A DNA stretch of 64,000 nucleotides from an uncultured Aquimarina sp. Lineage in GTDB: Bacteria; Bacteroidota; Bacteroidia; Flavobacteriales; Flavobacteriaceae. Of this stretch, positions 1-64,000 are shown piece by piece. The translations under genes and the position numbers were made by a program. The notes under the pieces are model-generated. The model made no database searches. It was not told the origin of the DNA and was given only the letters and a program-made list of their open reading frames with translations. The DNA lies in assembly GCF_947492405.1 (NCBI RefSeq), contig NZ_CANLMP010000002.1:186001-250000 (forward strand), read 5' to 3'. How positions within the stretch are numbered: the stretch's first letter is position 1; each line of letters starts with the position of its first letter.

Positions 1-515
1 CATTTCCTGCTGCATCTTTTGCTATAACTGTAAATTCATAAGTGGTTTCCTCAGTTAACCCACTAATTACAGCTGTAGTATCTGAAACCGTTGCAACAAC
101 AACTCCGTCTTGTAACACATCGTATTCTGCTACACCAACATTATCTGTAGAAGCATCCCAACTAAGTGTGGTTTGCCCTGAAGTAGTATTAGATGCGGTA
201 AGATTTGCTGGAGCAGTTGGAGCTTCTGTATCAGGAGCTTCTGTAGTTACTGTTATTGCTGCGCTGGCTGCTGATTCATTTCCAGCGGCATCTTTAGCTA
301 CAACTGTAAAATCATATGAAGTTGCAGGAGATAATCCTGCAATATCTGCAGATGTAGTAGCAACTGTTGCCACTAAAACTCCGTCTTGAAATACATCATA
401 AGCGGTAACTCCAATATTATCTGTAGAAGCATCCCAACTAATCGTCGTAGAAACATCTGTTGTATTAGATGCTACTAAATTCGCCGGCACTGTTGGAGCT
501 TCTGTATCTGGTGTA
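1..515 (-). repeat. Tandem FN3-encoding repeat, period 276 bp
   Basis: The stretch starting CATTTCC at position 1 recurs at 277 with high similarity (plus-strand words such as 'ctgtagaagcatcccaacta' appear in both copies). The period of 92 codons equals one FN3 domain. This is an intragenic domain duplication and may continue beyond the left edge. Confidence 0.8.
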
Positions 516-2104
516 TCAGGTTGTAATTTAAATGCCACAACGTGACTTCTTCTTACATTAGGAGCAGGTCCTTTCATATACTCACTAATATGCCAAAAGG
601 TCATATCATCTAAAGGATCAATCGTCATTTGTCCATAATCTCCATAACGACCATCTCCTCTATTATTTTGCGCATCACCATCAGCAGAAACTTGCTCTGC
701 CAGTGTCATAGTACCCGAAGGATCACTCGCCAATCTACCTGTATATCTTAATGAGGTAAACACAGTGCTACTTACTACAGTATACGCCAAACCAATATTA
801 CCTTGAGCATCTTGTGCTATACTACCACAAAAAGCACTTAAGCCATCTGGTTGCACATATGTACCTTCTTGAAAAATTGTCCAAGGCTGTCCATCTCCTG
901 TCTGTCTTAACTCGTACCAACGAATACCTGCAAGACTATCTGTTCCATCTAAATCAACTACAAAATTCAATACAATAGAATTGTGAGTACCAAAACGTCT
1001 ATAGTTAGTCATGTACATCATTGTCGCTTGTAATGCATCGATATCAGGTCCATTTCCCGGCTCGTCCAAATTTTGGAATGATCCACCATCAAACACACTA
1101 TCAAAAGGTGTAGTATCAATTTCCTGAGGTTGAGATATAGTTGAATTCCCAGGATTAGCCCAATCTACATCAGTAGTCCACACTTTTATGTGATCTTGAG
1201 AAACTCCAGACCAGCTATCATCTTGTAAATATAGTATAGAATGTCCTGTACCTACTGGTGGTAAATTTGGACCAGTAGAGTTAGAACCACCTGGACTGTA
1301 AAAACCATTAGTTGCTGCTCCTGGTAGCGGAAAACCTAAGAAACCTGCGTTAGGATCACCTACTAACATTTTATCTCTTTCTACAGCAAATACAACATCA
1401 TTAGCACTTGGATTATTTTGATCTTTATTAGCAGTGATATAATACCCATCACTCCATATAGATAGTTTTTCGTAATCTGGAAATGATCCTGTATTAAACC
1501 TATACGTAAACCATCCGTCATTTACCGGATCCGGTCCTTGTCCAACTGCAATTAAAATACCGTTTGGAGTATTACTAAACTCCATGATAATAAATCGATC
1601 AGCATAATTATCATATACAACGATTGGATCTCCAAGAGTCTCACCAGGAAACAAAGTACCTAATGAAGCTTCTGGTAACAGTACATTACCCGATCTATCC
1701 AAAATACCGAATCCTGAATTAAAAGCATATACATAATGATTAGGTCCGATAGCTCCTGTTGCATCATTTAATACAGTACCAATATGTGCATCAAAAGAAG
1801 CAACTTCAGTACTAATCGCAGTCTTAGCATCAAAATTCTTTTGTACAGCCATAAGAGGATCATTCTGACCAAAAGCTGGGCTACCTTTTCCTGGAACAAA
1901 CATATTTTGCCCTCTTTGTTTGTCTGGAGCTACATGTTGGAAATCTTGTGCGGATATTACATTATCCATTTTAGAAATTGCTGGTATGTTTCTTACATAA
2001 GCAGCTTTACTAATTGTTGAGGGGCCTCGTTTTGGTCCTACTTGGGCAAGCATACCAAAACTAAAAAGCATAAAAAATGCTACATAAAAGAATTGTGTTT
2101 TCAT
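1..2104 (-). CDS. Secreted fibronectin type III protein, 3' end outside window
   Basis: The reading frame opens at the ATG at 2104-2102 and runs off the left edge, so at least 701 residues are seen and the C-terminus is missing. It starts with a signal peptide (MKTQFFYVAFFMLFSFGMLAQ). Residues about 25-525 form a region I cannot assign to a family, with many Gly/Asp/Asn loops and aromatic strands, perhaps a beta-propeller. From about residue 528 two FN3 domains follow, each beginning PDTEAPT and carrying the W-A-S-T-D-N-V/I-G-V signature. In Bacteroidota this layout usually ends in a T9SS sorting domain, which would lie beyond the window. Probably cell-surface or extracellular; substrate unknown. 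Confidence 0.8.
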   Translation of the reverse strand, partial: MKTQFFYVAFFMLFSFGMLAQVGPKRGPSTISKAAYVRNIPAISKMDNVISAQDFQHVAPDKQRGQNMFVPGKGSPAFGQNDPLMAVQKNFDAKTAISTEVASFDAHIGTVLNDATGAIGPNHYVYAFNSGFGILDRSGNVLLPEASLGTLFPGETLGDPIVVYDNYADRFIIMEFSNTPNGILIAVGQGPDPVNDGWFTYRFNTGSFPDYEKLSIWSDGYYITANKDQNNPSANDVVFAVERDKMLVGDPNAGFLGFPLPGAATNGFYSPGGSNSTGPNLPPVGTGHSILYLQDDSWSGVSQDHIKVWTTDVDWANPGNSTISQPQEIDTTPFDSVFDGGSFQNLDEPGNGPDIDALQATMMYMTNYRRFGTHNSIVLNFVVDLDGTDSLAGIRWYELRQTGDGQPWTIFQEGTYVQPDGLSAFCGSIAQDAQGNIGLAYTVVSSTVFTSLRYTGRLASDPSGTMTLAEQVSADGDAQNNRGDGRYGDYGQMTIDPLDDMTFWHISEYMKGPAPNVRRSHVVAFKLQPDTPDTEAPTVPANLVASNTTDVSTTISWDASTDNIGVTAYDVFQDGVLVATVATTSADIAGLSPATSYDFTVVAKDAAGNESAASAAITVTTEAPDTEAPTAPANLTASNTTSGQTTLSWDASTDNVGVAEYDVLQDGVVVATVSDTTAVISGLTEETTYEFTVIAKDAAGN

Positions 2105-2624
2105 ATATCTAAAATTTGGTTAACAGTTACATAGTTATATACCAATCTTAGCATAAGTAGTATCTTCATTAACTTGTGAAAAAAAGGGGGCATCACAAAT
2201 CAGAGTATCAATCATTAAAAAATCATTTTTCAAGGGTTTTAAATATATGCTATTTATATAGAGAATAAAAAAAATAAATGTCATAAAATACTTACAACCA
2301 GTAACTTACTTTAAAACCGTAATTAAATTAAGGTATTCATGTTTGTTTACTTATATAACAATTGATGTGTATTTGTACAATATTTAACAAAAATAAAATA
2401 GCCCTAGTTCTCATAGTATATTAGTAGAGTATCTATAATCCCTTACAGAATCTAGGTAAAATAAAATGTCTTTTTTCATGAAGCTAAAAAAGAGTCGTGA
2501 TTACTCACAACTCTTTCCCCGTAAAAATTGGCTAACACTAAAAAATTAAATTACACCCAATTTTGTATTTGTATTATGTATCAAAATTAAATTCTATAGA
2601 GAACCTTACCGATTATGGTAATTC
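2105..2624. other. Intergenic region, 520 bp
   Basis: No convincing gene. It holds the promoter and leader of the FN3 gene on its left side and a terminator at 2489-2516 serving the gene to the right. The rest is AT-rich sequence in which I see nothing further. Confidence 0.6.
2489..2516 (-). terminator. Rho-independent terminator of the outer membrane protein gene
   Basis: Stem arms 2489-2500 and 2505-2516 (AAAGAGTTGTGA / TCACGACTCTTT on the minus strand, one G-U pair) with a GTAA loop, followed on the minus strand by a run of T. It lies 108 bp beyond the stop of the 2625-3695 gene. Confidence 0.85.
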
Positions 2625-3695
2625 TTAAAGGTCAAAACGCAACCCCAAAGACACATTGTTCTGATCTACTAATGCATTTTGGAAAATTGGAGATAAATCA
2701 TACTTTGCGTATAATGACATGTCACCGAAACCTATATAGGTACTTAATCCATATATCAGATCACTTGTATTATAGTTTCTTTTTATTTTGTCTTTTACTC
2801 GATCACCGTCTTCTTTATATTTCAATTTCTGACGTGTACTAATATTTGCGCCAACATAACCTCCCAATCCAATCCTAAACTTTCCTACTGTTGAGAACCT
2901 GAGTCTTTTCTCTGTTTCTATTTTTTTGGAAGGCCCAAATTCCAGATGTACCGGAACCACTATATTATCCATTCTAAACTTTGATTTATCTAACTCTACC
3001 CTAAATTCCTGAAGTTCTGTTTGATCTCCATTTTCCACAAAATACCTGTTATCTGTAGGCTTTAATCCATTAGATTGATAGGAAATCCCATATTTTACTC
3101 TCATGAAATTCGAATTTTTAAACACCCTCGTTTTCCATGCCCAACCTAACTCAAAAAAACGACTTCCAGCGATCTTATAATCAGAATCATCCAGCGATTG
3201 CCCATCAACTATAGCATTATTCAATCCAAAGGCAACTACAAGATCTGAGTATGTGCGTCGGTCATATCTTACCTTTGTTTCCTTTCCAGTATTAACATTA
3301 ATACCGAATAAAATATCTCCATCATCCTTATCTTTAGCTCCAAGACCTATTGAAATTTTACCTTTATTAGCATTTAAATAATCGCTATTATTCCTTCCTA
3401 TTAAAGCAATTTGATTATCAATAATTGCCAACCTGTTTTCTATATTTAGTGCATGTTTTTCGGCTGCAACTTCTTTTAGCGTTTGTGCCTTTTCTTTAGT
3501 TATTTCTCCTTTTACTAATCTTTCATTAATAGCTTCTACTTCTTTTTTAAGTCCTTCTTTTTCTGAAATTATTATTTCTTCTTTTTCCTGTTTTAATTTT
3601 TCAATTTCAGCCGAATTATCGTTTTCCTGCGCATTTAGAAAATGAGCACTAAGCGTCATTGTCGTTAATACGACATACATTATTATTGTTCTCAT
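2625..3695 (-). CDS. Outer membrane beta-barrel-like protein with N-terminal coiled coil
   Basis: 356 residues. A signal peptide (cleavage near NAQ/EN, residue 22) is followed by a charged coiled-coil segment (about residues 27-95, rich in E/K heptads) and then a region of alternating aromatic and polar residues ending in LGLRFDL, the terminal-Phe-X type of end found in outer membrane barrels. Specific family not recognised. It is the third gene of the sigma / anti-sigma operon, 70 bp after the anti-sigma gene, and so is a likely target of envelope-stress control. A hairpin lies between the two genes. Confidence 0.65.
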   Translation of the reverse strand: MRTIIMYVVLTTMTLSAHFLNAQENDNSAEIEKLKQEKEEIIISEKEGLKKEVEAINERLVKGEITKEKAQTLKEVAAEKHALNIENRLAIIDNQIALIGRNNSDYLNANKGKISIGLGAKDKDDGDILFGINVNTGKETKVRYDRRTYSDLVVAFGLNNAIVDGQSLDDSDYKIAGSRFFELGWAWKTRVFKNSNFMRVKYGISYQSNGLKPTDNRYFVENGDQTELQEFRVELDKSKFRMDNIVVPVHLEFGPSKKIETEKRLRFSTVGKFRIGLGGYVGANISTRQKLKYKEDGDRVKDKIKRNYNTSDLIYGLSTYIGFGDMSLYAKYDLSPIFQNALVDQNNVSLGLRFDL

Positions 3696-3710
3696 AAATA
3701 GTAGATTTTA

Positions 3711-3748
3711 CTTACTCTCCCTCTCAACTAAGAGAGGGAATTAGTAAG
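3711..3748 (-). other. Intercistronic hairpin
   Basis: Arms 3718-3725 / 3732-3739 (TCCCTCTC / GAGAGGGA) extended by 3711-3716 / 3743-3748 (CTTACT / AGTAAG). No T-run follows on the minus strand, so it is more likely an mRNA-stabilising or processing hairpin than a terminator. It separates the anti-sigma gene from the outer membrane protein gene. Confidence 0.5.
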
Positions 3749-3765
3749 AATTGATTGATGAATGT

Positions 3766-4605
3766 TTAATTATCTCTTTCTGCTACGGTAGTTTTCAATT
3801 TCTCAAAACCTGTCTTTAGTGCTTCAAAAACACGATCTTTAAATGATTCATCAAGCTCGGATTCTACGTCTAGAAGCAAAGCTGAGGCACTTACCGTATT
3901 AGATTTTAAAATTTGTTGAGTAGTAATTTCTTGTTGGGCATTACGCAGTAATACTTCAATTTCTGCATCTGTAACTATTCCCTTATTCTTTTCGAGTTCC
4001 TTTACTTTTTCTGCAACACTGGCTATTTTACTATCTATAACCTCTGCTGTAACCTGTAAAGTTTTATCTCCTTTAGTAATTTCATTTTTAATGATTTCGG
4101 ATTCCATAACAATAGCTTCTGAAGTATTCTCTTTGAAAACATCTTCCTGAATACTTGCTTTACTATTATTGGCTTTTACATCTTCCTTAGCTATGCTATT
4201 TCTTAATTTCTCATTCTCTTTTTTGTCTATTTCTTTTTCCTCTTTTTTTGCAATAACAACCGGTAATGTGAGATTTTCATCTATACTTTGATCTTTCTTT
4301 ATTTCTGATTTAGATTCCTTAGTCATTATTTCTACAAAATCTGTTGATTTATCGTCTTTAATAACTTCTCTATCAATATCGACAAGCTCTACATCAGATG
4401 GTTTAATATCTTTATTATATGTAATAAAAACTGTTGAGATAATCAAGACTCCTACAATACTAGCTGCTATACCGAACCACTGATAATTTTTAACTTTTTT
4501 TTGACCCAATTGCTGCTCTAACTTATCCCAAGACCCATTAGATGGCTGTATTATGCGCTTCTCTAACTTCTCCTTTATACTATCTTCAAATTTTAATGGC
4601 GCCAT
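3766..4605 (-). CDS. Probable anti-sigma factor, single-pass membrane protein
   Basis: 279 residues. The N-terminal cytoplasmic part (about 1-41, including the W-D-K-L-E motif common in Bacteroidota anti-sigma proteins) is followed by one transmembrane helix (about 43-63, WFGIAASIVGVLIISTVFIT) and a long, highly charged Lys/Glu-rich periplasmic tail predicted to be coiled-coil or disordered. Its start overlaps the 3' end of the sigma gene by 20 bp, the usual translational coupling of ECF sigma/anti-sigma pairs. Function is inferred from position and topology; sequence similarity to named anti-sigma families is weak. Confidence 0.7.
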   Translation of the reverse strand: MAPLKFEDSIKEKLEKRIIQPSNGSWDKLEQQLGQKKVKNYQWFGIAASIVGVLIISTVFITYNKDIKPSDVELVDIDREVIKDDKSTDFVEIMTKESKSEIKKDQSIDENLTLPVVIAKKEEKEIDKKENEKLRNSIAKEDVKANNSKASIQEDVFKENTSEAIVMESEIIKNEITKGDKTLQVTAEVIDSKIASVAEKVKELEKNKGIVTDAEIEVLLRNAQQEITTQQILKSNTVSASALLLDVESELDESFKDRVFEALKTGFEKLKTTVAERDN

Positions 4606-5167
4606 TACTAATCTTATTTTGTTGGTTTAACTTTTGCTGTAGCATTTTTCTTGCCTTAAAAAGTTGAGATTTTGAAGTACTCTCACTTACTTTTAGCATT
4701 TTAGCGATCTCATTATGTTTATATCCTTCTACAGCGTATAATACAAACACCATTTTATAACCTTCCGGCAAACTATCTATCAATTCCTGTATCTGTTCAA
4801 CCTCTAATTCTATATTAATGTTATTCCACGATTCTTCATGATACACTGAGATATCCTCTGTAAATAATATTTGTTTTTGTTTTCTTAAGAATGATATGGA
4901 TTCATTAACCATTATCCTTCGGATCCATCCTTCAAAACTACCTTCAAAATTAAATTGTTTCAAATTTGTAAAAACCTTCAGAAAACCGCTTAGCATTACT
5001 TCTTCTGCAAAATGAATATCTCTAACATAACGCCTGCATACGCTTAGCATTTTGGGAGAATATTTATCATAAAGCTGACGTTGAGCATCGCGATGCTGTT
5101 TGGTAGCTTTGTTGATAAGCTGTGTTTCGTTTTTATAAAACTGAATAACTTTCAAAGTAAAAATCAA
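4586..5167 (-). CDS. ECF-type RNA polymerase sigma factor
   Basis: 193 residues from the outermost start. Region 2 holds LYDKYSPKMLSVCRRYVRD and FEGSFEGWIRRIMVNESISFLRK; region 4 holds LPEGYKMVFVLYAVEGYKHNEIAKML and SESTSKSQLFKARKML, the recognition helix. No ATG is available: the frame opens with TTG at 5167-5165, and a second TTG at 5155-5153 would give a protein starting (M)KVIQFYKNE, which fits flavobacterial homologues better. An ECF-type promoter (5190-5217) lies just upstream, so the gene probably activates itself. The next gene is its likely anti-sigma factor. Confidence 0.9.
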   Translation of the reverse strand: MIFTLKVIQFYKNETQLINKATKQHRDAQRQLYDKYSPKMLSVCRRYVRDIHFAEEVMLSGFLKVFTNLKQFNFEGSFEGWIRRIMVNESISFLRKQKQILFTEDISVYHEESWNNINIELEVEQIQELIDSLPEGYKMVFVLYAVEGYKHNEIAKMLKVSESTSKSQLFKARKMLQQKLNQQNKISNGAIKI

Positions 5168-5189
5168 TTATTTAAGACTCTCTATTTAC

Positions 5190-5217
5190 ATAGACGTGAT
5201 AAAAATCAAAAAGGTTG
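5190..5217 (-). promoter_or_regulatory. ECF-type promoter of the sigma operon (autoregulatory)
   Basis: Minus strand: CAACC (5217-5213), 16-bp spacer, CGTCTAT (5196-5190). AAC at -35 and CGTC at -10 are the usual ECF sigma elements. The same elements with exactly the same 16-bp spacer and a similar flank (CCAGG/ACAACCTTTTTG) occur upstream of the S41 protease gene at 6866-6893. Confidence 0.75.
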
Positions 5218-5236
5218 CCTGGTACCAATAAAAAAA

Positions 5237-6820
5237 TTATTTCTTTTGGTTGGACATTTTAATATCCTCTAAGATCCACTGTAATTCATTATCTACATCG
5301 TTTATAGTTCTTTTTATTGGAACATCTGGTTTTATACCATAGCCATCTGGTTCTATGGTATAAGGTGCATTTATTTTCATTAAACCTATACGCATATTAA
5401 TTTTAGAATTGGGTAATTCTACTTTTGCATAGACTCCGGCCACTGTTCCGTTATAAGCACCACCTGTTTCTTCTCCAATAAAAGTGGCTCGCTTTGTTGC
5501 TTTTAAATGTGTAGCGAGAATACTACTTGCAGAAAAACTTTCTCCATTAATTAACACATATATTTTACCTGAGTAGGTATTAGATTTGGGCTTTCTTAAT
5601 TTACTATACCTAAATTTAAAGTAAGGCTCTCCATTTTCATTTTTAACCTTGAAAATTTGATAGATTCCAAGTACTGGTGAAAAAATTGTTGCTACGGTTT
5701 TAGTCGCCCAAGATTTTGTATGAAAATATGGGTACAAAAAGCTTAGTCGTTTTGTCATTTTAGATTTCTCTATAAACACATACTCTTTATCTGTTAAATA
5801 TGAATATAAGTCATCAATCTCTGTTAATCTACCTCCTAAGTTACCTCTTAAATCTATTATCAAATTTTCGCATTTTGAAGAGTCAATTTTAGCAAAGCTC
5901 TCTTCATAAAATTCTTTATAACCTCCGTTAGTGAAACTTCTAATTTTCATATACCCGATAGACGAAAGTGTGTCAGATTCTAAAAAGCTAAAATTTCTGT
6001 TATACTCGTTTGTTTTTTTGTTGTATCCATATTTATAATTCTTCTTACGTAGTTTCTTTCGAGTTTCTTTCGCTATTTTCTTATCTGATTTACTAAGCTT
6101 TTTCTTTTCTGAACGTATAGTGTCATTTTCTGTAGATACTTTTATTTTATCATAGTTCGCATACAGATATTTATCATACAAGCTGTCTTCATGTTTTAGG
6201 TGTAATAAAATACTATCTTTTTGTTTATGAGTATTTGAATAAAAGAAGCCAAAACGACTACCTATGAATTCAGGAATAAAAGTTTCATTATATCCATCAC
6301 TAGAGTGCAATGTTTTAAAGTGAATTAGTAGATCACTAACTTTTTCATTGTCAACCGATATTACTTCTGATCCTGCTATTAATGTAGTATCTCCTTTAAA
6401 AACTTTTTTTACAAATAGTTTGTTAGCTGATGAATAAAAGGACAAAGAATTAAATGGAGAGTCTCTTTTTCCTTTTTCCTTTATTTCCTTTTTGGTTTGC
6501 CTTTTTGCAGGTGTATGAATTGACAAATGTCCTTGTTTTATACTTGTAATAACAGGCGCAAATAATTTATAGAATTCTTTAGTGGTTAGTGGTTCCTTTA
6601 ATTGACTCTTTAGATCATCTATCTTTTTGTCCAGTTCACTTTTAGAGATATACCAATTTACATCTGGGTGTAATTTTTTAAGCTTTTTATAAGCATGATC
6701 AACATCGCGATGTAATTCTTCGGGACTATGGATTTTGCTTATTTGTTGATTGTACTTTTCTACAGATGCACAACTTGACAACAGTATAATGGTAACATAT
6801 AAAAACAATTTTCTAATCAT
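5237..6820 (-). CDS. S41 family peptidase, lipoprotein
   Basis: 527 residues. A lipoprotein signal (MIRKLFLYVTIILLSSC, lipobox LLSSC) predicts membrane anchoring. The C-terminal half is an S41 (C-terminal processing / tricorn-like) domain: IDLRGNLGGR strand, then INGESFSASSILATHLK with the candidate nucleophile Ser, and FIGEETGGAYNGT. An unusual Lys-rich insert (about residues 235-260) precedes it. The gene has an ECF-type promoter matching that of the adjacent sigma operon, suggesting it belongs to the same envelope-stress regulon. Substrate unknown. Confidence 0.88.
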   Translation of the reverse strand: MIRKLFLYVTIILLSSCASVEKYNQQISKIHSPEELHRDVDHAYKKLKKLHPDVNWYISKSELDKKIDDLKSQLKEPLTTKEFYKLFAPVITSIKQGHLSIHTPAKRQTKKEIKEKGKRDSPFNSLSFYSSANKLFVKKVFKGDTTLIAGSEVISVDNEKVSDLLIHFKTLHSSDGYNETFIPEFIGSRFGFFYSNTHKQKDSILLHLKHEDSLYDKYLYANYDKIKVSTENDTIRSEKKKLSKSDKKIAKETRKKLRKKNYKYGYNKKTNEYNRNFSFLESDTLSSIGYMKIRSFTNGGYKEFYEESFAKIDSSKCENLIIDLRGNLGGRLTEIDDLYSYLTDKEYVFIEKSKMTKRLSFLYPYFHTKSWATKTVATIFSPVLGIYQIFKVKNENGEPYFKFRYSKLRKPKSNTYSGKIYVLINGESFSASSILATHLKATKRATFIGEETGGAYNGTVAGVYAKVELPNSKINMRIGLMKINAPYTIEPDGYGIKPDVPIKRTINDVDNELQWILEDIKMSNQKK

Positions 6821-6865
6821 AAATACTATTTTTCTTTAAAATATAACAAACCTTATTTCTTACGG

Positions 6866-6893
6866 ATAGACGTTAGAAAATACAAAAAGGTTG
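6866..6893 (-). promoter_or_regulatory. ECF-type promoter of the S41 protease gene
   Basis: Minus strand: CAACC (6893-6889), 16-bp spacer, CGTCTAT (6872-6866), 46 bp upstream of the ATG. Identical boxes and spacing to the sigma operon promoter at 5190-5217. Confidence 0.75.
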
Positions 6894-7012
6894 TCTGGTT
6901 ATGAAAAAAATTCAAGCTTGATTAGTGATAGGCATCAAAACTAATACCAATATCTGTCTTTTAAATGAAATAAATATACTGTGTCTTCATTAAATGAAGT
7001 AGTGAGTTAAGA

Positions 7013-7990
7013 TTATTTCTTGCGATCAATAACATAATTAACCATTAATTCTAATGAAGACTTGTATTCTGATTCTGGGTACTCAGATAATATAGCTAAT
7101 GCATCTTCTTTAAATTGATGCATTATGTTAGTAGCATACTCTAATCCAGCACTCATTTTCACGAAATCAATAACTTCTTTAACTCGTTTCTTATCCTTAT
7201 TATGATTTTTAACCGAGTTAATAAGCCATTTCTTTTTTTCTTTTGTACAGTGATTTAATGTATAAATTAACGGCAATGTCATCTTTTGTTCCTTAATATC
7301 GATACCAGTAGGTTTACCTATTGCTGTATCTCCATAATCAAACAAGTCATCTTTGATCTGGAACGCCATTCCGATAAGTTCTCCGAATTTTCTCATCTTT
7401 TCTACCGAATCAGATTCTGGTTCTACTGAACACGCTCCAAGACTACAACAAGCAGCAATCAATGTAGCTGTCTTTTGGCGAATAATTTCATAATATACTT
7501 CTTCAGTAATATCCAGATTACGTGCTTTCTCTATCTGCAACAATTCTCCTTCGCTCATTTCGCGTACAGCAACAGATATTATTTTCAATAGATCAAAATC
7601 ACCATAATCGATAGATAACAATAATCCTTTAGACAGTAAATAATCTCCTACTAATACAGCAATCTTATTCTTCCAGAGCGCATTGATAGAAAAAAAACCT
7701 CTACGGCGATTAGAATCATCTACCACATCATCATGCACCAAAGTTGCTGTATGAATCAGTTCTATTACCGAAGCTCCTCGATAAGTTCTTTCATTAGTAT
7801 CTCCTCCAGAAACCATTTTAGCCACTAGAAAAACAAACATCGGACGCATCTGTTTTCCTTTTCTATTTACTATATAATGTGTTATTCTGTTAAGCAAAGC
7901 TACTTTAGAAGACATTGATTGAGAAAACTTTTGCTCAAAAAGTTCCATCTCATCAATTATAGGTAGTTTTATTTGCTCAACGACTTTCAA
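7013..7990 (-). CDS. ispB: Polyprenyl diphosphate synthase
   Basis: 325 residues, normal for trans-polyprenyl synthases. It condenses isopentenyl diphosphate onto allylic diphosphates to make the side chain of menaquinone. Both aspartate-rich motifs are present: first DDVVDD at residues 87-92 with following RRR, second QIKDDLFDYGD near residue 215. The frame opens with TTG at 7990-7988 giving (M)KVVEQIKLPI; flavobacterial homologues typically begin this way, so I accept the TTG start. The chain length of the product (hexa- to octaprenyl) cannot be told from sequence alone; the symbol is by family. Confidence 0.9.
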   Translation of the reverse strand: MKVVEQIKLPIIDEMELFEQKFSQSMSSKVALLNRITHYIVNRKGKQMRPMFVFLVAKMVSGGDTNERTYRGASVIELIHTATLVHDDVVDDSNRRRGFFSINALWKNKIAVLVGDYLLSKGLLLSIDYGDFDLLKIISVAVREMSEGELLQIEKARNLDITEEVYYEIIRQKTATLIAACCSLGACSVEPESDSVEKMRKFGELIGMAFQIKDDLFDYGDTAIGKPTGIDIKEQKMTLPLIYTLNHCTKEKKKWLINSVKNHNKDKKRVKEVIDFVKMSAGLEYATNIMHQFKEDALAILSEYPESEYKSSLELMVNYVIDRKK

Positions 7991-8089
7991 TCCCAGGTAG
8001 ATAATTTTGTTTTCTAACTAGTTGCGAAGATAGTACAATCCTTTTTGAGCGTCAAAACTGATAATGAATAATTAACACCAGAGGTCTGA

Positions 8090-9130
8090 TTATGTCTTAT
8101 TTGCTAGTTGTCCGCAAGCTGCATCAATATCTTTACCTCTACTTCTACGCACATTTACTACAAAACCTCTTGACTCTAATGCGCTTATATAATTTTCTAT
8201 TGCTGTATTTGAGGCTTGTTGAAACTCTCCATCGTCAATCGGATTATACTCTATTAGATTTACTTTACAAGGGACATAAGAACAAAATCGTAACAATGCA
8301 TCTATATCTTCTTTTCTATCATTAATTCCTTTCCAAACTACATATTCGTAGGTTATTCTACTTTTAGTTTTCTCGTACCAATATTCTAATGCTTCTTTTA
8401 GATCTGCAAGCGGAAAGTTTTCATTAAACGGCATTATATTAGTTCTCACTTCATCAATTGCAGAGTGTAGAGATACTGCTAGTTTAAACCGTACTTCATC
8501 GTCAGCCATCTTTTTAATCATTTTTGGAACTCCAGATGTAGATAAGGTAATTCTTTTGGGAGACATTCCTAAACCTTCAGGAGAAGTGATCTTATCAATC
8601 GCTTTTAGAACATTGTTATAGTTCATTAGTGGCTCACCCATTCCCATAAAAACAATATTGGATAATGGACGGTTATGATATAATCTACTTTCATTATCGA
8701 TAGCTACGACCTGATCATAAATTTCATCCGGATTAAGATTTCTCATTCTTTTTAAACGGGAAGTAGCACAAAATCTACAATCTAAACTACATCCTACCTG
8801 AGACGAAACACAAGCTGTAGTTCTACTTGGGGTAGGAATTAAAACCGATTCTACAACTAAACCATCGTGAAGACGCACTGCATTTTTAATAGTACCATCT
8901 GTACTGCGCTGCATTTGATCAACCTTGATATGATTAATTACAAAATTGTCTTCTAGTATTTCTCGTGTAGCTTTTGAAATATTGGTCATACTCTCAAAAC
9001 TGTGAGCACCTTTATTCCATAGCCATTCATATACCTGATTTCCCCGAAAAGCTTTATCTCCATTTGTTACAAAGAACTCTCGAAGTTGCTCTTTTGTCAG
9101 AGCCCGTATGTCTTTCTTTTTTGACTTCAT
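8090..9130 (-). CDS. rlmN: 23S rRNA (adenine-2503-C2)-methyltransferase, radical SAM
   Basis: 346 residues, usual length. Radical SAM CxxxCxxC motif at Cys114, Cys118 and Cys121 (GCSLDCRFCATS), and a conserved Cys near the end (about 340, AACGQLANKT) that would carry the methyl-transfer intermediate. It methylates A2503 of 23S rRNA and also A37 of some tRNAs. A TATTTTTG element (9138-9145) just before the ATG suggests a very short leader. Confidence 0.96.
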   Translation of the reverse strand: MKSKKKDIRALTKEQLREFFVTNGDKAFRGNQVYEWLWNKGAHSFESMTNISKATREILEDNFVINHIKVDQMQRSTDGTIKNAVRLHDGLVVESVLIPTPSRTTACVSSQVGCSLDCRFCATSRLKRMRNLNPDEIYDQVVAIDNESRLYHNRPLSNIVFMGMGEPLMNYNNVLKAIDKITSPEGLGMSPKRITLSTSGVPKMIKKMADDEVRFKLAVSLHSAIDEVRTNIMPFNENFPLADLKEALEYWYEKTKSRITYEYVVWKGINDRKEDIDALLRFCSYVPCKVNLIEYNPIDDGEFQQASNTAIENYISALESRGFVVNVRRSRGKDIDAACGQLANKT

Positions 9131-9218
9131 TTCTTTGCAAAAATATGCAAAAGATAAGTGGCTCTCTAACCGAAAGTGTAATCTATTTAAGAATTACCAA
9201 AGTTGGTAGGTTATATTT

Positions 9219-10190
9219 TTAGAATTTTACTGTACGAAAGTCCTCTCGGTTATCTTTACGTGAGTTTTCCACTCGCTTCCATTGATGCACACCGCCGCTT
9301 CCTTTATATCTTACATTAAGTACGTTCATATCATCTTCATCTATCCATATTTGACAGATTGATACTTTTCCACTTCTGATATCTGTAAATCTGCCATCTA
9401 CATACTTAAACTCGCTTTTATTCCTTAAATTTTTTATAATAACCAATCCTTCTACTGGTTGATTTTTATCATCTCCTTCACATTGATAACATACAGCGTC
9501 TCTTTCTGATTGACGCAGCATCTGTTGTATAGATCCAAAAACCTTATTTTTTATCATATACAACTGAACAATATTAATTGCTACTCCTGTTTTTTTGTCA
9601 TAAGCCTTCCACTGGCCTAATATCGGGTTAGTATCAAATGTTCCTAATAGATCTTCCTTTAGTTCTGAATCAACAGGGTTATCTCCTAACCAAATTTTAA
9701 AAAGTGCCCGTTTAAACTCTAAGCTGTTTTTTACGGCTCCAAGTCTTTCCTTATTTTTATAAAGGGTAAGACTTTCATCTTTGGTATAAACTATTTTAAA
9801 AATCTCATACTTATTGATCGCTTTTGGAAGAAGCTTAAGAAAATCTCTAATACTATCCTCCATTAGATAGCTATTACCATCAGTAGCACGTTCTAACCCA
9901 TTTCGTATAATTTCTTTTAATTCCTCATTAGAAATATCAGAAATTGTTTTAATAGTCAGTGCCATAGTAGCGTTTTTGTCTGCTACCATAATCCCATCTT
10001 CGACTCCATCTACTTCAAAATCCAGATATAAGCCGATAGTATATAGTTTTCCTCTCTCTCCAGCTCCATTAAGCATTAGCTCGGTGTTTTCAAAAACATC
10101 AATATCATTAAAATGAAGATTACCGACTTTGGTTTGCGAAAATGAAATGAAGGTTACAAAAAACAAAACGATGTGTAAAATCCTGTTCAT
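9219..10190 (-). CDS. Secreted chalcone-isomerase-like / DUF2147 fusion protein
   Basis: 323 residues with a signal peptide (about 1-18). Residues about 20-170 resemble the bacterial chalcone-isomerase-like periplasmic fold (VFENTELMLNGAGERGKLYTIGLYLDF, then GLERATDG and YKNKERLGAVKNSLEFKRALFKIWLGDNP). Residues about 180-310 match DUF2147 (GQWKAYDKKTGVAINIVQLYMIKNKVFGSI, then CYQCEGDDKNQPVEGLVIIKNL and W-K-R-V). The two are usually separate proteins. Both are found in Bacteroidota envelopes, with no known catalytic role for either here. Monocistronic on appearance. Confidence 0.7.
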   Translation of the reverse strand: MNRILHIVLFFVTFISFSQTKVGNLHFNDIDVFENTELMLNGAGERGKLYTIGLYLDFEVDGVEDGIMVADKNATMALTIKTISDISNEELKEIIRNGLERATDGNSYLMEDSIRDFLKLLPKAINKYEIFKIVYTKDESLTLYKNKERLGAVKNSLEFKRALFKIWLGDNPVDSELKEDLLGTFDTNPILGQWKAYDKKTGVAINIVQLYMIKNKVFGSIQQMLRQSERDAVCYQCEGDDKNQPVEGLVIIKNLRNKSEFKYVDGRFTDIRSGKVSICQIWIDEDDMNVLNVRYKGSGGVHQWKRVENSRKDNREDFRTVKF

Positions 10191-10556
10191 AGGTTACTAT
10201 TTAGTTCACTTATTTATTTAGGGTATGCGCAATAAACGACTAATTTCTTAAAAAAGAAGAATCAATAATTCTCTCAATTCATCTTTTTCGACAAAAAACC
10301 AAATTAGTCGACATACAACTCGCTTAAACTACGGTAAAACCGTAATTTTTTTAAAAAGCTTCGCAAAATACTTATTTTTCATGAAACAAACATTATAACT
10401 TGTTAATTTTAAGATTTATACAACAAATACTTCTATACTTCATTTCATATTTATTGATTAAAAGCTACCAATTGTTATGAAAGTCTAATAATGAAAAAAC
10501 TCTACTTTATATAGTAAAGTAGAGTCTTGTTTGGTATTTATTAAAAGATCTTTTGC
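10191..10556. other. Intergenic region, 366 bp
   Basis: AT-rich, no convincing gene. Contains the queA terminator (10499-10525) and the upstream region of the 9219-10190 gene. Confidence 0.6.
10499..10525 (-). terminator. Rho-independent terminator of queA
   Basis: Perfect 11-bp stem ACTCTACTTTA / TAAAGTAGAGT (10499-10509 and 10515-10525), 5-nt loop, followed on the minus strand by TTTTTT. It lies 32 bp after the queA stop. Confidence 0.9.
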
Positions 10557-11606
10557 TTATATAATTAGCATAGCATCTCCATAAGAATAAAACTGATATT
10601 TCTCTTTTACAGCTTCCTCATAGGCTTCTTTAATAAAATCGTGTCCTGCAAAAGCAGAAACCATCATTAATAAAGTAGATTTTGGTGTATGAAAATTTGT
10701 TATCATACTATTAGCTATACTGAAATCATATGGAGGGAATATAAATTTATTTGTCCATCCTCTAAACTCATTTAACGTATTGTCGGAAGAAACAGAACTT
10801 TCTAATGCTCTCATTACTGTAGTACCAACAGCACAAATTCTTTGTTTATTGGCAATACCATTATTAATAGTTTCAGTAGCACGTGCAGTTATATATGCTT
10901 CTTCACTATCCATCTTATGTTTGGATAAATCTTCTACCTCTACTGGGTTAAAAGTACCTAATCCAACATGAAGCGTAATCTCTGCAAAATCTACTCCTTT
11001 AATTTCTAAACGTTTCATTAGGTGTTTAGAAAAATGTAAACCTGCTGTAGGGGCAGCTACTGCTCCCTCATTTTTCGCATAAATAGTTTGATATCTTTCC
11101 TCATCTTCTGGCTCTGCATCTCTTTTGATATATTTTGGCAAAGGAGTTTCTCCTAAGTCTGTAAGCTTCTGTCTGAATTCGTCATATGACCCATCATACA
11201 AAAAGCGAAGTGTACGCCCTCTAGAAGTGGTATTATCTATCACCTCTGCTACTAAACTTTCGTCATCACCAAAATATAACTTATTACCAATTCTAATTTT
11301 ACGAGCAGGATCTACAAGCACATCCCAAAGACGTGTTTCTGAATTTAATTCACGCAATAAAAACACTTCAATTCTAGCTCCTGTTTTCTCCTTATTACCA
11401 TATAACCTAGCCGGAAAAACTTTGGTATTATTAAGAACCATAACATCGTTAGGCTCAAAATAATCAATAAGATCTTTAAATTGCTTGTGTTCTATTGTTT
11501 GATCTTTTCTATTAAGAACCATCAAACGAGCTTCATCCCTATTTTCTGAAGGATATTCTGCTAATAAATCTTGTGGAAGATCAAAACTAAAATGTGATAA
11601 CTTCAT
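10557..11606 (-). CDS. queA: S-adenosylmethionine:tRNA ribosyltransferase-isomerase
   Basis: 349 residues, typical length. It transfers the ribosyl part of SAM to 7-aminomethyl-7-deazaguanine in tRNA to form epoxyqueuosine. Family landmarks are the start [28 protein letters not shown], the [15 protein letters not shown] and [10 protein letters not shown] segments, the [24 protein letters not shown] block and the end [20 protein letters not shown] good Bacteroidota promoter lies just upstream and a strong terminator follows, so it is probably its own unit. Confidence 0.97.
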
Positions 11607-11629
11607 TAGTGTTTGTTTTTTTGGAGGTG

Positions 11630-11661
11630 CAAATATACAATCTAGACATAGGGGTTGTCAA
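11630..11661 (-). promoter_or_regulatory. Promoter of queA
   Basis: Minus strand TTG (11661-11659), 21-bp spacer, TATATTTG (11637-11630), matching the Bacteroidota TTG / TAnnTTTG primary promoter, about 24 bp upstream of the ATG. Confidence 0.6.
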
Positions 11662-11685
11662 GTAAATGACCATATATATTTTTAT

Positions 11686-12906
11686 TTACAGGACTTTAAA
11701 ATCTAATTTCTTTAGATCATCCCAGAAATCCGGGTATGATTTTGATACTACATCGGCATCATTTATAAAAAGTGTTGTTCTTAATGCTAGTGGAGCGAAA
11801 GCCATAGCCATGCGATGATCGTGATAGGTATCTATAGCGATCTCTGATCTAATTGATGCAGCGGGAGCTAATCTCAGTGAATCCTCTGTTATAGTAACTA
11901 CGCCTCCTAATTTTTCGATTTCCGTTTTTAGAGCTTCTAACCTATCTGTTTCTTTTATCTTTAATGTATGTAATCCTTTTAGATAACATGCTTTTCCTAA
12001 CCCAAAACACGTAACAGCAATTGTTTGGGCAATATCAGGCGAGTTAGCCAAATCCAATTCTAATACTTCTGATTCATTTGACAATGAAACATTTTTTAAA
12101 GTAATCTTATTGTTCTCAAAGGTAGTTTCTACACCAAGGTTTTTATAAATATCTGCTAAAGCCGAGTCACCCTGATAACTATTTTGTTTATAGCTTCCTA
12201 ATGTTATAGTACTACCTATAGACAACGCTACAATACTATAGAAGTATGAAGCAGAACTCCAGTCGGATTCAACCACTGTTAATTTTGGCGAAACTACTTT
12301 TACAGGTTTAATACTTATTACATTGTTTTTAAAACTTCCGGTAACCCCAACATCTTTAAGCAAACTTAACGTCATTTCTATATACGGTACAGAAGTGACT
12401 TTTCCTTCTAATATAATCTCCAAACCGTTCGAAAGTGATGAGGCAATTAGCATTAATGCTGAAATATATTGACTACTTACATTGGCTGCTAATGAAACTC
12501 TATTCGATATTGGATCTTTCCCAATAATTTTTATTGGTGGAAATCCTTCTTCTTTTTCGTAGTTAATATCACATCCCAATTGTCTAAGTCCTTCTACAAG
12601 AATTTTAATCGGGCGCTCCTGCATGCGTTTACTACCCGTTAGAATTGTTTGCCGTCCTTTTTGTACTGCAAAATATGCAGTAAGAAAGCGCATTGCTGTT
12701 CCAGCGTGGTGAATATCCACAAGCTCATCTTTGCTTGCTAATGCGGCTTGCATTAACTGTGAATCATCGCTATTTGATACATTATCAATTTCTATCTCCG
12801 GATATAGCGACTGTAAGATCAATAACCTATTCGTTTCACTCTTAGATCCGGTAATCTGTAATGTATTACTCTTAATGTTCGAAATGTGTTTTAATTCCAA
12901 ATTCAT
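11686..12906 (-). CDS. aroA: 3-phosphoshikimate 1-carboxyvinyltransferase (EPSP synthase)
   Basis: 406 residues, slightly short but complete. Shikimate pathway step joining shikimate-3-phosphate and PEP. Seen: N-terminal GSKSETNR (S3P/PEP binding), HAGTAMRFL in place of the usual N-A-G-T motif, QERPIKILVEGLRQLG, and the LKIKETDRLEAL helix; ends with SKSYPDFWDDL. The first residue of NAGTAMR is His here, a variation seen in Bacteroidota. It begins a run of closely packed genes, with the small membrane gene ending 1 bp upstream. It supplies chorismate for the aromatic operon at 19-23 kb. Confidence 0.95.
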   Translation of the reverse strand: MNLELKHISNIKSNTLQITGSKSETNRLLILQSLYPEIEIDNVSNSDDSQLMQAALASKDELVDIHHAGTAMRFLTAYFAVQKGRQTILTGSKRMQERPIKILVEGLRQLGCDINYEKEEGFPPIKIIGKDPISNRVSLAANVSSQYISALMLIASSLSNGLEIILEGKVTSVPYIEMTLSLLKDVGVTGSFKNNVISIKPVKVVSPKLTVVESDWSSASYFYSIVALSIGSTITLGSYKQNSYQGDSALADIYKNLGVETTFENNKITLKNVSLSNESEVLELDLANSPDIAQTIAVTCFGLGKACYLKGLHTLKIKETDRLEALKTEIEKLGGVVTITEDSLRLAPAASIRSEIAIDTYHDHRMAMAFAPLALRTTLFINDADVVSKSYPDFWDDLKKLDFKVL

Positions 12907-12907
12907 T

Positions 12908-13162
12908 TTATTGGTTCGATTTGCGTTTTCTTAATTCAAAATAATAACCTAAAATCATCCCGTACAATGATCCTCCAATAATTCTAGACAATAGATATCG
13001 TATCCAAAGGCCATTATTTATTTTTTCATCTACAAAACTACTAAATGCCAAACCTCCATATTGCATGAAGTGTTCAATAACACTATATAGTACTATAAAA
13101 ACAAGTCCTAACAAAAGTACTGACAACCAATATCTTTTCGAAGAAATAATTGATTTAAACAT
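12908..13162 (-). CDS. Small membrane protein, unknown function
   Basis: 84 residues with two predicted transmembrane helices (about 12-33 and 55-75) and a basic C-terminus (YFELRKRKSNQ). Family not recognised. It sits between the MazG-like gene (the two share base 13162) and aroA (1-bp gap), so it is surely cotranscribed and probably translationally coupled. Confidence 0.7.
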   Translation of the reverse strand: MFKSIISSKRYWLSVLLLGLVFIVLYSVIEHFMQYGGLAFSSFVDEKINNGLWIRYLLSRIIGGSLYGMILGYYFELRKRKSNQ

Positions 13163-13488
13163 TATTTTAATTTATCGTTATTATGATGACGATCGTGGTC
13201 TCTTTTTGTTTTTATATCTAGCTTTTTATCAAATGCTTCCTGAAGATCTACTCCAGTCTGATTAGCCAAACATAAGACTACAAACATTACATCAGCCAAC
13301 TCTTCGCCTAAATCTTTATTCTTATCACTTTCCTTCTCACTTTGCTCACCGTATCTACGTGCTATTATTCTTGCTACCTCCCCAACTTCTTCTGTGAGTT
13401 GAGCCATATTTGTTAGCTCATTAAAATACCTAACACCATGATTTTTAATCCAATCATCTACGGCTTTCTGAGCGTTTTGAATATTCAT
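13162..13488 (-). CDS. MazG-like nucleotide pyrophosphohydrolase
   Basis: 108 residues, single MazG-type domain of the short all-alpha NTP pyrophosphatase superfamily. The EExxE motif (LTEEVGEVAR) and the downstream ExxD motif (EELADVMFV) that bind magnesium are present. Family members hydrolyse (d)NTPs to monophosphates, a house-cleaning role; the preferred nucleotide cannot be told. It is 1 bp downstream of the DUF3857 gene and overlaps the small membrane protein gene by one base. Confidence 0.88.
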   Translation of the reverse strand: MNIQNAQKAVDDWIKNHGVRYFNELTNMAQLTEEVGEVARIIARRYGEQSEKESDKNKDLGEELADVMFVVLCLANQTGVDLQEAFDKKLDIKTKRDHDRHHNNDKLK

Positions 13489-13489
13489 C

Positions 13490-15514
13490 TTATATTTTTT
13501 TAAGAACTACCTGTTCGTTTTCTTTCTGTATAATCTGATTATAAAATTCTTTAATAGCAGGATAATAATCAGCTGGGATAACAGGTGATGTAATGGTTTC
13601 ATCTACCACAACCTGTATTACTCCATTAGACACAATAGATCTAAATGAAAATTTACCCATATCATCCGGCAGTTTAAATGCTGATGCTTTGGGATACTCC
13701 ACAACTTCATACCCTTCTGGTATTTTAAGGTTCACCATATACTTATTTGAAAAACCATATCCAAAATCTATTGGAAATTTTCTATCGTCTGATTTAAAAA
13801 CGTTTTCTTTATCCCTCAAAAATAATAAAGGAGAAAAGAATATCTCATCATCTATTGCTTCAATTTGATCTTCAATTATAAAATTGAATCTTTCATTGAT
13901 GCCTTTACCATATTCTTTAACATCTTTTATGGTATATTCATCGAGTTCAGTAATTCCATATCTTTTTTCAAAACGTTTTACTTTACTCTCATCATCCTTT
14001 GCTCCATACACGGCTCTAAAGTTATGAGCTAAATAGTCTCTATGACTAATACTAACCTTCCCTTTTGCTATTCCCTGATCATCAATCTGGCATTGCACCT
14101 GATATATGTTTGCTGAAGGTTTTGTGGGTCTAAAACTTACCATCTGAGATGTTCCGTTTTTAGCAATTACTCTCCCCATTCCTTTTACAATTCTATTTGG
14201 CAAAATATTAGGCATTCCATACTTATCTGTAGCATCCAAATAAAAAACACTACCATCCGAAAGTTTAACTCTGGTGAGCACATAATTAAATCCATTTAAC
14301 GTTGGAAAAAGAGATATCAATCTATCACTAGTACTCGCTATTACAGGATTTGCATCTATTTTAGCATAAGTAAGCATCGAAGTAAGCATTAAATTAATTT
14401 CTGAAGCATTACCGGTACCCTCTTTATATGCTTTTTTAACCCCTTTTCTAGTGTATACACCTCGTTTCTTATTCCAATTCATTTTGCTTTTTACAAAACT
14501 ATAAATCAAACTTACCTTTTCCACTTCGCCCGTTGCTCCCTGAATAAGATTATTTACGTCTTCTTTGTAATACGATGTTTTCTTTAATTCATCACCAAAA
14601 CTAGGGCTCTTATAAATCTTTTTAGTCACATCTTCCCAGGTGGTGGATCGATACTCTATAGCTTGATTTGGAAATTTAACAAATGACAATTCATAACTTA
14701 AAGATGAAATATAGTTTTCTGCATTACCAGAATAAGGTTCTTCTTTGAACGCTGGAACATTAGTGGACTGTATATTATCCTGCTTTACTCTAAAATCGAC
14801 AGTGTTTTGATAAAAAGACGAGCCAGTACCGCGACCATGAGTAGGTCTTGTTCTAACCTTATTGTTAAAAGTAATCTTATCATTAAAACTAGATTCTTTT
14901 AAATTAACCGGTAAATATCCTGTAGAAAACTTCTTATAACTATAATATTCTGGTGATTCCACTTTCACCTCTATCTTTTTAATAGGAATCTTATACTGCA
15001 AATAAATTCTATCAATAATAGACAAAAAAGGCGAAACAATTCTGTATTTATAATCAATTACAGAACCTTCTTCTATAGAGGGCATCGTGAATTTTTGTTG
15101 ATTATAATATTCGGAAAACTCACTTTTAAAAACACCATCCTTCTTAAGTTTAGTCTCCTTTATTTTACCATCAACCAATGTAAATGTGGTTCCTTTTAAA
15201 CCAGTTATACTTTCTTTATCTCCACCATTTTTGTATAAAAACATCTCCTCTGTAGCATGTTCAAATCCATCTTTATTATATAATTTAATTCTTTTAAAAA
15301 CCTCAGTTATGAGCTGGAAACCTTTTTCTGTATTATATTCTATACTTACTTTCTTCTTTTCGTATAATACTGCAGCATTAGCAGCGCTATCTAAGGGATA
15401 TGCTTTTTCTAACAATTCCTCTTTAGATACTTTACCAAATTTATATTCTTGGGCTGACATATGAATGGTCAAAACCATAAACATGATCCCAATTATTTTA
15501 TGTGTTTTTTTCAT
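13490..15514 (-). CDS. DUF3857 / transglutaminase-like protein with degenerate triad
   Basis: 674 residues from the ATG at 15514 (a GTG lies one codon upstream). Signal peptide about 1-21. Layout: N-terminal DUF3857 beta-sandwich (about 50-270), transglutaminase-like core (about 330-430), C-terminal beta region. In the core the nucleophile Cys is replaced (KEGTGNASEIN, Ala near 370), the His position is Tyr (GFNYVLTRV) and only the Asp survives (YLDATDKYG). It is therefore probably not a cysteine protease or transglutaminase. The gene upstream is an intact paralogue, 16 bp away. Periplasmic or surface, function unknown. Confidence 0.85.
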   Translation of the reverse strand: MKKTHKIIGIMFMVLTIHMSAQEYKFGKVSKEELLEKAYPLDSAANAAVLYEKKKVSIEYNTEKGFQLITEVFKRIKLYNKDGFEHATEEMFLYKNGGDKESITGLKGTTFTLVDGKIKETKLKKDGVFKSEFSEYYNQQKFTMPSIEEGSVIDYKYRIVSPFLSIIDRIYLQYKIPIKKIEVKVESPEYYSYKKFSTGYLPVNLKESSFNDKITFNNKVRTRPTHGRGTGSSFYQNTVDFRVKQDNIQSTNVPAFKEEPYSGNAENYISSLSYELSFVKFPNQAIEYRSTTWEDVTKKIYKSPSFGDELKKTSYYKEDVNNLIQGATGEVEKVSLIYSFVKSKMNWNKKRGVYTRKGVKKAYKEGTGNASEINLMLTSMLTYAKIDANPVIASTSDRLISLFPTLNGFNYVLTRVKLSDGSVFYLDATDKYGMPNILPNRIVKGMGRVIAKNGTSQMVSFRPTKPSANIYQVQCQIDDQGIAKGKVSISHRDYLAHNFRAVYGAKDDESKVKRFEKRYGITELDEYTIKDVKEYGKGINERFNFIIEDQIEAIDDEIFFSPLLFLRDKENVFKSDDRKFPIDFGYGFSNKYMVNLKIPEGYEVVEYPKASAFKLPDDMGKFSFRSIVSNGVIQVVVDETITSPVIPADYYPAIKEFYNQIIQKENEQVVLKKI

Positions 15515-15530
15515 CACTGTTAATCGTTAT

Positions 15531-17447
15531 TTATTGTTGTTTAAGTACTATTTTTGATTTATCTGCATTACGAATTTTAGACATGAACTGTCTATATTCC
15601 TCATATTTTTCTTTTGGATATGAACCATCATTAATTCTTAATGTCCTAGAATATTTCAAAGTGGATTCATCTATTTTTTCGAGACTGTTTTTATACATCC
15701 CAAAAACAGTTTCAAAAACTTTCACTTCTGGAAGTTTGTTAATCGAATACCCTGCTGGAATGTTAATTATATATTCATCGGTATCTACGTATCCTCTGGA
15801 AATTACTAATGGAGTTTTTCTATCCTTATACTTTGTCATTTTACCATTTAAACGATTAAAAACATTAGGAATCACCAACAATCTACTTCCTGCCTTTGTC
15901 GCATAGTTTCTAGCATTTATTTTTACTTTTTCTTGGTACTCAATATTATCTTTATCATCTTCTAAATCCATAGATAGAATATTAAGATTATTAATGTGAT
16001 CCCAGTACTCTTTAAAATATAGTTTTTGATCTTTAACAGATTCTAACTTTGTCAAATATCTCCAATCATATTGTAAACCTTTGGATACAGAAGTTACTTC
16101 CGCTTCGATAGATGCATCTGGTTGCAATGAAATTGTTGCCATCGTATGCAAAGTATTTTCCTCTGGTATATACTTCTTGGTCCTTTTGATTTCTCCTCCA
16201 TCAGGTTTAACAACCAGCACATTTCTATCATCAGTTGTGGAATCATTATAATCAAATGGCAGTGTCTGACTCGTACATTCTAACCAAATATCTTTCTCTC
16301 CATCAGGAATATTAAGAATCACATGGTTTCCTTCTAAAGAAGCAAATTCAGGATCAATATTCCTCTTATAATCATCTCTCCAAACTACGCAGTAGTACGA
16401 TTCTATACCTTGACTATCCAATAGTGCTTTCGTATAATTGGTTAATGCCTTACAGTCTCCATACCCTAATCTATCCACATCACTTGCTAGCATTGGCATC
16501 CATCCACCAATACCTAATTGAATACCAACATATCTAGACTTTTTTTGAACATATTCATATATCCTCTTTGCTTTTTCTCTATTGGTCTTAGCATCTGACA
16601 CTAAAGCATCCACTTTATGAATGGTTTCCGGAGAAAGTTCACCTCTCCCTGACACCAAATTATCATACTGCCATTTACCAAAGGATTTCCAATCCATTGC
16701 AGATCCTTCTACATTAACTAATGAAAAATCTTTTAAAGCTACTTTTGCATTGGGTACTAATTCACGAATAGGAGGTCCTTTTTGTTCTGGTTCGATTGCC
16801 GCGATTTTAGACAACTTATAAGTCAGTTCCTGATCTCCCCTTTTTACATCTACCGGATACCCATTAAATTGTTTTTCGTTTGTCCTTAATGGTATTTTTT
16901 CGGGATTAATCACAGTATACTTTGATTCTTCAACACTTAAATACACTCCTCCTATTGGAAACCAAGGTCTAATCCAAGCTGTACTTTTATTCTCAGTTAT
17001 ACATTCATAAACTAAAGTATAAGGGTATTCTGTTGGTGTGTGTTCAAAATAAAGTATACGATTATCATCTACTAAAGATCCACCATCATAAACACTCCTA
17101 TCTTTAAAATCTTTCCTTTTAATTTTTTTTACCTCCTGTCCTAAAGCATTGTAAACAATTGCTTGAACCTTTTTAATTTTGATCTCAGGATCATAATACT
17201 CTCTAGAATTAGCGTGACGATTTCCATATTTATTCAATACGGTAACGACTCTTTTCGTTTTTACGGTTACAGAACTTACTGAATTAATAGTAATCGCAAT
17301 ATCTTCTGATCTCACGATAGCATTGGCATTTTTAGTAAGTACCGAATCAATAAGTATGGATTGCAGACTAAGATCATCTTGAGCATTAACTTTCGCAGAA
17401 ACACATAGAAAAACGGCAACCAGAATTAGTTGTACTTTTTTTTGCAT
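15531..17447 (-). CDS. DUF3857 and transglutaminase domain protein
   Basis: 638 residues with a signal peptide (about 1-22). DUF3857 domain at about 45-240, transglutaminase-like core at about 285-400 with Cys332 (GYGDCKALTNY) and His375 (GNHVILNI); the acidic member appears as Glu390 (WLECTSQ) where Asp is usual. C-terminal beta-rich tail. The Cys and His suggest a working thiol enzyme, unlike the neighbour downstream. Common in Bacteroidota, role not established. Confidence 0.88.
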   Translation of the reverse strand: MQKKVQLILVAVFLCVSAKVNAQDDLSLQSILIDSVLTKNANAIVRSEDIAITINSVSSVTVKTKRVVTVLNKYGNRHANSREYYDPEIKIKKVQAIVYNALGQEVKKIKRKDFKDRSVYDGGSLVDDNRILYFEHTPTEYPYTLVYECITENKSTAWIRPWFPIGGVYLSVEESKYTVINPEKIPLRTNEKQFNGYPVDVKRGDQELTYKLSKIAAIEPEQKGPPIRELVPNAKVALKDFSLVNVEGSAMDWKSFGKWQYDNLVSGRGELSPETIHKVDALVSDAKTNREKAKRIYEYVQKKSRYVGIQLGIGGWMPMLASDVDRLGYGDCKALTNYTKALLDSQGIESYYCVVWRDDYKRNIDPEFASLEGNHVILNIPDGEKDIWLECTSQTLPFDYNDSTTDDRNVLVVKPDGGEIKRTKKYIPEENTLHTMATISLQPDASIEAEVTSVSKGLQYDWRYLTKLESVKDQKLYFKEYWDHINNLNILSMDLEDDKDNIEYQEKVKINARNYATKAGSRLLVIPNVFNRLNGKMTKYKDRKTPLVISRGYVDTDEYIINIPAGYSINKLPEVKVFETVFGMYKNSLEKIDESTLKYSRTLRINDGSYPKEKYEEYRQFMSKIRNADKSKIVLKQQ

Positions 17448-17472
17448 ATAAAATTTTATTTTGGGGTAGTTA

Positions 17473-17925
17473 TTATTCTTTGTTTTTAGTATCTATAATT
17501 ATGGTTACTGGTCCATCATTAAGAAGGGATACTTTCATATCTGCTCCAAACACACCAGTTCCAATGTTTTTACCCAACTCTAACTCTAGCTGTTTTACAA
17601 AATCTTCATACAGAGGAATTGCAGTTTCTGGTCTAGCGGCCTTGATATAACTTGGTCGGTTTCCTTTACGTGTACTAGCGTGTAACGTAAATTGACTTAC
17701 TACTATAGCTTCACCATGTATATCAAGAATACTTTTATTCATTATACCATTATCATCCGCAAATATTCTTAATCGGCTTATTTTTCCAGACAACCATACA
17801 ATATCTTCTTTAGTATCTTCTTCTTCGACACCAATCAAGATTAAAAGACCACAACCTATTTGTGAAATTTTTTCTCCTTCAACCTTAACAGACGCTTCAG
17901 AAACTCTTTGAACAACAGCTCTCAT
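17473..17925 (-). CDS. dtd: D-aminoacyl-tRNA deacylase
   Basis: 150 residues, exact family length. It hydrolyses D-aminoacyl-tRNA (and Gly-tRNA(Ala)) as a chirality check. Both signature motifs are present: VVSQFTLHA (about residue 77) and the Gly-cisPro motif [14 protein letters not shown] near the C-terminus. It starts 53 bp after rsgA ends. Confidence 0.96.
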
Positions 17926-17978
17926 ATGTATGTGTCTTTTGGAAAGGAAATGTTACCCTCTAAATTCAAAAAAAATAA

Positions 17979-18932
17979 TTAATTTTCATTATCGTAGTGA
18001 TTTTTCCTATAATGCTCTTCTTCTCCTTCTAAAATCTGCAAGTAGCTTTTATAGCGTGACCAAGGAATCTCTTCATTATCTAAGGCTTCTTTTACTGCAC
18101 ATTTTGGTTCATTTATATGTAGACAATTATTAAATTTACATTGTTGTTTAAGTTCAAAAAACTCAGGGAAATAATCACCAACCTCTTCTTTATCCATATC
18201 CACAATCCCAAAACCTTTGATACCAGGAGTATCAATAATTTTAGCATCAAAACTAAGGTCATACATTTCTGCAAAAGTAGTGGTATGCTGGCCTTGCTGA
18301 TGTTGATCACTAATCTCTGCTGTTTTTAAAGACAAATCGGGCTCAATCAAATTTACTAATGTAGATTTACCTACACCACTATGTCCAGAAAACATACTAA
18401 CCTTTCCTTCCATCAACGTTTTTACCTTATCAATATTCTTACCTGTTTTTGCAGAGATACCAATACATTCATAGCCTATTTCTCTGTATAAAGCCGCTAA
18501 ATATTTTATTTCAAGGAGTTCATCTTGATCATACGTATCTATTTTATTAAATAGTAACACAGCTTTAATATCATACGCTTCCGCAGTCACCAAAAAACGG
18601 TCTATAAACGCAGTAAATGTAGGAGGATTATTAAGCGTAATCAATAAAAAAACCACATCAATGTTTGCCGCAATGATGTGGGTTTGCTTTGAAAGATTAA
18701 CTGATTTTCGGATAATATAATTCTGGCGCTCTCTGATATTTTCGATCACACCTGTTTCTGTATCATTATTAGTTTCTAGCTTAAAATCCACTCTATCACC
18801 TACGGACACAGGATTGGTACTTTTAATACCTTTAATTCTAAATTTACCTTTAATACGGCATTCATACACCTTACCATTATCTGCTTTAACGGTATACCAA
18901 CTTCCGGTAGATTTATATACAGTACCTGTCAT
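17979..18932 (-). CDS. rsgA: Ribosome small subunit-dependent GTPase A
   Basis: 317 residues. A circularly permuted GTPase acting in 30S maturation. OB-fold about 1-70; then G4 (LFNKID), G5 (SAKTG), G1 (GHSGVGKST), G3 (DTPG) in the permuted order; a C-terminal zinc knuckle CKFNNCLHINEPKC. All motifs intact. Confidence 0.97.
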   Translation of the reverse strand: MTGTVYKSTGSWYTVKADNGKVYECRIKGKFRIKGIKSTNPVSVGDRVDFKLETNNDTETGVIENIRERQNYIIRKSVNLSKQTHIIAANIDVVFLLITLNNPPTFTAFIDRFLVTAEAYDIKAVLLFNKIDTYDQDELLEIKYLAALYREIGYECIGISAKTGKNIDKVKTLMEGKVSMFSGHSGVGKSTLVNLIEPDLSLKTAEISDQHQQGQHTTTFAEMYDLSFDAKIIDTPGIKGFGIVDMDKEEVGDYFPEFFELKQQCKFNNCLHINEPKCAVKEALDNEEIPWSRYKSYLQILEGEEEHYRKNHYDNEN

Positions 18933-18982
18933 AGACGCAAAGATGCGAATAAATCTCTATATCAAATAGGTATTATACATAT

Positions 18983-20065
18983 TTAAGATTTAGCAACTTT
19001 TTTCTGATGATTGATTGATTCCTGGTGAATCGCCTTATATATTCTTAACATAAACTCTTCACTTAATCCTTTTTCTTCTCCTTCCAAAATCATCTTCCCT
19101 AGAATTTCATTCCAACGTTTGGATTGTAATATAGCTACATTTTGTTTTGCTTTAGCTTTACCAATCTCGTCTGAAATTTTCATTCTTTTAGATAAAATAT
19201 CTAGTAGTTGATTGTCAGCTACATCAATTTTTGCACGTAATTCATTTAAGGTTCTTTGATATGCCTCATCTACGCCAACTTCTTTACGGATTTTTAAGTC
19301 TTTCATATGTTGAATTAAAGTATCTGGTGTAATTTGCTGTGCAGCATCACTCCAAGCATTATCCGGATCATAGTGTGTTTCTACAATTAACCCATCAAAA
19401 TTAAGATCCAAGGCTGTTTGCGATAGATCAAAAATCAGATCTCTTCTTCCTGCAATGTGTGATGGATCCAAAATCAAAGGTAGATCTGGAAAACGATTCT
19501 GCAAATCGATAGGTATCTGCCATTCTGGAATGTTACGATATTTTGTTTTTTCATAGGTTGAAAAACCTCTATGAATTACTCCAAGATTTTTGACATCACA
19601 AGTATAAAAACGCTCTACCGCTCCTAACCAAAGTGATAAATCTGGATTTATTGGATTCTTAATCAAAACTGGATTATCAATTCCTCTACAAGCCTCTGCA
19701 ATATCTTGTACAATAAAAGGAGAAACAGTACTTCTTGCTCCTATCCATAATACGTCTACACCGTGTTCCAAAGCTAACTCAACATGATGAGGATTTGCAA
19801 CTTCCGTAGCGATTTTCATCCCAGTTTCTTCTTTGGCGCGTTGCAGCCATTTTAATCCTAAAGCTCCAACTCCTTCAAAATTACCAGGTCTTGTTCTCGG
19901 TTTCCAAATTCCTGCACGCAAAACCGTTGCATCCGACTCCTTAAGTTGATGCGCGATTTTAACTACTTGTTCTTCTGTCTCTGCACTGCAAGGACCTCCT
20001 ATTACTAAAGGGTGATCTAAATTATATTCGTCTAACCAGGTTCTAAGTTCTTTCTTATTTTCCAT
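18983..20065 (-). CDS. Bifunctional DAHP synthase / chorismate mutase
   Basis: 360 residues. The N-terminal domain (about 1-260) is a DAHP synthase of the AroA(G)/KDO8P-like type (GGPCSAET, AGIWKPRTRPGNFEG, VLIKNPINPD, LILDPSHIAGRRD). The C-terminal domain (about 270-360) is an AroQ-type chorismate mutase (ELRAKIDVADNQLLDILSKRMKISDEIGKAK). It makes the first committed shikimate product and converts chorismate to prephenate, so fusion may allow prephenate or chorismate feedback. Last gene of the pheA-led operon, 45 bp after tyrA, and hence under the aromatic attenuator. Confidence 0.95.
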   Translation of the reverse strand: MENKKELRTWLDEYNLDHPLVIGGPCSAETEEQVVKIAHQLKESDATVLRAGIWKPRTRPGNFEGVGALGLKWLQRAKEETGMKIATEVANPHHVELALEHGVDVLWIGARSTVSPFIVQDIAEACRGIDNPVLIKNPINPDLSLWLGAVERFYTCDVKNLGVIHRGFSTYEKTKYRNIPEWQIPIDLQNRFPDLPLILDPSHIAGRRDLIFDLSQTALDLNFDGLIVETHYDPDNAWSDAAQQITPDTLIQHMKDLKIRKEVGVDEAYQRTLNELRAKIDVADNQLLDILSKRMKISDEIGKAKAKQNVAILQSKRWNEILGKMILEGEEKGLSEEFMLRIYKAIHQESINHQKKVAKS

Positions 20066-20110
20066 CTCTATTTTTTATTCTCTATTAGTATTTTATTTTA
20101 TGTGGTTATT

Positions 20111-20959
20111 TTATGATATTCCTTTCAGAATTGTTTTTATATGATTCGTGTCTTCCATTTCCTTATAGATTTCTACGAAATTATCTTCTTCCATAAGCTC
20201 CTTAAATTGAGTAAGGTTTGCTATATATTCATTTAAAGTTTCAATTACGTTCTCTTTATTATGCTTAAAAATTGGTGCCCACATTTCTGGGGAACTTTTT
20301 GCTAATCGAACGGTAGATGCAAATCCACTGCCCGCCATATCAAAAATATCTCTTTCGTTCTTTTCTTTTTCGATTACTGTTTTTCCTAACATAAACGAAC
20401 TAATGTGTGACAAATGCGAAACGTATGCGATATGTTTATCGTGTGATGCAGGATCCATGTATCGAATTCGCATTCCTAATCTCGTAAAAATTTCCATTCC
20501 TCGTTCTTGTAATTTAAACGCGGTTTTTTCTACTTCGCATATGATATTGGTTTTTCCTCGATACAAATTAGCAATAGCCGCTTGCGGTCCAGAAAACTCT
20601 GTACCAGCAATTGGGTGTGCTGCAAGATAATTTCTTCGTTTAGGGTGATCACTCACAGAGTTACATAATTTCATTTTGGTAGATCCTACATCAAACACTA
20701 GACATTCATCGTTTATCTTATCCAAAATCTCCGGTAAAATTTTTACTGTAACATCTACAGGAATTGATGTAATCACTATATCCGCTTGATCTAACGCTGA
20801 AAAATTTGATTTTTTATCTATAAGACCTAAAGAAATAGCTTTATCAAGATGCTCTTCATTTTTATCAATACCGTAAATCTCTGCCTCATTAAATGCTGCT
20901 TTGATATCAATTGCAAATGACCCTCCGATTAACCCTATACCAATAACGAATACTTTCAT
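20111..20959 (-). CDS. tyrA: Prephenate dehydrogenase
   Basis: 282 residues. NAD(P)-binding Rossmann motif GIGLIGGSFA at the N-terminus, DVGSTKMKLC and HPIAGTEFSGPQAA substrate motif, then VSHLSHISSFMLG in the helical dimer domain. Converts prephenate to 4-hydroxyphenylpyruvate for tyrosine. No ACT domain. 12 bp downstream of the aminotransferase gene. Confidence 0.95.
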   Translation of the reverse strand: MKVFVIGIGLIGGSFAIDIKAAFNEAEIYGIDKNEEHLDKAISLGLIDKKSNFSALDQADIVITSIPVDVTVKILPEILDKINDECLVFDVGSTKMKLCNSVSDHPKRRNYLAAHPIAGTEFSGPQAAIANLYRGKTNIICEVEKTAFKLQERGMEIFTRLGMRIRYMDPASHDKHIAYVSHLSHISSFMLGKTVIEKEKNERDIFDMAGSGFASTVRLAKSSPEMWAPIFKHNKENVIETLNEYIANLTQFKELMEEDNFVEIYKEMEDTNHIKTILKGIS

Positions 20960-20971
20960 GCTATTTACGAA

Positions 20972-22168
20972 TTACGATTTTTGATTTACGATGCTATTAT
21001 TCGCTACTTGTAGTTCTTCTTTCTTAAATCTCTCGATTGCTTCTCTTATATTTTCCTTAGTTACACATAGCGAAAAACGAATATATCCTTCTCCGTTACT
21101 TCCGAAAATATCACCTGGAGTAATAAATACACTATTCTGATATAATATAGTATCAATAAATTCCATTGCATTTATTCCGCTGGGTAATTTTGCCCAAACA
21201 AACATTCCTGTTGCAGTTTTATCGTAGGTACAACCTAGAAGGGAAGCCAGTTCCCAAATCAATTCTCTTCTTTCTCTATAGATAGTGTTCATTTCAGAAT
21301 ACCAACTATCCGAAATATTCAATGCTGCAATAGCTCCTTTTTGAATACCCTGGAACATTCCACTATCCATATTACTTTTTACCTTAAGAATAGCTTCTAT
21401 TTTATCTTTGCTTCCGCTTACCATTCCTACTCGCCATCCAGCCATATTAAACGTCTTACTCAATGAGTTTAACTCCAATACGACTTCTTTAGCTCCATCA
21501 ATCGACAGAATGCTTAACGGACTATCATTTAGTATAAAACTATATGGATTATCATTTATTAATAGAACGTTATGTTCTTTAGCAAAGGCAATAAGCTTCT
21601 TAAATAAATTGACATTTCCGTTGGCGCCGGTAGGCATATGCGGATAATTAATCCACATGATTTTCACTTTACTTAAGTCTTTTTTAGATAAAGCCTCAAA
21701 ATCAGGTTCCCATCCATTAGAGTTCACTAAATCGTAAAATACAGGTTTAGCTCCGACCAAATTAGTTACTGATGTATATGTAGGATATCCAGGATTAGGG
21801 ACTAATACCTCATCTCCTTCATTAAGATATGCTAATGATATATGCATAATCCCTTCTTTGGAACCCATTAAAGGGAGAATCTCATTTTCCGGATTTAGCT
21901 TTACTTCGTATTTATTACTATAAAAATCCGAGATCGCCTGCCTTAATTCTGGTAATCCCTGATAACTCTGATATTTATGAGCCCCATCTAAAACTACCGC
22001 ACTTTGTATCGCTTGCACTACTTCTTTAGGTGGATCTAAATCAGGACTACCTATAGCCATATTCAAAATAGGTTTTCCAGAAGCCGCTAGTGCTCTTACC
22101 TCGCGCAATTTTTTAGAGAAATAATATTCCTCTACCGTCTCTAATCGTTTTGCCGTCTGAATGCTCAT
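20972..22168 (-). CDS. PLP-dependent aminotransferase (class I/II), aromatic pathway
   Basis: 398 residues. PLP lysine in NSLSKTFNMAGWRVG, plus NPGYPTY and NYPHMPTG motifs of fold type I aminotransferases. Its start overlaps pheA by 4 bp (ATGA). Lying between pheA and tyrA, it most likely makes phenylalanine and tyrosine from their keto acids, though specificity is inferred from context; the ORF resembles LL-diaminopimelate/aspartate-type aminotransferases too. Confidence 0.88.
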   Translation of the reverse strand: MSIQTAKRLETVEEYYFSKKLREVRALAASGKPILNMAIGSPDLDPPKEVVQAIQSAVVLDGAHKYQSYQGLPELRQAISDFYSNKYEVKLNPENEILPLMGSKEGIMHISLAYLNEGDEVLVPNPGYPTYTSVTNLVGAKPVFYDLVNSNGWEPDFEALSKKDLSKVKIMWINYPHMPTGANGNVNLFKKLIAFAKEHNVLLINDNPYSFILNDSPLSILSIDGAKEVVLELNSLSKTFNMAGWRVGMVSGSKDKIEAILKVKSNMDSGMFQGIQKGAIAALNISDSWYSEMNTIYRERRELIWELASLLGCTYDKTATGMFVWAKLPSGINAMEFIDTILYQNSVFITPGDIFGSNGEGYIRFSLCVTKENIREAIERFKKEELQVANNSIVNQKS

Positions 22169-22995
22169 CCGTTTTGATTTTTATATTCTCCTAAAATTTT
22201 AAGCTCTAAAGCCATGATTTTTAATATTGAAATAGCTTTCTGATAATCTTCATATTTATTAAAAGTAACATCTACGAAAAAGGAGTATTTCCAAGGCATA
22301 TCGATAACCGGTAATGATTGAATTTTAGTAAGGTTTAATCTACAATCACTCATTACGTTTAATACAGTAGCTAAACTTCCTCTTTTGTGATCCGTTAGGA
22401 ACTTTAAAGATGCCTTATTAATTTCCTTGCTATTAACACCTGAATCTTCTTTTGTGTTCAGTATAAAGAATCTCGTACTATTAGATTTAATTGTCTGAAT
22501 CTCTTTTGCCAAGACATTTAGCTTATATATATTGGCTGCCGTTTCTCCTGCAACTGCTCCAACACCCTTCAATTGTTGTTCTTGAATTCTTTTTGCTACA
22601 TCTGCTGTATCCGCATCTTCAACCAACTTAATATGCGGTAGTCCTCTAAAAAATTCTTTACACTGAAGTAATGCCATAGGATGAGAATATACTTCTTTTA
22701 TATCCAAAATTTCTTGCCCATCCAATGCCATCAAACAATGATGAATAGGCTGAAAGTATTCTCCACAAATAGTTAAATTGTGCTCATCAATATATGCATA
22801 ATTAGGAATAATAGAACCTGCTATAGAATTTTCTATCGCCATTACTGCGTCTGTACTTTTCTGATTCTCTAAACTATGAACAAGTTCTTGAAACGACATG
22901 CATTCATCTACATCAACTGCTTCACCAAAATATGCTTGCGCAACTCCGTGATGATATGATCCTTTTATTCCTTGTATGGCAACCTTCTTTTTCAT
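22165..22995 (-). CDS. pheA: Prephenate dehydratase
   Basis: 276 residues, monofunctional (no chorismate mutase part; that activity is on the DAHP synthase). GIKGSYHHGVAQAYF at the N-terminus, the catalytic Thr-Arg-Phe motif SNSTRFFIL near residue 166, then a C-terminal ACT domain (about 190-270; KRGSLATVLNVM, KIQSLPVIDMPWKYSFFVDV) for phenylalanine feedback. First structural gene of the operon; its 5' leader carries a Phe/Tyr-rich peptide and a terminator. Confidence 0.95.
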   Translation of the reverse strand: MKKKVAIQGIKGSYHHGVAQAYFGEAVDVDECMSFQELVHSLENQKSTDAVMAIENSIAGSIIPNYAYIDEHNLTICGEYFQPIHHCLMALDGQEILDIKEVYSHPMALLQCKEFFRGLPHIKLVEDADTADVAKRIQEQQLKGVGAVAGETAANIYKLNVLAKEIQTIKSNSTRFFILNTKEDSGVNSKEINKASLKFLTDHKRGSLATVLNVMSDCRLNLTKIQSLPVIDMPWKYSFFVDVTFNKYEDYQKAISILKIMALELKILGEYKNQNG

Positions 22996-23106
22996 CAGTT
23001 GTTCTTCTTCTTTTTCAATGGTCTGATGGAATTCGCTATTTTAACATTTTTACTCAAATTAATGCAATCACTATAGCTCATTTCAAACGTTATAAATTTT
23101 TATCTC

Positions 23107-23136
23107 AAAAAAAAATCCCGATTTTTCATCGGGATT
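23107..23136 (-). terminator. Attenuator terminator in the pheA leader
   Basis: Minus strand: AATCCCGAT / ATCGGGATT arms (23136-23128 and 23122-23114), 5-nt loop, followed by a run of T (23113-23107). It lies between the leader peptide stop (23164) and the pheA ATG (22995). The GGGAT within the last codons of the leader ORF can pair with AUCCC of the terminator's 5' arm, giving a possible antiterminator. Confidence 0.85.
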
Positions 23137-23163
23137 CTAGTTTTATAAATTTTGCTGATTTAT

Positions 23164-23241
23164 TTACATAGCGATCCCATTCTTACTTTTAAAATAAAAG
23201 AAGAAAAAATAAAATCGGTTCCAAGTAAATAAATTGCTCAT
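23164..23241 (-). CDS. Aromatic leader peptide of the pheA operon
   Basis: 25 codons plus stop, ATG at 23241-23239 and TAA at 23166-23164. The core reads FTWNRFYFFFFYF: seven Phe, two Tyr and one Trp within residues 5-17, an enrichment hard to explain by chance, followed by KSKNGIAM. A terminator with a T-run follows 28 bp later and the first gene downstream is prephenate dehydratase. This is the layout of classic ribosome-mediated transcription attenuation: stalling at Phe/Tyr codons when charged tRNA is scarce would favour the antiterminator. The peptide itself probably has no other role. Confidence 0.85.
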   Translation of the reverse strand: MSNLFTWNRFYFFFFYFKSKNGIAM

Positions 23242-23262
23242 TGTTGTTTCTTTATTACGTTG

Positions 23263-23292
23263 CTAAAGTAGCTAAAACTATAACTATACAAA
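23263..23292 (-). promoter_or_regulatory. Promoter of the pheA operon leader
   Basis: Minus strand TTTG (23292-23289), 18-bp spacer, TACTTTAG (23270-23263), one mismatch to TAnnTTTG. It would start transcription about 15 bp before the leader peptide ATG. Confidence 0.5.
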
Positions 23293-23434
23293 ATAAATTT
23301 TCATTTTTTTCATCGATTCATAGCTATTATCATTAAATATCAAATTTTTAATGATATTCAATGAAATATTTCAAATAAACAATCGCATATAATAAGAATC
23401 TTCTATGTTTTAAGACACTAACAAACGTTAGTAA

Positions 23435-24622
23435 TTATATTACACCCAGTTCTTTACCTACTTTGGTAAATGCTTTTACAGCTTTTTCAAGATGCTTACG
23501 ATCATGACCAGCAGACAATTGCACTCTAATTCGTGCTTTTCCTTGTGGCACTACCGGATAAAAGAACCCTATTACATAAATACCTTCATCTAACAACTTA
23601 GCTGCAAATTCTTGTGCTAGTGTTGCTTCATATAACATTACCGGAACAATTGGATGATCCCCTGGTACAATATCAAATCCTGCAGCGGTCATTTCTGATC
23701 TAAAATATCTGGTATTTTCTTCTAATTTATCTCTAAGTGCTGTAGACGAACTAAGCAAATCTAGTACTTTAATAGATGCTCCCACTATTGATGGAGCTAC
23801 TGTATTAGAAAACAAATAAGGTCTGGAGCGTTGTCTTAGCATCTCCACAATTTCTTTTCTAGCTGCTGTAAATCCACCAGAAGCTCCTCCAAGTGCTTTA
23901 CCATAGGTTCCTGTAATAATATCTATTCTGCCCATTACATCTCGATACTCATGAGTTCCGCGACCTGTTTTACCAAGAAAACCAGTAGAATGACACTCGT
24001 CTATCATTACCATCGCTTCATATGTATCTGCCAAATCACAAATTTTATCTAACTGTGCAATGGTACCGTCCATAGAAAAAGAACCATCTGTTACGATCAA
24101 TATTCTTCTTGATCCTTTAGCAGATTCCAACTGTTTTTTCAGATCTACCATATTATTGTGCTCATATCTAAAACGTTTTGCTTTGCATAAACGAATACCA
24201 TCTATGATAGATGCATGATTTAAAGAATCCGAAATTATTGCATCTTCTGCGGTAAGAATTGGTTCAAAAAGGCCTCCATTCGCATCAAAAGCTGCTGCAT
24301 ACAAAATACAATCTTCCATTCCTAAAAACGCTGCAGTCTTACGCTCTAATTCTTTATGAATATCCTGCGTACCACAGATAAATCGTACTGAAGACAATCC
24401 ATAACCGCGAGAATCAATTGCATCTTTACCTGCTTTTATAACCTCAGGATTAGATGAAAGACCTAAATAGTTATTCGCGCAAAAATTCAATACATGTTTT
24501 GTATTTGTAGTATCTATTTCTGCTCCTTGGGGAGTTGTGATTATTCTTTCGGCTTTATATAGTCCTGCTGATTTAATTTCTTCTATTTCTTTTTGTAAGT
24601 CGTCTTTTATATTTGAAAACAT
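23435..24622 (-). CDS. kbl: Glycine C-acetyltransferase (2-amino-3-ketobutyrate CoA ligase)
   Basis: 395 residues, usual length. PLP enzyme of the alpha-oxoamine synthase family; the PLP lysine lies in [13 protein letters not shown], with [18 protein letters not shown] upstream. Cleaves 2-amino-3-ketobutyrate with CoA to glycine and acetyl-CoA. It follows the threonine dehydrogenase gene by 60 bp, forming the two-step threonine degradation route. Confidence 0.96.
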
Positions 24623-24682
24623 GGTTAGTTATTCTTTATTTTTATTGCTAATTATCTATTTCTTATCTTGATGAGACATGTT

Positions 24683-25657
24683 TTAAAACATTAAAATCTC
24701 CTTATTTTGTGAACCTTTCTTATATCCTTCTTGTAATTTTTGGATCATTATCTCTGTAATATCTTTCAGATTAAACTCTGGTTGCCATCCCCAATCTTTT
24801 ATAGCAGAGGTATCATCAATTGATCTTGGCCACCTTGAAGCAATTTCCTGTCTGAAATCCGGTTTATAATTCACTTTAAAATCAGGATATAATTTACGAA
24901 TTTCGGCAACAACTTCTTCAGGAGAAAAACTAATTCCTGCAACATTATAAGAAGTTCTTACAGTAATACTTTCTTTTGGTGCTTCCATTAGTTCGATTGT
25001 TGCTCTAATCGCATCATCCATAAAAATCATAGGAAGTGTTGCATCTTCTTTCAAGAAACAATTAAATTCTTCTTCTAACACTGCTTTATGATAAATATCT
25101 ACTGCATAATCGGTTGTTCCTCCTCCAGGTAATGATTGATACCCAATAACTCCAGGATACCTAATAGATCTAACATCCAAACCATATCTCATAAAGTAGT
25201 ATTGTGCCCAATTTTCTCCAGCCGCTTTACTTATACCGTATACCGTTGCCGGATTAAGATACGCATCATCTGGTGTGTTCTCCAAAGGTGCACCTTCTCC
25301 AAAAACTGCAATTGAACTTGGAAAAAACACTTTATCAATATTATTATCCCTAGACACTTCCAAAACATTAAACAATGTCTTCATATTAATATCCCAAGTA
25401 GCTAATGGGGTTTCTTCACCCTTTGCCGATAAAATCGCAGCTAAATGATATATTTGAGTTATGTTATATCTTTCTACAATTTCCTGAATTCTACCCTTAT
25501 CTGTGGCGTCTATAATTTCGAAAATGCCCTTATGATTATCGTTTTCTTTAAGATCTGAAGCTATTACATTTTCTATTGTATACTTCTTCCTAAGTTCCTT
25601 AGTCAACACTGAACCTAATTGACCATTTGCTCCAATTACTAAAATTTTTGTATCCAT
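24683..25657 (-). CDS. tdh: L-threonine 3-dehydrogenase, SDR/epimerase type
   Basis: 324 residues. Extended SDR fold: NAD motif GANGQLGS at the N-terminus and catalytic Tyr-Lys in VYGISKAAGENW. Together with kbl downstream this is the epimerase-like threonine dehydrogenase common in Bacteroidota, not the zinc-type enzyme. A divergent Lrp-family gene starts 186 bp away and is the likely regulator. Confidence 0.92.
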   Translation of the reverse strand: MDTKILVIGANGQLGSVLTKELRKKYTIENVIASDLKENDNHKGIFEIIDATDKGRIQEIVERYNITQIYHLAAILSAKGEETPLATWDINMKTLFNVLEVSRDNNIDKVFFPSSIAVFGEGAPLENTPDDAYLNPATVYGISKAAGENWAQYYFMRYGLDVRSIRYPGVIGYQSLPGGGTTDYAVDIYHKAVLEEEFNCFLKEDATLPMIFMDDAIRATIELMEAPKESITVRTSYNVAGISFSPEEVVAEIRKLYPDFKVNYKPDFRQEIASRWPRSIDDTSAIKDWGWQPEFNLKDITEIMIQKLQEGYKKGSQNKEILMF

Positions 25658-25843
25658 CTTCGTTCTTAAAATTTTAACACTTACTAAGCATTATTCACTT
25701 ACTAAATTACTAATAGCAACTTTTATATCCGATTTTTATCAAAAACTAAGTAATTATTCCTTCATATTTAAATTATACAAGCTATATTTACTTTTACAAT
25801 ACGCTTAATTATCTATTTTAAAGTAATTTTTTACCATAACTAA

Positions 25844-26305
25844 ATGGAACAATTAGATCAGACTGACACCACAATTCTTAGAATTCTTCAGAGAGATTCT
25901 AAAAAAACTGCAAAAGAAATAGCAATGATTCTCAATCTAACACCATCTCCTGTTTATGAAAGAGTTAGGCGATTAGAAAAACAAGGTTTCATAAAAAAAT
26001 ATGTAGCAATTCTTGATAAAAAACTAATAGACAGATCAATAACAACTATCTGCCAAGTTTCTATGCGATATCATAATGAAGCTTTTATCGAGAAATTCGA
26101 AGAACAGATTCAGAATTTAGATGAAGTTCAGGAGTGTTATCATATGGCTGGACAAGTAGATTTTATTTTAAAAATCCACACCAAAAGCCTGGAAGAGTAT
26201 CATGATTTTGTAAAAACGAAGCTTTCCAAAATTGAAAACATTGGAGTACTGAACAGTACATTTGTTTTAAAAGAAATCAAACATTCTTCTGAGTTTTATA
26301 TTTGA
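25844..26305 (+). CDS. Lrp/AsnC family transcriptional regulator
   Basis: 153 residues. N-terminal winged HTH (LDQTDTTILRILQRDSKKTAKEIA ... SPVYERVRRLEKQGFIKKYVA) and C-terminal RAM/ligand-binding domain (about 70-150). It is divergent from tdh-kbl, so a role in amino-acid-responsive control of threonine degradation is likely but inferred. Confidence 0.93.
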   Translation: MEQLDQTDTTILRILQRDSKKTAKEIAMILNLTPSPVYERVRRLEKQGFIKKYVAILDKKLIDRSITTICQVSMRYHNEAFIEKFEEQIQNLDEVQECYHMAGQVDFILKIHTKSLEEYHDFVKTKLSKIENIGVLNSTFVLKEIKHSSEFYI

Positions 26306-26356
26306 TCAAAACATAAATATCAATAAAACCCGTTAGTATGGGAAACTTTATTGTTT

Positions 26357-26364
26357 ATTTTTGA
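26357..26364 (+). promoter_or_regulatory. Promoter -7 element of gldA
   Basis: TATTTTTG matches TAnnTTTG and lies 13 bp before the ATG at 26378. It sits inside the upstream TTG-initiated extension of the reading frame, which argues that the real start is the ATG. Confidence 0.5.
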
Positions 26365-26377
26365 TAAAAATTATTTC

Positions 26378-27271
26378 ATGTCGATTTCAGTTTCGAATAT
26401 TTCCAAAATATATGATCAGCAAAATGCTTTAAAAGAAGTTTCTTTTGAAGTAAATGAAGGAGAAATTGTAGGTTTTTTGGGTCCTAATGGTGCCGGTAAG
26501 TCTACAATGATGAAAATCTTAACCACATATTTGGATCCTTCAGAAGGGAAAGCATTGGTGAATGGTTTTGATATAAGTACGCAACCAATTGATGTACAAA
26601 GGAATGTTGGCTATCTTCCTGAACACAATCCTCTATATTTAGAAATGTATGTAAGGGAATATTTATCGTTTAATGCTCAGGTATATAAAATTTCAAAATC
26701 CAGAATAGAAGAAGTCATTAAACTAACTGGTCTTACACCAGAATCGAACAAAAAAATAGGTCAATTATCTAAAGGTTATCGTCAAAGAGTTGGATTAGCT
26801 TGTGCATTATTACACGATCCAAAAGTTTTAATCCTCGATGAACCTACTACGGGTCTTGATCCAAATCAACTGGTAGATATTAGAGAACTAATTAAATCGG
26901 TTGGCAAGGAAAAAACTGTTTTCCTTTCTACACATATCATGCAAGAAGTAGAAGCCATGTGTGATCGTGTTATTATAATTGATCAAGGCACAATAGTAGC
27001 TGACAAGAACTTAAACGAAATGATGGATCAAACGGATCAGATTATTGAAGTCGAGTTTGATTATCGAGTTGAAGAAGCTTTCTTACTAAAACTTGACCAC
27101 ATAAAAAATGTTAAGAACATTCATGGATTTGCCTATCAACTCGTATTTGATACAACTACGGATATGCGCTCTACCGTTTTTGATTTTGCACATGATAATG
27201 AGTTAAAAATTCTTCAACTTTCAAGAAAAAACAAAGATTTAGAGAGTCTATTTAGAGAGTTAACAAAGTAA
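26378..27271 (+). CDS. gldA: Gliding motility ABC transporter ATPase GldA
   Basis: 297 residues from the ATG at 26378; the open frame extends to a TTG at 26351, but a promoter element falls there and GldA proteins begin MSI-x-V-S-N-I-S-K. Walker A GPNGAGKST (residues 35-43), signature LSKGYRQRVG, Walker B VLILDEPTTG, and H-loop STHIMQEVE. GldA works with GldF and GldG, which are not in this window, as an ABC transporter needed for gliding in Flavobacterium. The neighbouring lrp gene is on the same strand, 73 bp upstream. Confidence 0.92.
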   Translation: MSISVSNISKIYDQQNALKEVSFEVNEGEIVGFLGPNGAGKSTMMKILTTYLDPSEGKALVNGFDISTQPIDVQRNVGYLPEHNPLYLEMYVREYLSFNAQVYKISKSRIEEVIKLTGLTPESNKKIGQLSKGYRQRVGLACALLHDPKVLILDEPTTGLDPNQLVDIRELIKSVGKEKTVFLSTHIMQEVEAMCDRVIIIDQGTIVADKNLNEMMDQTDQIIEVEFDYRVEEAFLLKLDHIKNVKNIHGFAYQLVFDTTTDMRSTVFDFAHDNELKILQLSRKNKDLESLFRELTK

Positions 27272-27288
27272 ACTTATAACAAGTACAT

Positions 27289-27693
27289 CTAGCTAGCATT
27301 TTCAAAGTCTTGTAATACTTCTTTTAACATTTCTACTGTAACTGGCTTTACAATATAATCACAAACTTCCTCATAAGATTTTGCTCTAAGCACATCTTCA
27401 GGATCAACAGATGAAGAAACTATATATATTGTTATCTTCTTTCTACAAGGGATTTTAACAAATTCATCTAGAAATTGCCACCCATCTAGTATAGGCATAT
27501 TCAAATCTAACAAAATAACATCCGGAACATTTTGGTTTTCAGAAATAATAGATTTTAAATTATCTAATGCTTCTTTTCCATTTTTAAAAACCAGAAGATT
27601 ATTACAAAAACCTATAATCTTTATTATTCGTTTAATACCGAAAACAAAAATTGGATCATCATCAATTACACAGGCTACATCAATCTTTCTCAT
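27289..27693 (-). CDS. Response regulator, receiver domain only
   Basis: 134 residues, CheY-like. Acidic cluster D11-D13, phosphoacceptor Asp63 (ILLDLNMP), Ser/Thr switch near 93-95 (VSSS) and Lys117 region (VKPV). No output domain. Its start overlaps the histidine kinase by 14 bp, so they form a pair. In Bacteroidota such lone receivers often act in phosphorelays or by protein contact. Confidence 0.93.
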   Translation of the reverse strand: MRKIDVACVIDDDPIFVFGIKRIIKIIGFCNNLLVFKNGKEALDNLKSIISENQNVPDVILLDLNMPILDGWQFLDEFVKIPCRKKITIYIVSSSVDPEDVLRAKSYEEVCDYIVKPVTVEMLKEVLQDFENAS

Positions 27694-29605
27694 GTTTCAT
27701 AAAAATTTTAAAAGTTGTACCTGAATTCACTTTACTTTCAACTTCAATTCGACCACCAATAGCTTCTACTTGATTTTTGGTTATAAATAAACCAATACCT
27801 CTGGATTTTTCGATACTAGGATGAAATGTTTTATACATGCCGAATAACTTTGATTGATGCTTCTCAAGATCAATCCCGAGTCCATTATCTTCAATACTTA
27901 ACACTACTTCGTTATTTTTCTTAGTAGTCCTTAAAGTAACATAACTATCTTTTTCTTTGGCGCTGTACTTAATCCCATTGGTAATAAAATTAAGCAATAT
28001 ACTATCTAAATATGCCGGAATAGCTAATACTTTAATCCCTTCATCAACCTTATTGTTTATAGTTACATTAGACTCAATTGCAATCGCCTGCACACTTCTT
28101 GTAGCTTCATCAATAGACTTTTTTAAATCTATAGGCACTAAACTTTCATTTATTGAGGTATTTATTAGTACAACTTCATTTAAATGTGAAATCGTTTCTG
28201 AAAGGTTTTGAGATGCTGTCTTAAAAAGCTGGGCTATTTCATTAGTTCGCATATCTGGATTCTCCTGAAAAAACAAATCCAAAAGCATTTCAAAATTTCC
28301 GGAATGGGACTTAAGGTTATGCGAAACAATATGGGCAAAATTTTTCAATCTTTTATTTTGGCCTTCTGTTACCTTCAGTAAAGATTTAAGCTCTTGTTCT
28401 CTTTTTATTTTTGTAATATCCGAAGCGTGAAATATTAGCCCTCCTACTTTGTTTTCATTAGAATACCAAGGGCGAAGTTCCCAAGACAACCACTGAATAG
28501 TGCCATCTTCTCTTTCCACACATTCTTCGTCATTTTTTATAACTTCACCTTCTAGACACTTTTGATAATTAGATTTCCATTTTTCAGCTATTTCAGGTAA
28601 TACCCTAAAATGTGATTCTCCAATTACATTTCTATCTTTTATATTATAAACTTCAAACCACTTTTTTGATGCAGCTAAATAGTTCATTTTACGATCAAAC
28701 ATAGCAATTGCACTTGGTGTTTGTTCAATAAAAAGCTTATTACGCTCAAAATCCTTTTTCTTTTTAGTAATTTCTTGATGAGACCCTATCATCCATTCAG
28801 GGTTTCCTTGATCATCCCAACTTACTACTCTTCCTTTGTCCAACACCCATACATAGTCTCCGTTTTTATGTTTCATTCGAGCTTCACATTCATAAATTGA
28901 AGTCTCTCCATCAAAATGTTCTTGTAAAAGTTTATTAGATTTCTCAAGATCCTCTGGATGGGAGTATTCCATCCAAGTATTAATAGTAGTTGGTTCTAAC
29001 TCATAAAGCGAGTAACCGATAATTTCTGCCCAACGTTCATTAAAAACAGTTTCTCCTGTTTGCACATTCCATCGCCAAGTACCTAAATCTGTACCATCGA
29101 TGATATGTTCAAAGAAATTTATTCTCTTCCTAAGATCTTGTTCTGCTCTTTTAACTTGCGTAATATCAGTATGCGCACCAAGCATTTTTCTGGGCGTCCC
29201 TTCATCATCTCGTAAAATTATCCCCCTACATTTAATCCAAACCGTATGACCCAATTTATGACGATATCTTACAATTTGATCGAATGGATACGATGGATCT
29301 TGGGAATGTTTAGAAAAATTAGCGTATACTCGTTTTAGGTCATCTTTATTGATAATATCCTGCCAAGCGGATGATTTATGAGGCATTTTATTCGGATCAT
29401 ATCCTAACGTAATCCAGAACTTAGGATTCATCCATTCATTTTCAGGTTTGTCTAAATCCCAAAACCAAAGTCCATCAATCGCTGCGTCCTGTAAGAATTC
29501 AAAAATTGAATCATCTTTTTTGATAAGATTGTATAATTCCTTCTTTAAATAATTTTCTCTATCACTTGAAATAGGGTTTACTTCTATATTTTCTCGTTCT
29601 TTCAT
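27680..29605 (-). CDS. Multi-PAS sensor histidine kinase, soluble
   Basis: 641 residues with no transmembrane helix. Three PAS/PAC units (about 33-155 with GLWFWDLDKPENEWMNPKFW; 160-285 with LGTWRWNVQTGETVFNERWAEIIGYS; 290-405), then a dimerisation helix with the phospho-His in FAHIVSHNLKSHSGN, N-box NFITNGIKYSA, G1 DNGLGIDLEKH and G2 RGIGLFITKN. A cytosolic sensor; the signal is unknown. Partner response regulator overlaps its 3' end. Confidence 0.93.
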   Translation of the reverse strand: MKERENIEVNPISSDRENYLKKELYNLIKKDDSIFEFLQDAAIDGLWFWDLDKPENEWMNPKFWITLGYDPNKMPHKSSAWQDIINKDDLKRVYANFSKHSQDPSYPFDQIVRYRHKLGHTVWIKCRGIILRDDEGTPRKMLGAHTDITQVKRAEQDLRKRINFFEHIIDGTDLGTWRWNVQTGETVFNERWAEIIGYSLYELEPTTINTWMEYSHPEDLEKSNKLLQEHFDGETSIYECEARMKHKNGDYVWVLDKGRVVSWDDQGNPEWMIGSHQEITKKKKDFERNKLFIEQTPSAIAMFDRKMNYLAASKKWFEVYNIKDRNVIGESHFRVLPEIAEKWKSNYQKCLEGEVIKNDEECVEREDGTIQWLSWELRPWYSNENKVGGLIFHASDITKIKREQELKSLLKVTEGQNKRLKNFAHIVSHNLKSHSGNFEMLLDLFFQENPDMRTNEIAQLFKTASQNLSETISHLNEVVLINTSINESLVPIDLKKSIDEATRSVQAIAIESNVTINNKVDEGIKVLAIPAYLDSILLNFITNGIKYSAKEKDSYVTLRTTKKNNEVVLSIEDNGLGIDLEKHQSKLFGMYKTFHPSIEKSRGIGLFITKNQVEAIGGRIEVESKVNSGTTFKIFMKHEKD

Positions 29606-29922
29606 AGCACAATTCCTTAGATTTTATAATGGGGGATTCTATTGGAAGGATTACATCAATGTATGAATTATTAACCACATTATGCAATAATAAAAACGCA
29701 ATACTTTTACGGTATTAGTGTATATTTCTCTTTGAAAAACATTTAAAAAACTATAATAACAAAAACAACATAAATTCCTTTAAAACATATAGGTAAGAGG
29801 ACGCTAACAATACTAATGACTTCGTGGAAAAGTTTAATAAACAAAATAAAAACCCGAACAAAGAAAGCTCACACCTTTTTAATAAAACAGAGAATATTCC
29901 TTTATTTAAACAAGAATATGGT
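29606..29922. other. Intergenic region, 317 bp
   Basis: AT-rich; presumably promoter of the histidine kinase on its left. I see no gene, strong hairpin or repeat. Confidence 0.5.
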
Positions 29923-30672
29923 TTATTGAAATATTAATCTACCAGTAAAAAACTCTTCAACTTCTATTATTGAAGGTCTATTTATAGAAATAACGTCTCC
30001 AGTACTTAATATCTCTCCTTTAATCGATTGCTGAGGATTTACAATTATCTTATTTGTTCCTCGATGAAAGACTTCTACATTTTCTGCAATAAGTTCTGAT
30101 CCTTCAAATCGTCCTGTTCCGGAGAAAAACCCGATGTCTAGGTTTATAACATTCCCTTTTACAAAAAAAGAAGCAATATTGTTTCCTACGACAGACAATC
30201 TTTCAGTATCAATTTCTATAGTAAAAGTACCCGTAGTATTACCCCCATTATCTTCATTAAAATCCTCTGACAACAATCTTAATGAAGGATATCTTAAAAC
30301 TCCATCAGAAGAAATACCAAACTGTGTTTCACTTCTAATTTCAGTAATATTAGGAGCTGTAACAAAAATTTTGGTTTGATTAAAATCTCTGACAAAATTG
30401 CAATCGTTTGTATTACTCAGAATTAGACGATCTCCTTCTACAACTGTAGATACTTCATCGAGTAAATTATCCCCTGTTTCTATAATCACAGAAGTTGTTT
30501 CCCCTTCTTTTAGGATTAATTCAACTCCTGGATTGACTAAAATTCTTGTGAAATCAGAAATCTCAACTTCTTGTCTTATAATATCTCCGGTTCTTTGGAA
30601 ACAGTCCAAAGCATTTTCCGTATCGCAAGCGATAAATAAAAAAACTGACACTATTAGGGTTATTCTTTTCAT
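29923..30672 (-). CDS. DUF2807 (head-GIN) lipoprotein
   Basis: 249 residues. Lipoprotein signal MKRITLIVSVFLFIAC. The rest is a beta-solenoid-like DUF2807 domain: FTRILVNPGVELILKEGETTSVIIETGDNLL, the VEGDRLILSN turn and repeated short strands ending NIDxx/GDVI. Family proteins are surface-exposed with no assigned function. It overlaps the PagL-like gene upstream by 4 bp, so the pair is cotranscribed. Confidence 0.85.
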   Translation of the reverse strand: MKRITLIVSVFLFIACDTENALDCFQRTGDIIRQEVEISDFTRILVNPGVELILKEGETTSVIIETGDNLLDEVSTVVEGDRLILSNTNDCNFVRDFNQTKIFVTAPNITEIRSETQFGISSDGVLRYPSLRLLSEDFNEDNGGNTTGTFTIEIDTERLSVVGNNIASFFVKGNVINLDIGFFSGTGRFEGSELIAENVEVFHRGTNKIIVNPQQSIKGEILSTGDVISINRPSIIEVEEFFTGRLIFQ

Positions 30673-31787
30673 AATCTGTATCCAATTGAAAACTCTACCG
30701 CCTCGGCTTTAGCCGCATGCGATCTTACTGTAATCGATCCGAATATATTTTTATTGAAATAATATCGCGCTCCAAAACGATTATATACTTGTCCCTCAAA
30801 ATCATAGGGATAATAAGCATAATAACCTAATTGAGTAAGTATTGATATTTTATTAATTCTTAATTCATGTCCAAAAAAAACTCCAACTCTTTTTGAGTCT
30901 TCATCACCTGTAGTTCCATCATTAAAACTTCCTGTAGATCTAAAATCTATAAACCTTTCGAGTGCTTCTGAAAAAAACAGTTCTACTCCTAACTGAACAC
31001 TACTCTTCTTATTCAATCGCTTATCTGCAAAAGCTCCAATAGTATAGAACGGATATTGACCAGATCCTACGACATCACTTTCATTAATTCCTCCTCGAAA
31101 AATAAATCCATAACCAATACGTTCAGAACCTCTAACAGCTCCTTTTTCTTTTTCAATATATTTAGGGTATTCTGTATCTAATAAATAATTAAGACCCACA
31201 TTAAAAACAAAAGTATTAGTACTTTTATTAGGTGCTTTAAAGTTCGCATTAGAATAATGAATCACTCCTAACCCAGTTTGCAACCCTAATCCCCCAATTA
31301 TATTTTCTTTTTTTAGATTTAACATAGCAAAAGTAGAACTCATAAAATGAGAACCATAGGCTACATTTCTAAAGTTATTATCTTCATCATAAGGACTTGT
31401 TGTATATGCCAAGCCTTGCCCAAGTCGCAGCATCAAAATTCGGTTAAGAAAATAAAAATTATAATGCGCATAGAGTCCATAGTTTTCTCCTAAAAACTCA
31501 TTATCCATATTTTGATAAATAAACGACACTCCATAATCTGGAGAATTATACAATTGCTGCCATTCTTTATTACCAAAAGTTTTTCGATTTACAGAAAGAA
31601 TAACTCCTGATGGATGTCCTGTAATTAAATGTGATATATCAGGATTATGTTTCAGAATAGTTCCGTAGAAATTATTTACATCAAAACTATAGTACGCTTT
31701 GCTGTAATCAGAATCTGTCTGGTCTTCATATTGTGCAAACCCCTGAAGAGAAAAAATAAAAAAAAGTATAGTAGTCCGTAAAATCAT
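30669..31787 (-). CDS. PagL-like acyloxyacyl hydrolase, outer membrane
   Basis: 372 residues. Signal peptide (about 1-18), then an outer membrane beta-barrel resembling lipid A 3-O-deacylase/acyloxyacyl hydrolase proteins of Bacteroidota (SHLITGHPSGVILSVNRKTFGNKEWQQLYNSPDYGVSF, then GLGLQTGLGVIHYSNANFKAPNKSTNTFVFNVGLNYLL with candidate His-Ser). Predicted to trim acyl chains from lipid A, though many members are untested. Four-bp overlap with the DUF2807 gene. Confidence 0.8.
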   Translation of the reverse strand: MILRTTILFFIFSLQGFAQYEDQTDSDYSKAYYSFDVNNFYGTILKHNPDISHLITGHPSGVILSVNRKTFGNKEWQQLYNSPDYGVSFIYQNMDNEFLGENYGLYAHYNFYFLNRILMLRLGQGLAYTTSPYDEDNNFRNVAYGSHFMSSTFAMLNLKKENIIGGLGLQTGLGVIHYSNANFKAPNKSTNTFVFNVGLNYLLDTEYPKYIEKEKGAVRGSERIGYGFIFRGGINESDVVGSGQYPFYTIGAFADKRLNKKSSVQLGVELFFSEALERFIDFRSTGSFNDGTTGDEDSKRVGVFFGHELRINKISILTQLGYYAYYPYDFEGQVYNRFGARYYFNKNIFGSITVRSHAAKAEAVEFSIGYRL

Positions 31788-31883
31788 TCCGGCAAATGTA
31801 GTAATACCTTTTTAAACACTCTAAGTACTTCTAAATTACTGTTAGAAATAAACTTATTATAAAACAAAGATTCTTTTAAAAAA

Positions 31884-33608
31884 TTAATATCCTGGATTTT
31901 GAACTGTATTGGGGTTAAGATTAATTTCAATCTGCGGTATTGGCCAGATAAATTCATGGGATTGAAAATCTTTCACATCTCCTGGATTGTTAATATTAAA
32001 TGAATTAATTGTTGATTCTAATCTTTGTGTTCTTATAAGATCATCTTTACGATGTCCTTCGAAACACAACTCCAATTGACGCTCTTTCAGAATTGCATCT
32101 AAAAACTCTTCCTGGGTTAAACCATCTGTTAATTCATAATCTATAGAACCAAAGGCCCGCCTTCTAACTTCATTAATTGCATTATAAGCTGCTGGTGTAG
32201 GTCCATTAATTGCGTTTTCTGCTTCAGCAATCAACAAGAGAATATCTGCATACCGTAAATAAGGAAAATCAAAAGATTCTCCATTCCTAATAACGGGTAA
32301 TGATACATCTTTTTTAAATTTATAAGGCCTCCAATTGGCTATATCTTCAGTATTTGTTGCAATACCATTTTGTACTGTAAACGTGGATATATTCTGATTA
32401 AATCTTTGATCGTTTATGTTTAATGGAAAAGCTATTGGACCTTCAAAATAATTTTCTAAAAAACTAGGAACTAATAGCAGGTTATCTTCTATAGCCAACC
32501 CTAAAGGTCCCCAAAGCACACCATAATTACTCCCTTCGTTAGGATCATCTGAACTGAAATCTATTGAAAAAATAATCTCGCTATTATTAACTTCATTAGA
32601 CACATTAAAAACATCTTCATAATTTGGTTCTAAACTGTACCTGCCTTGAAGTCTTTCAAATTGCTCTAATGCTTTTTGATACTTATCAGCTTGAAAAAGT
32701 GGAAAACCTGCCATTTGGATATATACCTTACCTAATAATGCTTGAGCAGCTGACACCGAAGCTCTATTATTGGGACCGGAAACCATTAGATTATCTTGAG
32801 CATATTCTAAATCTGCAACTATCAAATCATAAACTTGCTCTGTATCCTGAATAAAAACAGGAGGGTTATTAATATCAATATTATTTCCAGAAGTGGTCAA
32901 AACCGGGTTACCATATAATTTTACTAAATTAAAATATAATAATGCCCTTAAAAACCTTAATTCACCAGTAAGCAACTCTTTATCTATCTCCGGATTAGAA
33001 ATCGGATCAATTGATTCAAGAAATTCTATTCCTGTATTAGCTTCTATTATGGTTTCGTAATGACTAACCCAAATATCATTTATAATCGTATTAGTTGGCG
33101 TAAGGTCGAATTTATCTAATCCTCTATAATTAGAAGAAATTGTAGTGTTAGTCGAGACTATATCTACTCCAATGTCCCCCCAGTACATAGAGTAACCACC
33201 AGAATCAAAAAGCGTATTATCTTTTAAACGAGCATAAATAGTATTAATAAGAAAATTAATATCTAAAGGATCTGGTTCTATAACTACCACATCATCTACT
33301 ATAATAGTCAGTAAGTTAAGTTGACCAGGCTCTATGACAAATTCTTCATTTATTGTATCTCCAGGAACACTAACCATAACAGTATAAGTTCCTTCGGACA
33401 AATTTTCGAAAAACACTTCGCCATTTTCATTTGTGATTTTTTCAATATCGTTAGGTAGTATTTTAACAATAGCACCTAAAACTATAATATTATTTTCTGT
33501 TACTACTGTTATTTTTATATCTCCAGTGCGCAACTGAACATCATCATCATTTTTACATCCAAAAATAGTAAAAACAAAAACAATAAGAAAAAACACCTTA
33601 TTTTTCAT
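31884..33608 (-). CDS. RagB/SusD lipoprotein with N-terminal carboxypeptidase-regulatory-like domain
   Basis: 574 residues from the ATG at 33608 (a TTG precedes it). Lipoprotein signal ending IFGC. Residues about 26-110 form a beta-sandwich of the carboxypeptidase-regulatory type (ITVVTENNIIVLGAIVKILPND, GEVFFENLSEGTYTVMVSVPGD), which is usually found at the start of SusC. The remainder is SusD: TPR-like LLTGELRFLRALLYFNLVKLYG, YADILLLIAEAENAI, and LKERQLELCFEGHRKDDLIR. SusD binds glycans at the surface beside its SusC transporter, but no SusC gene lies in this window. Confidence 0.88.
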   Translation of the reverse strand: MKNKVFFLIVFVFTIFGCKNDDDVQLRTGDIKITVVTENNIIVLGAIVKILPNDIEKITNENGEVFFENLSEGTYTVMVSVPGDTINEEFVIEPGQLNLLTIIVDDVVVIEPDPLDINFLINTIYARLKDNTLFDSGGYSMYWGDIGVDIVSTNTTISSNYRGLDKFDLTPTNTIINDIWVSHYETIIEANTGIEFLESIDPISNPEIDKELLTGELRFLRALLYFNLVKLYGNPVLTTSGNNIDINNPPVFIQDTEQVYDLIVADLEYAQDNLMVSGPNNRASVSAAQALLGKVYIQMAGFPLFQADKYQKALEQFERLQGRYSLEPNYEDVFNVSNEVNNSEIIFSIDFSSDDPNEGSNYGVLWGPLGLAIEDNLLLVPSFLENYFEGPIAFPLNINDQRFNQNISTFTVQNGIATNTEDIANWRPYKFKKDVSLPVIRNGESFDFPYLRYADILLLIAEAENAINGPTPAAYNAINEVRRRAFGSIDYELTDGLTQEEFLDAILKERQLELCFEGHRKDDLIRTQRLESTINSFNINNPGDVKDFQSHEFIWPIPQIEINLNPNTVQNPGY

Positions 33609-33659
33609 CAAATTACTTATTAAATTATCAATACAAAATAAAAGTTTATTTATGAGTAA

Positions 33660-34613
33660 TTAAAATACTTCTGAAGCTATTTTCTTTATATTATCCGACT
33701 TACCCATTGAATAATAGTGTAAAACCGGAACTCCGTATTCCATCAATTCTTTTGATTGTTGTATAGCAAATTCAATTCCTACTTCTCTAATTTCTTTATT
33801 TGTTTTACAACTTTCTACTGCTCTTACCAATTCATCAGGCATATCCAATTTAAAAACTTGTGGTAATAGTTGCAAATGTCTTTTTACTGCTACTGGTTTG
33901 ATTCCTGGAATGATAGGCACGTCAATACCTGCTTCTCTCGCTTTCTCTACAAAGGCAAAATATCTCTTATTGTCAAAAAACATTTGTGTTACCACATAAT
34001 CTGCACCTGCATCTACTTTGTCTTTTAGTCTTCTAATATCAGAATCCATAGATGGTGCTTCCATATGTTTTTCTGGATATCCTGCCACTCCAATACAAAA
34101 ATCGGATTGGTTATCACTCTCTATCACCTCATGAAGAAATCGCCCATTATTCATATTTACGATTTGTTCTACCAATTCATTAGCATAACAATGGCCTCCA
34201 TTTGTGGGATTAAAATACTTTTCTTCCTTCATAGCATCGCCACGAAGCGCCATTACATTATCTATTCCCAAATAATGACAATCTACAAGTAGATATTCAG
34301 TTTCTTCTTTTGTAAAGCCACCACAAAGTACATGTGGAATAGTATCCACATTATATTTATGTGTTATTGACGCACAAATTCCTACAGTTCCTGGACGCAT
34401 ACGAGTCAACTTTTTATCCAATAAGCCTTCTCGATCGATATAAATAAATTCTTCTCTAGAAGTAGTTACATCAATAAACGGAGGATTAAATTCCATCAAA
34501 GGATCTATATTATCATAGAGTTCCTGTATACTTCTCCCTTTTTGTGGTGGTATTAACTCAAAAGAAAATAAGGTCTTTCCTTTTGCATTTTTTATGTGAT
34601 CTGTAACCTTCAT
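33660..34613 (-). CDS. metF: 5,10-methylenetetrahydrofolate reductase
   Basis: 317 residues, usual length. FAD-dependent reduction of methylene-THF to methyl-THF, the methyl donor for MetH. Seen: FSFELIPPQKGRS with the catalytic Glu, HLLCGGFTKEET-like segment, NVMALRGD, GVAGYPEKHMEAPS, and VTQMFFDNKRYFAF. It follows metH by 35 bp, under the SAM-I riboswitch at 39.3-39.5 kb. Confidence 0.95.
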   Translation of the reverse strand: MKVTDHIKNAKGKTLFSFELIPPQKGRSIQELYDNIDPLMEFNPPFIDVTTSREEFIYIDREGLLDKKLTRMRPGTVGICASITHKYNVDTIPHVLCGGFTKEETEYLLVDCHYLGIDNVMALRGDAMKEEKYFNPTNGGHCYANELVEQIVNMNNGRFLHEVIESDNQSDFCIGVAGYPEKHMEAPSMDSDIRRLKDKVDAGADYVVTQMFFDNKRYFAFVEKAREAGIDVPIIPGIKPVAVKRHLQLLPQVFKLDMPDELVRAVESCKTNKEIREVGIEFAIQQSKELMEYGVPVLHYYSMGKSDNIKKIASEVF

Positions 34614-34648
34614 TAATGTATAGTTCTAAGTTGGTAATTTTCTTTTAG

Positions 34649-37600
34649 TTAGTCAATAAGATTTGGGTTGAGCCACTTTTTAGCGTATTCAAAGTCAATA
34701 CTCTTTCTTTCTGCAAAATCTCTTACCTGATCTTCTTTTATTTTACCTAATCCAAAATATCGGGCTTCAGGATTTGCGAAATAGTATCCCGACACTGATG
34801 CCGCAGGCCACATTGCTAATCCTTCAGTTAGCTCAACATTTATTTTTTCTTTGACTTGTAAAACTTCCCAGATTGTAAGTTTTTCCAGGTGATCTGGACA
34901 AGCTGGATATCCTGGAGCTGGTCTAATCCCTTTGTATGATTCTTTAATTAACTCATCATTAGTGAGTTGTTCTTCACTAGCATATCCCCAGTCTTCTTTA
35001 CGTACTTTTTTATGTAAATACTCTGCAAAAGCTTCTGCTAATCGATCCGCCAATGCTTTGATCATTATTGAATTATAATCATCGTGATCTGCTTCAAAAG
35101 CTTCAGCCAGCTCTTTGGTTCCAAAACCCGTAGTTACGCAAAAACATCCCATATAATCTTGTCTATTCGACTCTTTTGGTGCAATAAAATCTGCTAGAGC
35201 AAAATTAGGTTTACTTGCATGCTTCTTCAATTGTTGTCGGAGTGTTCTGAATCTAAAATTACCCGCACTTCGACTTGGCTCAGTGTAAGGGTATTTAATT
35301 TCAATATCATCATCATTAACTGTGTTAGCTTCAAACAAACCATAAACCGCTTTGGCGCCTAATAGTTTTTCATCAAACACTTTTTGCAATAACTCTTGCG
35401 CATCTTTAAACAAGGAAGTAGCTTGTTCTCCAACCACATCATCCGTTAAAATTGCTGGATACTTACCATGTAAATCCCAAGACCTAAAAAATGGTGTCCA
35501 ATCAATAAAAGGTTCTAATTTTTTCAAATCAAAATCTTCAATAACCTCTACTCCTAGTTTATTAGGTCTAGTAATTTCAGAAAAAGACCAGTCAATCTTA
35601 TATTTATTTATTCTTGCTTCTTCTATGGATAAATATTCTTTCTGTTTGGTTCTTTTCAGAAAACCTTCTCTAAACTTTTCATAATCCTCTTTAAGGTCTC
35701 CCACATACTTTTGATTGCTTCTCTTATTAAGCAAATCTCCAACAACCGTAACTGCTCTGGAAGCATCATTTACATGGACTACGGCATTCTTGTATTGCGG
35801 ATCAATCTTAACTGCTGTATGTGCTTTAGATGTAGTAGCACCACCAATCAATAATGGAACTTTAAAATTTCTGCGCTCCATTTCTTTTGCTAAAAACACC
35901 ATTTCATCAAGAGATGGAGTTATTAATCCACTTAGCCCAATGACATCTACTTGTTCATCAATCGCCGTTTGAATAATTTTCTCTGGTGGAACCATTACTC
36001 CTAGATCCACAATCTCGTAGTTATTACAGCCCAGAACTACTGATACTATATTTTTACCAATATCGTGAACATCTCCTTTTACAGTAGCCATTAAAACCTT
36101 ACCAGCCCCTCCCGTCCCCAAAGGGGAAGCTTTTTCAATAGTTTCTAAAATTTCATCTAATACAAAATCAATTTCATTTATTACTTGTTTATTTGTAAAA
36201 CGAATAACTTTATACCCTTCTTTCTCCAACCATTCGGTTCGTTCTTTATCACTTGATTTGTTTTCAGGAAGTTGATGAATTGAACCGTCTATTTCAATTA
36301 TTAAGTTTTCTTTCAAACAAATAAAATCTGCTATATAAGAACCTATTATATGTTGTCTCCTGAATTTGTATCCATTCAAATTTTTACCACTTAAAGCTTT
36401 CCAAAGAAAAGATTCCGCTTCTGTTGGTTGGTTTCGCATTCTTCCTGCATGTTCCTTCATTAATCCGTACAAAACGGGATCTGCGGTTTTCCAGTGCTGC
36501 TCCCCCTTTGGGGGTTGGGGGGCATTCTTTTTTTTCTCTTCCTCTATATATGGCAAAAGATATGCTACAGCTTTTTTCATAACCCTTGCAGATTTTACTA
36601 CTTGTGGCAAGAACATTTTACCAGATCCAAAAAGGTCTCCAACTACATTCATACCTACCATCAAGTTACCTTCAATTACTTCTATAGGCTTTTCAGCAGC
36701 TTGTCTTGCTTCTTCTACATCCTCTACGATATATTGATCAATTCCCTTTACTAAAGCTCTTGTAATGCGATTTTGTAGTGATTCTTCTCTCCAGGAAAGA
36801 TCAACTGTTTTTTCCTTACTAGTTCCAACAACGGTTTCTGCAAAGTCTAATAATCTTTCTGTGGCATCATCTCTGCGGTCCAGAATTACATCTTCTACAT
36901 GCTCAAGCAGGTCTTTTGGAATATCATCATATACTTCGAGCATCGCAGGGTTTACAATACCCATATTCATACCAGCTTTAATAGCATGATATAAAAACAC
37001 TGAATGCATCGCTTCCCGAACCGGGTTATTTCCTCTAAATGAAAACGAGACATTACTTACTCCACCACTTACACTACAGTGTGGAAGATTCTCTCGAACC
37101 CATCTTGTTGCTTCAATAAAATCGATAGCATTTTTTCGATGTTCTTCCATTCCTGTTGCTACAGGAAAAATATTTAGATCAAAAATGATATCTTCAGGAG
37201 GAAATTTTACCCGATTTACAAGAATATCATAGGATCTTTTAGAAATTTCTATTCGACGTTCGTAATTATCGGCTTGACCAACTTCATCAAAAGCCATAAT
37301 AATAACTGCAGCTCCATACCTTTTTATTTTCTTAGCATGAGCAATAAATTCTTCTTCTCCTTCTTTTAAGCTAATCGAATTGACTACGCATTTCCCTTGA
37401 ACAACTTGTAGTCCAGCTTCAATAATATCCCATTTAGAACTATCGATCATAATAGGTACTCTGGCAATATCAGGTTCTGCCATTATGAGATTAAGAAATC
37501 GTACCATGGCTTCCTCACCATCGATCAGACCATCATCCATATTGATATCGATCACCTGTGCGCCACCTTCTACCTGATGTCTTGCAATATCTAAAGCTTC

Positions 37601-37789
37601 ATCAAATTTTTCTTCCTTAACTAACCGTAAGAACTTTCGGGATCCTGCTACATTAGTTCGCTCCCCAACATTGATAAAGTTAGTCTCTGCTGAAACAATC
37701 ATAGGTTCCAGTCCAGAGAGTTTTAGGTACTTTCTAGTTGATGGTTGAGAGTTATCTGTTGATAGATTATGTGGTTTATTTTCTATCAT
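34649..37789 (-). CDS. metH: Methionine synthase, pterin/B12/activation part, with in-frame DUF559 insertion
   Basis: 1046 residues. Order: methyl-THF-binding domain (about 25-300, [16 protein letters not shown]), cap domain (about 340-420, [34 protein letters not shown]), then about 140 foreign residues (423-561), then the B12 domain ([18 protein letters not shown], base-off His ligand) and the SAM activation domain (to 1046). The homocysteine-binding half is a separate gene at 38.1-39.2 kb, the normal Bacteroidota split. The insertion is a DUF559 domain (see 36105-36523) in the cap-B12 linker and keeps the frame. Without it the protein would be about 906 residues. Probably still active, since catalytic parts are intact. 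Confidence 0.95.
36105..36523 (-). mobile_element. In-frame DUF559-coding element inside metH
   Basis: 419 bp bounded by inverted repeats of about 25 bp: 36499-36523 and 36105-36130. Each end is itself a palindrome with the core CCCCAAAGGGG. It is read through in the metH frame, encoding [40 protein letters not shown] and [36 protein letters not shown], i.e. DUF559, a Vsr-like/PD-(D/E)XK nuclease-fold family. E. coli MetH has only a short linker here. The GC-rich ends stand out from the AT-rich gene. No transposase is encoded; the domain itself might act in mobility, but that is speculation. Confidence 0.8.
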
Positions 37790-38144
37790 CCCTTATTTTT
37801 TTATAATAGTTTATAAATCCACTTAATAGCTTTTTACATTTTAAAATCTGGATAAAAAGATTTTCATGATCTTTAGTTTGAATATAATCCTGATCCAAAG
37901 CCAAATAAGATTGCGTCTCTAATTCGTATAATGACCCTCTTGAAACATGTAAAAACTGCAACGTATCCGCTGAAGTTCTTCTTCCACAACCTTCAGCTAT
38001 ATTTGATGGTATGGAAACTGCACTTCTTCTCATCTGACTTGTTAATCCATATAATTCATCCTTAGGAAACTCTTTTGTTACTTCATACAAAACATTAACC
38101 AATATTCTTGATTCTTTCCAAACCTCTAATTCTACGTACTCCAT
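37776..38144 (-). CDS. Four-helix-bundle (S23-type) protein
   Basis: 122 residues: [54 protein letters not shown], the standard opening of the four-helix-bundle family first known from intervening sequences of 23S rRNA. It sits between the two halves of methionine synthase, overlapping metH by 14 bp downstream and 3 bp after the N-terminal half gene. Family members are found scattered in Bacteroidota as likely selfish insertions; biochemical function unknown. Confidence 0.92.
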
Positions 38145-38147
38145 AAA

Positions 38148-39152
38148 CTAAAAACTATCAACTGTTAACTTTCTTGGTTCATACTTTTTAGCTAAATCAG
38201 CAATTGCTTTTATATGTTCTGGTGTTGTCCCACAACATCCTCCAACAATATTTACCAAACTTTTATCCATATATTCTTTTATCTGACCTACCATTTGTTC
38301 TGGTGTTTCATCATACTCCCCAAATGCATTTGGTAAACCTGCATTAGGATGTGCAGAAACTCCAAAACTAGCTTTTTGCGCTAAAACTTCTAAATGTGGA
38401 GTTAATTGACTAGCTCCTAAAGCACAATTAAAACCTACAGATAACATTGGAATATGTGATACCGAAATCAAAAAAGCTTCTGCAGTTTGTCCAGATAATG
38501 TTCGACCACTTGCGTCGGTTATCGTACCACTTATCATAATTGGAACTTCTATATTTCTCTCGTCTTTAACCTCTTCAATTGCAAAAAGTGCTGCTTTTGC
38601 GTTTAACGTATCAAAAATAGTTTCTACCAAAAGAATATCGGAACCTCCATCAAGCAAAGCTTCTACTTGCTCTTTATAAGCAATCCTAAGTTCGTCAAAA
38701 GTAACTGCTCTAAAACCAGGGTCATTTACATCAGGTGACATACTTGCTGTTCTATTGGTTGGACCAATGGATCCTGCTACAAAACGAGGTTTATGAGGTT
38801 CTTTTGCCGTAAACTCCTCCGCAACTTCTTTTGCAATTTTAGCTGATTGAAAATTCAGTTCATACACTAATTCTTCCATTTCATAATCAGCCATGGCGAT
38901 TGTAGTTCCGGAAAACGTATTAGTTTCTACAATATCGGCTCCAGCTTCAAAATACAATCGATGTACTTCTTTAATAGCTTCAGGCTGAGTAATGCTTAGT
39001 AAATCATTATTTCCTTGAACCGGAATGGGCCAATCTTTAAATCGTTCTCCTCTAAAATCTTCTTCAGTAAACTTATGCCGTTGTAACATAGTTCCCATGG
39101 CTCCATCGAGTACCAAAATTCTTTCTTCCAGTATTTTTTTTATGTCTTTCAT
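38148..39152 (-). CDS. metH: Methionine synthase, homocysteine-binding half
   Basis: 334 residues. Homocysteine S-methyltransferase barrel: [10 protein letters not shown] at the start, ETNTFSGT, the zinc-binding NCALGASQ Cys and the [11 protein letters not shown] pair of Cys. It supplies the homocysteine site for the B12 protein encoded by the second metH gene. First gene after the SAM-I riboswitch. Confidence 0.95.
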
Positions 39153-39190
39153 TTCTATCGTTTATCAATAATACGAGGTATTATAAAATA

Positions 39191-39264
39191 TCCCCCTTGA
39201 CCAGCCTTGACTGGCCATTCCCCCTTAAAAAGTGGGAAAACCCAATTTATCCTTTAAAAAAGGA
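39191..39264. repeat. GC-rich palindromic repeat in the metH leader
   Basis: Contains the direct repeat TCCCCCTTGA (39191-39200) / TCCCCCTTAA (39219-39228), hairpins CCAG..CTGG (39201-39214) and GGGTTTTCCC (minus strand), and CCTTTAAAAAAGG (39251-39263). Its CCCCCTT-rich style resembles the ends of the DUF559 element in metH, but the sequences are not the same. It lies between the riboswitch and the metH(N) ATG. Confidence 0.45.
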
Positions 39265-39319
39265 ATTGAATTAAAGTTATATCAAGAAAAAAATGGAAAT
39301 AGCGAAAGCTATGGTCATT

Positions 39320-39541
39320 GTTATCTATTTCGTTTAATATACGAATAGAACGTAGCACCTTCTTTTAAAGAAACCTTATAGATTTGTAGATTGAACTTTC
39401 AAAATAAAAGATCCCGCTATCCTGCGGGATTAATTCAACTACGAATTTTGAATTCGTGGTTAAACACTTTTCAAAATTAAGTTTCATTAAAAGGGTTGCT
39501 AAGGTATCATAGGGTCTATTCCCTCCACCTTTCTTGATAAC
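39320..39541 (-). promoter_or_regulatory. SAM-I (S-box) riboswitch with expanded P3 arm
   Basis: Minus strand carries the aptamer core AAGAAAGGTGGAGGGAATAG...CCCTATGATACC, TTAGCAACC and AAGGTGCTA. P1 is GTTATC (39541-39536) with GATAAC (39325-39320). P3 starts AGCAACC/GGTGCT and continues CTTTTAA/TTAAAAG, then encloses about 120 nt containing a hairpin ACGAATT-CAA-AATTCGT and a GC hairpin ATCCCGC/GCGGGAT (39421-39430 region) followed by a T-rich run. P4 is CTATTCGT/ACGAAATAG. It should switch off metH-metF when SAM is plentiful. No clear terminator follows the aptamer. Confidence 0.9.
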
Positions 39542-39596
39542 ATATTAAATAAATGTATGAACTAAACAGTTTTACCTGCTATTCTTCTTACAAATT

Positions 39597-39611
39597 AAAG
39601 GCATAGCCTTT
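39597..39611 (-). terminator. Possible terminator after the ferredoxin gene
   Basis: Short hairpin AAAGGC-TAT-GCCTTT, 26 bp beyond the stop of the ferredoxin gene, followed on the minus strand by AATTTG. Weak. Confidence 0.3.
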
Positions 39612-39636
39612 TGTTTTGCAAGTTTATTCTATTTTT

Positions 39637-39957
39637 TTAAGATTCAGGTGCTAATTCAATTTCTAAACCGTCTAATTCCGGGGTTATTGGAATTTGACAT
39701 CCAAGTCTACTATTATCTTCTACATAAAAGGCTTCGGCTAACATTAGATCTTCATCTTGGCTCATTTCCGGAAGTTCATGATCTGATAAAATATAGCACT
39801 GACAAGATGCACACATTGCCATTCCTCCGCAAGTTCCTTCTACAGGAAGTTCATATGCTTTACATACTTCCATAAGGTTCATCGCCATATCGGTAGGGGC
39901 TTGCACTTCGTGTAATTCTCCTTCTCTATCTTTTATCTTTATGGTAACATCTGACAT
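39637..39957 (-). CDS. 2Fe-2S ferredoxin
   Basis: 106 residues from the ATG at 39957; the frame is open further upstream but homologues start MSDVTIKIKDREG. Adrenodoxin/Isc-type cluster ligands C-x5-C-x2-C...C: EGTCGGMAMCASCQCYI and GCQIPI. End gene of the sulfate assimilation operon, 86 bp after the ferredoxin reductase. It is the likely electron carrier to the siroheme sulfite reductase, inferred from context. Confidence 0.92.
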   Translation of the reverse strand: MSDVTIKIKDREGELHEVQAPTDMAMNLMEVCKAYELPVEGTCGGMAMCASCQCYILSDHELPEMSQDEDLMLAEAFYVEDNSRLGCQIPITPELDGLEIELAPES

Positions 39958-40043
39958 ATTTCTTGTCTTAATAGTATAAAAATCCTCGCAAATATACCAA
40001 ATCATTCAGTATAAATTGCGAGGACTATGTTATTCTATGTTTT

Positions 40044-41105
40044 TTAAACTATGGCTTTTACAACCTCTTTTTTCGCTTCTTTTTTAGAACCATCAAATCC
40101 TTCAACACCACCAACAGTGGTATATTTCATCACATACTTCTTGTCCGGGAAGATTCTTTGATAGGCACTCTGACACATAATTGCTGCTTCGTGGAACCCT
40201 GAAAGAATTAGTTTTAATTTTCCTTTATAGGTATTGACATCTCCTATAGCATATATACCAGGTATATTTGTTTGGTAATCATAGGAATTATCTACTTTTA
40301 TTGCATTCTTTTCAATTTCTAATCCCCAGTTTCCGATAGGTCCTAGTTTTGGTGATAGTCCAAATAAAGGAATGAAATAATCAGTATCTACCACAATATC
40401 ACCTTCTGTTTTATGCTTGATACCAACACCAGTTACGTGATCTCCTCCTTTGATTTCTTTTACCTCTGCTTCAGTGATAAGGTTTACCTTACCTAACTTT
40501 GTTAACTCTGCAACTCTTTCTACAGAATCTAAGGCTCCTCTAAATTCATTTCTTCTATGCACTAAAGTCACTTCGCTTGCTACTTCAGCTAAGAAAATAG
40601 TCCAATCTAAGGCAGAATCTCCTCCTCCAGCAATCACCACTCTTTTATCTCTATATACTTCTGGGTCTCTAATAATATAGGCAACTCCTTTATCTTCAAA
40701 ATCCGTAATATTAGGAATCGGTGGTTTACGTGGTTCGAAAGAACCTAATCCTCCAGCAATCGCCACTACTGGCGCATTATGTTTTGTACCTTTATTAGTT
40801 GTAACCAAAAAGGTATCATCTTCTAGTTTTTCGATGGTTTCTGCTCTTTCTCCTAAGGTAAAACCAGGTTCGAAAGGCTTTATCTGCTCCATTAAGTTAT
40901 TCACCAAATCTCCTGCAAGAATCTCAGGAAATCCAGGAATATCATATATTGGTTTTTTTGGATATATCTCAGAACATTGCCCTCCTGGTTGAGGTAATGC
41001 ATCAATAAGATGTGTTTTTAATTTTAGTAATCCTGCTTCAAAAACAGTAAATAAACCTGTTGGTCCCGCTCCGATGATTAGAATATCAGTCTTGATCATG
41101 TTCAA
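40044..41105 (-). CDS. Ferredoxin-NADP reductase, thioredoxin-reductase-like
   Basis: 353 residues. FAD motif GAGPTGLFTVFEAG, NAD(P) motif VVIAGGGDSALDW, and FAD C-terminal motif GIYAIGDVNTYKGK. No CxxC, which separates it from true thioredoxin reductase and fits the FNR subfamily. With the adjacent ferredoxin it should feed electrons to sulfite reductase. It overlaps the siroheme synthase gene by 20 bp. Confidence 0.93.
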   Translation of the reverse strand: MNMIKTDILIIGAGPTGLFTVFEAGLLKLKTHLIDALPQPGGQCSEIYPKKPIYDIPGFPEILAGDLVNNLMEQIKPFEPGFTLGERAETIEKLEDDTFLVTTNKGTKHNAPVVAIAGGLGSFEPRKPPIPNITDFEDKGVAYIIRDPEVYRDKRVVIAGGGDSALDWTIFLAEVASEVTLVHRRNEFRGALDSVERVAELTKLGKVNLITEAEVKEIKGGDHVTGVGIKHKTEGDIVVDTDYFIPLFGLSPKLGPIGNWGLEIEKNAIKVDNSYDYQTNIPGIYAIGDVNTYKGKLKLILSGFHEAAIMCQSAYQRIFPDKKYVMKYTTVGGVEGFDGSKKEAKKEVVKAIV

Positions 41106-41688
41106 CTTCTTTTTTTCCTATTAATCCTTTGGTAAATTCATTAAGTGTTTCCACTTTTTCTTCGAAATCACCTTTTATTGTTTTTCTATATTCATTTAAA
41201 TTTTTGACTAAATCATCAATGTTTTCCGGAATTACTTCTTCAAAAAACTGACGTAGTCGTTTGGCTGTTGTAGGTGACTTTCCATTAGTCGAAATTGCCA
41301 CTTTTACATTACCTTTGGTTACAATACCTCCCATATAAAAATCACAATATGGAGGGTTGTCTGCTACGTTAACCAGTTTACTTCTTTTCCTGCAATCTTT
41401 ATACACTTGTATATTCACTTCAGGAACATCCGTAGTAGCAATCACAATATGTTTTCCTTTTAGAAAACGTCTGTGATATTTCTTTTTAATCATTTCTATT
41501 CCAAATTTATTTGCTAACACAATTGTATCATCACGATACATTGGTGACACCATTGTTACTTTAGCATCTGGACTAGATTTTAATAAGAACGTTAGTTTTT
41601 CTTCTGCTACATTTCCTCCTCCTACGATTAGGATTTCTAGATTTTTAACTTTCAGAAAAACTGGATATAAATTATTTCTTTCTTCCAT
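41086..41688 (-). CDS. Precorrin-2 dehydrogenase / sirohydrochlorin ferrochelatase
   Basis: 200 residues, equal to the N-terminal half of CysG (MET8-like). NAD-binding GGGNVAEEKLTFLLKSS; VNVADNPPYCDFYMGGIV and ISTNGKSPTTAKRLRQFFEE motifs. Oxidises precorrin-2 and inserts iron to give siroheme, the cofactor of the sulfite reductase two genes upstream. 21 bp downstream of cobA. Confidence 0.94.
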   Translation of the reverse strand: MEERNNLYPVFLKVKNLEILIVGGGNVAEEKLTFLLKSSPDAKVTMVSPMYRDDTIVLANKFGIEMIKKKYHRRFLKGKHIVIATTDVPEVNIQVYKDCRKRSKLVNVADNPPYCDFYMGGIVTKGNVKVAISTNGKSPTTAKRLRQFFEEVIPENIDDLVKNLNEYRKTIKGDFEEKVETLNEFTKGLIGKKEVEHDQD

Positions 41689-41709
41689 CTTTATAGCTAT
41701 CCTGAACTA

Positions 41710-42477
41710 TCAAGATACGATTTCTTCTGTTACTTCTTTGTAAATCGAAGCTAATTTCGCTCTTTGCTCCACTACCTCACCTATCACAATAATGGCTGGT
41801 GATGACAATTCTTTTTCTAAAACTACCTGCTCTATAGTTCGTATAGATCCGTAGCCAAACTTTTCATTTTCAGTTGTTCCGTTCTGAATAATAGCTACTG
41901 GAACGTCCTGTTTATTTTCGGCTGCAAAGATACTAACTATTTCGCTTAACTTGCTCATTCCCATCAAAATTACCACAGTTGCATTAGATTTAGCTGCCAG
42001 GCAAACATCCTGTGATAATTTATGGGATTTCGTCGTTCCTGTAATCACCCAAAAACTCTCTGATGATCCTCTTTTGGTTAAAGGAATTCCTTGATAAGCC
42101 GGAACTGCTAACGAAGACGAAATTCCAGGAACCATATGGGTTTCTATTCCAAATTGCTCTACATAATCAATTTCTTCTGCTCCGCGACCAAAAATAAAGG
42201 GGTCTCCTCCTTTTAACCTTACCACATGTCCATGACTTTTAGCTCTGCTAACAATTAGCTCATTGATTTGTTCTTGTTGAAAAGCATAGCATCCTTTTCT
42301 TTTACCTACAAATATCTTTTCTGCATTGGGTGCATAGTCTAACAACGATTCATTGATGAGTGCATCATATAACACCACATCTGCAGATTCTAATGCTTTG
42401 ATCGCCTTTAGCGTAATCAAATCCGGATCTCCTGGTCCTGCGCCAACTACTGTTAATTTTGATGTTTTAGTACTCAT
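41710..42477 (-). CDS. cobA: Uroporphyrinogen-III C-methyltransferase
   Basis: 255 residues from the ATG at 42477 (a TTG lies two codons upstream). VVGAGPGDPDLITLKAIKAL SAM-binding start, VVRLKGGDPFIFGRGAEE, VPGISSSLAVPAYQGIPLTKRG, and VILMGMSKL. Makes precorrin-2 for siroheme. Together with the next gene it equals a split CysG. Confidence 0.96.
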   Translation of the reverse strand: MSTKTSKLTVVGAGPGDPDLITLKAIKALESADVVLYDALINESLLDYAPNAEKIFVGKRKGCYAFQQEQINELIVSRAKSHGHVVRLKGGDPFIFGRGAEEIDYVEQFGIETHMVPGISSSLAVPAYQGIPLTKRGSSESFWVITGTTKSHKLSQDVCLAAKSNATVVILMGMSKLSEIVSIFAAENKQDVPVAIIQNGTTENEKFGYGSIRTIEQVVLEKELSSPAIIVIGEVVEQRAKLASIYKEVTEEIVS

Positions 42478-42529
42478 TTCCAATTACTTATTATCTTTAT
42501 TCTAAAGCTTTTACGACTTTGTAAAGATA

Positions 42530-44620
42530 TTATACATTTTCTACTTCAAGGGCTCTAAACACTTGCACTTTCTGTAAAAATTGCCCCGCTTTTTTGATAT
42601 AATCCACTGCAAAATCCTTGTTTGGTGCGTTTTTCTGAAGTTGATATATCAGATCTGCAAATGTTCCATCCAGGTTTATCTTTCCGCTAGCTACAAATTC
42701 TTCATCGAATTGACTTATAATACCTGCATGCGTATTGGTCTTTTTATTTTCTGCTAACAATAATGCTTTTGCAGAATTCACTAAAGAACTGTAAGCGTGA
42801 TATATTGCATCAGAATATATTTCATTCTCAAATGATCTTTTTGCATTTTCAATCTTTTCTTCACTTTCTAAAAACAAGGTAGCAATTAAATCAATGACCA
42901 CCCCTGCACATTCTCCAACTCCAATGGCTTTCACATATTCCTCTTCTGTTCCCCAATCAATAAAATCTTCTTGAGTTAAATTGTCTACATTAGACAAATC
43001 AGTTAGAAAATTATAGAAATATTTTTCTCCTTTATCAGCATAGTAGTCTACAAAAGTCTTACCATTTGCATTTTCTTCAAAATCATTCAGGATTCTGCGT
43101 AATGCTTCTGGACCTCTTCTACTTGGAATTTTCACTACTTTATCTGCAAAACGGCCTTTTCCATCTCCCAAATTACCTCCTCCAAGCAATACTTGCAATG
43201 CTGGAGCTACTAACTTATCCTTAGTTCTTACTGACATTCCCTGAAAGCCGATATTCGCCATATTGTGTTGTCCACAAGCATTCATACATCCACTAATCTT
43301 AATAACTAGATCTTCTTTTTCTAAATATTGAGGATACTCAGTTTTAATCACTCGTTCCAATTCTTCTGCAATACCGGTGCTACTTGCAATTCCTAAATTA
43401 CACGTATCTGTTCCTGGACAAGCCGTAATATCAATTGCTTTATTATAACCTGCTTCTACGAATCCTAACTTTTCTAATTCCTGATAGAAAAATGCGATCA
43501 AATCTTCTTTTACAAAAGGAATCAAAATATTCTGACGTAGTGATAATCTAATCTCTCCTGCCGCATATTTTTCTACCAAATCGGCTAACAACCTTGCTTT
43601 ATCAGTATAAAAATCCCCTAATAAAACTTTAATCCCAATAGCAACATATCCTTCTTGTTTTTGAGGAATTACATTGGTAGATTTCCATAAATCAAAAGCT
43701 TTTTGATTTTTAATTTCTACTTCAGGTACTTCAACTGAAACAGGAACTGATGCTGTATACACCTCTGGGTCTATTGTGACGGTTTTTTGAAGAATTGCGT
43801 TTTGCTCTGCTTCTACTAGTTCCTTGAAAGCTTCTACACCAATATCTTTTACAAGGAATTTCATTCTCGCCTTGGCTCTACTTTTACGTTCTCCATGACG
43901 ATCAAAAATCCTCAATACTCCTTCCATTAAAGGAATAATTTTATCTGATGGTAAAAAGCTATACAATTCATCTGCGTGCCTCGGTTGTGAACCTAAACCT
44001 CCAGCAAGCATTACTTTAAAACCTCTTACTCCGTTTTCAATTTTGGCTATAAAACCAAGATCATGCATATAGGACAATCCTGTATCTTCTTCAGTTCCTG
44101 AGAAGGAAACTTTGAACTTACGACCCATTTCCTGGCATATTGGATTTCTTAAAAAGAAACGAAACAGAGCATCTGCATATGGAGATACATCAAAAGGTTC
44201 TTTAGGATCGATACCGGCCGTTTCTGAAGCCGTTACATTACGAACTGTATTACCACAAGCTTCTCTTAGTGTGACATCATCACGTTCTAATTCTGCCCAA
44301 AGTTCTGGAGTTCTATTAAGATCTACATAATGAATCTGAATATCCTGTCGAGTAGTAATATGCAACCTTCCTCTAGAATATTCATCAGAAACTTCGCAAA
44401 TTCTTCGTAATTGATTACTCAACACCTTACCATACGGTAATTTAATTCGAATCATCTGCACACCTTCCTGACGTTGTCCATATACTCCACGTGCTAATCG
44501 AAGACTACGAAATTTCTCTTCATCAATTTTACCCTTATGGAATTGCTCAATTTTATTAGCTAATTCTATAATGTCTTTTTGGACAATCGGGTTTTCTATT
44601 TCAGTTCTAAAACTTTGCAT
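42530..44620 (-). CDS. Siroheme sulfite reductase with C-terminal HEPN domain
   Basis: 696 residues. Residues about 1-555 are a ferredoxin-type nitrite/sulfite reductase: two ferrodoxin-like half domains and the 4Fe-4S/siroheme motif CPGTDTCNLG ... GCMNACGQH. Residues about 560-696 are an added helical domain (AKRSFENEIYSDAIYHAYSSLVNSAKALLLAENKKTNTHAGIISQF) of the HEPN type. Position among cys genes points to sulfite (to sulfide) as substrate. The HEPN extension is seen in flavobacterial homologues too, as far as I recall, but its role is unknown. Confidence 0.93.
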   Translation of the reverse strand: MQSFRTEIENPIVQKDIIELANKIEQFHKGKIDEEKFRSLRLARGVYGQRQEGVQMIRIKLPYGKVLSNQLRRICEVSDEYSRGRLHITTRQDIQIHYVDLNRTPELWAELERDDVTLREACGNTVRNVTASETAGIDPKEPFDVSPYADALFRFFLRNPICQEMGRKFKVSFSGTEEDTGLSYMHDLGFIAKIENGVRGFKVMLAGGLGSQPRHADELYSFLPSDKIIPLMEGVLRIFDRHGERKSRAKARMKFLVKDIGVEAFKELVEAEQNAILQKTVTIDPEVYTASVPVSVEVPEVEIKNQKAFDLWKSTNVIPQKQEGYVAIGIKVLLGDFYTDKARLLADLVEKYAAGEIRLSLRQNILIPFVKEDLIAFFYQELEKLGFVEAGYNKAIDITACPGTDTCNLGIASSTGIAEELERVIKTEYPQYLEKEDLVIKISGCMNACGQHNMANIGFQGMSVRTKDKLVAPALQVLLGGGNLGDGKGRFADKVVKIPSRRGPEALRRILNDFEENANGKTFVDYYADKGEKYFYNFLTDLSNVDNLTQEDFIDWGTEEEYVKAIGVGECAGVVIDLIATLFLESEEKIENAKRSFENEIYSDAIYHAYSSLVNSAKALLLAENKKTNTHAGIISQFDEEFVASGKINLDGTFADLIYQLQKNAPNKDFAVDYIKKAGQFLQKVQVFRALEVENV

Positions 44621-44727
44621 TTTTTTTCGTATTTCAACCTTTAAAAAAGGATATAGTTATGACTTTTGTGTAAAGGTTTTTAATTCTAAAAATTCTTGTT
44701 TTTTTCTTTTCAGCAAAAGGCTTTTAT

Positions 44728-45975
44728 CTATTCAATAAATCCTACTCCTGAAGTATTATTGGTTTGAGAATCTATTAATATAAATGACCCCGATGTTTTA
44801 TTATTACTATAGGAATCAATGGCTAAAGGTTTGCTTAATTGTATTTGGACTTTTCCTATCTCATTAAGACTCAATGAATTTTTGTCAGTATCTTCTCCAG
44901 AAAAATCCGTAGCCACAGTTCCGCTAATATTTTTCACTTTTGCTAAAATTCTGCTACTACCACTCTGAATGAAATAATTCGTCCCTGGATTTAGATCTCT
45001 ACTATCCATCCAACAAACGGTAGCGGTAAGTTGTTTTTCTACTCTTGGCTTTTCTGATGATTTTACGATCATATCTCCACGACTCACATTTACATCATCT
45101 TCTAATGTAATCGTACATGAGCTACCTCTACCAGCTGTATCAAACTTCTGGTCAAAAAAGAAGATTTCCTTCACTTTAGATGTTGTTAATGAGGGCAATA
45201 TTGTTACTTCATCACCAACAGAAATTTCTCCTCCATACAATTTACCTGCATATCCCCTGAAATCATGAAACTCATCTTTCTTAGGACGGATTACTGTCTG
45301 AATTGGGAAACGAACTTCTGCTTTTTCATAAACATCTTGTGCGTCCAATTCTTCTAAATGTTCCAATAGTGTTTGACCATTATACCAAGGTGTGTTTTTG
45401 GATGTATCAACTACATTATCACCTTGTAATGCACTAACCGGGATAAAGGTTACATTTTGTTCTTTGTAATCACTTTTTGCGATTAACTTTTCAAAATCAG
45501 ATTTGATTGCTTCGTATTTCTCCTGCGAAAAATCAACCAGATCCATTTTATTAACCGCTACAATAACATCTTTTACTCTCAATAAATTATTGATAAAAAA
45601 ATGTCTATATGTTTGTTCTATAACTCCTTTTCTAGCATCCACTAAAATGATCGAAGCCTGTGAAGTAGAAGCGCCTGTAACCATATTTCTGGTATACTCA
45701 ATATGACCTGGAGTATCCGCAATGATATAACTCTTTGTCTTTGTTGAAAAGTAAATATGAGCTACATCAATGGTAATTCCTTGTTCACGTTCTGCTACTA
45801 ATCCATCTGTTGCTAACGAAAAATCCAAGTAATCAAATCCATTGGCTTTGCTTCTGGTTTCAATGGCTTCTAGTTTATCGGTAGTTAATGATTTTGTATC
45901 ATATAAAATGCGACCAATCAAGGTACTCTTACCATCATCTACACTTCCTGCTGTTGCTATTTTTAATACGTCCAT
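44728..45975 (-). CDS. cysN: Sulfate adenylyltransferase subunit 1 (GTPase)
   Basis: 415 residues. EF-Tu-like GTPase: Walker A GSVDDGKST (10-18), DTPGH, NKMDLV. No APS kinase domain at the C-terminus. Acts with CysD to make APS from sulfate and ATP. 80 bp downstream of cysD. Confidence 0.97.
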   Translation of the reverse strand: MDVLKIATAGSVDDGKSTLIGRILYDTKSLTTDKLEAIETRSKANGFDYLDFSLATDGLVAEREQGITIDVAHIYFSTKTKSYIIADTPGHIEYTRNMVTGASTSQASIILVDARKGVIEQTYRHFFINNLLRVKDVIVAVNKMDLVDFSQEKYEAIKSDFEKLIAKSDYKEQNVTFIPVSALQGDNVVDTSKNTPWYNGQTLLEHLEELDAQDVYEKAEVRFPIQTVIRPKKDEFHDFRGYAGKLYGGEISVGDEVTILPSLTTSKVKEIFFFDQKFDTAGRGSSCTITLEDDVNVSRGDMIVKSSEKPRVEKQLTATVCWMDSRDLNPGTNYFIQSGSSRILAKVKNISGTVATDFSGEDTDKNSLSLNEIGKVQIQLSKPLAIDSYSNNKTSGSFILIDSQTNNTSGVGFIE

Positions 45976-46054
45976 TTCTTTATAGTTGATTGTTAATGGT
46001 TGATCGTTGATGGAAAAAATTTATTAACCAACAACTGACAACTATCAACTTATT

Positions 46055-46993
46055 TTAAAAATACCCTTGTTGTTTACGTTTTTCCATGGCAGCTTCGGAT
46101 CTTTTATCATCAATACGAGCTCCCCTTTCTGAAATAGTTGATTCTCTAATTTCTGAAACTACCTTATCTATGGTAATTGCATCAGAAAGTACTGCTGCGG
46201 TACAAGACATATCTCCTACAGTACGGAATCTCACTAATCTTTCTTCAACCAGTTCATCATCTTCTCTATGTACCACATCATCTTCTGCTGACCAAATCAT
46301 ACCATCTCTTATAAATGTTTTACGTTTATGTGCAAAATAGATCGATGGAATCTCAATACCTTCTTTTTGGATATAACTCCAAACATCTAATTCTGTCCAG
46401 TTACTGATAGGAAATACACGAACGTTCTGACCTAAATCAATCTTTCCGTTAAGATGATCAAATAACTCCGGACGTTGGTTTTTTTCATCCCATTGACCAA
46501 AATCATCTCTTACGGAGAATATACGCTCTTTTGCTCTTGCCTTTTCTTCATCTCGACGAGCTCCTCCTATAGCAGCATCAAACTTAAACTCTTCTAATGC
46601 ATCCAAAAGCGTAGTAGTTTGTAAGCTATTACGACTAGCGTACTTTCCTTTTTCTTCTATTACTTTACCCTGATCTATAGAATCCTGAACATTACGAACA
46701 ATTAATTCTACTCCAAGTTCTTTTACTAATCGATCTCTAAACTCTATGGTTTCTGGAAAATTATGACCTGTATCTATGTGCAATAATGGGAAAGGAATCT
46801 TACCAGGATAGAATGCTTTTTGAGCTAATCTAACTAAGGTGATAGAATCTTTACCCCCGGAAAAAAGTAATACTGGTTTCTCAAATTGAGCAACAACCTC
46901 TCTAAATATATAAATCGCTTCACTTTCTAAGGGATTTACTTTTAGCACTTTTGCATTCACAACTTGTTCTTTTATTTGTTCAATTACTTCCAT
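46055..46993 (-). CDS. cysD: Sulfate adenylyltransferase subunit 2
   Basis: 312 residues. PP-loop ATPase motif FSGGKDSI, GGARRDEEKARAKER, and the terminal EAAMEKRKQQGYF typical of CysD. The catalytic subunit of the CysDN pair. Confidence 0.97.
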   Translation of the reverse strand: MEVIEQIKEQVVNAKVLKVNPLESEAIYIFREVVAQFEKPVLLFSGGKDSITLVRLAQKAFYPGKIPFPLLHIDTGHNFPETIEFRDRLVKELGVELIVRNVQDSIDQGKVIEEKGKYASRNSLQTTTLLDALEEFKFDAAIGGARRDEEKARAKERIFSVRDDFGQWDEKNQRPELFDHLNGKIDLGQNVRVFPISNWTELDVWSYIQKEGIEIPSIYFAHKRKTFIRDGMIWSAEDDVVHREDDELVEERLVRFRTVGDMSCTAAVLSDAITIDKVVSEIRESTISERGARIDDKRSEAAMEKRKQQGYF

Positions 46994-47014
46994 TCTTTTT
47001 AGTTTCTTTCTTGA

Positions 47015-47641
47015 TTAACTAGTATGCAACCCACATTCTCTATTTCCTAATACCTTTGTTGGATCAAAATACTTAAACTCATTTGGTAAATTGTGTTGTT
47101 CTAAATACACATCTAATTCTGCATCACTGTAATAATAGAAAGGACTCACTTTCAACACTCCATCACTCCCTAAACTAAGAATATCCAAAGAATCTCTTAA
47201 AGCAGTTTGTCCTTTTCTAAGATTTGTAAACCATACATCTGGTTTAAAATCCGACATTGCTCTTTTAAATGGCTCTAATTTTACTTGCTGTGTAAATTCT
47301 TTATGTTTCGGATCTTCAATATCTGGAATCCCCATAACTACATCTCTATGAGCAGACGTTTGCTTAGGCACATATAATTGCACATTAAGTCCCAATAAAT
47401 CAATAACTTCCTCAGCATGTTTATAGGTGTTAGGTGTATTATACCCAGAATCACACCAGATTACAGGAATATCCGCTAGCGAACTAGAACAAACACTAAG
47501 AATTGCGGCTTCATAGGGTCTAAAATTTGTTGTCACAACTGGAGCTTTTGCATTCAAAATCGCCCATTGAGTAATCTCTAAAGGCGTTTTATCCTTTAGC
47601 GTATTATTTAAGTTCTCTATTTCCTTTTCTGTAAATTTCAT
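47015..47641 (-). CDS. cysH: Phosphoadenylyl/adenylyl-sulfate reductase
   Basis: 208 residues from the ATG at 47641 (MKFTEKEIENLN). The open frame extends to a TTG at 47695, but that stretch is a TCGAnnnCGTTCGA-type repeat and is unlikely to be coded. Contains the C-terminal catalytic ECGLH. The extra Cys pairs (CC...CxxC) of APS reductases are not obvious, so PAPS is possible, yet no APS kinase gene (cysC) is in the cluster; substrate left open. Confidence 0.93.
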   Translation of the reverse strand: MKFTEKEIENLNNTLKDKTPLEITQWAILNAKAPVVTTNFRPYEAAILSVCSSSLADIPVIWCDSGYNTPNTYKHAEEVIDLLGLNVQLYVPKQTSAHRDVVMGIPDIEDPKHKEFTQQVKLEPFKRAMSDFKPDVWFTNLRKGQTALRDSLDILSLGSDGVLKVSPFYYYSDAELDVYLEQHNLPNEFKYFDPTKVLGNRECGLHTS

Positions 47642-47659
47642 TTTTAATATTTCTTTTTC

Positions 47660-47684
47660 TATCACTTCGAACGTAGTCGAAAAG
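47660..47684. repeat. Dispersed TTCGA-type palindrome
   Basis: CACTTCGAACGTAGTCGAAAAG, an imperfect palindrome of the same family as the CTTCGAC repeats at 55851-55945. Lies between DUF2061 and cysH. Confidence 0.5.
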
Positions 47685-47695
47685 TAAAACCGCAA

Positions 47696-47962
47696 TTATC
47701 TTCCCCATTTAATACGATTCCAGATTCTTTCGTGAAAGAAATACAGAATCATTTTCGTAATAAAATCAATAGATGCTATCGAAGTAGCTAGTGCTATCTC
47801 ACCAGTTAAAACATACGAAACTATCAATGTATCTAATGTACCAACTACTCTCCAACTCACTGCCTTTGCTATACTCCGCAATGGTTTTTCTGAAGTCCTA
47901 TCAGTCTCATACGATGTTTTCTTCGTAGCTACCTTATCTAATATCATTTGATCTACAATCAT
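47696..47962 (-). CDS. DUF2061 small membrane protein
   Basis: 88 residues with DUF2061 core RSIAKAVSWRVVGTLDTLIVSYVLTGE and ASIDFITKMILYFFHERIWNRIKWG, two membrane segments. Often next to cys genes in Bacteroidota; transport role suspected but unproven. First gene of the sulfate assimilation operon. Confidence 0.9.
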   Translation of the reverse strand: MIVDQMILDKVATKKTSYETDRTSEKPLRSIAKAVSWRVVGTLDTLIVSYVLTGEIALATSIASIDFITKMILYFFHERIWNRIKWGR

Positions 47963-47974
47963 TTTTTTTCTTAA

Positions 47975-48003
47975 AACCTATTACCCTATCGGAATAGTAG
48001 GTT
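47975..48003 (-). promoter_or_regulatory. Dyad operator at the cys operon start
   Basis: 29-bp dyad AACCTA...TAGGTT with inner CTAT TCCG ATAG. It begins 7 bp after the -7 element TACATTTG (48017-48010), so it overlaps the start site. The inner TATCGGAATA resembles Rrf2-family (CymR/IscR-like) cysteine-regulon sites, which is my inference; no regulator gene is nearby. Confidence 0.55.
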
Positions 48004-48009
48004 ATTAAA

Positions 48010-48017
48010 CAAATGTA
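48010..48017 (-). promoter_or_regulatory. Promoter -7 element of the cys operon
   Basis: TACATTTG on the minus strand, exact TAnnTTTG match, 48 bp before the DUF2061 ATG. No clear -33 TTG. Confidence 0.5.
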
Positions 48018-48136
48018 TATATAAAAATCTATTCATTAGTCTTAAATCATTGAAAAAATTACCAGAAATAAAAGAATTATGATATTATTAATAAAAAGCC
48101 TAGTGATTTAGTAGATTATTATAAAACTAAGCAATC

Positions 48137-51100
48137 TCATAAAGAATCCAATACAATAACTTCTATCTTTTTAGTGCTACAATTATTAAAAGAGTCCCAT
48201 ACTTTAATTTCTAAAGTGTGATGTCCTTGTGATAATCTACTTAATGTATAAGAAATTGATCCTTCCTGATAACTATTTTCATTATTAGTATAAAAATCAT
48301 TTAGGATTACCTTATATTTTTCTTTTCCGTCGATAATCATTTTCATTTGATGTCCGATTCCCATTGTAGAAACATTAATTCCATTCTCGTCGGCAAGCTC
48401 TATTTTCAATTCTGAATTAGTTTTAACAACATTAATTGCTTCCGACTTTTTACCATTTATTAATACTTTAATTTCTGGTCCTTTAGTATCCTGTGATTCT
48501 ACATTCGATATTCCACCTAATACTACATTTTCATATACACCAACCGCATCTTCCAAATCACTATCCATTTTAGCATATAAACTTATTTTACAATTCCCTA
48601 CAGACATGCTTACATCTTTTGGGACTATAAATTCGAAATCAAATCCTCCTTTTTTAATATTAAAATTTCCATTATATAGTATTACATCTTGATCTTTATA
48701 TTCTAGTTGTATAAGATTTCCTTTTCTATCCTTAATCCTATTATTTCCTAATGTCTTTTTAGTGTTTTTTTTATCAAATATCTTGATATAAATTTCTCCA
48801 TCGTAATTCTTTTTAACCTTCCCCAAACCATCTACTAGTTGTCCAGATATCCTAATCTTATCCAGAGCTTTTATTGTGTCTTTAAACTTTTGAGTAGGAA
48901 CACCATTAATTTTAGTGATACGAATACCGGGTCTTGGCATCTGAAGCGACATTGCGGGGTCTCCAATAAAAAAAACACTTCTTTTATCTTGATATCTTAG
49001 TTCATTTTTTAGTCTTAACACTGTTTCTGCAGGTTTCAAATAAGGGCCGTTTTCTGAAAAAAGAGTTTTCATTATTTTATTATTGATACTAACTCCTGCA
49101 TTCATAAATATTTCTCTAGTTGTTGCAATCATAGCTATAGCACCTCCATCTGGGTTTCTAAAAACATGTTCTCCAATAGAGATATCAAAAGGATTATCAA
49201 ATCGAGTTGCCAAACAGGTCACCGTAATAAATAGTGGCAGTTTATCTTTATTCCTAAGGTTAATAGCATCATTTTTAGTAAAGAAAAACTCTGTACCAAA
49301 ACCTTCTTCCTCTGCGTGTCCAAAATAATCTAATACCGCAACACCTTCTTCTATTCTCTCTATTAGTCTTTTAGTTACATTTGGATATCGCTCACCACCA
49401 GATGTTGATTTTTGAATATATGTGTCGCTATATATTTTAGAAATATTTAAAAAGGGATATTTTTTAACTAAAGAATCTCCTAAATTATTCAAATTTCTTT
49501 GAATGCCTTGCTCCCACTGTTTATCTACATCATCTGATAATAGAAGGATATTATTTCTCCAATCTCCAAAAGATTTTCTCTGATAGTATCTTATAATTTT
49601 ATCTACTACATCACCAGCCATAATATCTGTATCAACCAATATTCGACCAAGTACAATATCGAGATCATCTGTTGATTTCATTTCTCCTTCTTCTGGATCC
49701 ATCATTGCAAAAAAATCATCTGAAACATATGACCTCGTATTCGAAAAACTATCATAACTCATAAAACTAGGAATGATACTTTTCTTGTATGTATTTAGTA
49801 GTGAAGTATCATTAAGCATATGTTTATAATCTACCGTGGCATTTCCCATAAAACACACATAAGAAAGCTTCTTGCTATCATCTGATGCGTTTTCATACAC
49901 ATATCGAATAAAATTACGGATTGCAACTATATCTTGTTTCCCACTGCTAAACTCATTATAGATTTTCTGTACAGGAACCACTTTAACATTCAACTTATTC
50001 TGTACTCTATGAAAATCGGCTAATCGCTCTCCGGCGACTAACATATCTTTTTGAGTAATAATGATGTAATCAACATTTTTAAAGTTATTTTCTTTATCTA
50101 AAAAAATGGTTCCTTTCAGATTTTGATTCTCTACAATACTTGCTTTCGGTTTTACAGGTTCATAAAAATCCGAAGTAGTAACTGTAACAAACTTTTTTTT
50201 AGTATTTAATTGAGTTCTGAAAGAAAATTTATTAGAAAAAGAAGTGTTTTCGAAAACTCTAACCGCTTCTGGATTGGTTACATCCCAAATTTCAGAGATT
50301 TTCTTAGCTTTTCTGAAGCTTATTTCTCCTATTTCGTATTCAGAATCAGCACTGGGAATCGTAAATTCTAATTGTTTATCTGTTCCTACCAATGATCTTT
50401 CTGCAGAAACCCGAATATAATCCAGATAACTTTCTCCTAGTGATTTCGCTTCTACTTCGTATTGTAAACCTATCTGAACAACATCATCCTGGTTTTTAAT
50501 CTTTTTTTCTAAACTACCTTCTATTGCTATTAATCTCTTTGATACAGATCTAAATTTAATTTGCCCAGCTTCTTGTTTATTTACCCTAATTTTAAGTTTT
50601 GACGGTTTATGAGATTTAGCTACTGCAACAATTTTATATGTAATTGGTGTTGCATCCACTTTATCAGGAAAGTAAAATGAAAATTGTTTTTCTTCATTGT
50701 TTTTAATTTGATCTCCTAACCACCTTCTACCCATTATACCCAAATTATATTGATCGATTTCATAAAACTGATCTTCTTTAAACGTAGTAATAATTGTATC
50801 TGCTTTTTTATTAATGGAATCTGGATTGATTATTCTGCTTCCCCTTTTTCCAGATGTGGTTATAAAATAATACGATTTATCATCGTATACATTAATATGG
50901 GTTTTACTATCTGTATTGTATGCTTTTGTGCTTTGACCATAAAAGAGGATATAACCATCTGATAGTCCACCATTTTTTCCTACTACTACTTTTATGGCAT
51001 TTTCCTTTAGATCAAACTCAGTATTTTCACTATTCTTAAGAGGAAGCATGTGTCCTCCATTTCCGTAAATTTTAATTGTTGCAGGATCTATTGTCGTAAT

Positions 51101-51328
51101 ATCCAACCCTAAATCAGATAAAAATTTTGGAGTAAGTTTATATATTCCTGTTTTCTCAATATAAAACCTGTACCAATTACCGGTTGCTAATACAGAGTGA
51201 GATAAAGGAATCTTTTTTACAATTTGTTTTACAGTATCTTTCTTTTTTTCGGGAATAAACTGTGTTTGATTTCCATAAAAAGAAGCACTCAATAAAGCAA
51301 CAAAACATAATAAAACACTTCTTTTCAT
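48137..51328 (-). CDS. PorU-like C25 cysteine protease (short form)
   Basis: 1063 residues with a signal peptide (about 1-20). Matches the T9SS sortase PorU from LATGNWYRFYIEKTGIYKL (about 47) through the C25 gingipain domain (about 415-790), with catalytic His671 (DYFGHAEEEGFGTE) and Cys705 (VTCLATRFDNPF), to GHHTLEIKVWDSFNN near the end. Compared with typical flavobacterial PorU (about 1250-1300 residues) it lacks roughly 200 N-terminal residues and the C-terminal sorting domain. PorU cleaves the CTD of T9SS cargo and attaches A-LPS; this may be a paralogue with a different role. Monocistronic. Confidence 0.82.
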   Translation of the reverse strand: MKRSVLLCFVALLSASFYGNQTQFIPEKKKDTVKQIVKKIPLSHSVLATGNWYRFYIEKTGIYKLTPKFLSDLGLDITTIDPATIKIYGNGGHMLPLKNSENTEFDLKENAIKVVVGKNGGLSDGYILFYGQSTKAYNTDSKTHINVYDDKSYYFITTSGKRGSRIINPDSINKKADTIITTFKEDQFYEIDQYNLGIMGRRWLGDQIKNNEEKQFSFYFPDKVDATPITYKIVAVAKSHKPSKLKIRVNKQEAGQIKFRSVSKRLIAIEGSLEKKIKNQDDVVQIGLQYEVEAKSLGESYLDYIRVSAERSLVGTDKQLEFTIPSADSEYEIGEISFRKAKKISEIWDVTNPEAVRVFENTSFSNKFSFRTQLNTKKKFVTVTTSDFYEPVKPKASIVENQNLKGTIFLDKENNFKNVDYIIITQKDMLVAGERLADFHRVQNKLNVKVVPVQKIYNEFSSGKQDIVAIRNFIRYVYENASDDSKKLSYVCFMGNATVDYKHMLNDTSLLNTYKKSIIPSFMSYDSFSNTRSYVSDDFFAMMDPEEGEMKSTDDLDIVLGRILVDTDIMAGDVVDKIIRYYQRKSFGDWRNNILLLSDDVDKQWEQGIQRNLNNLGDSLVKKYPFLNISKIYSDTYIQKSTSGGERYPNVTKRLIERIEEGVAVLDYFGHAEEEGFGTEFFFTKNDAINLRNKDKLPLFITVTCLATRFDNPFDISIGEHVFRNPDGGAIAMIATTREIFMNAGVSINNKIMKTLFSENGPYLKPAETVLRLKNELRYQDKRSVFFIGDPAMSLQMPRPGIRITKINGVPTQKFKDTIKALDKIRISGQLVDGLGKVKKNYDGEIYIKIFDKKNTKKTLGNNRIKDRKGNLIQLEYKDQDVILYNGNFNIKKGGFDFEFIVPKDVSMSVGNCKISLYAKMDSDLEDAVGVYENVVLGGISNVESQDTKGPEIKVLINGKKSEAINVVKTNSELKIELADENGINVSTMGIGHQMKMIIDGKEKYKVILNDFYTNNENSYQEGSISYTLSRLSQGHHTLEIKVWDSFNNCSTKKIEVIVLDSL

Positions 51329-51632
51329 AAAAATAAAATGATAAAATAAATATACATTTTATATTTCATGAATCGTACCATTCTTATTTAGAAAGAAAAG
51401 ATTTCATTTATAAAAAGCTTAACGAATTAATAGGTTATTAAGCAGATCTCAAAGCAAGTATGATTTATACATATGATGATGATTATTAAATTTTCAAAAA
51501 CCATCCTTTTTGGGTGGGAAAATTAATAATAGGTAATTTTACTTTTACGTTTGGCTAAAATTTAATTAGTACACTTTCTACATTTGAATTTTACCATTCA
51601 GATAAATTTATAAACCGATTGATTATTTTGTT
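51329..51632. other. Divergent intergenic region, 304 bp
   Basis: Carries promoters for the PorU-like gene (left) and the lipoprotein gene (right; TACATTTG at 51579-51586). No gene seen. Confidence 0.5.
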
Positions 51633-52169
51633 ATGAAAAAACTTACGTTGCTTTTATTTTTAATCTCTACTACTCTATTCATTTCCTGCGGAAGTGATGA
51701 TAATGATCCTTCCATAGGGATTGATGAAACTCAAATTACAGGAGATTGGAAATTAGAGGCATTCCGATTGGATAATGGTCAGACTTTTGTTGAATCTGAA
51801 GGAACTAGTGTTCTATTTTCTGAATTCTCTTCATTTGGAAAAGATTTTAATACGATTATTACTTTTTCTGAAGACCCTCAAACTTTCACAAGTGATGGAG
51901 GATACACTACCGTTCTTACGAATACAATTATTGGTCAGGAAACCACTACTCAAGAAATTCCTACTCCTGGTTTCGCAGCTTCTGGAGAATGGAAAATTGA
52001 AAGCGGGAATCTAATTTTAGACGTTCAAGGAACTGAAGAGTCTTTTAAAATTTCTGGTTTGAATTCTCAAACTCTTTTACTTGAAAAAGCGCTAAATGAA
52101 TCCATTCCTTTTTCAGGATTCACACAGGTTTCAACAGGCATGACATTTTTTACATTTACAAAACAATAG
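51633..52169 (+). CDS. Lipocalin-like lipoprotein
   Basis: 178 residues. Lipoprotein signal ending LFISC followed by GSDDND. The rest resembles the lipocalin-like beta-barrels common in Bacteroidota (ITGDWKLEAFRLDNG, FSEDPQTFTSDGGY, SGEWKIESGNLILD). Function unknown. Ends in a perfect palindromic terminator. Confidence 0.75.
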   Translation: MKKLTLLLFLISTTLFISCGSDDNDPSIGIDETQITGDWKLEAFRLDNGQTFVESEGTSVLFSEFSSFGKDFNTIITFSEDPQTFTSDGGYTTVLTNTIIGQETTTQEIPTPGFAASGEWKIESGNLILDVQGTEESFKISGLNSQTLLLEKALNESIPFSGFTQVSTGMTFFTFTKQ

Positions 52170-52185
52170 ACTTTCTAAAGATTTT

Positions 52186-52225
52186 TAATAAAAAGGGTAG
52201 AAAAATTTTTCTACCCTTTTTATTA
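52186..52225. terminator. Perfect 40-bp palindromic terminator
   Basis: Arms 52186-52205 and 52206-52225 are exactly complementary (AAAAGGGTAGAAAAA / TTTTTCTACCCTTTT plus flanks). Works on both strands: ends the lipoprotein gene on + and holds the stop of the metZ remnant on -. Confidence 0.9.
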
Positions 52226-52333
52226 TATAACTTCCAAGGCCTGTTTAATATCGGCTATCACATCATCAATATGTTCTAATCCTACTGAGCATCTTACCAT
52301 TCCGTCAGTAATTCCTACCGCCAATTTATCCTC
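52223..52333 (-). pseudogene. metZ 3'-end remnant
   Basis: Minus-strand frame of 36 codons plus stop, EDKLAVGITDGMVRCSVGLE..., corresponding to the C-terminus of the metZ gene at 54216-55394. Bases 52262-52333 match 54255-54326 at 71 of 72 positions; the last 12 codons differ (VIADIKQALEVI versus IIEDLEQALEQS). Upstream of 52333 the similarity stops, so there is no start or catalytic part. It marks where metZ once ended. Confidence 0.85.
52262..52333. repeat. Direct repeat copy 1 (metZ end)
   Basis: 72 bp, one mismatch to 54255-54326 (A at 52307 versus C at 54300). The two copies bracket the 52520-54172 gene in the same orientation. Confidence 0.9.
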
Positions 52334-52519
52334 ACAAAATGATAAATTATAATTTTATTTCAAAATTCATAGTAACAAATTATAAGTTTAAGACATTAAT
52401 ATAAAGATACTCTAAACCGCTTTTCTGAATTCCTCAATTAAAGAACATTTTGAAAATAAAATATTTGGAAAACTGTATTTTCAAATATTTAAAATAGAAA
52501 TTTATCAAGTTAAAGAAAC

Positions 52520-54172
52520 ATGAGACATACCGTATTTTTATTAGCAATTTTTATTAGCAATTTGTGTATTTCGCAAACCGCTCCCTTTACTTGCGTAAAA
52601 AAAATTAATCCAGACACAAGAGGTACCGAAATTACAATTTCAGCAGAAAACTCTACAAACAATATAATTACCGAAGTTCCACCATGGATAATTATGGGAT
52701 GTTGGAGAGGGTATTTTTACAACGAAGTGGGCAGAAACACACGTTTTATAACTACTGCAAAAAATATGGTAGATAATACTGAGGCTGGATCATGTAATAG
52801 TTTTATAGAAGCTTGCATTCCTAAAAGAACAGATTTCAACGTCTCCGTTAGAATACCTAACTATACCATTAGCGAAGTCCATCACGCAAATTGGCAAACC
52901 AGATCAACTGATCATATAAGAAATTATGCAGGAATATACGCAGCAGAAACGGTTAAGCAATTAGATAAAATAATTAATATAGGATTTGTTCATGGTGAAA
53001 ATGGTGCGAATTATAGTCATGAATATCAAAACAACTTTAGAAGTTACGACACTACTGCTGTATGGTCTGCTCCATTAGAAAATTACTATGCATTTTTAAG
53101 TATGGCATGGTTAAAAAGTAATCAAGAAAATGGATGGGGGCATGAAGAGTATAATGATATGGGACCAATTGCTTGGCCAAGTACTGGATATTTAAAAAAT
53201 GCCACCAAGATCAACTATGACAACAATTCAACGGCTCCAACATTTTCACCATACTACATAGGAGGCGAAAAGTTAACTAGCGGATTACGACACCCTTCAT
53301 CTATTAAACACAATGGATATATCTATGTATTCTTTTCTGAATCTAGCCCAAGAATGATTTCTGCTTCTGGCATCAAAGTCCTAAGAGTTCCAGAATCCCA
53401 AGCTACAAACCCAAATGCATACAAAATTTATTATAATGGCGGTTGGTATAAATCATTACCTGAAAATTTCACTAAAGAAAGGCTAGCTGATTTTCTTCAA
53501 GTAGAAGGACCAAAAAGCACTTCTATTTTAGGATCTAGTCATCGATTTAGCGTTGCAAAAGTTCGAGACACCAATTACTTTATCGGAGTTAGAGAATATC
53601 GCAATCACACAAATAAAACTTACCATATTTCTTTGCACAAATCGTTCGATCTCACAAATTGGAGCGAAGGATATGACATCTATTTTGCTGATGATCAAGA
53701 TGGTCAAGCTTGGAGTAAAAGTGATTTACATTATCCTATATTTATGGATAAATACGGAAAATCAAATACAGTTATCGACAGAGATAAGTTCTATATCTTG
53801 TTCAGTAAAACTAATGGCTTCGATAAAATAAGAAGATGGGAGCTAAATTTAACCTGTTCAGACGATGAAATACCTTGCCTTAAGCCACTAGATTTTACAT
53901 TATCAAAAGAAAACAACACTCCCTCAACAACATTATTAGATTGTAGTAACATATACATTAAAAACAACATATTAATGTTACCAGTACTCACAAATGGTTC
54001 TTATAGTATCGAAATTTACAACATTTCCGGACAAAGGATAATGAGCAAATCACTTTCTAATAAAGAAAACTTACTATCACTTAAGAACTATGCTCCAAAG
54101 AATTCTATCCTATTGTATACTCTAAAAAACACAACTACAGGAAATTATTGCAATGGAAAAATAGTTTTTTAA
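52520..54172 (+). CDS. Secreted protein, probable T9SS cargo
   Basis: 550 residues. Signal peptide (about 1-18, ending CISQ). The C-terminal 75 residues (SYSIEIYNISGQRIMSKSLSNK, then NSILLYTLKN and GKIVF) fit a type A T9SS sorting domain. The main part has Trp/Tyr-rich strands such as SGLRHPSSIKHNGYIYVFFSESSP and SSHRFSVAKVRDTNYFIGVREY, suggesting a beta-propeller or glycoside-hydrolase-like fold; no family recognised. It lies between two copies of the metZ 3' end, so it was probably inserted here. Many AAC/AAT codons, similar to neighbours. Confidence 0.75.
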   Translation: MRHTVFLLAIFISNLCISQTAPFTCVKKINPDTRGTEITISAENSTNNIITEVPPWIIMGCWRGYFYNEVGRNTRFITTAKNMVDNTEAGSCNSFIEACIPKRTDFNVSVRIPNYTISEVHHANWQTRSTDHIRNYAGIYAAETVKQLDKIINIGFVHGENGANYSHEYQNNFRSYDTTAVWSAPLENYYAFLSMAWLKSNQENGWGHEEYNDMGPIAWPSTGYLKNATKINYDNNSTAPTFSPYYIGGEKLTSGLRHPSSIKHNGYIYVFFSESSPRMISASGIKVLRVPESQATNPNAYKIYYNGGWYKSLPENFTKERLADFLQVEGPKSTSILGSSHRFSVAKVRDTNYFIGVREYRNHTNKTYHISLHKSFDLTNWSEGYDIYFADDQDGQAWSKSDLHYPIFMDKYGKSNTVIDRDKFYILFSKTNGFDKIRRWELNLTCSDDEIPCLKPLDFTLSKENNTPSTTLLDCSNIYIKNNILMLPVLTNGSYSIEIYNISGQRIMSKSLSNKENLLSLKNYAPKNSILLYTLKNTTTGNYCNGKIVF

Positions 54173-54180
54173 TAAAAAAG

Positions 54181-54221
54181 TCATAAAACATATCTAGTTT
54201 TAAATTAGATATGTTTTATGA
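54181..54221. terminator. Bidirectional terminator between the T9SS gene and metZ
   Basis: Perfect 16-bp stem TCATAAAACATATCTA / TAGATATGTTTTATGA (54181-54196, 54206-54221), 9-nt loop. The metZ stop lies in the right arm. Confidence 0.85.
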
Positions 54222-55394
54222 TTGTTCTAAAGCTTGCTCCAGATCCTCAATAATATCATCAATATGTTCTAATCCTACTGAGCATCTTACCATTCCGTCC
54301 GTAATTCCTACCGCCAATTTATCCTCTACCGCTAGTTTACTATGCGTTGTAGATGCAGGGTGAGTTACAATAGTTCTGGTATCTCCTAAATTCGCAGAAA
54401 GTGAACACATTTTTATGTTATCAAAAAATGTCTTTCCTCCTTTTACTCCGTTTTTAACTTCGAAAGCTACGATATTACCTCCTAATTTCATTTGCTTCTT
54501 AGCTACTTCGTATTGTGGGTGCGATTTAAGAAAAGGATATTTCACCCAATTTACTTTAGGATGTTCTTCTAAAAACTCGGCTAATTTTAAGGCATTTTCG
54601 CAATGTCTATCTACTCTTACTGCTAATGTCTCCAAACTTTTTGACAACACCCAAGCATTGAACGGTGATAAAGCAGGTCCCGTATTTCGAGAAAACAAAT
54701 AAATCTCTCTAATCAATTCCTTTTTCCCTACAGTTACTCCCCCTAATACACGCCCCTGTCCATCAATCAATTTCGTAGCTGAATGAATCACTAAATCTGC
54801 ACCAAATTTTATAGGGTTTTGTAAATATGGTGTTGCAAAACAATTATCAATAACCAATAACAGCTTATGTTTTTTCGCAATCTCACCTAACAACTCTAGA
54901 TCTAATACATCTACCCCGGGATTTGTAGGAGATTCTGCATAAATGATTTTAGTATTAGGCTGTATCAGGCTTTCTACTTTATCAACCTCATTAACTGGAA
55001 AATAACTTGTTTCTATATTCCATTTAGGAAAGTATTTAGTAAACAACGAATGTGTGGATCCAAATACGGATCTTGCAGAAACTATATGATCACCAGCATC
55101 TAATAATGCCGCAAATGTAGAAAATACCGCAGCCATTCCTGTAGCAAAGGCATAGCCGTCTTCTGCTCCTTCTAATTTGCAGATTTTATCCACAAACTCT
55201 GTGGTATTGGGGTTACTAAAACGACTATACAAGTTGCGATCTTTCTCTTCTGCAAAGGCTGCTCTCATTTCTTCAGAATCTTCAAAAACAAATCCTGAAG
55301 TTAGATACATAGGTGTAGAATGTTCTAAAAACTGAGTTTTCTCTGTTTGAGTTCTTACAGCCTGTGTTTCAAAATTTTGGCTTTTTAAGCTCAT
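54216..55394 (-). CDS. metZ: O-succinylhomoserine sulfhydrylase (trans-sulfuration PLP enzyme)
   Basis: 392 residues. Cys/Met metabolism PLP family with Lys in HSATKLIDGQGRVLGG, ATGMAAVFSTFAAL and SPTNPGVDV motifs. Makes homocysteine from O-acylhomoserine and sulfide. It overlaps osmC by 4 bp, ending the metY-metX-thrA-osmC-metZ unit. Substrate (acetyl versus succinyl) is not certain, since MetX in this operon would make the acetyl ester. Its last codons differ from the remnant at 52223-52333. Confidence 0.9.
   Translation of the reverse strand: MSLKSQNFETQAVRTQTEKTQFLEHSTPMYLTSGFVFEDSEEMRAAFAEEKDRNLYSRFSNPNTTEFVDKICKLEGAEDGYAFATGMAAVFSTFAALLDAGDHIVSARSVFGSTHSLFTKYFPKWNIETSYFPVNEVDKVESLIQPNTKIIYAESPTNPGVDVLDLELLGEIAKKHKLLLVIDNCFATPYLQNPIKFGADLVIHSATKLIDGQGRVLGGVTVGKKELIREIYLFSRNTGPALSPFNAWVLSKSLETLAVRVDRHCENALKLAEFLEEHPKVNWVKYPFLKSHPQYEVAKKQMKLGGNIVAFEVKNGVKGGKTFFDNIKMCSLSANLGDTRTIVTHPASTTHSKLAVEDKLAVGITDGMVRCSVGLEHIDDIIEDLEQALEQS
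54255..54326. repeat. Direct repeat copy 2 (metZ end)
   Basis: 72 bp within the 3' end of metZ, 71/72 identical to 52262-52333; offset 1993 bp. Confidence 0.9.
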
Positions 55395-55816
55395 ACTTCT
55401 TTATTATTAACGACTACTTTATACTTGATCGTTGCGGTTGGCTCTAATGTTTTAGAAACGGAACAATATTTTTCGAATGATAATTGTGCTGCTCTTTTGG
55501 CTTTTTCTGGAGCTATCTCTCCTTCTAAATACACAGTAACCGAAATCTCTTTAAATGGTTTCGCTCCGTCAATTTCTACTCGGGATCCATCTACTTCGGC
55601 TCTATAATCTGTAATTTCTTGTCGTTGTTTTTTTAATATAGAAATCACATCGATAGCACTGCACCCAGCAACTCCCATCAACACATATTCCATTGGACTT
55701 GGTGCTAAATCATGGCCTCCGACTTCGGGTTTACTATCAATATAGGTTAGATGCCCTCTTTCATTTTTTAGCTCAAAATGATAATCGTTATCTATTCTTT
55801 TTAACTCTATTTTCAT
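55391..55816 (-). CDS. OsmC family protein
   Basis: 141 residues from the ATG at 55816 (MKIELKRIDN). The open frame upstream is only the CTTCGAC repeat, so I discard the longer start. OsmC/Ohr fold: GGHDLAPSPMEYVLMGVAGCSAIDVISILKKQ with the reactive Cys, and a second Cys (FEKYCSVSKTL). Thiol peroxidase-like; often linked to sulfur genes. Overlaps metZ by 4 bp. Confidence 0.9.
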   Translation of the reverse strand: MKIELKRIDNDYHFELKNERGHLTYIDSKPEVGGHDLAPSPMEYVLMGVAGCSAIDVISILKKQRQEITDYRAEVDGSRVEIDGAKPFKEISVTVYLEGEIAPEKAKRAAQLSFEKYCSVSKTLEPTATIKYKVVVNNKEV

Positions 55817-55850
55817 TGTTTCTGTTTTATTTATGTTATTTGGGCGTACC

Positions 55851-55945
55851 CTTCGACTCCACTTCGACAACACTTCGACAACACTTCGACAACACTTCGA
55901 CAAGCTCAGTGTGACATCTTAGTGTGGCATCTTAGTGTGACATCT
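55851..55945. repeat. Tandem minisatellite between thrA and osmC
   Basis: ACTTCGACAAC (11 bp) three times at 55861-55893 plus a partial copy to 55904, then three 13-bp units AGTGTG(A/G)CATCTT (55908-55945). They join as CTTCGACAAGCTCAGTGTGACA, a form common as a dispersed repeat in Flavobacteriaceae. Confidence 0.85.
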
Positions 55946-56090
55946 CAGGGTCGGGCTTTCTGCTATATTTTTTCTGTTTACTTTTCGACTCCGCTCTAAG
56001 TACCAGAAAAGGATGCCACATCAAATGTTTTACATTCATGATTTCTTAAATCGATAAAAAACAATGAGTAATCTCTAATGCAATTAAATT

Positions 56091-58502
56091 TTATCCTTTT
56101 TCAGTCAATCTTAATATATCTCCAAAGACTCCTCTAGCAGTTACTGCTGCTCCTGCTCCTGCTCCCTGAATTACTATTGGTTGATCTCCGTATGATTCTG
56201 TATAAATTTCGAATATAGAGTCGGATCCTTTTACTTGTCCTAACGCACTACTTTCTTCAACAGATACCAATTTAACATCCAAAATACCTTTTTCTTTGAA
56301 TAAATCACCGTGTAAATCTCCAATATATCTCAACACATGGTTAGGTTTTTGTTCATCCTTTATTTTTTGATACACGATATCTAATTCTTCTAATTTCTCC
56401 AAAAACTCATTCGCACTTCCTTCTCTTAATTTCTCAGGTATCAAATTATGGATATTGATATCTGTAAATTCGTTACTAAGATCTAGTTCTCGTGCTAAAA
56501 TCAACAATTTCCTCCCTACATCATTTCCACATAAATCCTCCCGAGGATCTGGTTCTGTAAAACCTTTATCAATAGCTTCCTGCAATACATCACTAAACAA
56601 CCTTTTTCCATTAGAAAAGGTATTAAACAAATAACTTAACGACCCAGAAAAAACACCTTTGATTCTTGTAATATTTTCGCCAGATAAGTGTAAAAGTTTG
56701 ATTGTATCGATTAGAGGCAATCCAGCACCTACGTTTGTTTCGTATAAATATTGCTTTTGATGTTCTTCTAACTTTGCTCGAAGCTTTTTATAGAAATCAA
56801 AACTTAATGTATTCGCTACTTTATTTGATGAAACTAAATCAAATCCATTTTCTACTAAAGTGATATAATTACCTACAAACTCTTCGCTAGCTGTATTATC
56901 AATTGCAATTAAATTTTCTAAATGATGCTCATCTACAAACTTAATGAGATCATCTATTCTATAAGAACTTCCTTCTTTTATATCCGATTGCCAATTAGCA
57001 TCGACTCCGTTTTTATTTAAAAGTATCTTTTTAGAATTTGCAATTGCAAAAATATTTAAGTCAATCTTTTTTCTTTTTTCAATCTTCTTTGCAGATTCTA
57101 AAATCTGATCAATCAATGTTCCTCCTACCAATCCATGCCCAAATACGGCGATATTTATTTTTTTTGCTATTCCAAAAATTTCTCCATGAATCACATTCAA
57201 TGCTTTATGAAGTTGATTTTTATAAACAACTAAGCTTACATTTTTTCCAGAAACAGTATTATTAAAAAGCAGTGGAATAACCTGATTCTTGATTAATGCA
57301 TTATACGGACGATGAAAAGTACTTAGGTCTTGTCCGATAATAGAAATTACAGATACATCATTTTCTACTGTAATTGTAGTTACATCTCGTTTATAGAAAT
57401 CCGCTTCAAACTCTTCTTCTAATACTTTTTTAGCTTCTATTGCTTTATTCGCTTCTACTACTAATCCTATACCTCGCTCTGATGAACCTTGAGAAATTAT
57501 ACTTACACTTATATTTTTATAGGCTAATGCCTTAAAAATCCTTGCATCTACTCCTACTTTTCCTAACAGACCTCTTCCTTCTAAATTAATTAAAGAAACA
57601 TTTTCTAAAACCGAAAGAGATTTAATTCCTTTCTCATCATTTTCTGCAGTGATCAAAGTTCCTTTGTTTTTATGATCAAAAGTATTTAAAATACGCAAAG
57701 GAATATTTTTTTCTATCAGCGGAATAATAGTTTTAGCGTGCAAAATATTAGCTCCAAAATAAGCCAATTCATTAGCTTCCGTAAATGTCAGTTTTTCTAT
57801 CTTTTTCGCATCAGGTACTAAATCCGGATTTGCAGTATAAATACCACTTACATGAGTGAAATTTTGTAGCTCTTCTGCATCCAAGTAATTTGCTAATAAA
57901 GCGGCTGTATAATTACTTCCATTTCTACCGAGTGTTGTCGTTTCATTATTCGTGTTAGATGCTATAAATCCAGTAACTACATTGACGGTTGTCCCATTAT
58001 ACTTTTTAAAATGATCAACTACATTTTTTTTAGATAATGTATCCAAAGGTTCAGCCTCGCCAAATTTACCATCAGTTTTGATTAATTCTCTACTATCTGT
58101 AAAATTAGCGTTCACTCCTTTTTCTTTAAGAATATGCGTAAGCAGTTTTGCAGAGATCACTTCTCCTTGAGACAATACTTGGTCTTTTATTCTTTTACTA
58201 TAATCTCCTAACAGGGATACTCCCTCAAAAAGCTTATCTAAGGTTTCGAACTCATCATCTACGTTAAAATTAGGATAATCAGCTACTTGATATTGCTTAA
58301 ATACTTCTAGTTGTTTCTGATAACTTTCACTTTTAACGGCTTTATTTAAAATAGCTTCTAATTCATCCGTTGATTTCCCCCTTGCAGACAACACCACGGT
58401 AATTAATTCGCCATTACTAACTTTATCTTCTATTATATCAACCACTTTATGAATTCCTTCACCATTAGAAAGTGATTTCCCCCCAAATTTTAAAATTTTC
58501 AT
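56091..58502 (-). CDS. thrA: Bifunctional aspartate kinase / homoserine dehydrogenase
   Basis: 803 residues. Aspartokinase (about 1-290; KFGGKSLSNGEG, TTLGRNGSNYTA), ACT regulatory repeats (about 300-455) and homoserine dehydrogenase (about 460-803; GHGLVGGTLIDQI, GAGLPLIDTIKLLHLSGE, EPDPREDLCGNDVGRK). Supplies homoserine to MetX next door, 12 bp upstream, under SAM control. Confidence 0.96.
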   Translation of the reverse strand: MKILKFGGKSLSNGEGIHKVVDIIEDKVSNGELITVVLSARGKSTDELEAILNKAVKSESYQKQLEVFKQYQVADYPNFNVDDEFETLDKLFEGVSLLGDYSKRIKDQVLSQGEVISAKLLTHILKEKGVNANFTDSRELIKTDGKFGEAEPLDTLSKKNVVDHFKKYNGTTVNVVTGFIASNTNNETTTLGRNGSNYTAALLANYLDAEELQNFTHVSGIYTANPDLVPDAKKIEKLTFTEANELAYFGANILHAKTIIPLIEKNIPLRILNTFDHKNKGTLITAENDEKGIKSLSVLENVSLINLEGRGLLGKVGVDARIFKALAYKNISVSIISQGSSERGIGLVVEANKAIEAKKVLEEEFEADFYKRDVTTITVENDVSVISIIGQDLSTFHRPYNALIKNQVIPLLFNNTVSGKNVSLVVYKNQLHKALNVIHGEIFGIAKKINIAVFGHGLVGGTLIDQILESAKKIEKRKKIDLNIFAIANSKKILLNKNGVDANWQSDIKEGSSYRIDDLIKFVDEHHLENLIAIDNTASEEFVGNYITLVENGFDLVSSNKVANTLSFDFYKKLRAKLEEHQKQYLYETNVGAGLPLIDTIKLLHLSGENITRIKGVFSGSLSYLFNTFSNGKRLFSDVLQEAIDKGFTEPDPREDLCGNDVGRKLLILARELDLSNEFTDINIHNLIPEKLREGSANEFLEKLEELDIVYQKIKDEQKPNHVLRYIGDLHGDLFKEKGILDVKLVSVEESSALGQVKGSDSIFEIYTESYGDQPIVIQGAGAGAAVTARGVFGDILRLTEKG

Positions 58503-58514
58503 CTTTATATTATT

Positions 58515-59477
58515 TCAAAATACATCTACTAACAACTTACTGAGTTGATCAAATTCTATTAAAAACGCATCATGTCCGTGAACGGAATCTATAATTTGAT
58601 GCGTCACATTTTGTTTTACCTCTTTTAACTCTTTAAAAGTGATTTCATCTTCTGCTGCAGTAAAAAAGCCATCAGAATTCACACTGATGATATGGATATT
58701 GGATTTAATTGTAGTTGCTAACTCTTTAAAACTATCTCTTCCTTCTGTTATATCTATATTTGCTAATATGTAATTCAATTCTTTATATGCAGAAAGTGTA
58801 AATCGATCATCTAGTTTATTTCCGTGATGAAATAACCAACTTTCTACGTTGTACATATTTTTTTCATCATTATAACTTCTATCAAATTTTTGTCTAAATG
58901 ACTCTGGAGATCTATAGATAAGCATCGCATGTAATCTAGCGTCATGGACAGGGTTATCAGAATTCGATAAAATCTGTTCTTGTACCAAGCAATTTGCCTT
59001 TAACCAATCGGTAGATTTCCAATCTGTTGCTACAGGAATTAAATGTTCAATTAAACCAGGACTTAAAGCAGCAATTTCCCAAGCAATCCCTCCACCAACA
59101 GATCCTCCAATAACAGCATAGAGATTGTTGATTCCTAGTTGTTCCAATCCTTTTACAAAAATTGCCGCGATATCTCTGGCGTTAAAAAGTTTATAATCAG
59201 AAATTAAATTCTCTTCTTTACCGTCATAACCATTACCCGGAATATTAAATGATAATACCGTGTACTTATCTGTATCTATACATTTTCCACTTCCTATCAA
59301 ACCGTTCCACCATCCTTGATCACCACAAACTTTAGAATTACCTGTCAATGCGTGATTAACCAAAACTATTGGAGCCTTATATAAAGGTTTCCCAAACACT
59401 TCATAAAACAAAGGAATTTGGTTAATATTTTTTCCTTTAGAAGTTATGAAATCAGATATTTGAACTTGTAGGAGCAT
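58515..59477 (-). CDS. metX: Homoserine O-acetyltransferase, alpha/beta hydrolase
   Basis: 320 residues. NHALTGNSKVCGDQGWWNGLIGSGKCIDTDKYTVLSFNIPGNGYD and the nucleophile motif GGSVGGGIAWE; catalytic Asp in NSDGFFTA and His in HGHDAFLIEF. Activates homoserine for sulfide transfer. Between metY and thrA. Confidence 0.94.
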   Translation of the reverse strand: MLLQVQISDFITSKGKNINQIPLFYEVFGKPLYKAPIVLVNHALTGNSKVCGDQGWWNGLIGSGKCIDTDKYTVLSFNIPGNGYDGKEENLISDYKLFNARDIAAIFVKGLEQLGINNLYAVIGGSVGGGIAWEIAALSPGLIEHLIPVATDWKSTDWLKANCLVQEQILSNSDNPVHDARLHAMLIYRSPESFRQKFDRSYNDEKNMYNVESWLFHHGNKLDDRFTLSAYKELNYILANIDITEGRDSFKELATTIKSNIHIISVNSDGFFTAAEDEITFKELKEVKQNVTHQIIDSVHGHDAFLIEFDQLSKLLVDVF

Positions 59478-59564
59478 ATTTTACGTTAACTTCATAAGAG
59501 TACAACCAACCTTTTTACCAACTTATAGTTAATGGGTCAGAAACTCAATGCTTGTGAATTATAT

Positions 59565-60854
59565 CTATTTTACTTTTTCGGCTACTTTAGCAAATGCACT
59601 TTTTAGGTCTGTTTTTAAATCTTCTACATCTTCTAACCCGACTGAAAGTCTTATCAAGTCCTGAGTTACCCCAGTCGACTCTTGTTGTTCCGGATTTAAC
59701 TGTTGATGTGTAGTACTTGCGGGATGTATAATCAGAGACTTAGAATCTCCGATATTTGCTAGTAATGAAAATATTTTGGTTTCATTCGCTACCGTTTTTG
59801 CTGAATCAAAACCTCCTTTTATTCCAAAAGTTATGATACCGCTCTGCCCCTTAGGAAGGTATTCTTTTGCTAATTTATTATAGGAATCAGTTTCTAATCC
59901 AGGATATTTTACCCAGGTAACCTCATCTTGCTCTTGTAACCATTTTGCCAATGAAAGTGCATTTTCACTATGCTTTTTAATCCTAATCTCTAAGGTTTCT
60001 AACCCTTGTAAAATCTGAAATGCATTAAAGGGGCTTAAGGCAGCACCGTGATCTCGTAATCCTTCTATTCGTGTCTTAGCAATAAATGCTGCAGCACCTA
60101 AGGCATCATGATATACTAACCCATGATAACCTGGTGATGGTTCCGTAAATTCAGGAAATTTACCGCTTGACCAGTCAAAAGTTCCTGCATCAATAATCAC
60201 TCCTCCAAGAGAAGTTCCATTTCCACTTATATATTTAGTTAATGAATGAATTACAATATTAGCTCCATGCGCTATTGGATTCAATAATGCAGGTGTTGCA
60301 ACTGTATTATCGACTATAAGTGGGACTTTATAGGCTTTAGCTTCTGTAGAAATAGCTTTTAGATCTAATACATCTAATTTGGGGTTACCAAGTGACTCTA
60401 CAAAAAATACTCTGGTATTCTCCTGTACCGCACTTTTAAAATTCTCAACATCTGATGGATCTACAAAAGTTGTTGTGATTCCAAATCTTGGGAGTGTAAC
60501 ATTTAAAAGGTTATACGTTCCACCGTACAAACTACTAGAAGCAACGATATGATCACCTGCTTTTAATAATGTTAATAATGTAGTATTAATTGCTGCTGTA
60601 CCAGATGCGGTTACTACGGCAGCAATCCCTCCTTCTAAAGCTGCCAAACGTTGCTCTAAAATGTCATTGGTAGGGTTGTTTAATCGCGTATAGATAAATC
60701 CAGGTTCTGATAAATTAAACAGGTTAGCGGCATGATCAGCATCATTAAAAACATAAGATGTAGTTTGATAAATAGGAACTGCTCTCGTTCCTCCGTTAGT
60801 TTTCACATCGTGACCAGCGTGTAAAGCTTCTGTTGCAAATTTTTGTGCGCTCAT
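59565..60854 (-). CDS. metY: O-acetylhomoserine sulfhydrylase
   Basis: 429 residues, the longer OAH-sulfhydrylase form. PLP Lys in HSLTKYISGNGTSLGG, ALEGGIAAVVTASGTAAI, and SRVGLED-like end LSVGLEDVEDL. Combines O-acetylhomoserine with sulfide from the cys operon. First gene after the second SAM-I riboswitch. Confidence 0.95.
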   Translation of the reverse strand: MSAQKFATEALHAGHDVKTNGGTRAVPIYQTTSYVFNDADHAANLFNLSEPGFIYTRLNNPTNDILEQRLAALEGGIAAVVTASGTAAINTTLLTLLKAGDHIVASSSLYGGTYNLLNVTLPRFGITTTFVDPSDVENFKSAVQENTRVFFVESLGNPKLDVLDLKAISTEAKAYKVPLIVDNTVATPALLNPIAHGANIVIHSLTKYISGNGTSLGGVIIDAGTFDWSSGKFPEFTEPSPGYHGLVYHDALGAAAFIAKTRIEGLRDHGAALSPFNAFQILQGLETLEIRIKKHSENALSLAKWLQEQDEVTWVKYPGLETDSYNKLAKEYLPKGQSGIITFGIKGGFDSAKTVANETKIFSLLANIGDSKSLIIHPASTTHQQLNPEQQESTGVTQDLIRLSVGLEDVEDLKTDLKSAFAKVAEKVK

Positions 60855-60977
60855 AATTTTCTATTTTAAATTTTAATAATTAAATAAAATTCAAATACAT
60901 CAAACACTATTTAGTGTGTGGTTATAGAAAATTAAAAAGAAAGGAAACGACAGTTACAAGAATTGTAATTGTATCGA

Positions 60978-61100
60978 GTTATCTTCTTCGTCAATGACGA
61001 ATAGAATTTAGCACCTTCTTTAAAATCCTGATATGCATCAGAACAAATAAAGGGTTGCTAAGGTTTCATAGGGTCTATTCCCTCCACCTTTCTTAATAAC
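60978..61100 (-). promoter_or_regulatory. SAM-I (S-box) riboswitch of the metY operon
   Basis: Minus strand: P1 GTTATT (61100-61095) with GATAAC (60983-60978); core AAGAAAGGTGGAGGGAATAG, CCCTATGAAACC, TTAGCAACC and AAGGTGCTAAATTC; P4 TTCGTC-ATT-GACGAA. P3 encloses a 40-nt loop, the usual compact size, unlike the copy at 39.3 kb. No terminator between it and the metY ATG, so the expression platform is unclear. Confidence 0.92.
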
Positions 61101-61128
61101 TTACTAATATGTATAAGAAACTTCGAAG

Positions 61129-61161
61129 CAAAGCTAGTAATTATTTTTAAACTTGAAACAA
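61129..61161 (-). promoter_or_regulatory. Promoter of the metY operon
   Basis: Minus strand TTG (61161-61159), 22-bp spacer, TAGCTTTG (61136-61129), exact TAnnTTTG. Transcription would start just before the riboswitch. Confidence 0.6.
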
Positions 61162-61245
61162 TTTGTTTTAAAAATTATATGTATCGAAAAAAACACCCTT
61201 AAAAGGAATTTTTTATTGGAAGAAAATTAATGATACGTTAAATAC

Positions 61246-61275
61246 TTTCGAATATTATCATTTTTTTTACCTTTG
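61246..61275 (+). promoter_or_regulatory. Promoter of metK
   Basis: TACCTTTG (61268-61275) is an exact TAnnTTTG, with TTTC at 61246-61249 as a poor -33 box, 18-bp spacer. It implies a leader of about 190 nt before the metK ATG. Confidence 0.55.
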
Positions 61276-61288
61276 CCGAATTATTAAA

Positions 61289-61412
61289 AGGGATAGATTT
61301 GACTGATTGCAACCCTAAAAGGATCTGAAAATACGAGTATTCATAGTTGAATATAGAATTGATTCAGTAATTAAATGCTAAAGCAGTTCGATACGGTTTT
61401 ATTCTAATCGAA
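61289..61412 (+). promoter_or_regulatory. Candidate structured leader RNA of metK
   Basis: Nested helices: ACTG 61302-61305 with CAGT 61384-61387; TTGCA 61307-61311 with TGCtAA 61376-61381 (one bulge); CTGAA 61325-61329 with TTCAG 61363-61367; TATTCA 61338-61343 with TGAATA 61348-61353 (4-nt loop). AGGG 61289-61292 can pair with CCCT 61313-61316, crossing the outer helix (pseudoknot). TTCGAT 61387-61392 / ATCGAA 61407-61412 may compete. Not a SAM-I consensus. Could be a regulator of metK; no family recognised. Confidence 0.45.
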
Positions 61413-61472
61413 AGCTTCTATATTGCAATCCTGTCATATTTACTATAGTTTATTCTATAAAAACAACAAAGA

Positions 61473-62729
61473 ATGGCATATTTATTTACTTCGGAAAGTG
61501 TATCTGAAGGACATCCGGATAAAGTAGCAGATCAAATTAGTGACGCTTTACTAGATAACTTTTTAGCTTTTGACAAAGATTCAAAGGTAGCTTGTGAAAC
61601 TTTAGTAACTACCGGTCAAGTTGTACTTGCCGGTGAGGTCAAATCCAAAACCTATCTTGACGTACAGCACATTGCAAGAGAAGTAATTAACGAAATCGGC
61701 TACACTAAAGGAGCGTACCAATTTAGCGGAGATTCTTGTGGAGTAATTTCTCTTATTCATGAACAGTCTCAGGATATTAACCAAGGTGTTGACAGAGAAA
61801 CTAAAGAAGAGCAAGGTGCAGGTGATCAAGGAATGATGTTTGGTTATGCTACTAAAGAAACTGAAAACTATATGCCTCTGGCATTAGACATTTCTCACAA
61901 GATTCTTATTGAATTAGCTAAACTAAGAAGAGAAGGAACCGAAATCACATACTTACGTCCTGATTCTAAAAGTCAAGTGACTATAGAATATAGTGATGAC
62001 AATGTACCTCAGCGTATTGTAGCTATCGTTGTATCCACACAACACGATGATTTTGACATTGATGATGATGTAATGTTAGCAAAGATCAAAAATGATATTG
62101 TTTCTATATTAATGCCTAGAGTAATTTCTCAATTACCTAAATATGTAAGGGATTTATTTAATGATCAAATAACATATCATATTAACCCTACTGGTAAATT
62201 TGTAATTGGCGGACCGCACGGAGATACGGGGCTTACGGGACGTAAAATTATTGTTGACACGTACGGTGGAAAAGGAGCTCACGGTGGTGGAGCATTTTCT
62301 GGAAAAGATCCAAGTAAAGTAGATCGTTCTGCTGCTTATGCATCTAGACACATTGCTAAAAATCTTGTAGCAGCAGGAGTTGCAAGTGAAGCATTGGTGC
62401 AGGTATCATATGCTATCGGAGTTGTAGAGCCAACTTCAATTTTTGTTGACACTTATGGTACAAGCAACTTAGATATTACTGATGGAGAAATTGCAGAAAA
62501 AGTAGCGGCAATATTTGATATGCGACCAGCTGCTATTGAAGAACGTCTTAAGTTACGTAACCCTATCTATAAAGAAACTGCGGCTTATGGGCATATGGGA
62601 AAAGAACCAAAACTAGTTACAAAAGTTTTTGAAAGTCCATACTCTGGTAAGGTAGAAAAAGAAGTAGAATTGTTTACCTGGGAAAAACTTGATTACGTAG
62701 ATCAGGTAAAAAAGGCTTTTAAAATCTAA
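61473..62729 (+). CDS. metK: S-adenosylmethionine synthase
   Basis: 418 residues. Motifs [28 protein letters not shown] and [16 protein letters not shown], with complete domains. Makes SAM from methionine and ATP, the ligand of the two S-box riboswitches in this window. Divergent from the metY operon, with a long leader. Confidence 0.98.
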
Positions 62730-62916
62730 TTTTATCATTAATTTGATGTAAATTTGTAGCCTCCAATGCTTTATGGTATTCATTAGTATTAAAACAAGTT
62801 TTATTACTAAATCAGATACTATATAAAGACCTACGAATACTAAATAGTTAAAGTGAGTATTATTCTAAACGAATATCTTTAACACAAATGATTAAATTAT
62901 CAAAAAAAGTATTGAA

Positions 62917-63282
62917 ATGAGATTAAAAATTGGAATCGCCTTCATATTGTTTTGTGTCTGTAGCATATCTTTCGGACAAGATTATAAAAGCAATACTAAA
63001 TCCCTCAAAGAAGTTGATATCAAAATAGAGGAAGGGCAATACAGTGCAGATGACTCGGTTTCTGCCGACAGATTAATAATTGAAAGTTCTGAAAATGCGA
63101 AGTTAGGTGAAGATTATAATACCGCTTTTACCGATGAAGAATGGGCTGACATTAAAGAACAAATTCTAAACAATAAAAAAAGAATTACAGAAAACAATGA
63201 AGTTTTTGTTTCTAAAACTATAGATACTGTTTTTGTTACTGCCGCTAGCTTCGATAAAAAATCGCAATTATCTGGCTGGTAA
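62917..63282 (+). CDS. Small secreted protein (tandem paralogue 1)
   Basis: 121 residues with a signal peptide (about 1-21, SFGQ). The C-terminal half reads DEEWADIKEQILNNKKRITENNEVFVSKTIDTVFV and ends SGW. The next gene shares this layout. Family not recognised. Confidence 0.7.
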   Translation: MRLKIGIAFILFCVCSISFGQDYKSNTKSLKEVDIKIEEGQYSADDSVSADRLIIESSENAKLGEDYNTAFTDEEWADIKEQILNNKKRITENNEVFVSKTIDTVFVTAASFDKKSQLSGW

Positions 63283-63313
63283 AACAAACACTGATTATTT
63301 TATAAAACACTAT

Positions 63314-63343
63314 AAAGACTGTCCTAAAAGACAGTCTTTTTTT
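63314..63343 (+). terminator. Rho-independent terminator
   Basis: AAAGACTGTC / GACAGTCTTT (10-bp stem, 6-nt loop) followed by TTTT, 31 bp after the stop of the 62917-63282 gene. Confidence 0.9.
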
Positions 63344-63477
63344 ATAGCTAATAATTACTATTTCTTAGTTAGGGGGATAATTCCTAAATAAAAAGGGTTG
63401 TTTTCCCTCTGGCAATATTATTATAAACATATTAAATTAGCTTCTGAAAATCAAACAGTTATAAAAAAGAAAAAACT

Positions 63478-63831
63478 ATGAAATTAAAAATGATAATGAT
63501 GATAGCTTTGGTATGGATTGGTCAAAGCACATTCGGACAAGTTAATGAAACTAAAAGCAACGCAATAGAAAACAGTATCTCTGAAAACCTAAAAGAGAAA
63601 AATACTAAAGATACTGTTATCAAACCTATTTCTGAACAAGACATATCCTATAACAATAATAATGATGCATTTTATAGTGAAAAGGAATGGAAAAAAATGA
63701 AAAGACAAATTCGAAGAAATAAAAAAAGAATTACAAGTAATAAGGATGGGATTTATAACTCAAAAGTCTTAGACACTGTTTACTTAGAGATAAAAATCAC
63801 TAAAACTAACTCGCAAATTACTGATTGGTAA
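63478..63831 (+). CDS. Small secreted protein (tandem paralogue 2)
   Basis: 117 residues with a signal peptide (about 1-20, TFGQ). Like its neighbour it has an E-W-x-x-x-K-x-Q-I-x-x-N-K-K-R-I-T motif, L/I-DTV near the end and a final D/G-W. Very Lys/Asn-rich. A separate unit, since a terminator lies between them. Confidence 0.7.
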   Translation: MKLKMIMMIALVWIGQSTFGQVNETKSNAIENSISENLKEKNTKDTVIKPISEQDISYNNNNDAFYSEKEWKKMKRQIRRNKKRITSNKDGIYNSKVLDTVYLEIKITKTNSQITDW

Positions 63832-63967
63832 AACAGTAGAAAAGTTTATCTAAGTTTTATATTAAAATGATATCTTATTAAAATTTTGAAAGGAATTAGA
63901 AAAGATTAGTAATTATATACTATATCGGCGTAATTTTTGATATCAATTTAATATAAAACACTTCATT

Positions 63968-64000
63968 ATGAAAACCGACAGTTACACCAAAACTATCTTA
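63968..64000 (+). CDS. Start of a further small gene, cut by the window edge
   Basis: ATG at 63968 followed by KTDSYTKTIL; only 11 codons are visible. The opening resembles small flavobacterial hypothetical proteins, but too little is present to name it. Confidence 0.35.
   Translation, partial: MKTDSYTKTIL

What the first reader, a model, noticed from the sequence alone, without database searches (positions are those of the whole stretch)
36105..36523. Mobile DUF559 element inserted in frame inside methionine synthase
About 140 residues of DUF559 (Vsr-like nuclease fold) sit in the cap-B12 linker of MetH and are read through in frame. The DNA ends are inverted repeats of about 25 bp, each a palindrome with CCCCAAAGGGG, GC-rich in an AT-rich gene. 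A protein-coding, splice-free insertion tolerated by an essential-pathway enzyme is like an intein without splicing motifs or a coding palindromic element. The inserted nuclease-fold domain could itself drive spread.
Basis: partly seen in the sequence, partly recalled or inferred. Interest (0 to 1): 0.85.

Follow-up and report, generated by a model that had tools for sequence, protein, structure and literature searches.

The report
Mobile nuclease domain inside bacterial enzymes
A 419-base piece of DNA with palindromic ends sits inside this bacterium's methionine-synthase gene and adds a predicted nuclease domain to the enzyme in frame; 27 of the 31 matching genes compared in its genus lack that domain, inserts of the same kind sit in frame in many unrelated bacterial enzymes, and they likely spread by cutting insert-free gene copies, which would make this an intein-like parasite that is apparently never spliced out.

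Summary
Window 36105-36523 is a DUF559-coding insert with GC-rich palindromic ends, in frame between the two B12 domains of MetH. Of 31 genus metH genes matched, 4 carry it, 26 are continuous and 1 holds a short GC-rich stretch; the carriers are scattered on the host-gene tree. The window and G028 inserts are closer at silent sites than their host flanks, and four close RecG pairs, from two clusters, agree. Embedded DUF559 with P/G-rich ends occurs in MetH, LeuRS, IleRS, MetRS, RecG, MutS, CinA, HsdR, HsdM and others; 28 of 265 proteins examined hold two or three, and trees reject one origin per MetH site. Six conserved residues persist in 286 of 292 copies; fold and profile both hit homing endonuclease I-Bth0305I. 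No splicing domain or intron family was found. Best reading: an unspliced, protein-coding, homing-like element. Translation, cutting and target are inferred. No published description was found in the held library.

The parts
36105..36523 (-). the element, from GCCCCCCAACCCCC (36523 downward) to GGGACGGGAGGGGC (36105)
   Evidence: sequence; absent from empty metH genes of the genus
36499..36523 (-). end on the N-terminal side: C-run tail plus palindrome CCCCAAAGGGG (core 36503-36513)
36105..36130 (-). end on the C-terminal side: palindrome CCCCTTTGGGG (core 36116-36126) plus G-run tail, inverted copy of the other end
36137..36457 (-). DUF559 domain, aa 445-551 of MetH2, predicted nuclease fold; conserved E459, Q479, D488, E499, D501, H505
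   Evidence: Pfam E 1.5e-35; conservation; model and structure matches
34649..37789 (-). host gene metH2 (pterin-binding, cap, B12-binding and activation domains of methionine synthase)
36557..36775 (-). B12-binding_2 (cap) domain just upstream of the insert
   Evidence: aa 339-411
35822..36103 (-). B12-binding domain just downstream of the insert
   Evidence: aa 563-656

Best explanation
Window 36105-36523 is an apparently unspliced, protein-coding mobile element: DNA with palindromic ends that adds a DUF559 domain (predicted nuclease) in frame to its host enzyme, and it likely spreads by cutting insert-free copies of the host gene and being copied into the break. Shown by the calls: the insert is in frame; most genus relatives are empty; inserts of the same kind sit in many unrelated genes; carriers are scattered on host trees; in some species pairs the insert is closer than its host flanks; and copies have changed sites inside genes. 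Inferred: (a) the whole fusion is translated and the enzyme tolerates it in a flexible linker; (b) the DUF559 domain breaks or nicks DNA at or near the empty site, and repair against a filled copy carries the element in, with loss of a few linker codons; (c) the palindromic ends act in rarer moves to new sites and, being nearly free of stops, keep the host frame readable; (d) lost copies leave short GC-rich remnant peptides.
For: Scattered presence: 4 of 31 genus metH genes carry it; the host DNA tree needs 4 changes (bootstrap 5-95% range 4-4), and carrier L060 is sister to empty L030 at 100/99, while the genus inserts form one group in the domain tree (SH-aLRT 89). Transfer: window against L060 has dS 0.40 in the insert and 1.08/1.12 in the host, four-fold sites the same 34/43 against 119/234, Fisher p 0.0007. 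RecG: at least 9 of 149 genomes carry an insert at one place; at least 5 changes are forced on the host tree; 4 of 51 carrier pairs printed have inserts over 3 points more alike than either flank. Many hosts, split by the domain. Site changes: 28 of 265 proteins with 2-3 copies, AU p 0.0008 and 0.0001 against one clade per MetH site. Nuclease kept: 286 of 292 copies with all six residues; insert dN 0.05-0.15 against dS 0.40-1.46. Kinship: I-Bth0305I by fold (E 2e-4) and by profile (E 3.2e-7). No intein domain or intron family. Host enzymes stay complete: metH, recG, ileS and leuS models match over cut-off in two or three stretches.
Against: Cutting, target and translation are untested. The other five genus metH pairs show no clear excess of insert likeness in nucleotide identity, and the window-L060 likeness is concentrated in the last ~210 nt. 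The four RecG pairs come from two clusters. 10 of 32 end pairs are no better than controls and 5 more are matched by 2-7 controls. Junctions slide by several residues along the MetH linker, so one exact target is not evident. Most listed DUF559 matches are short stand-alone frames: 86 of 106 under 250 aa in the phylum sample. The window's genome has only one copy with such ends among 4 DUF559 matches (ends by reading). One of 80 named records is out of frame after its right end. No carrier phage or plasmid close to it was found. Multi-copy proteins rank first, so 28 of 265 is not a frequency.
Confidence: 0.66

Rival explanations
1. The ends are REP- or RPE-like palindromes moved in trans by another enzyme, and DUF559 is cargo caught between two palindromes that is tolerated because it folds harmlessly.
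For: Ends with tail plus hairpin in many copies; short P/G peptides of the same look without DUF559 in the same proteins; a tail-plus-hairpin pattern at 17 sites in 6 of 14 genomes against 2 control sites, at least five of them beside known DUF559 copies. REP insertions into coding sequences are described (PMC3733652, passages).
Against: Cargo need not keep six catalytic-type residues in 286 of 292 copies; lineages stay with host sites (13 changes against 51 shuffled); the pattern is low-copy (at most 8 sites in one genome).
Confidence: 0.16
2. Ordinary homologous recombination of host-gene alleles spreads the insert between species; the nuclease plays no part.
For: Same-site distribution and patchy likeness need only recombination across conserved flanks.
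Against: Flanks next to the insert are not co-transferred to a like degree in the close pairs; changes of site and of host gene are not explained; nor is the conservation of the nuclease residues.
Confidence: 0.11
3. The domain gives its host enzymes a useful function, such as DNA contact or repair, and is a normal accessory domain.
For: Purifying selection on the insert and wide occurrence in MetH and LeuRS of Flavobacteriaceae and relatives.
Against: Hosts share no function (B12 enzyme, tRNA ligases, helicases, restriction enzymes, tryptophan dioxygenase, CoA transferase); close relatives do without it; up to three copies in one protein.
Confidence: 0.06

Closest known systems
Inteins with homing endonucleases
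   Same: In-frame insert with a homing-type nuclease in conserved, often essential proteins; scattered presence at fixed sites.
   Different: No intein or splicing domain; the insert lies in a variable linker, not in an active site; P/G-coding palindromic ends; apparently stays in the protein.
Rickettsia palindromic elements (RPE)
   Same: Palindromic, stop-free DNA read in frame in unrelated genes (PMC10969869, passages).
   Different: RPEs are about 150 bp by that review; this element is 419 bp and codes for a predicted nuclease.
REPtrons and TIRtrons (REP with tyrosine transposase)
   Same: A coding gene flanked by inverted tail-plus-hairpin repeats (PMC3733652, passages).
   Different: The gene is DUF559, not a Y1 transposase, and the unit is read through as part of a host protein.
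EDxHD homing endonuclease I-Bth0305I
   Same: Catalytic-domain fold and sequence kinship; EDxHD is one of six homing families (PMC3943268, passages).
   Different: I-Bth0305I carries long extra DNA-binding parts; the DUF559 insert is the catalytic module with no other Pfam domain.
Stand-alone DUF559 / Vsr-like proteins (NGO0050, Caulobacter VsrA)
   Same: Same Pfam domain or fold; 3hrl is the best structural match; VsrA, with a DUF559 domain, is linked to DNA damage (PMC12907096, passages).
   Different: Free genes, not embedded in another protein.

Membership tests
Intein | Hint/intein splicing domain in the insert | tested here: not met
   Pfam scan of MetH2 finds none; splice-junction residues were not tested beyond reading that the insert starts with Ala
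Intein | Insert removed from the mature protein | not testable with these tools
   needs proteomics
Group I or II intron | Intron RNA structure at the insert | tested here: not met
   Rfam at 34500-38200: three matches with E up to 1, all below gathering scores, none an intron; one (RF00519, E 0.021) lies on the palindrome at 36495-36542
Rickettsia palindromic element | Palindromic DNA inserted in frame in unrelated genes | tested here: met
   ends are clear in 17 of 32 copies
Rickettsia palindromic element | Sequence kinship to a known RPE family | not tested
   no RPE was compared
REPtron / RAYT element | Y1 tyrosine transposase between the repeats | tested here: not met
   the element codes for DUF559 only
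EDxHD/Vsr-fold homing endonuclease | Catalytic-domain fold and conserved acidic/His residues | tested here: met
   residue-by-residue match to the named EDxHD motif was not made
EDxHD/Vsr-fold homing endonuclease | Cuts the insert-free allele | not testable with these tools
   biochemistry needed
Homing element | Scattered presence at a fixed site, with transfer between species | tested here: met
DDE-type insertion sequence or MITE | Target-site duplication | tested here: not met
   by eye on filled and empty metH and recG junctions; linker codons are replaced instead

The most novel reading that the evidence does not exclude
A separate class of mobile genetic element widespread in Bacteroidota: unspliced homing elements that live as a permanent extra nuclease domain inside essential enzymes, use stop-poor palindromic ends to stay readable in any gene, and spread because the host enzyme itself carries the homing nuclease.
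Probability: 0.6. Interest if true: 0.93.

Novelty: categorically new. Interest (0 to 1): 0.87.

Why it matters
Mobile elements in essential genes are generally taken to need splicing (inteins, introns) or to be small passive repeats. This one would do without splicing: it is tolerated as a domain, carries a predicted homing-type nuclease and recurs in many enzyme families. It would show a direct, testable route by which new domains enter conserved proteins, explain many odd DUF559 'fusions' named as tRNA ligases or methionine synthases, and offer a nuclease family whose target can be read from its insertion sites.

Tried and rejected
The AlphaFold model of whole MetH2 is poor (mean pLDDT 68.4, pTM 0.40) and was not used. 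The long end of L063 has 5 matches in its genome, two of them its own ends, so it is not a high-copy repeat. The third exact CCCCAAAGGGG of the window's genome (L005) is solitary and was not pursued. The named-genome scan with the mixed alignment failed; the single window insert was used instead, which biases those 80 loci towards MetH. In one search my label 'scar' wrongly covered 15-nt empty sites; only L132-L135 (21-42 nt) are short residues, and carrier counts are unaffected. In one search, 20 of 106 listed matches lie in open frames of 250 aa or more; L180 (domain at the N end, masked bases after it), L182 (domain at the C end, no palindromic ends) and L183 (simple repeats) are not credible embedded copies, leaving 17. 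The window row of A1 starts one codon late, without effect on the domain. The AU groups were named after I had seen the quick tree. Papers: PMC3943268, PMC10969869, PMC12907096 and PMC3733652 were seen as passages only; one homing-endonuclease paper whose id one search gives and one recalled by DOI are not held. 'No published description found' rests in the held open-access library; of the 14 papers holding 'DUF559' I saw titles and abstract starts, and passages of one.

Full report
What is there. metH2 (34649-37789, minus strand, 1046 aa) codes for the pterin-binding, cap (B12-binding_2), B12-binding and activation domains of methionine synthase; the homocysteine part is a separate gene, 38148-39152. 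At aa 423, between cap and B12 domain, begins a stretch that the empty genus genes lack: A-P-Q-P-P-K-G-E, a DUF559 domain (aa 445-551, E 1.5e-35) and S-P-L-G-T-G-G-A. NCBIfam's metH model matches over its cut-off in two stretches, the best ending at aa 422. The ends are GC-rich (0.68 and 0.67 against 0.36 for the gene), hold CCCCAAAGGGG exactly and are inverted repeats of each other; the inverted-repeat score beats all 271 controls of the locus. No MetE (PF01717) is found in the genome, and this gene is the only match in it, so the only methionine synthase recognised by these searches carries the insert.

Empty sites. In the genus, 31 of 33 genomes gave a metH match: 26 continuous, 4 with the insert (window, G010, G015, G028) and 1 (G003) with a short GC-rich stretch instead. 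One of the 26, L039, also has a GC-rich linker that looks like a remnant. On the host-gene DNA tree (flanks only, 31 rows) the four carriers need four changes (bootstrap 5-95% range 4-4; four is the most possible), and carrier L060 is sister to empty L030 at 100/99. The genus inserts nevertheless form one group in the domain tree (SH-aLRT 89). Window and L060 differ at silent sites by dS 1.08 and 1.12 in the two host flanks but 0.40 in the insert; four-fold sites agree in 34 of 43 (insert) and 119 of 234 (host), Fisher p 0.0007. The likeness is concentrated in the last ~210 nt of the insert, and the other five genus pairs show no clear excess in nucleotide identity. I read this as at least one transfer of insert sequence between species at a fixed site.

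A second host gene. In the genus of G223, 149 of 150 genomes matched the RecG site; at least 9 carry the insert, all at one place (six genomes with only a weaker match were not looked at). On the host tree of 52 genes (12 carriers) at least five changes are forced by well-supported branches. Of 51 carrier pairs printed, four, from two clusters of close relatives, have inserts more than 3 points more alike than either flank, for example 99.1% against 92.7 and 92.9%; in most distant pairs the insert is less alike than the host, so slow evolution of the insert does not explain it. Four genes carry short residues of 21-42 nt; one of them (L133) keeps a recognisable left end.

Many hosts. Three protein searches (1004, 456 and 389 proteins; one listed each) and two genome searches find DUF559 inside other proteins. 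In the listed proteins the domain has more than 40 aa on both sides in 236 of 240 and in 102 of 120. Pfam or NCBIfam coordinates show host domains on both sides, or one host domain split, in MetH, LeuRS (two sites), IleRS, MetRS, RecG and an ISP-type restriction enzyme; HsdM, HsdR (twice), Eco57I-type enzymes (twice) and a UvrD-type helicase; CinA, a MiaB-type enzyme, adenine deaminase, tryptophan dioxygenase, RibD, MutS, an AMP-binding enzyme and a CoA transferase. In an M23 peptidase, two DNA methylases, a nucleotidyl transferase and a protein with an RNase H1 N-terminal domain a named host domain lies on one side only. In the order sample 17 of 36 listed matches lie in open frames above 800 aa; in the phylum sample 20 of 106 lie in frames of 250 aa or more, 17 of them credible, and the rest are short stand-alone frames. 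All 80 named records closest to the window insert have the domain in a frame of at least 400 residues; 76 of 84 domains found in them lie at the same MetH place, in genera from Aquimarina and Maribacter to Marivirga and Lutibacter; one record, L224 (Flavobacterium akiainvivens), is out of frame just after its right end.

Ends. Copies share a build: an outward C-rich tail and a hairpin, clearest as CCTCACCCCCAACCCCTCTCC-loop-GGAGAGGGG in L079, inverted at the other side (similar in L084, L157, L188). Of 32 copies tested, 17 beat every control window pair, five are matched by 2-7 of roughly 270-290 controls, and ten are not distinguishable (seven RecG, two LeuRS, one UvrD-type helicase). The tail is read in different frames at different sites (P-Q-P in MetH, P-N-P in RecG, T-L-D-P in HsdM). 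A tail-plus-hairpin pattern is found at 17 sites in 6 of 14 genomes against 2 sites for the reversed pattern, so free copies exist but are few.

Movement between sites. 28 of 265 proteins examined carry two or three copies (the search ranks such proteins first, so this is no frequency). Copies cluster by host gene (13 changes against 51 shuffled), but MetH copies do not sort by site: P0003's second copy is sister to its first, P0002's two likewise, and the site-1 copies of P0015, P0020 and P0029 lie inside the site-2 clade. One clade per site is rejected (AU p 0.0008 for site 1, 0.0001 for site 2; groups named after a first tree). Lineages thus mostly stay with a site and now and then jump, often within one gene.

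The domain. Six conserved residues (E459, Q479, D488, E499, D501, H505) are all intact in 286 of 292 copies, 10 of which are stand-alone. The insert model (mean pLDDT 81.6) matches a DUF559 protein (3hrl, E 2.8e-8) and next the catalytic domain of homing endonuclease I-Bth0305I (E 2e-4, TMt 0.80); the sequence profile alone finds the latter at E 3.2e-7. I-Bth0305I belongs to the EDxHD class, one of six homing families (PMC3943268, passages). Close copies in phage or plasmid records were not found: 3 phage and 34 plasmid records, all under 60% identity.

How it likely works. Inference: the element is translated with the host enzyme and tolerated because it sits in a variable linker between conserved blocks (empty linkers vary in length and letters). 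The nuclease cuts or nicks empty copies of the same gene; repair copies the element in and may trade a few linker codons. The palindromic ends serve rarer moves to new places and keep the frame readable. Loss by internal deletion leaves short remnants. Shown: frame, distribution, likeness beyond the host flanks, site changes, conservation, kinship. Not shown: cutting, target, translation, lack of cost.

What it is not. No splicing domain, no intron family, no target duplication by eye, no Y1 transposase. It works like a homing element and like a Rickettsia palindromic element (PMC10969869, passages) at once; membership in either fails or is untested on a defining point. I rate it categorically new because no kind known to me combines an unspliced in-frame life with its own predicted homing nuclease; a cautious reader may prefer 'new variant' of in-frame palindromic elements.

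Noticed in passing
window 37776-38144: A four-helix-bundle gene (PF05635, '23S rRNA intervening sequence protein') lies between the two metH genes; the genome has 13 such genes, and by a motif search a similar ORF lies upstream of metH2 in 9 of 80 named loci.
   Followed up: partly
L062, L039 (metH) and L132-L135 (recG): Short GC-rich stretches at the insertion point that look like remnants of lost elements.
   Followed up: partly
L224 about 3391-3423: Second-site metH copy of Flavobacterium akiainvivens runs out of frame right after the element's right end, at a G run; real frameshift or assembly error.
   Followed up: no
L063 (G038 contig 14): An metH copy whose ends are about 100 bp long, with two palindromes each, coding throughout.
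   Followed up: partly
L183 900-1715: DUF559 beside tandem repeats reading TGTPPEEGNKTAL over and over, a different GC-rich palindromic repeat.
   Followed up: no
L005 (G000 C1:306927-306937): The only other exact CCCCAAAGGGG of the window's genome, solitary.
   Followed up: no
window 39192-39206: C-run tract CCCCCTTGACCAGCC upstream of metH1, of the look of another repeat; no second copy in the window.
   Followed up: no
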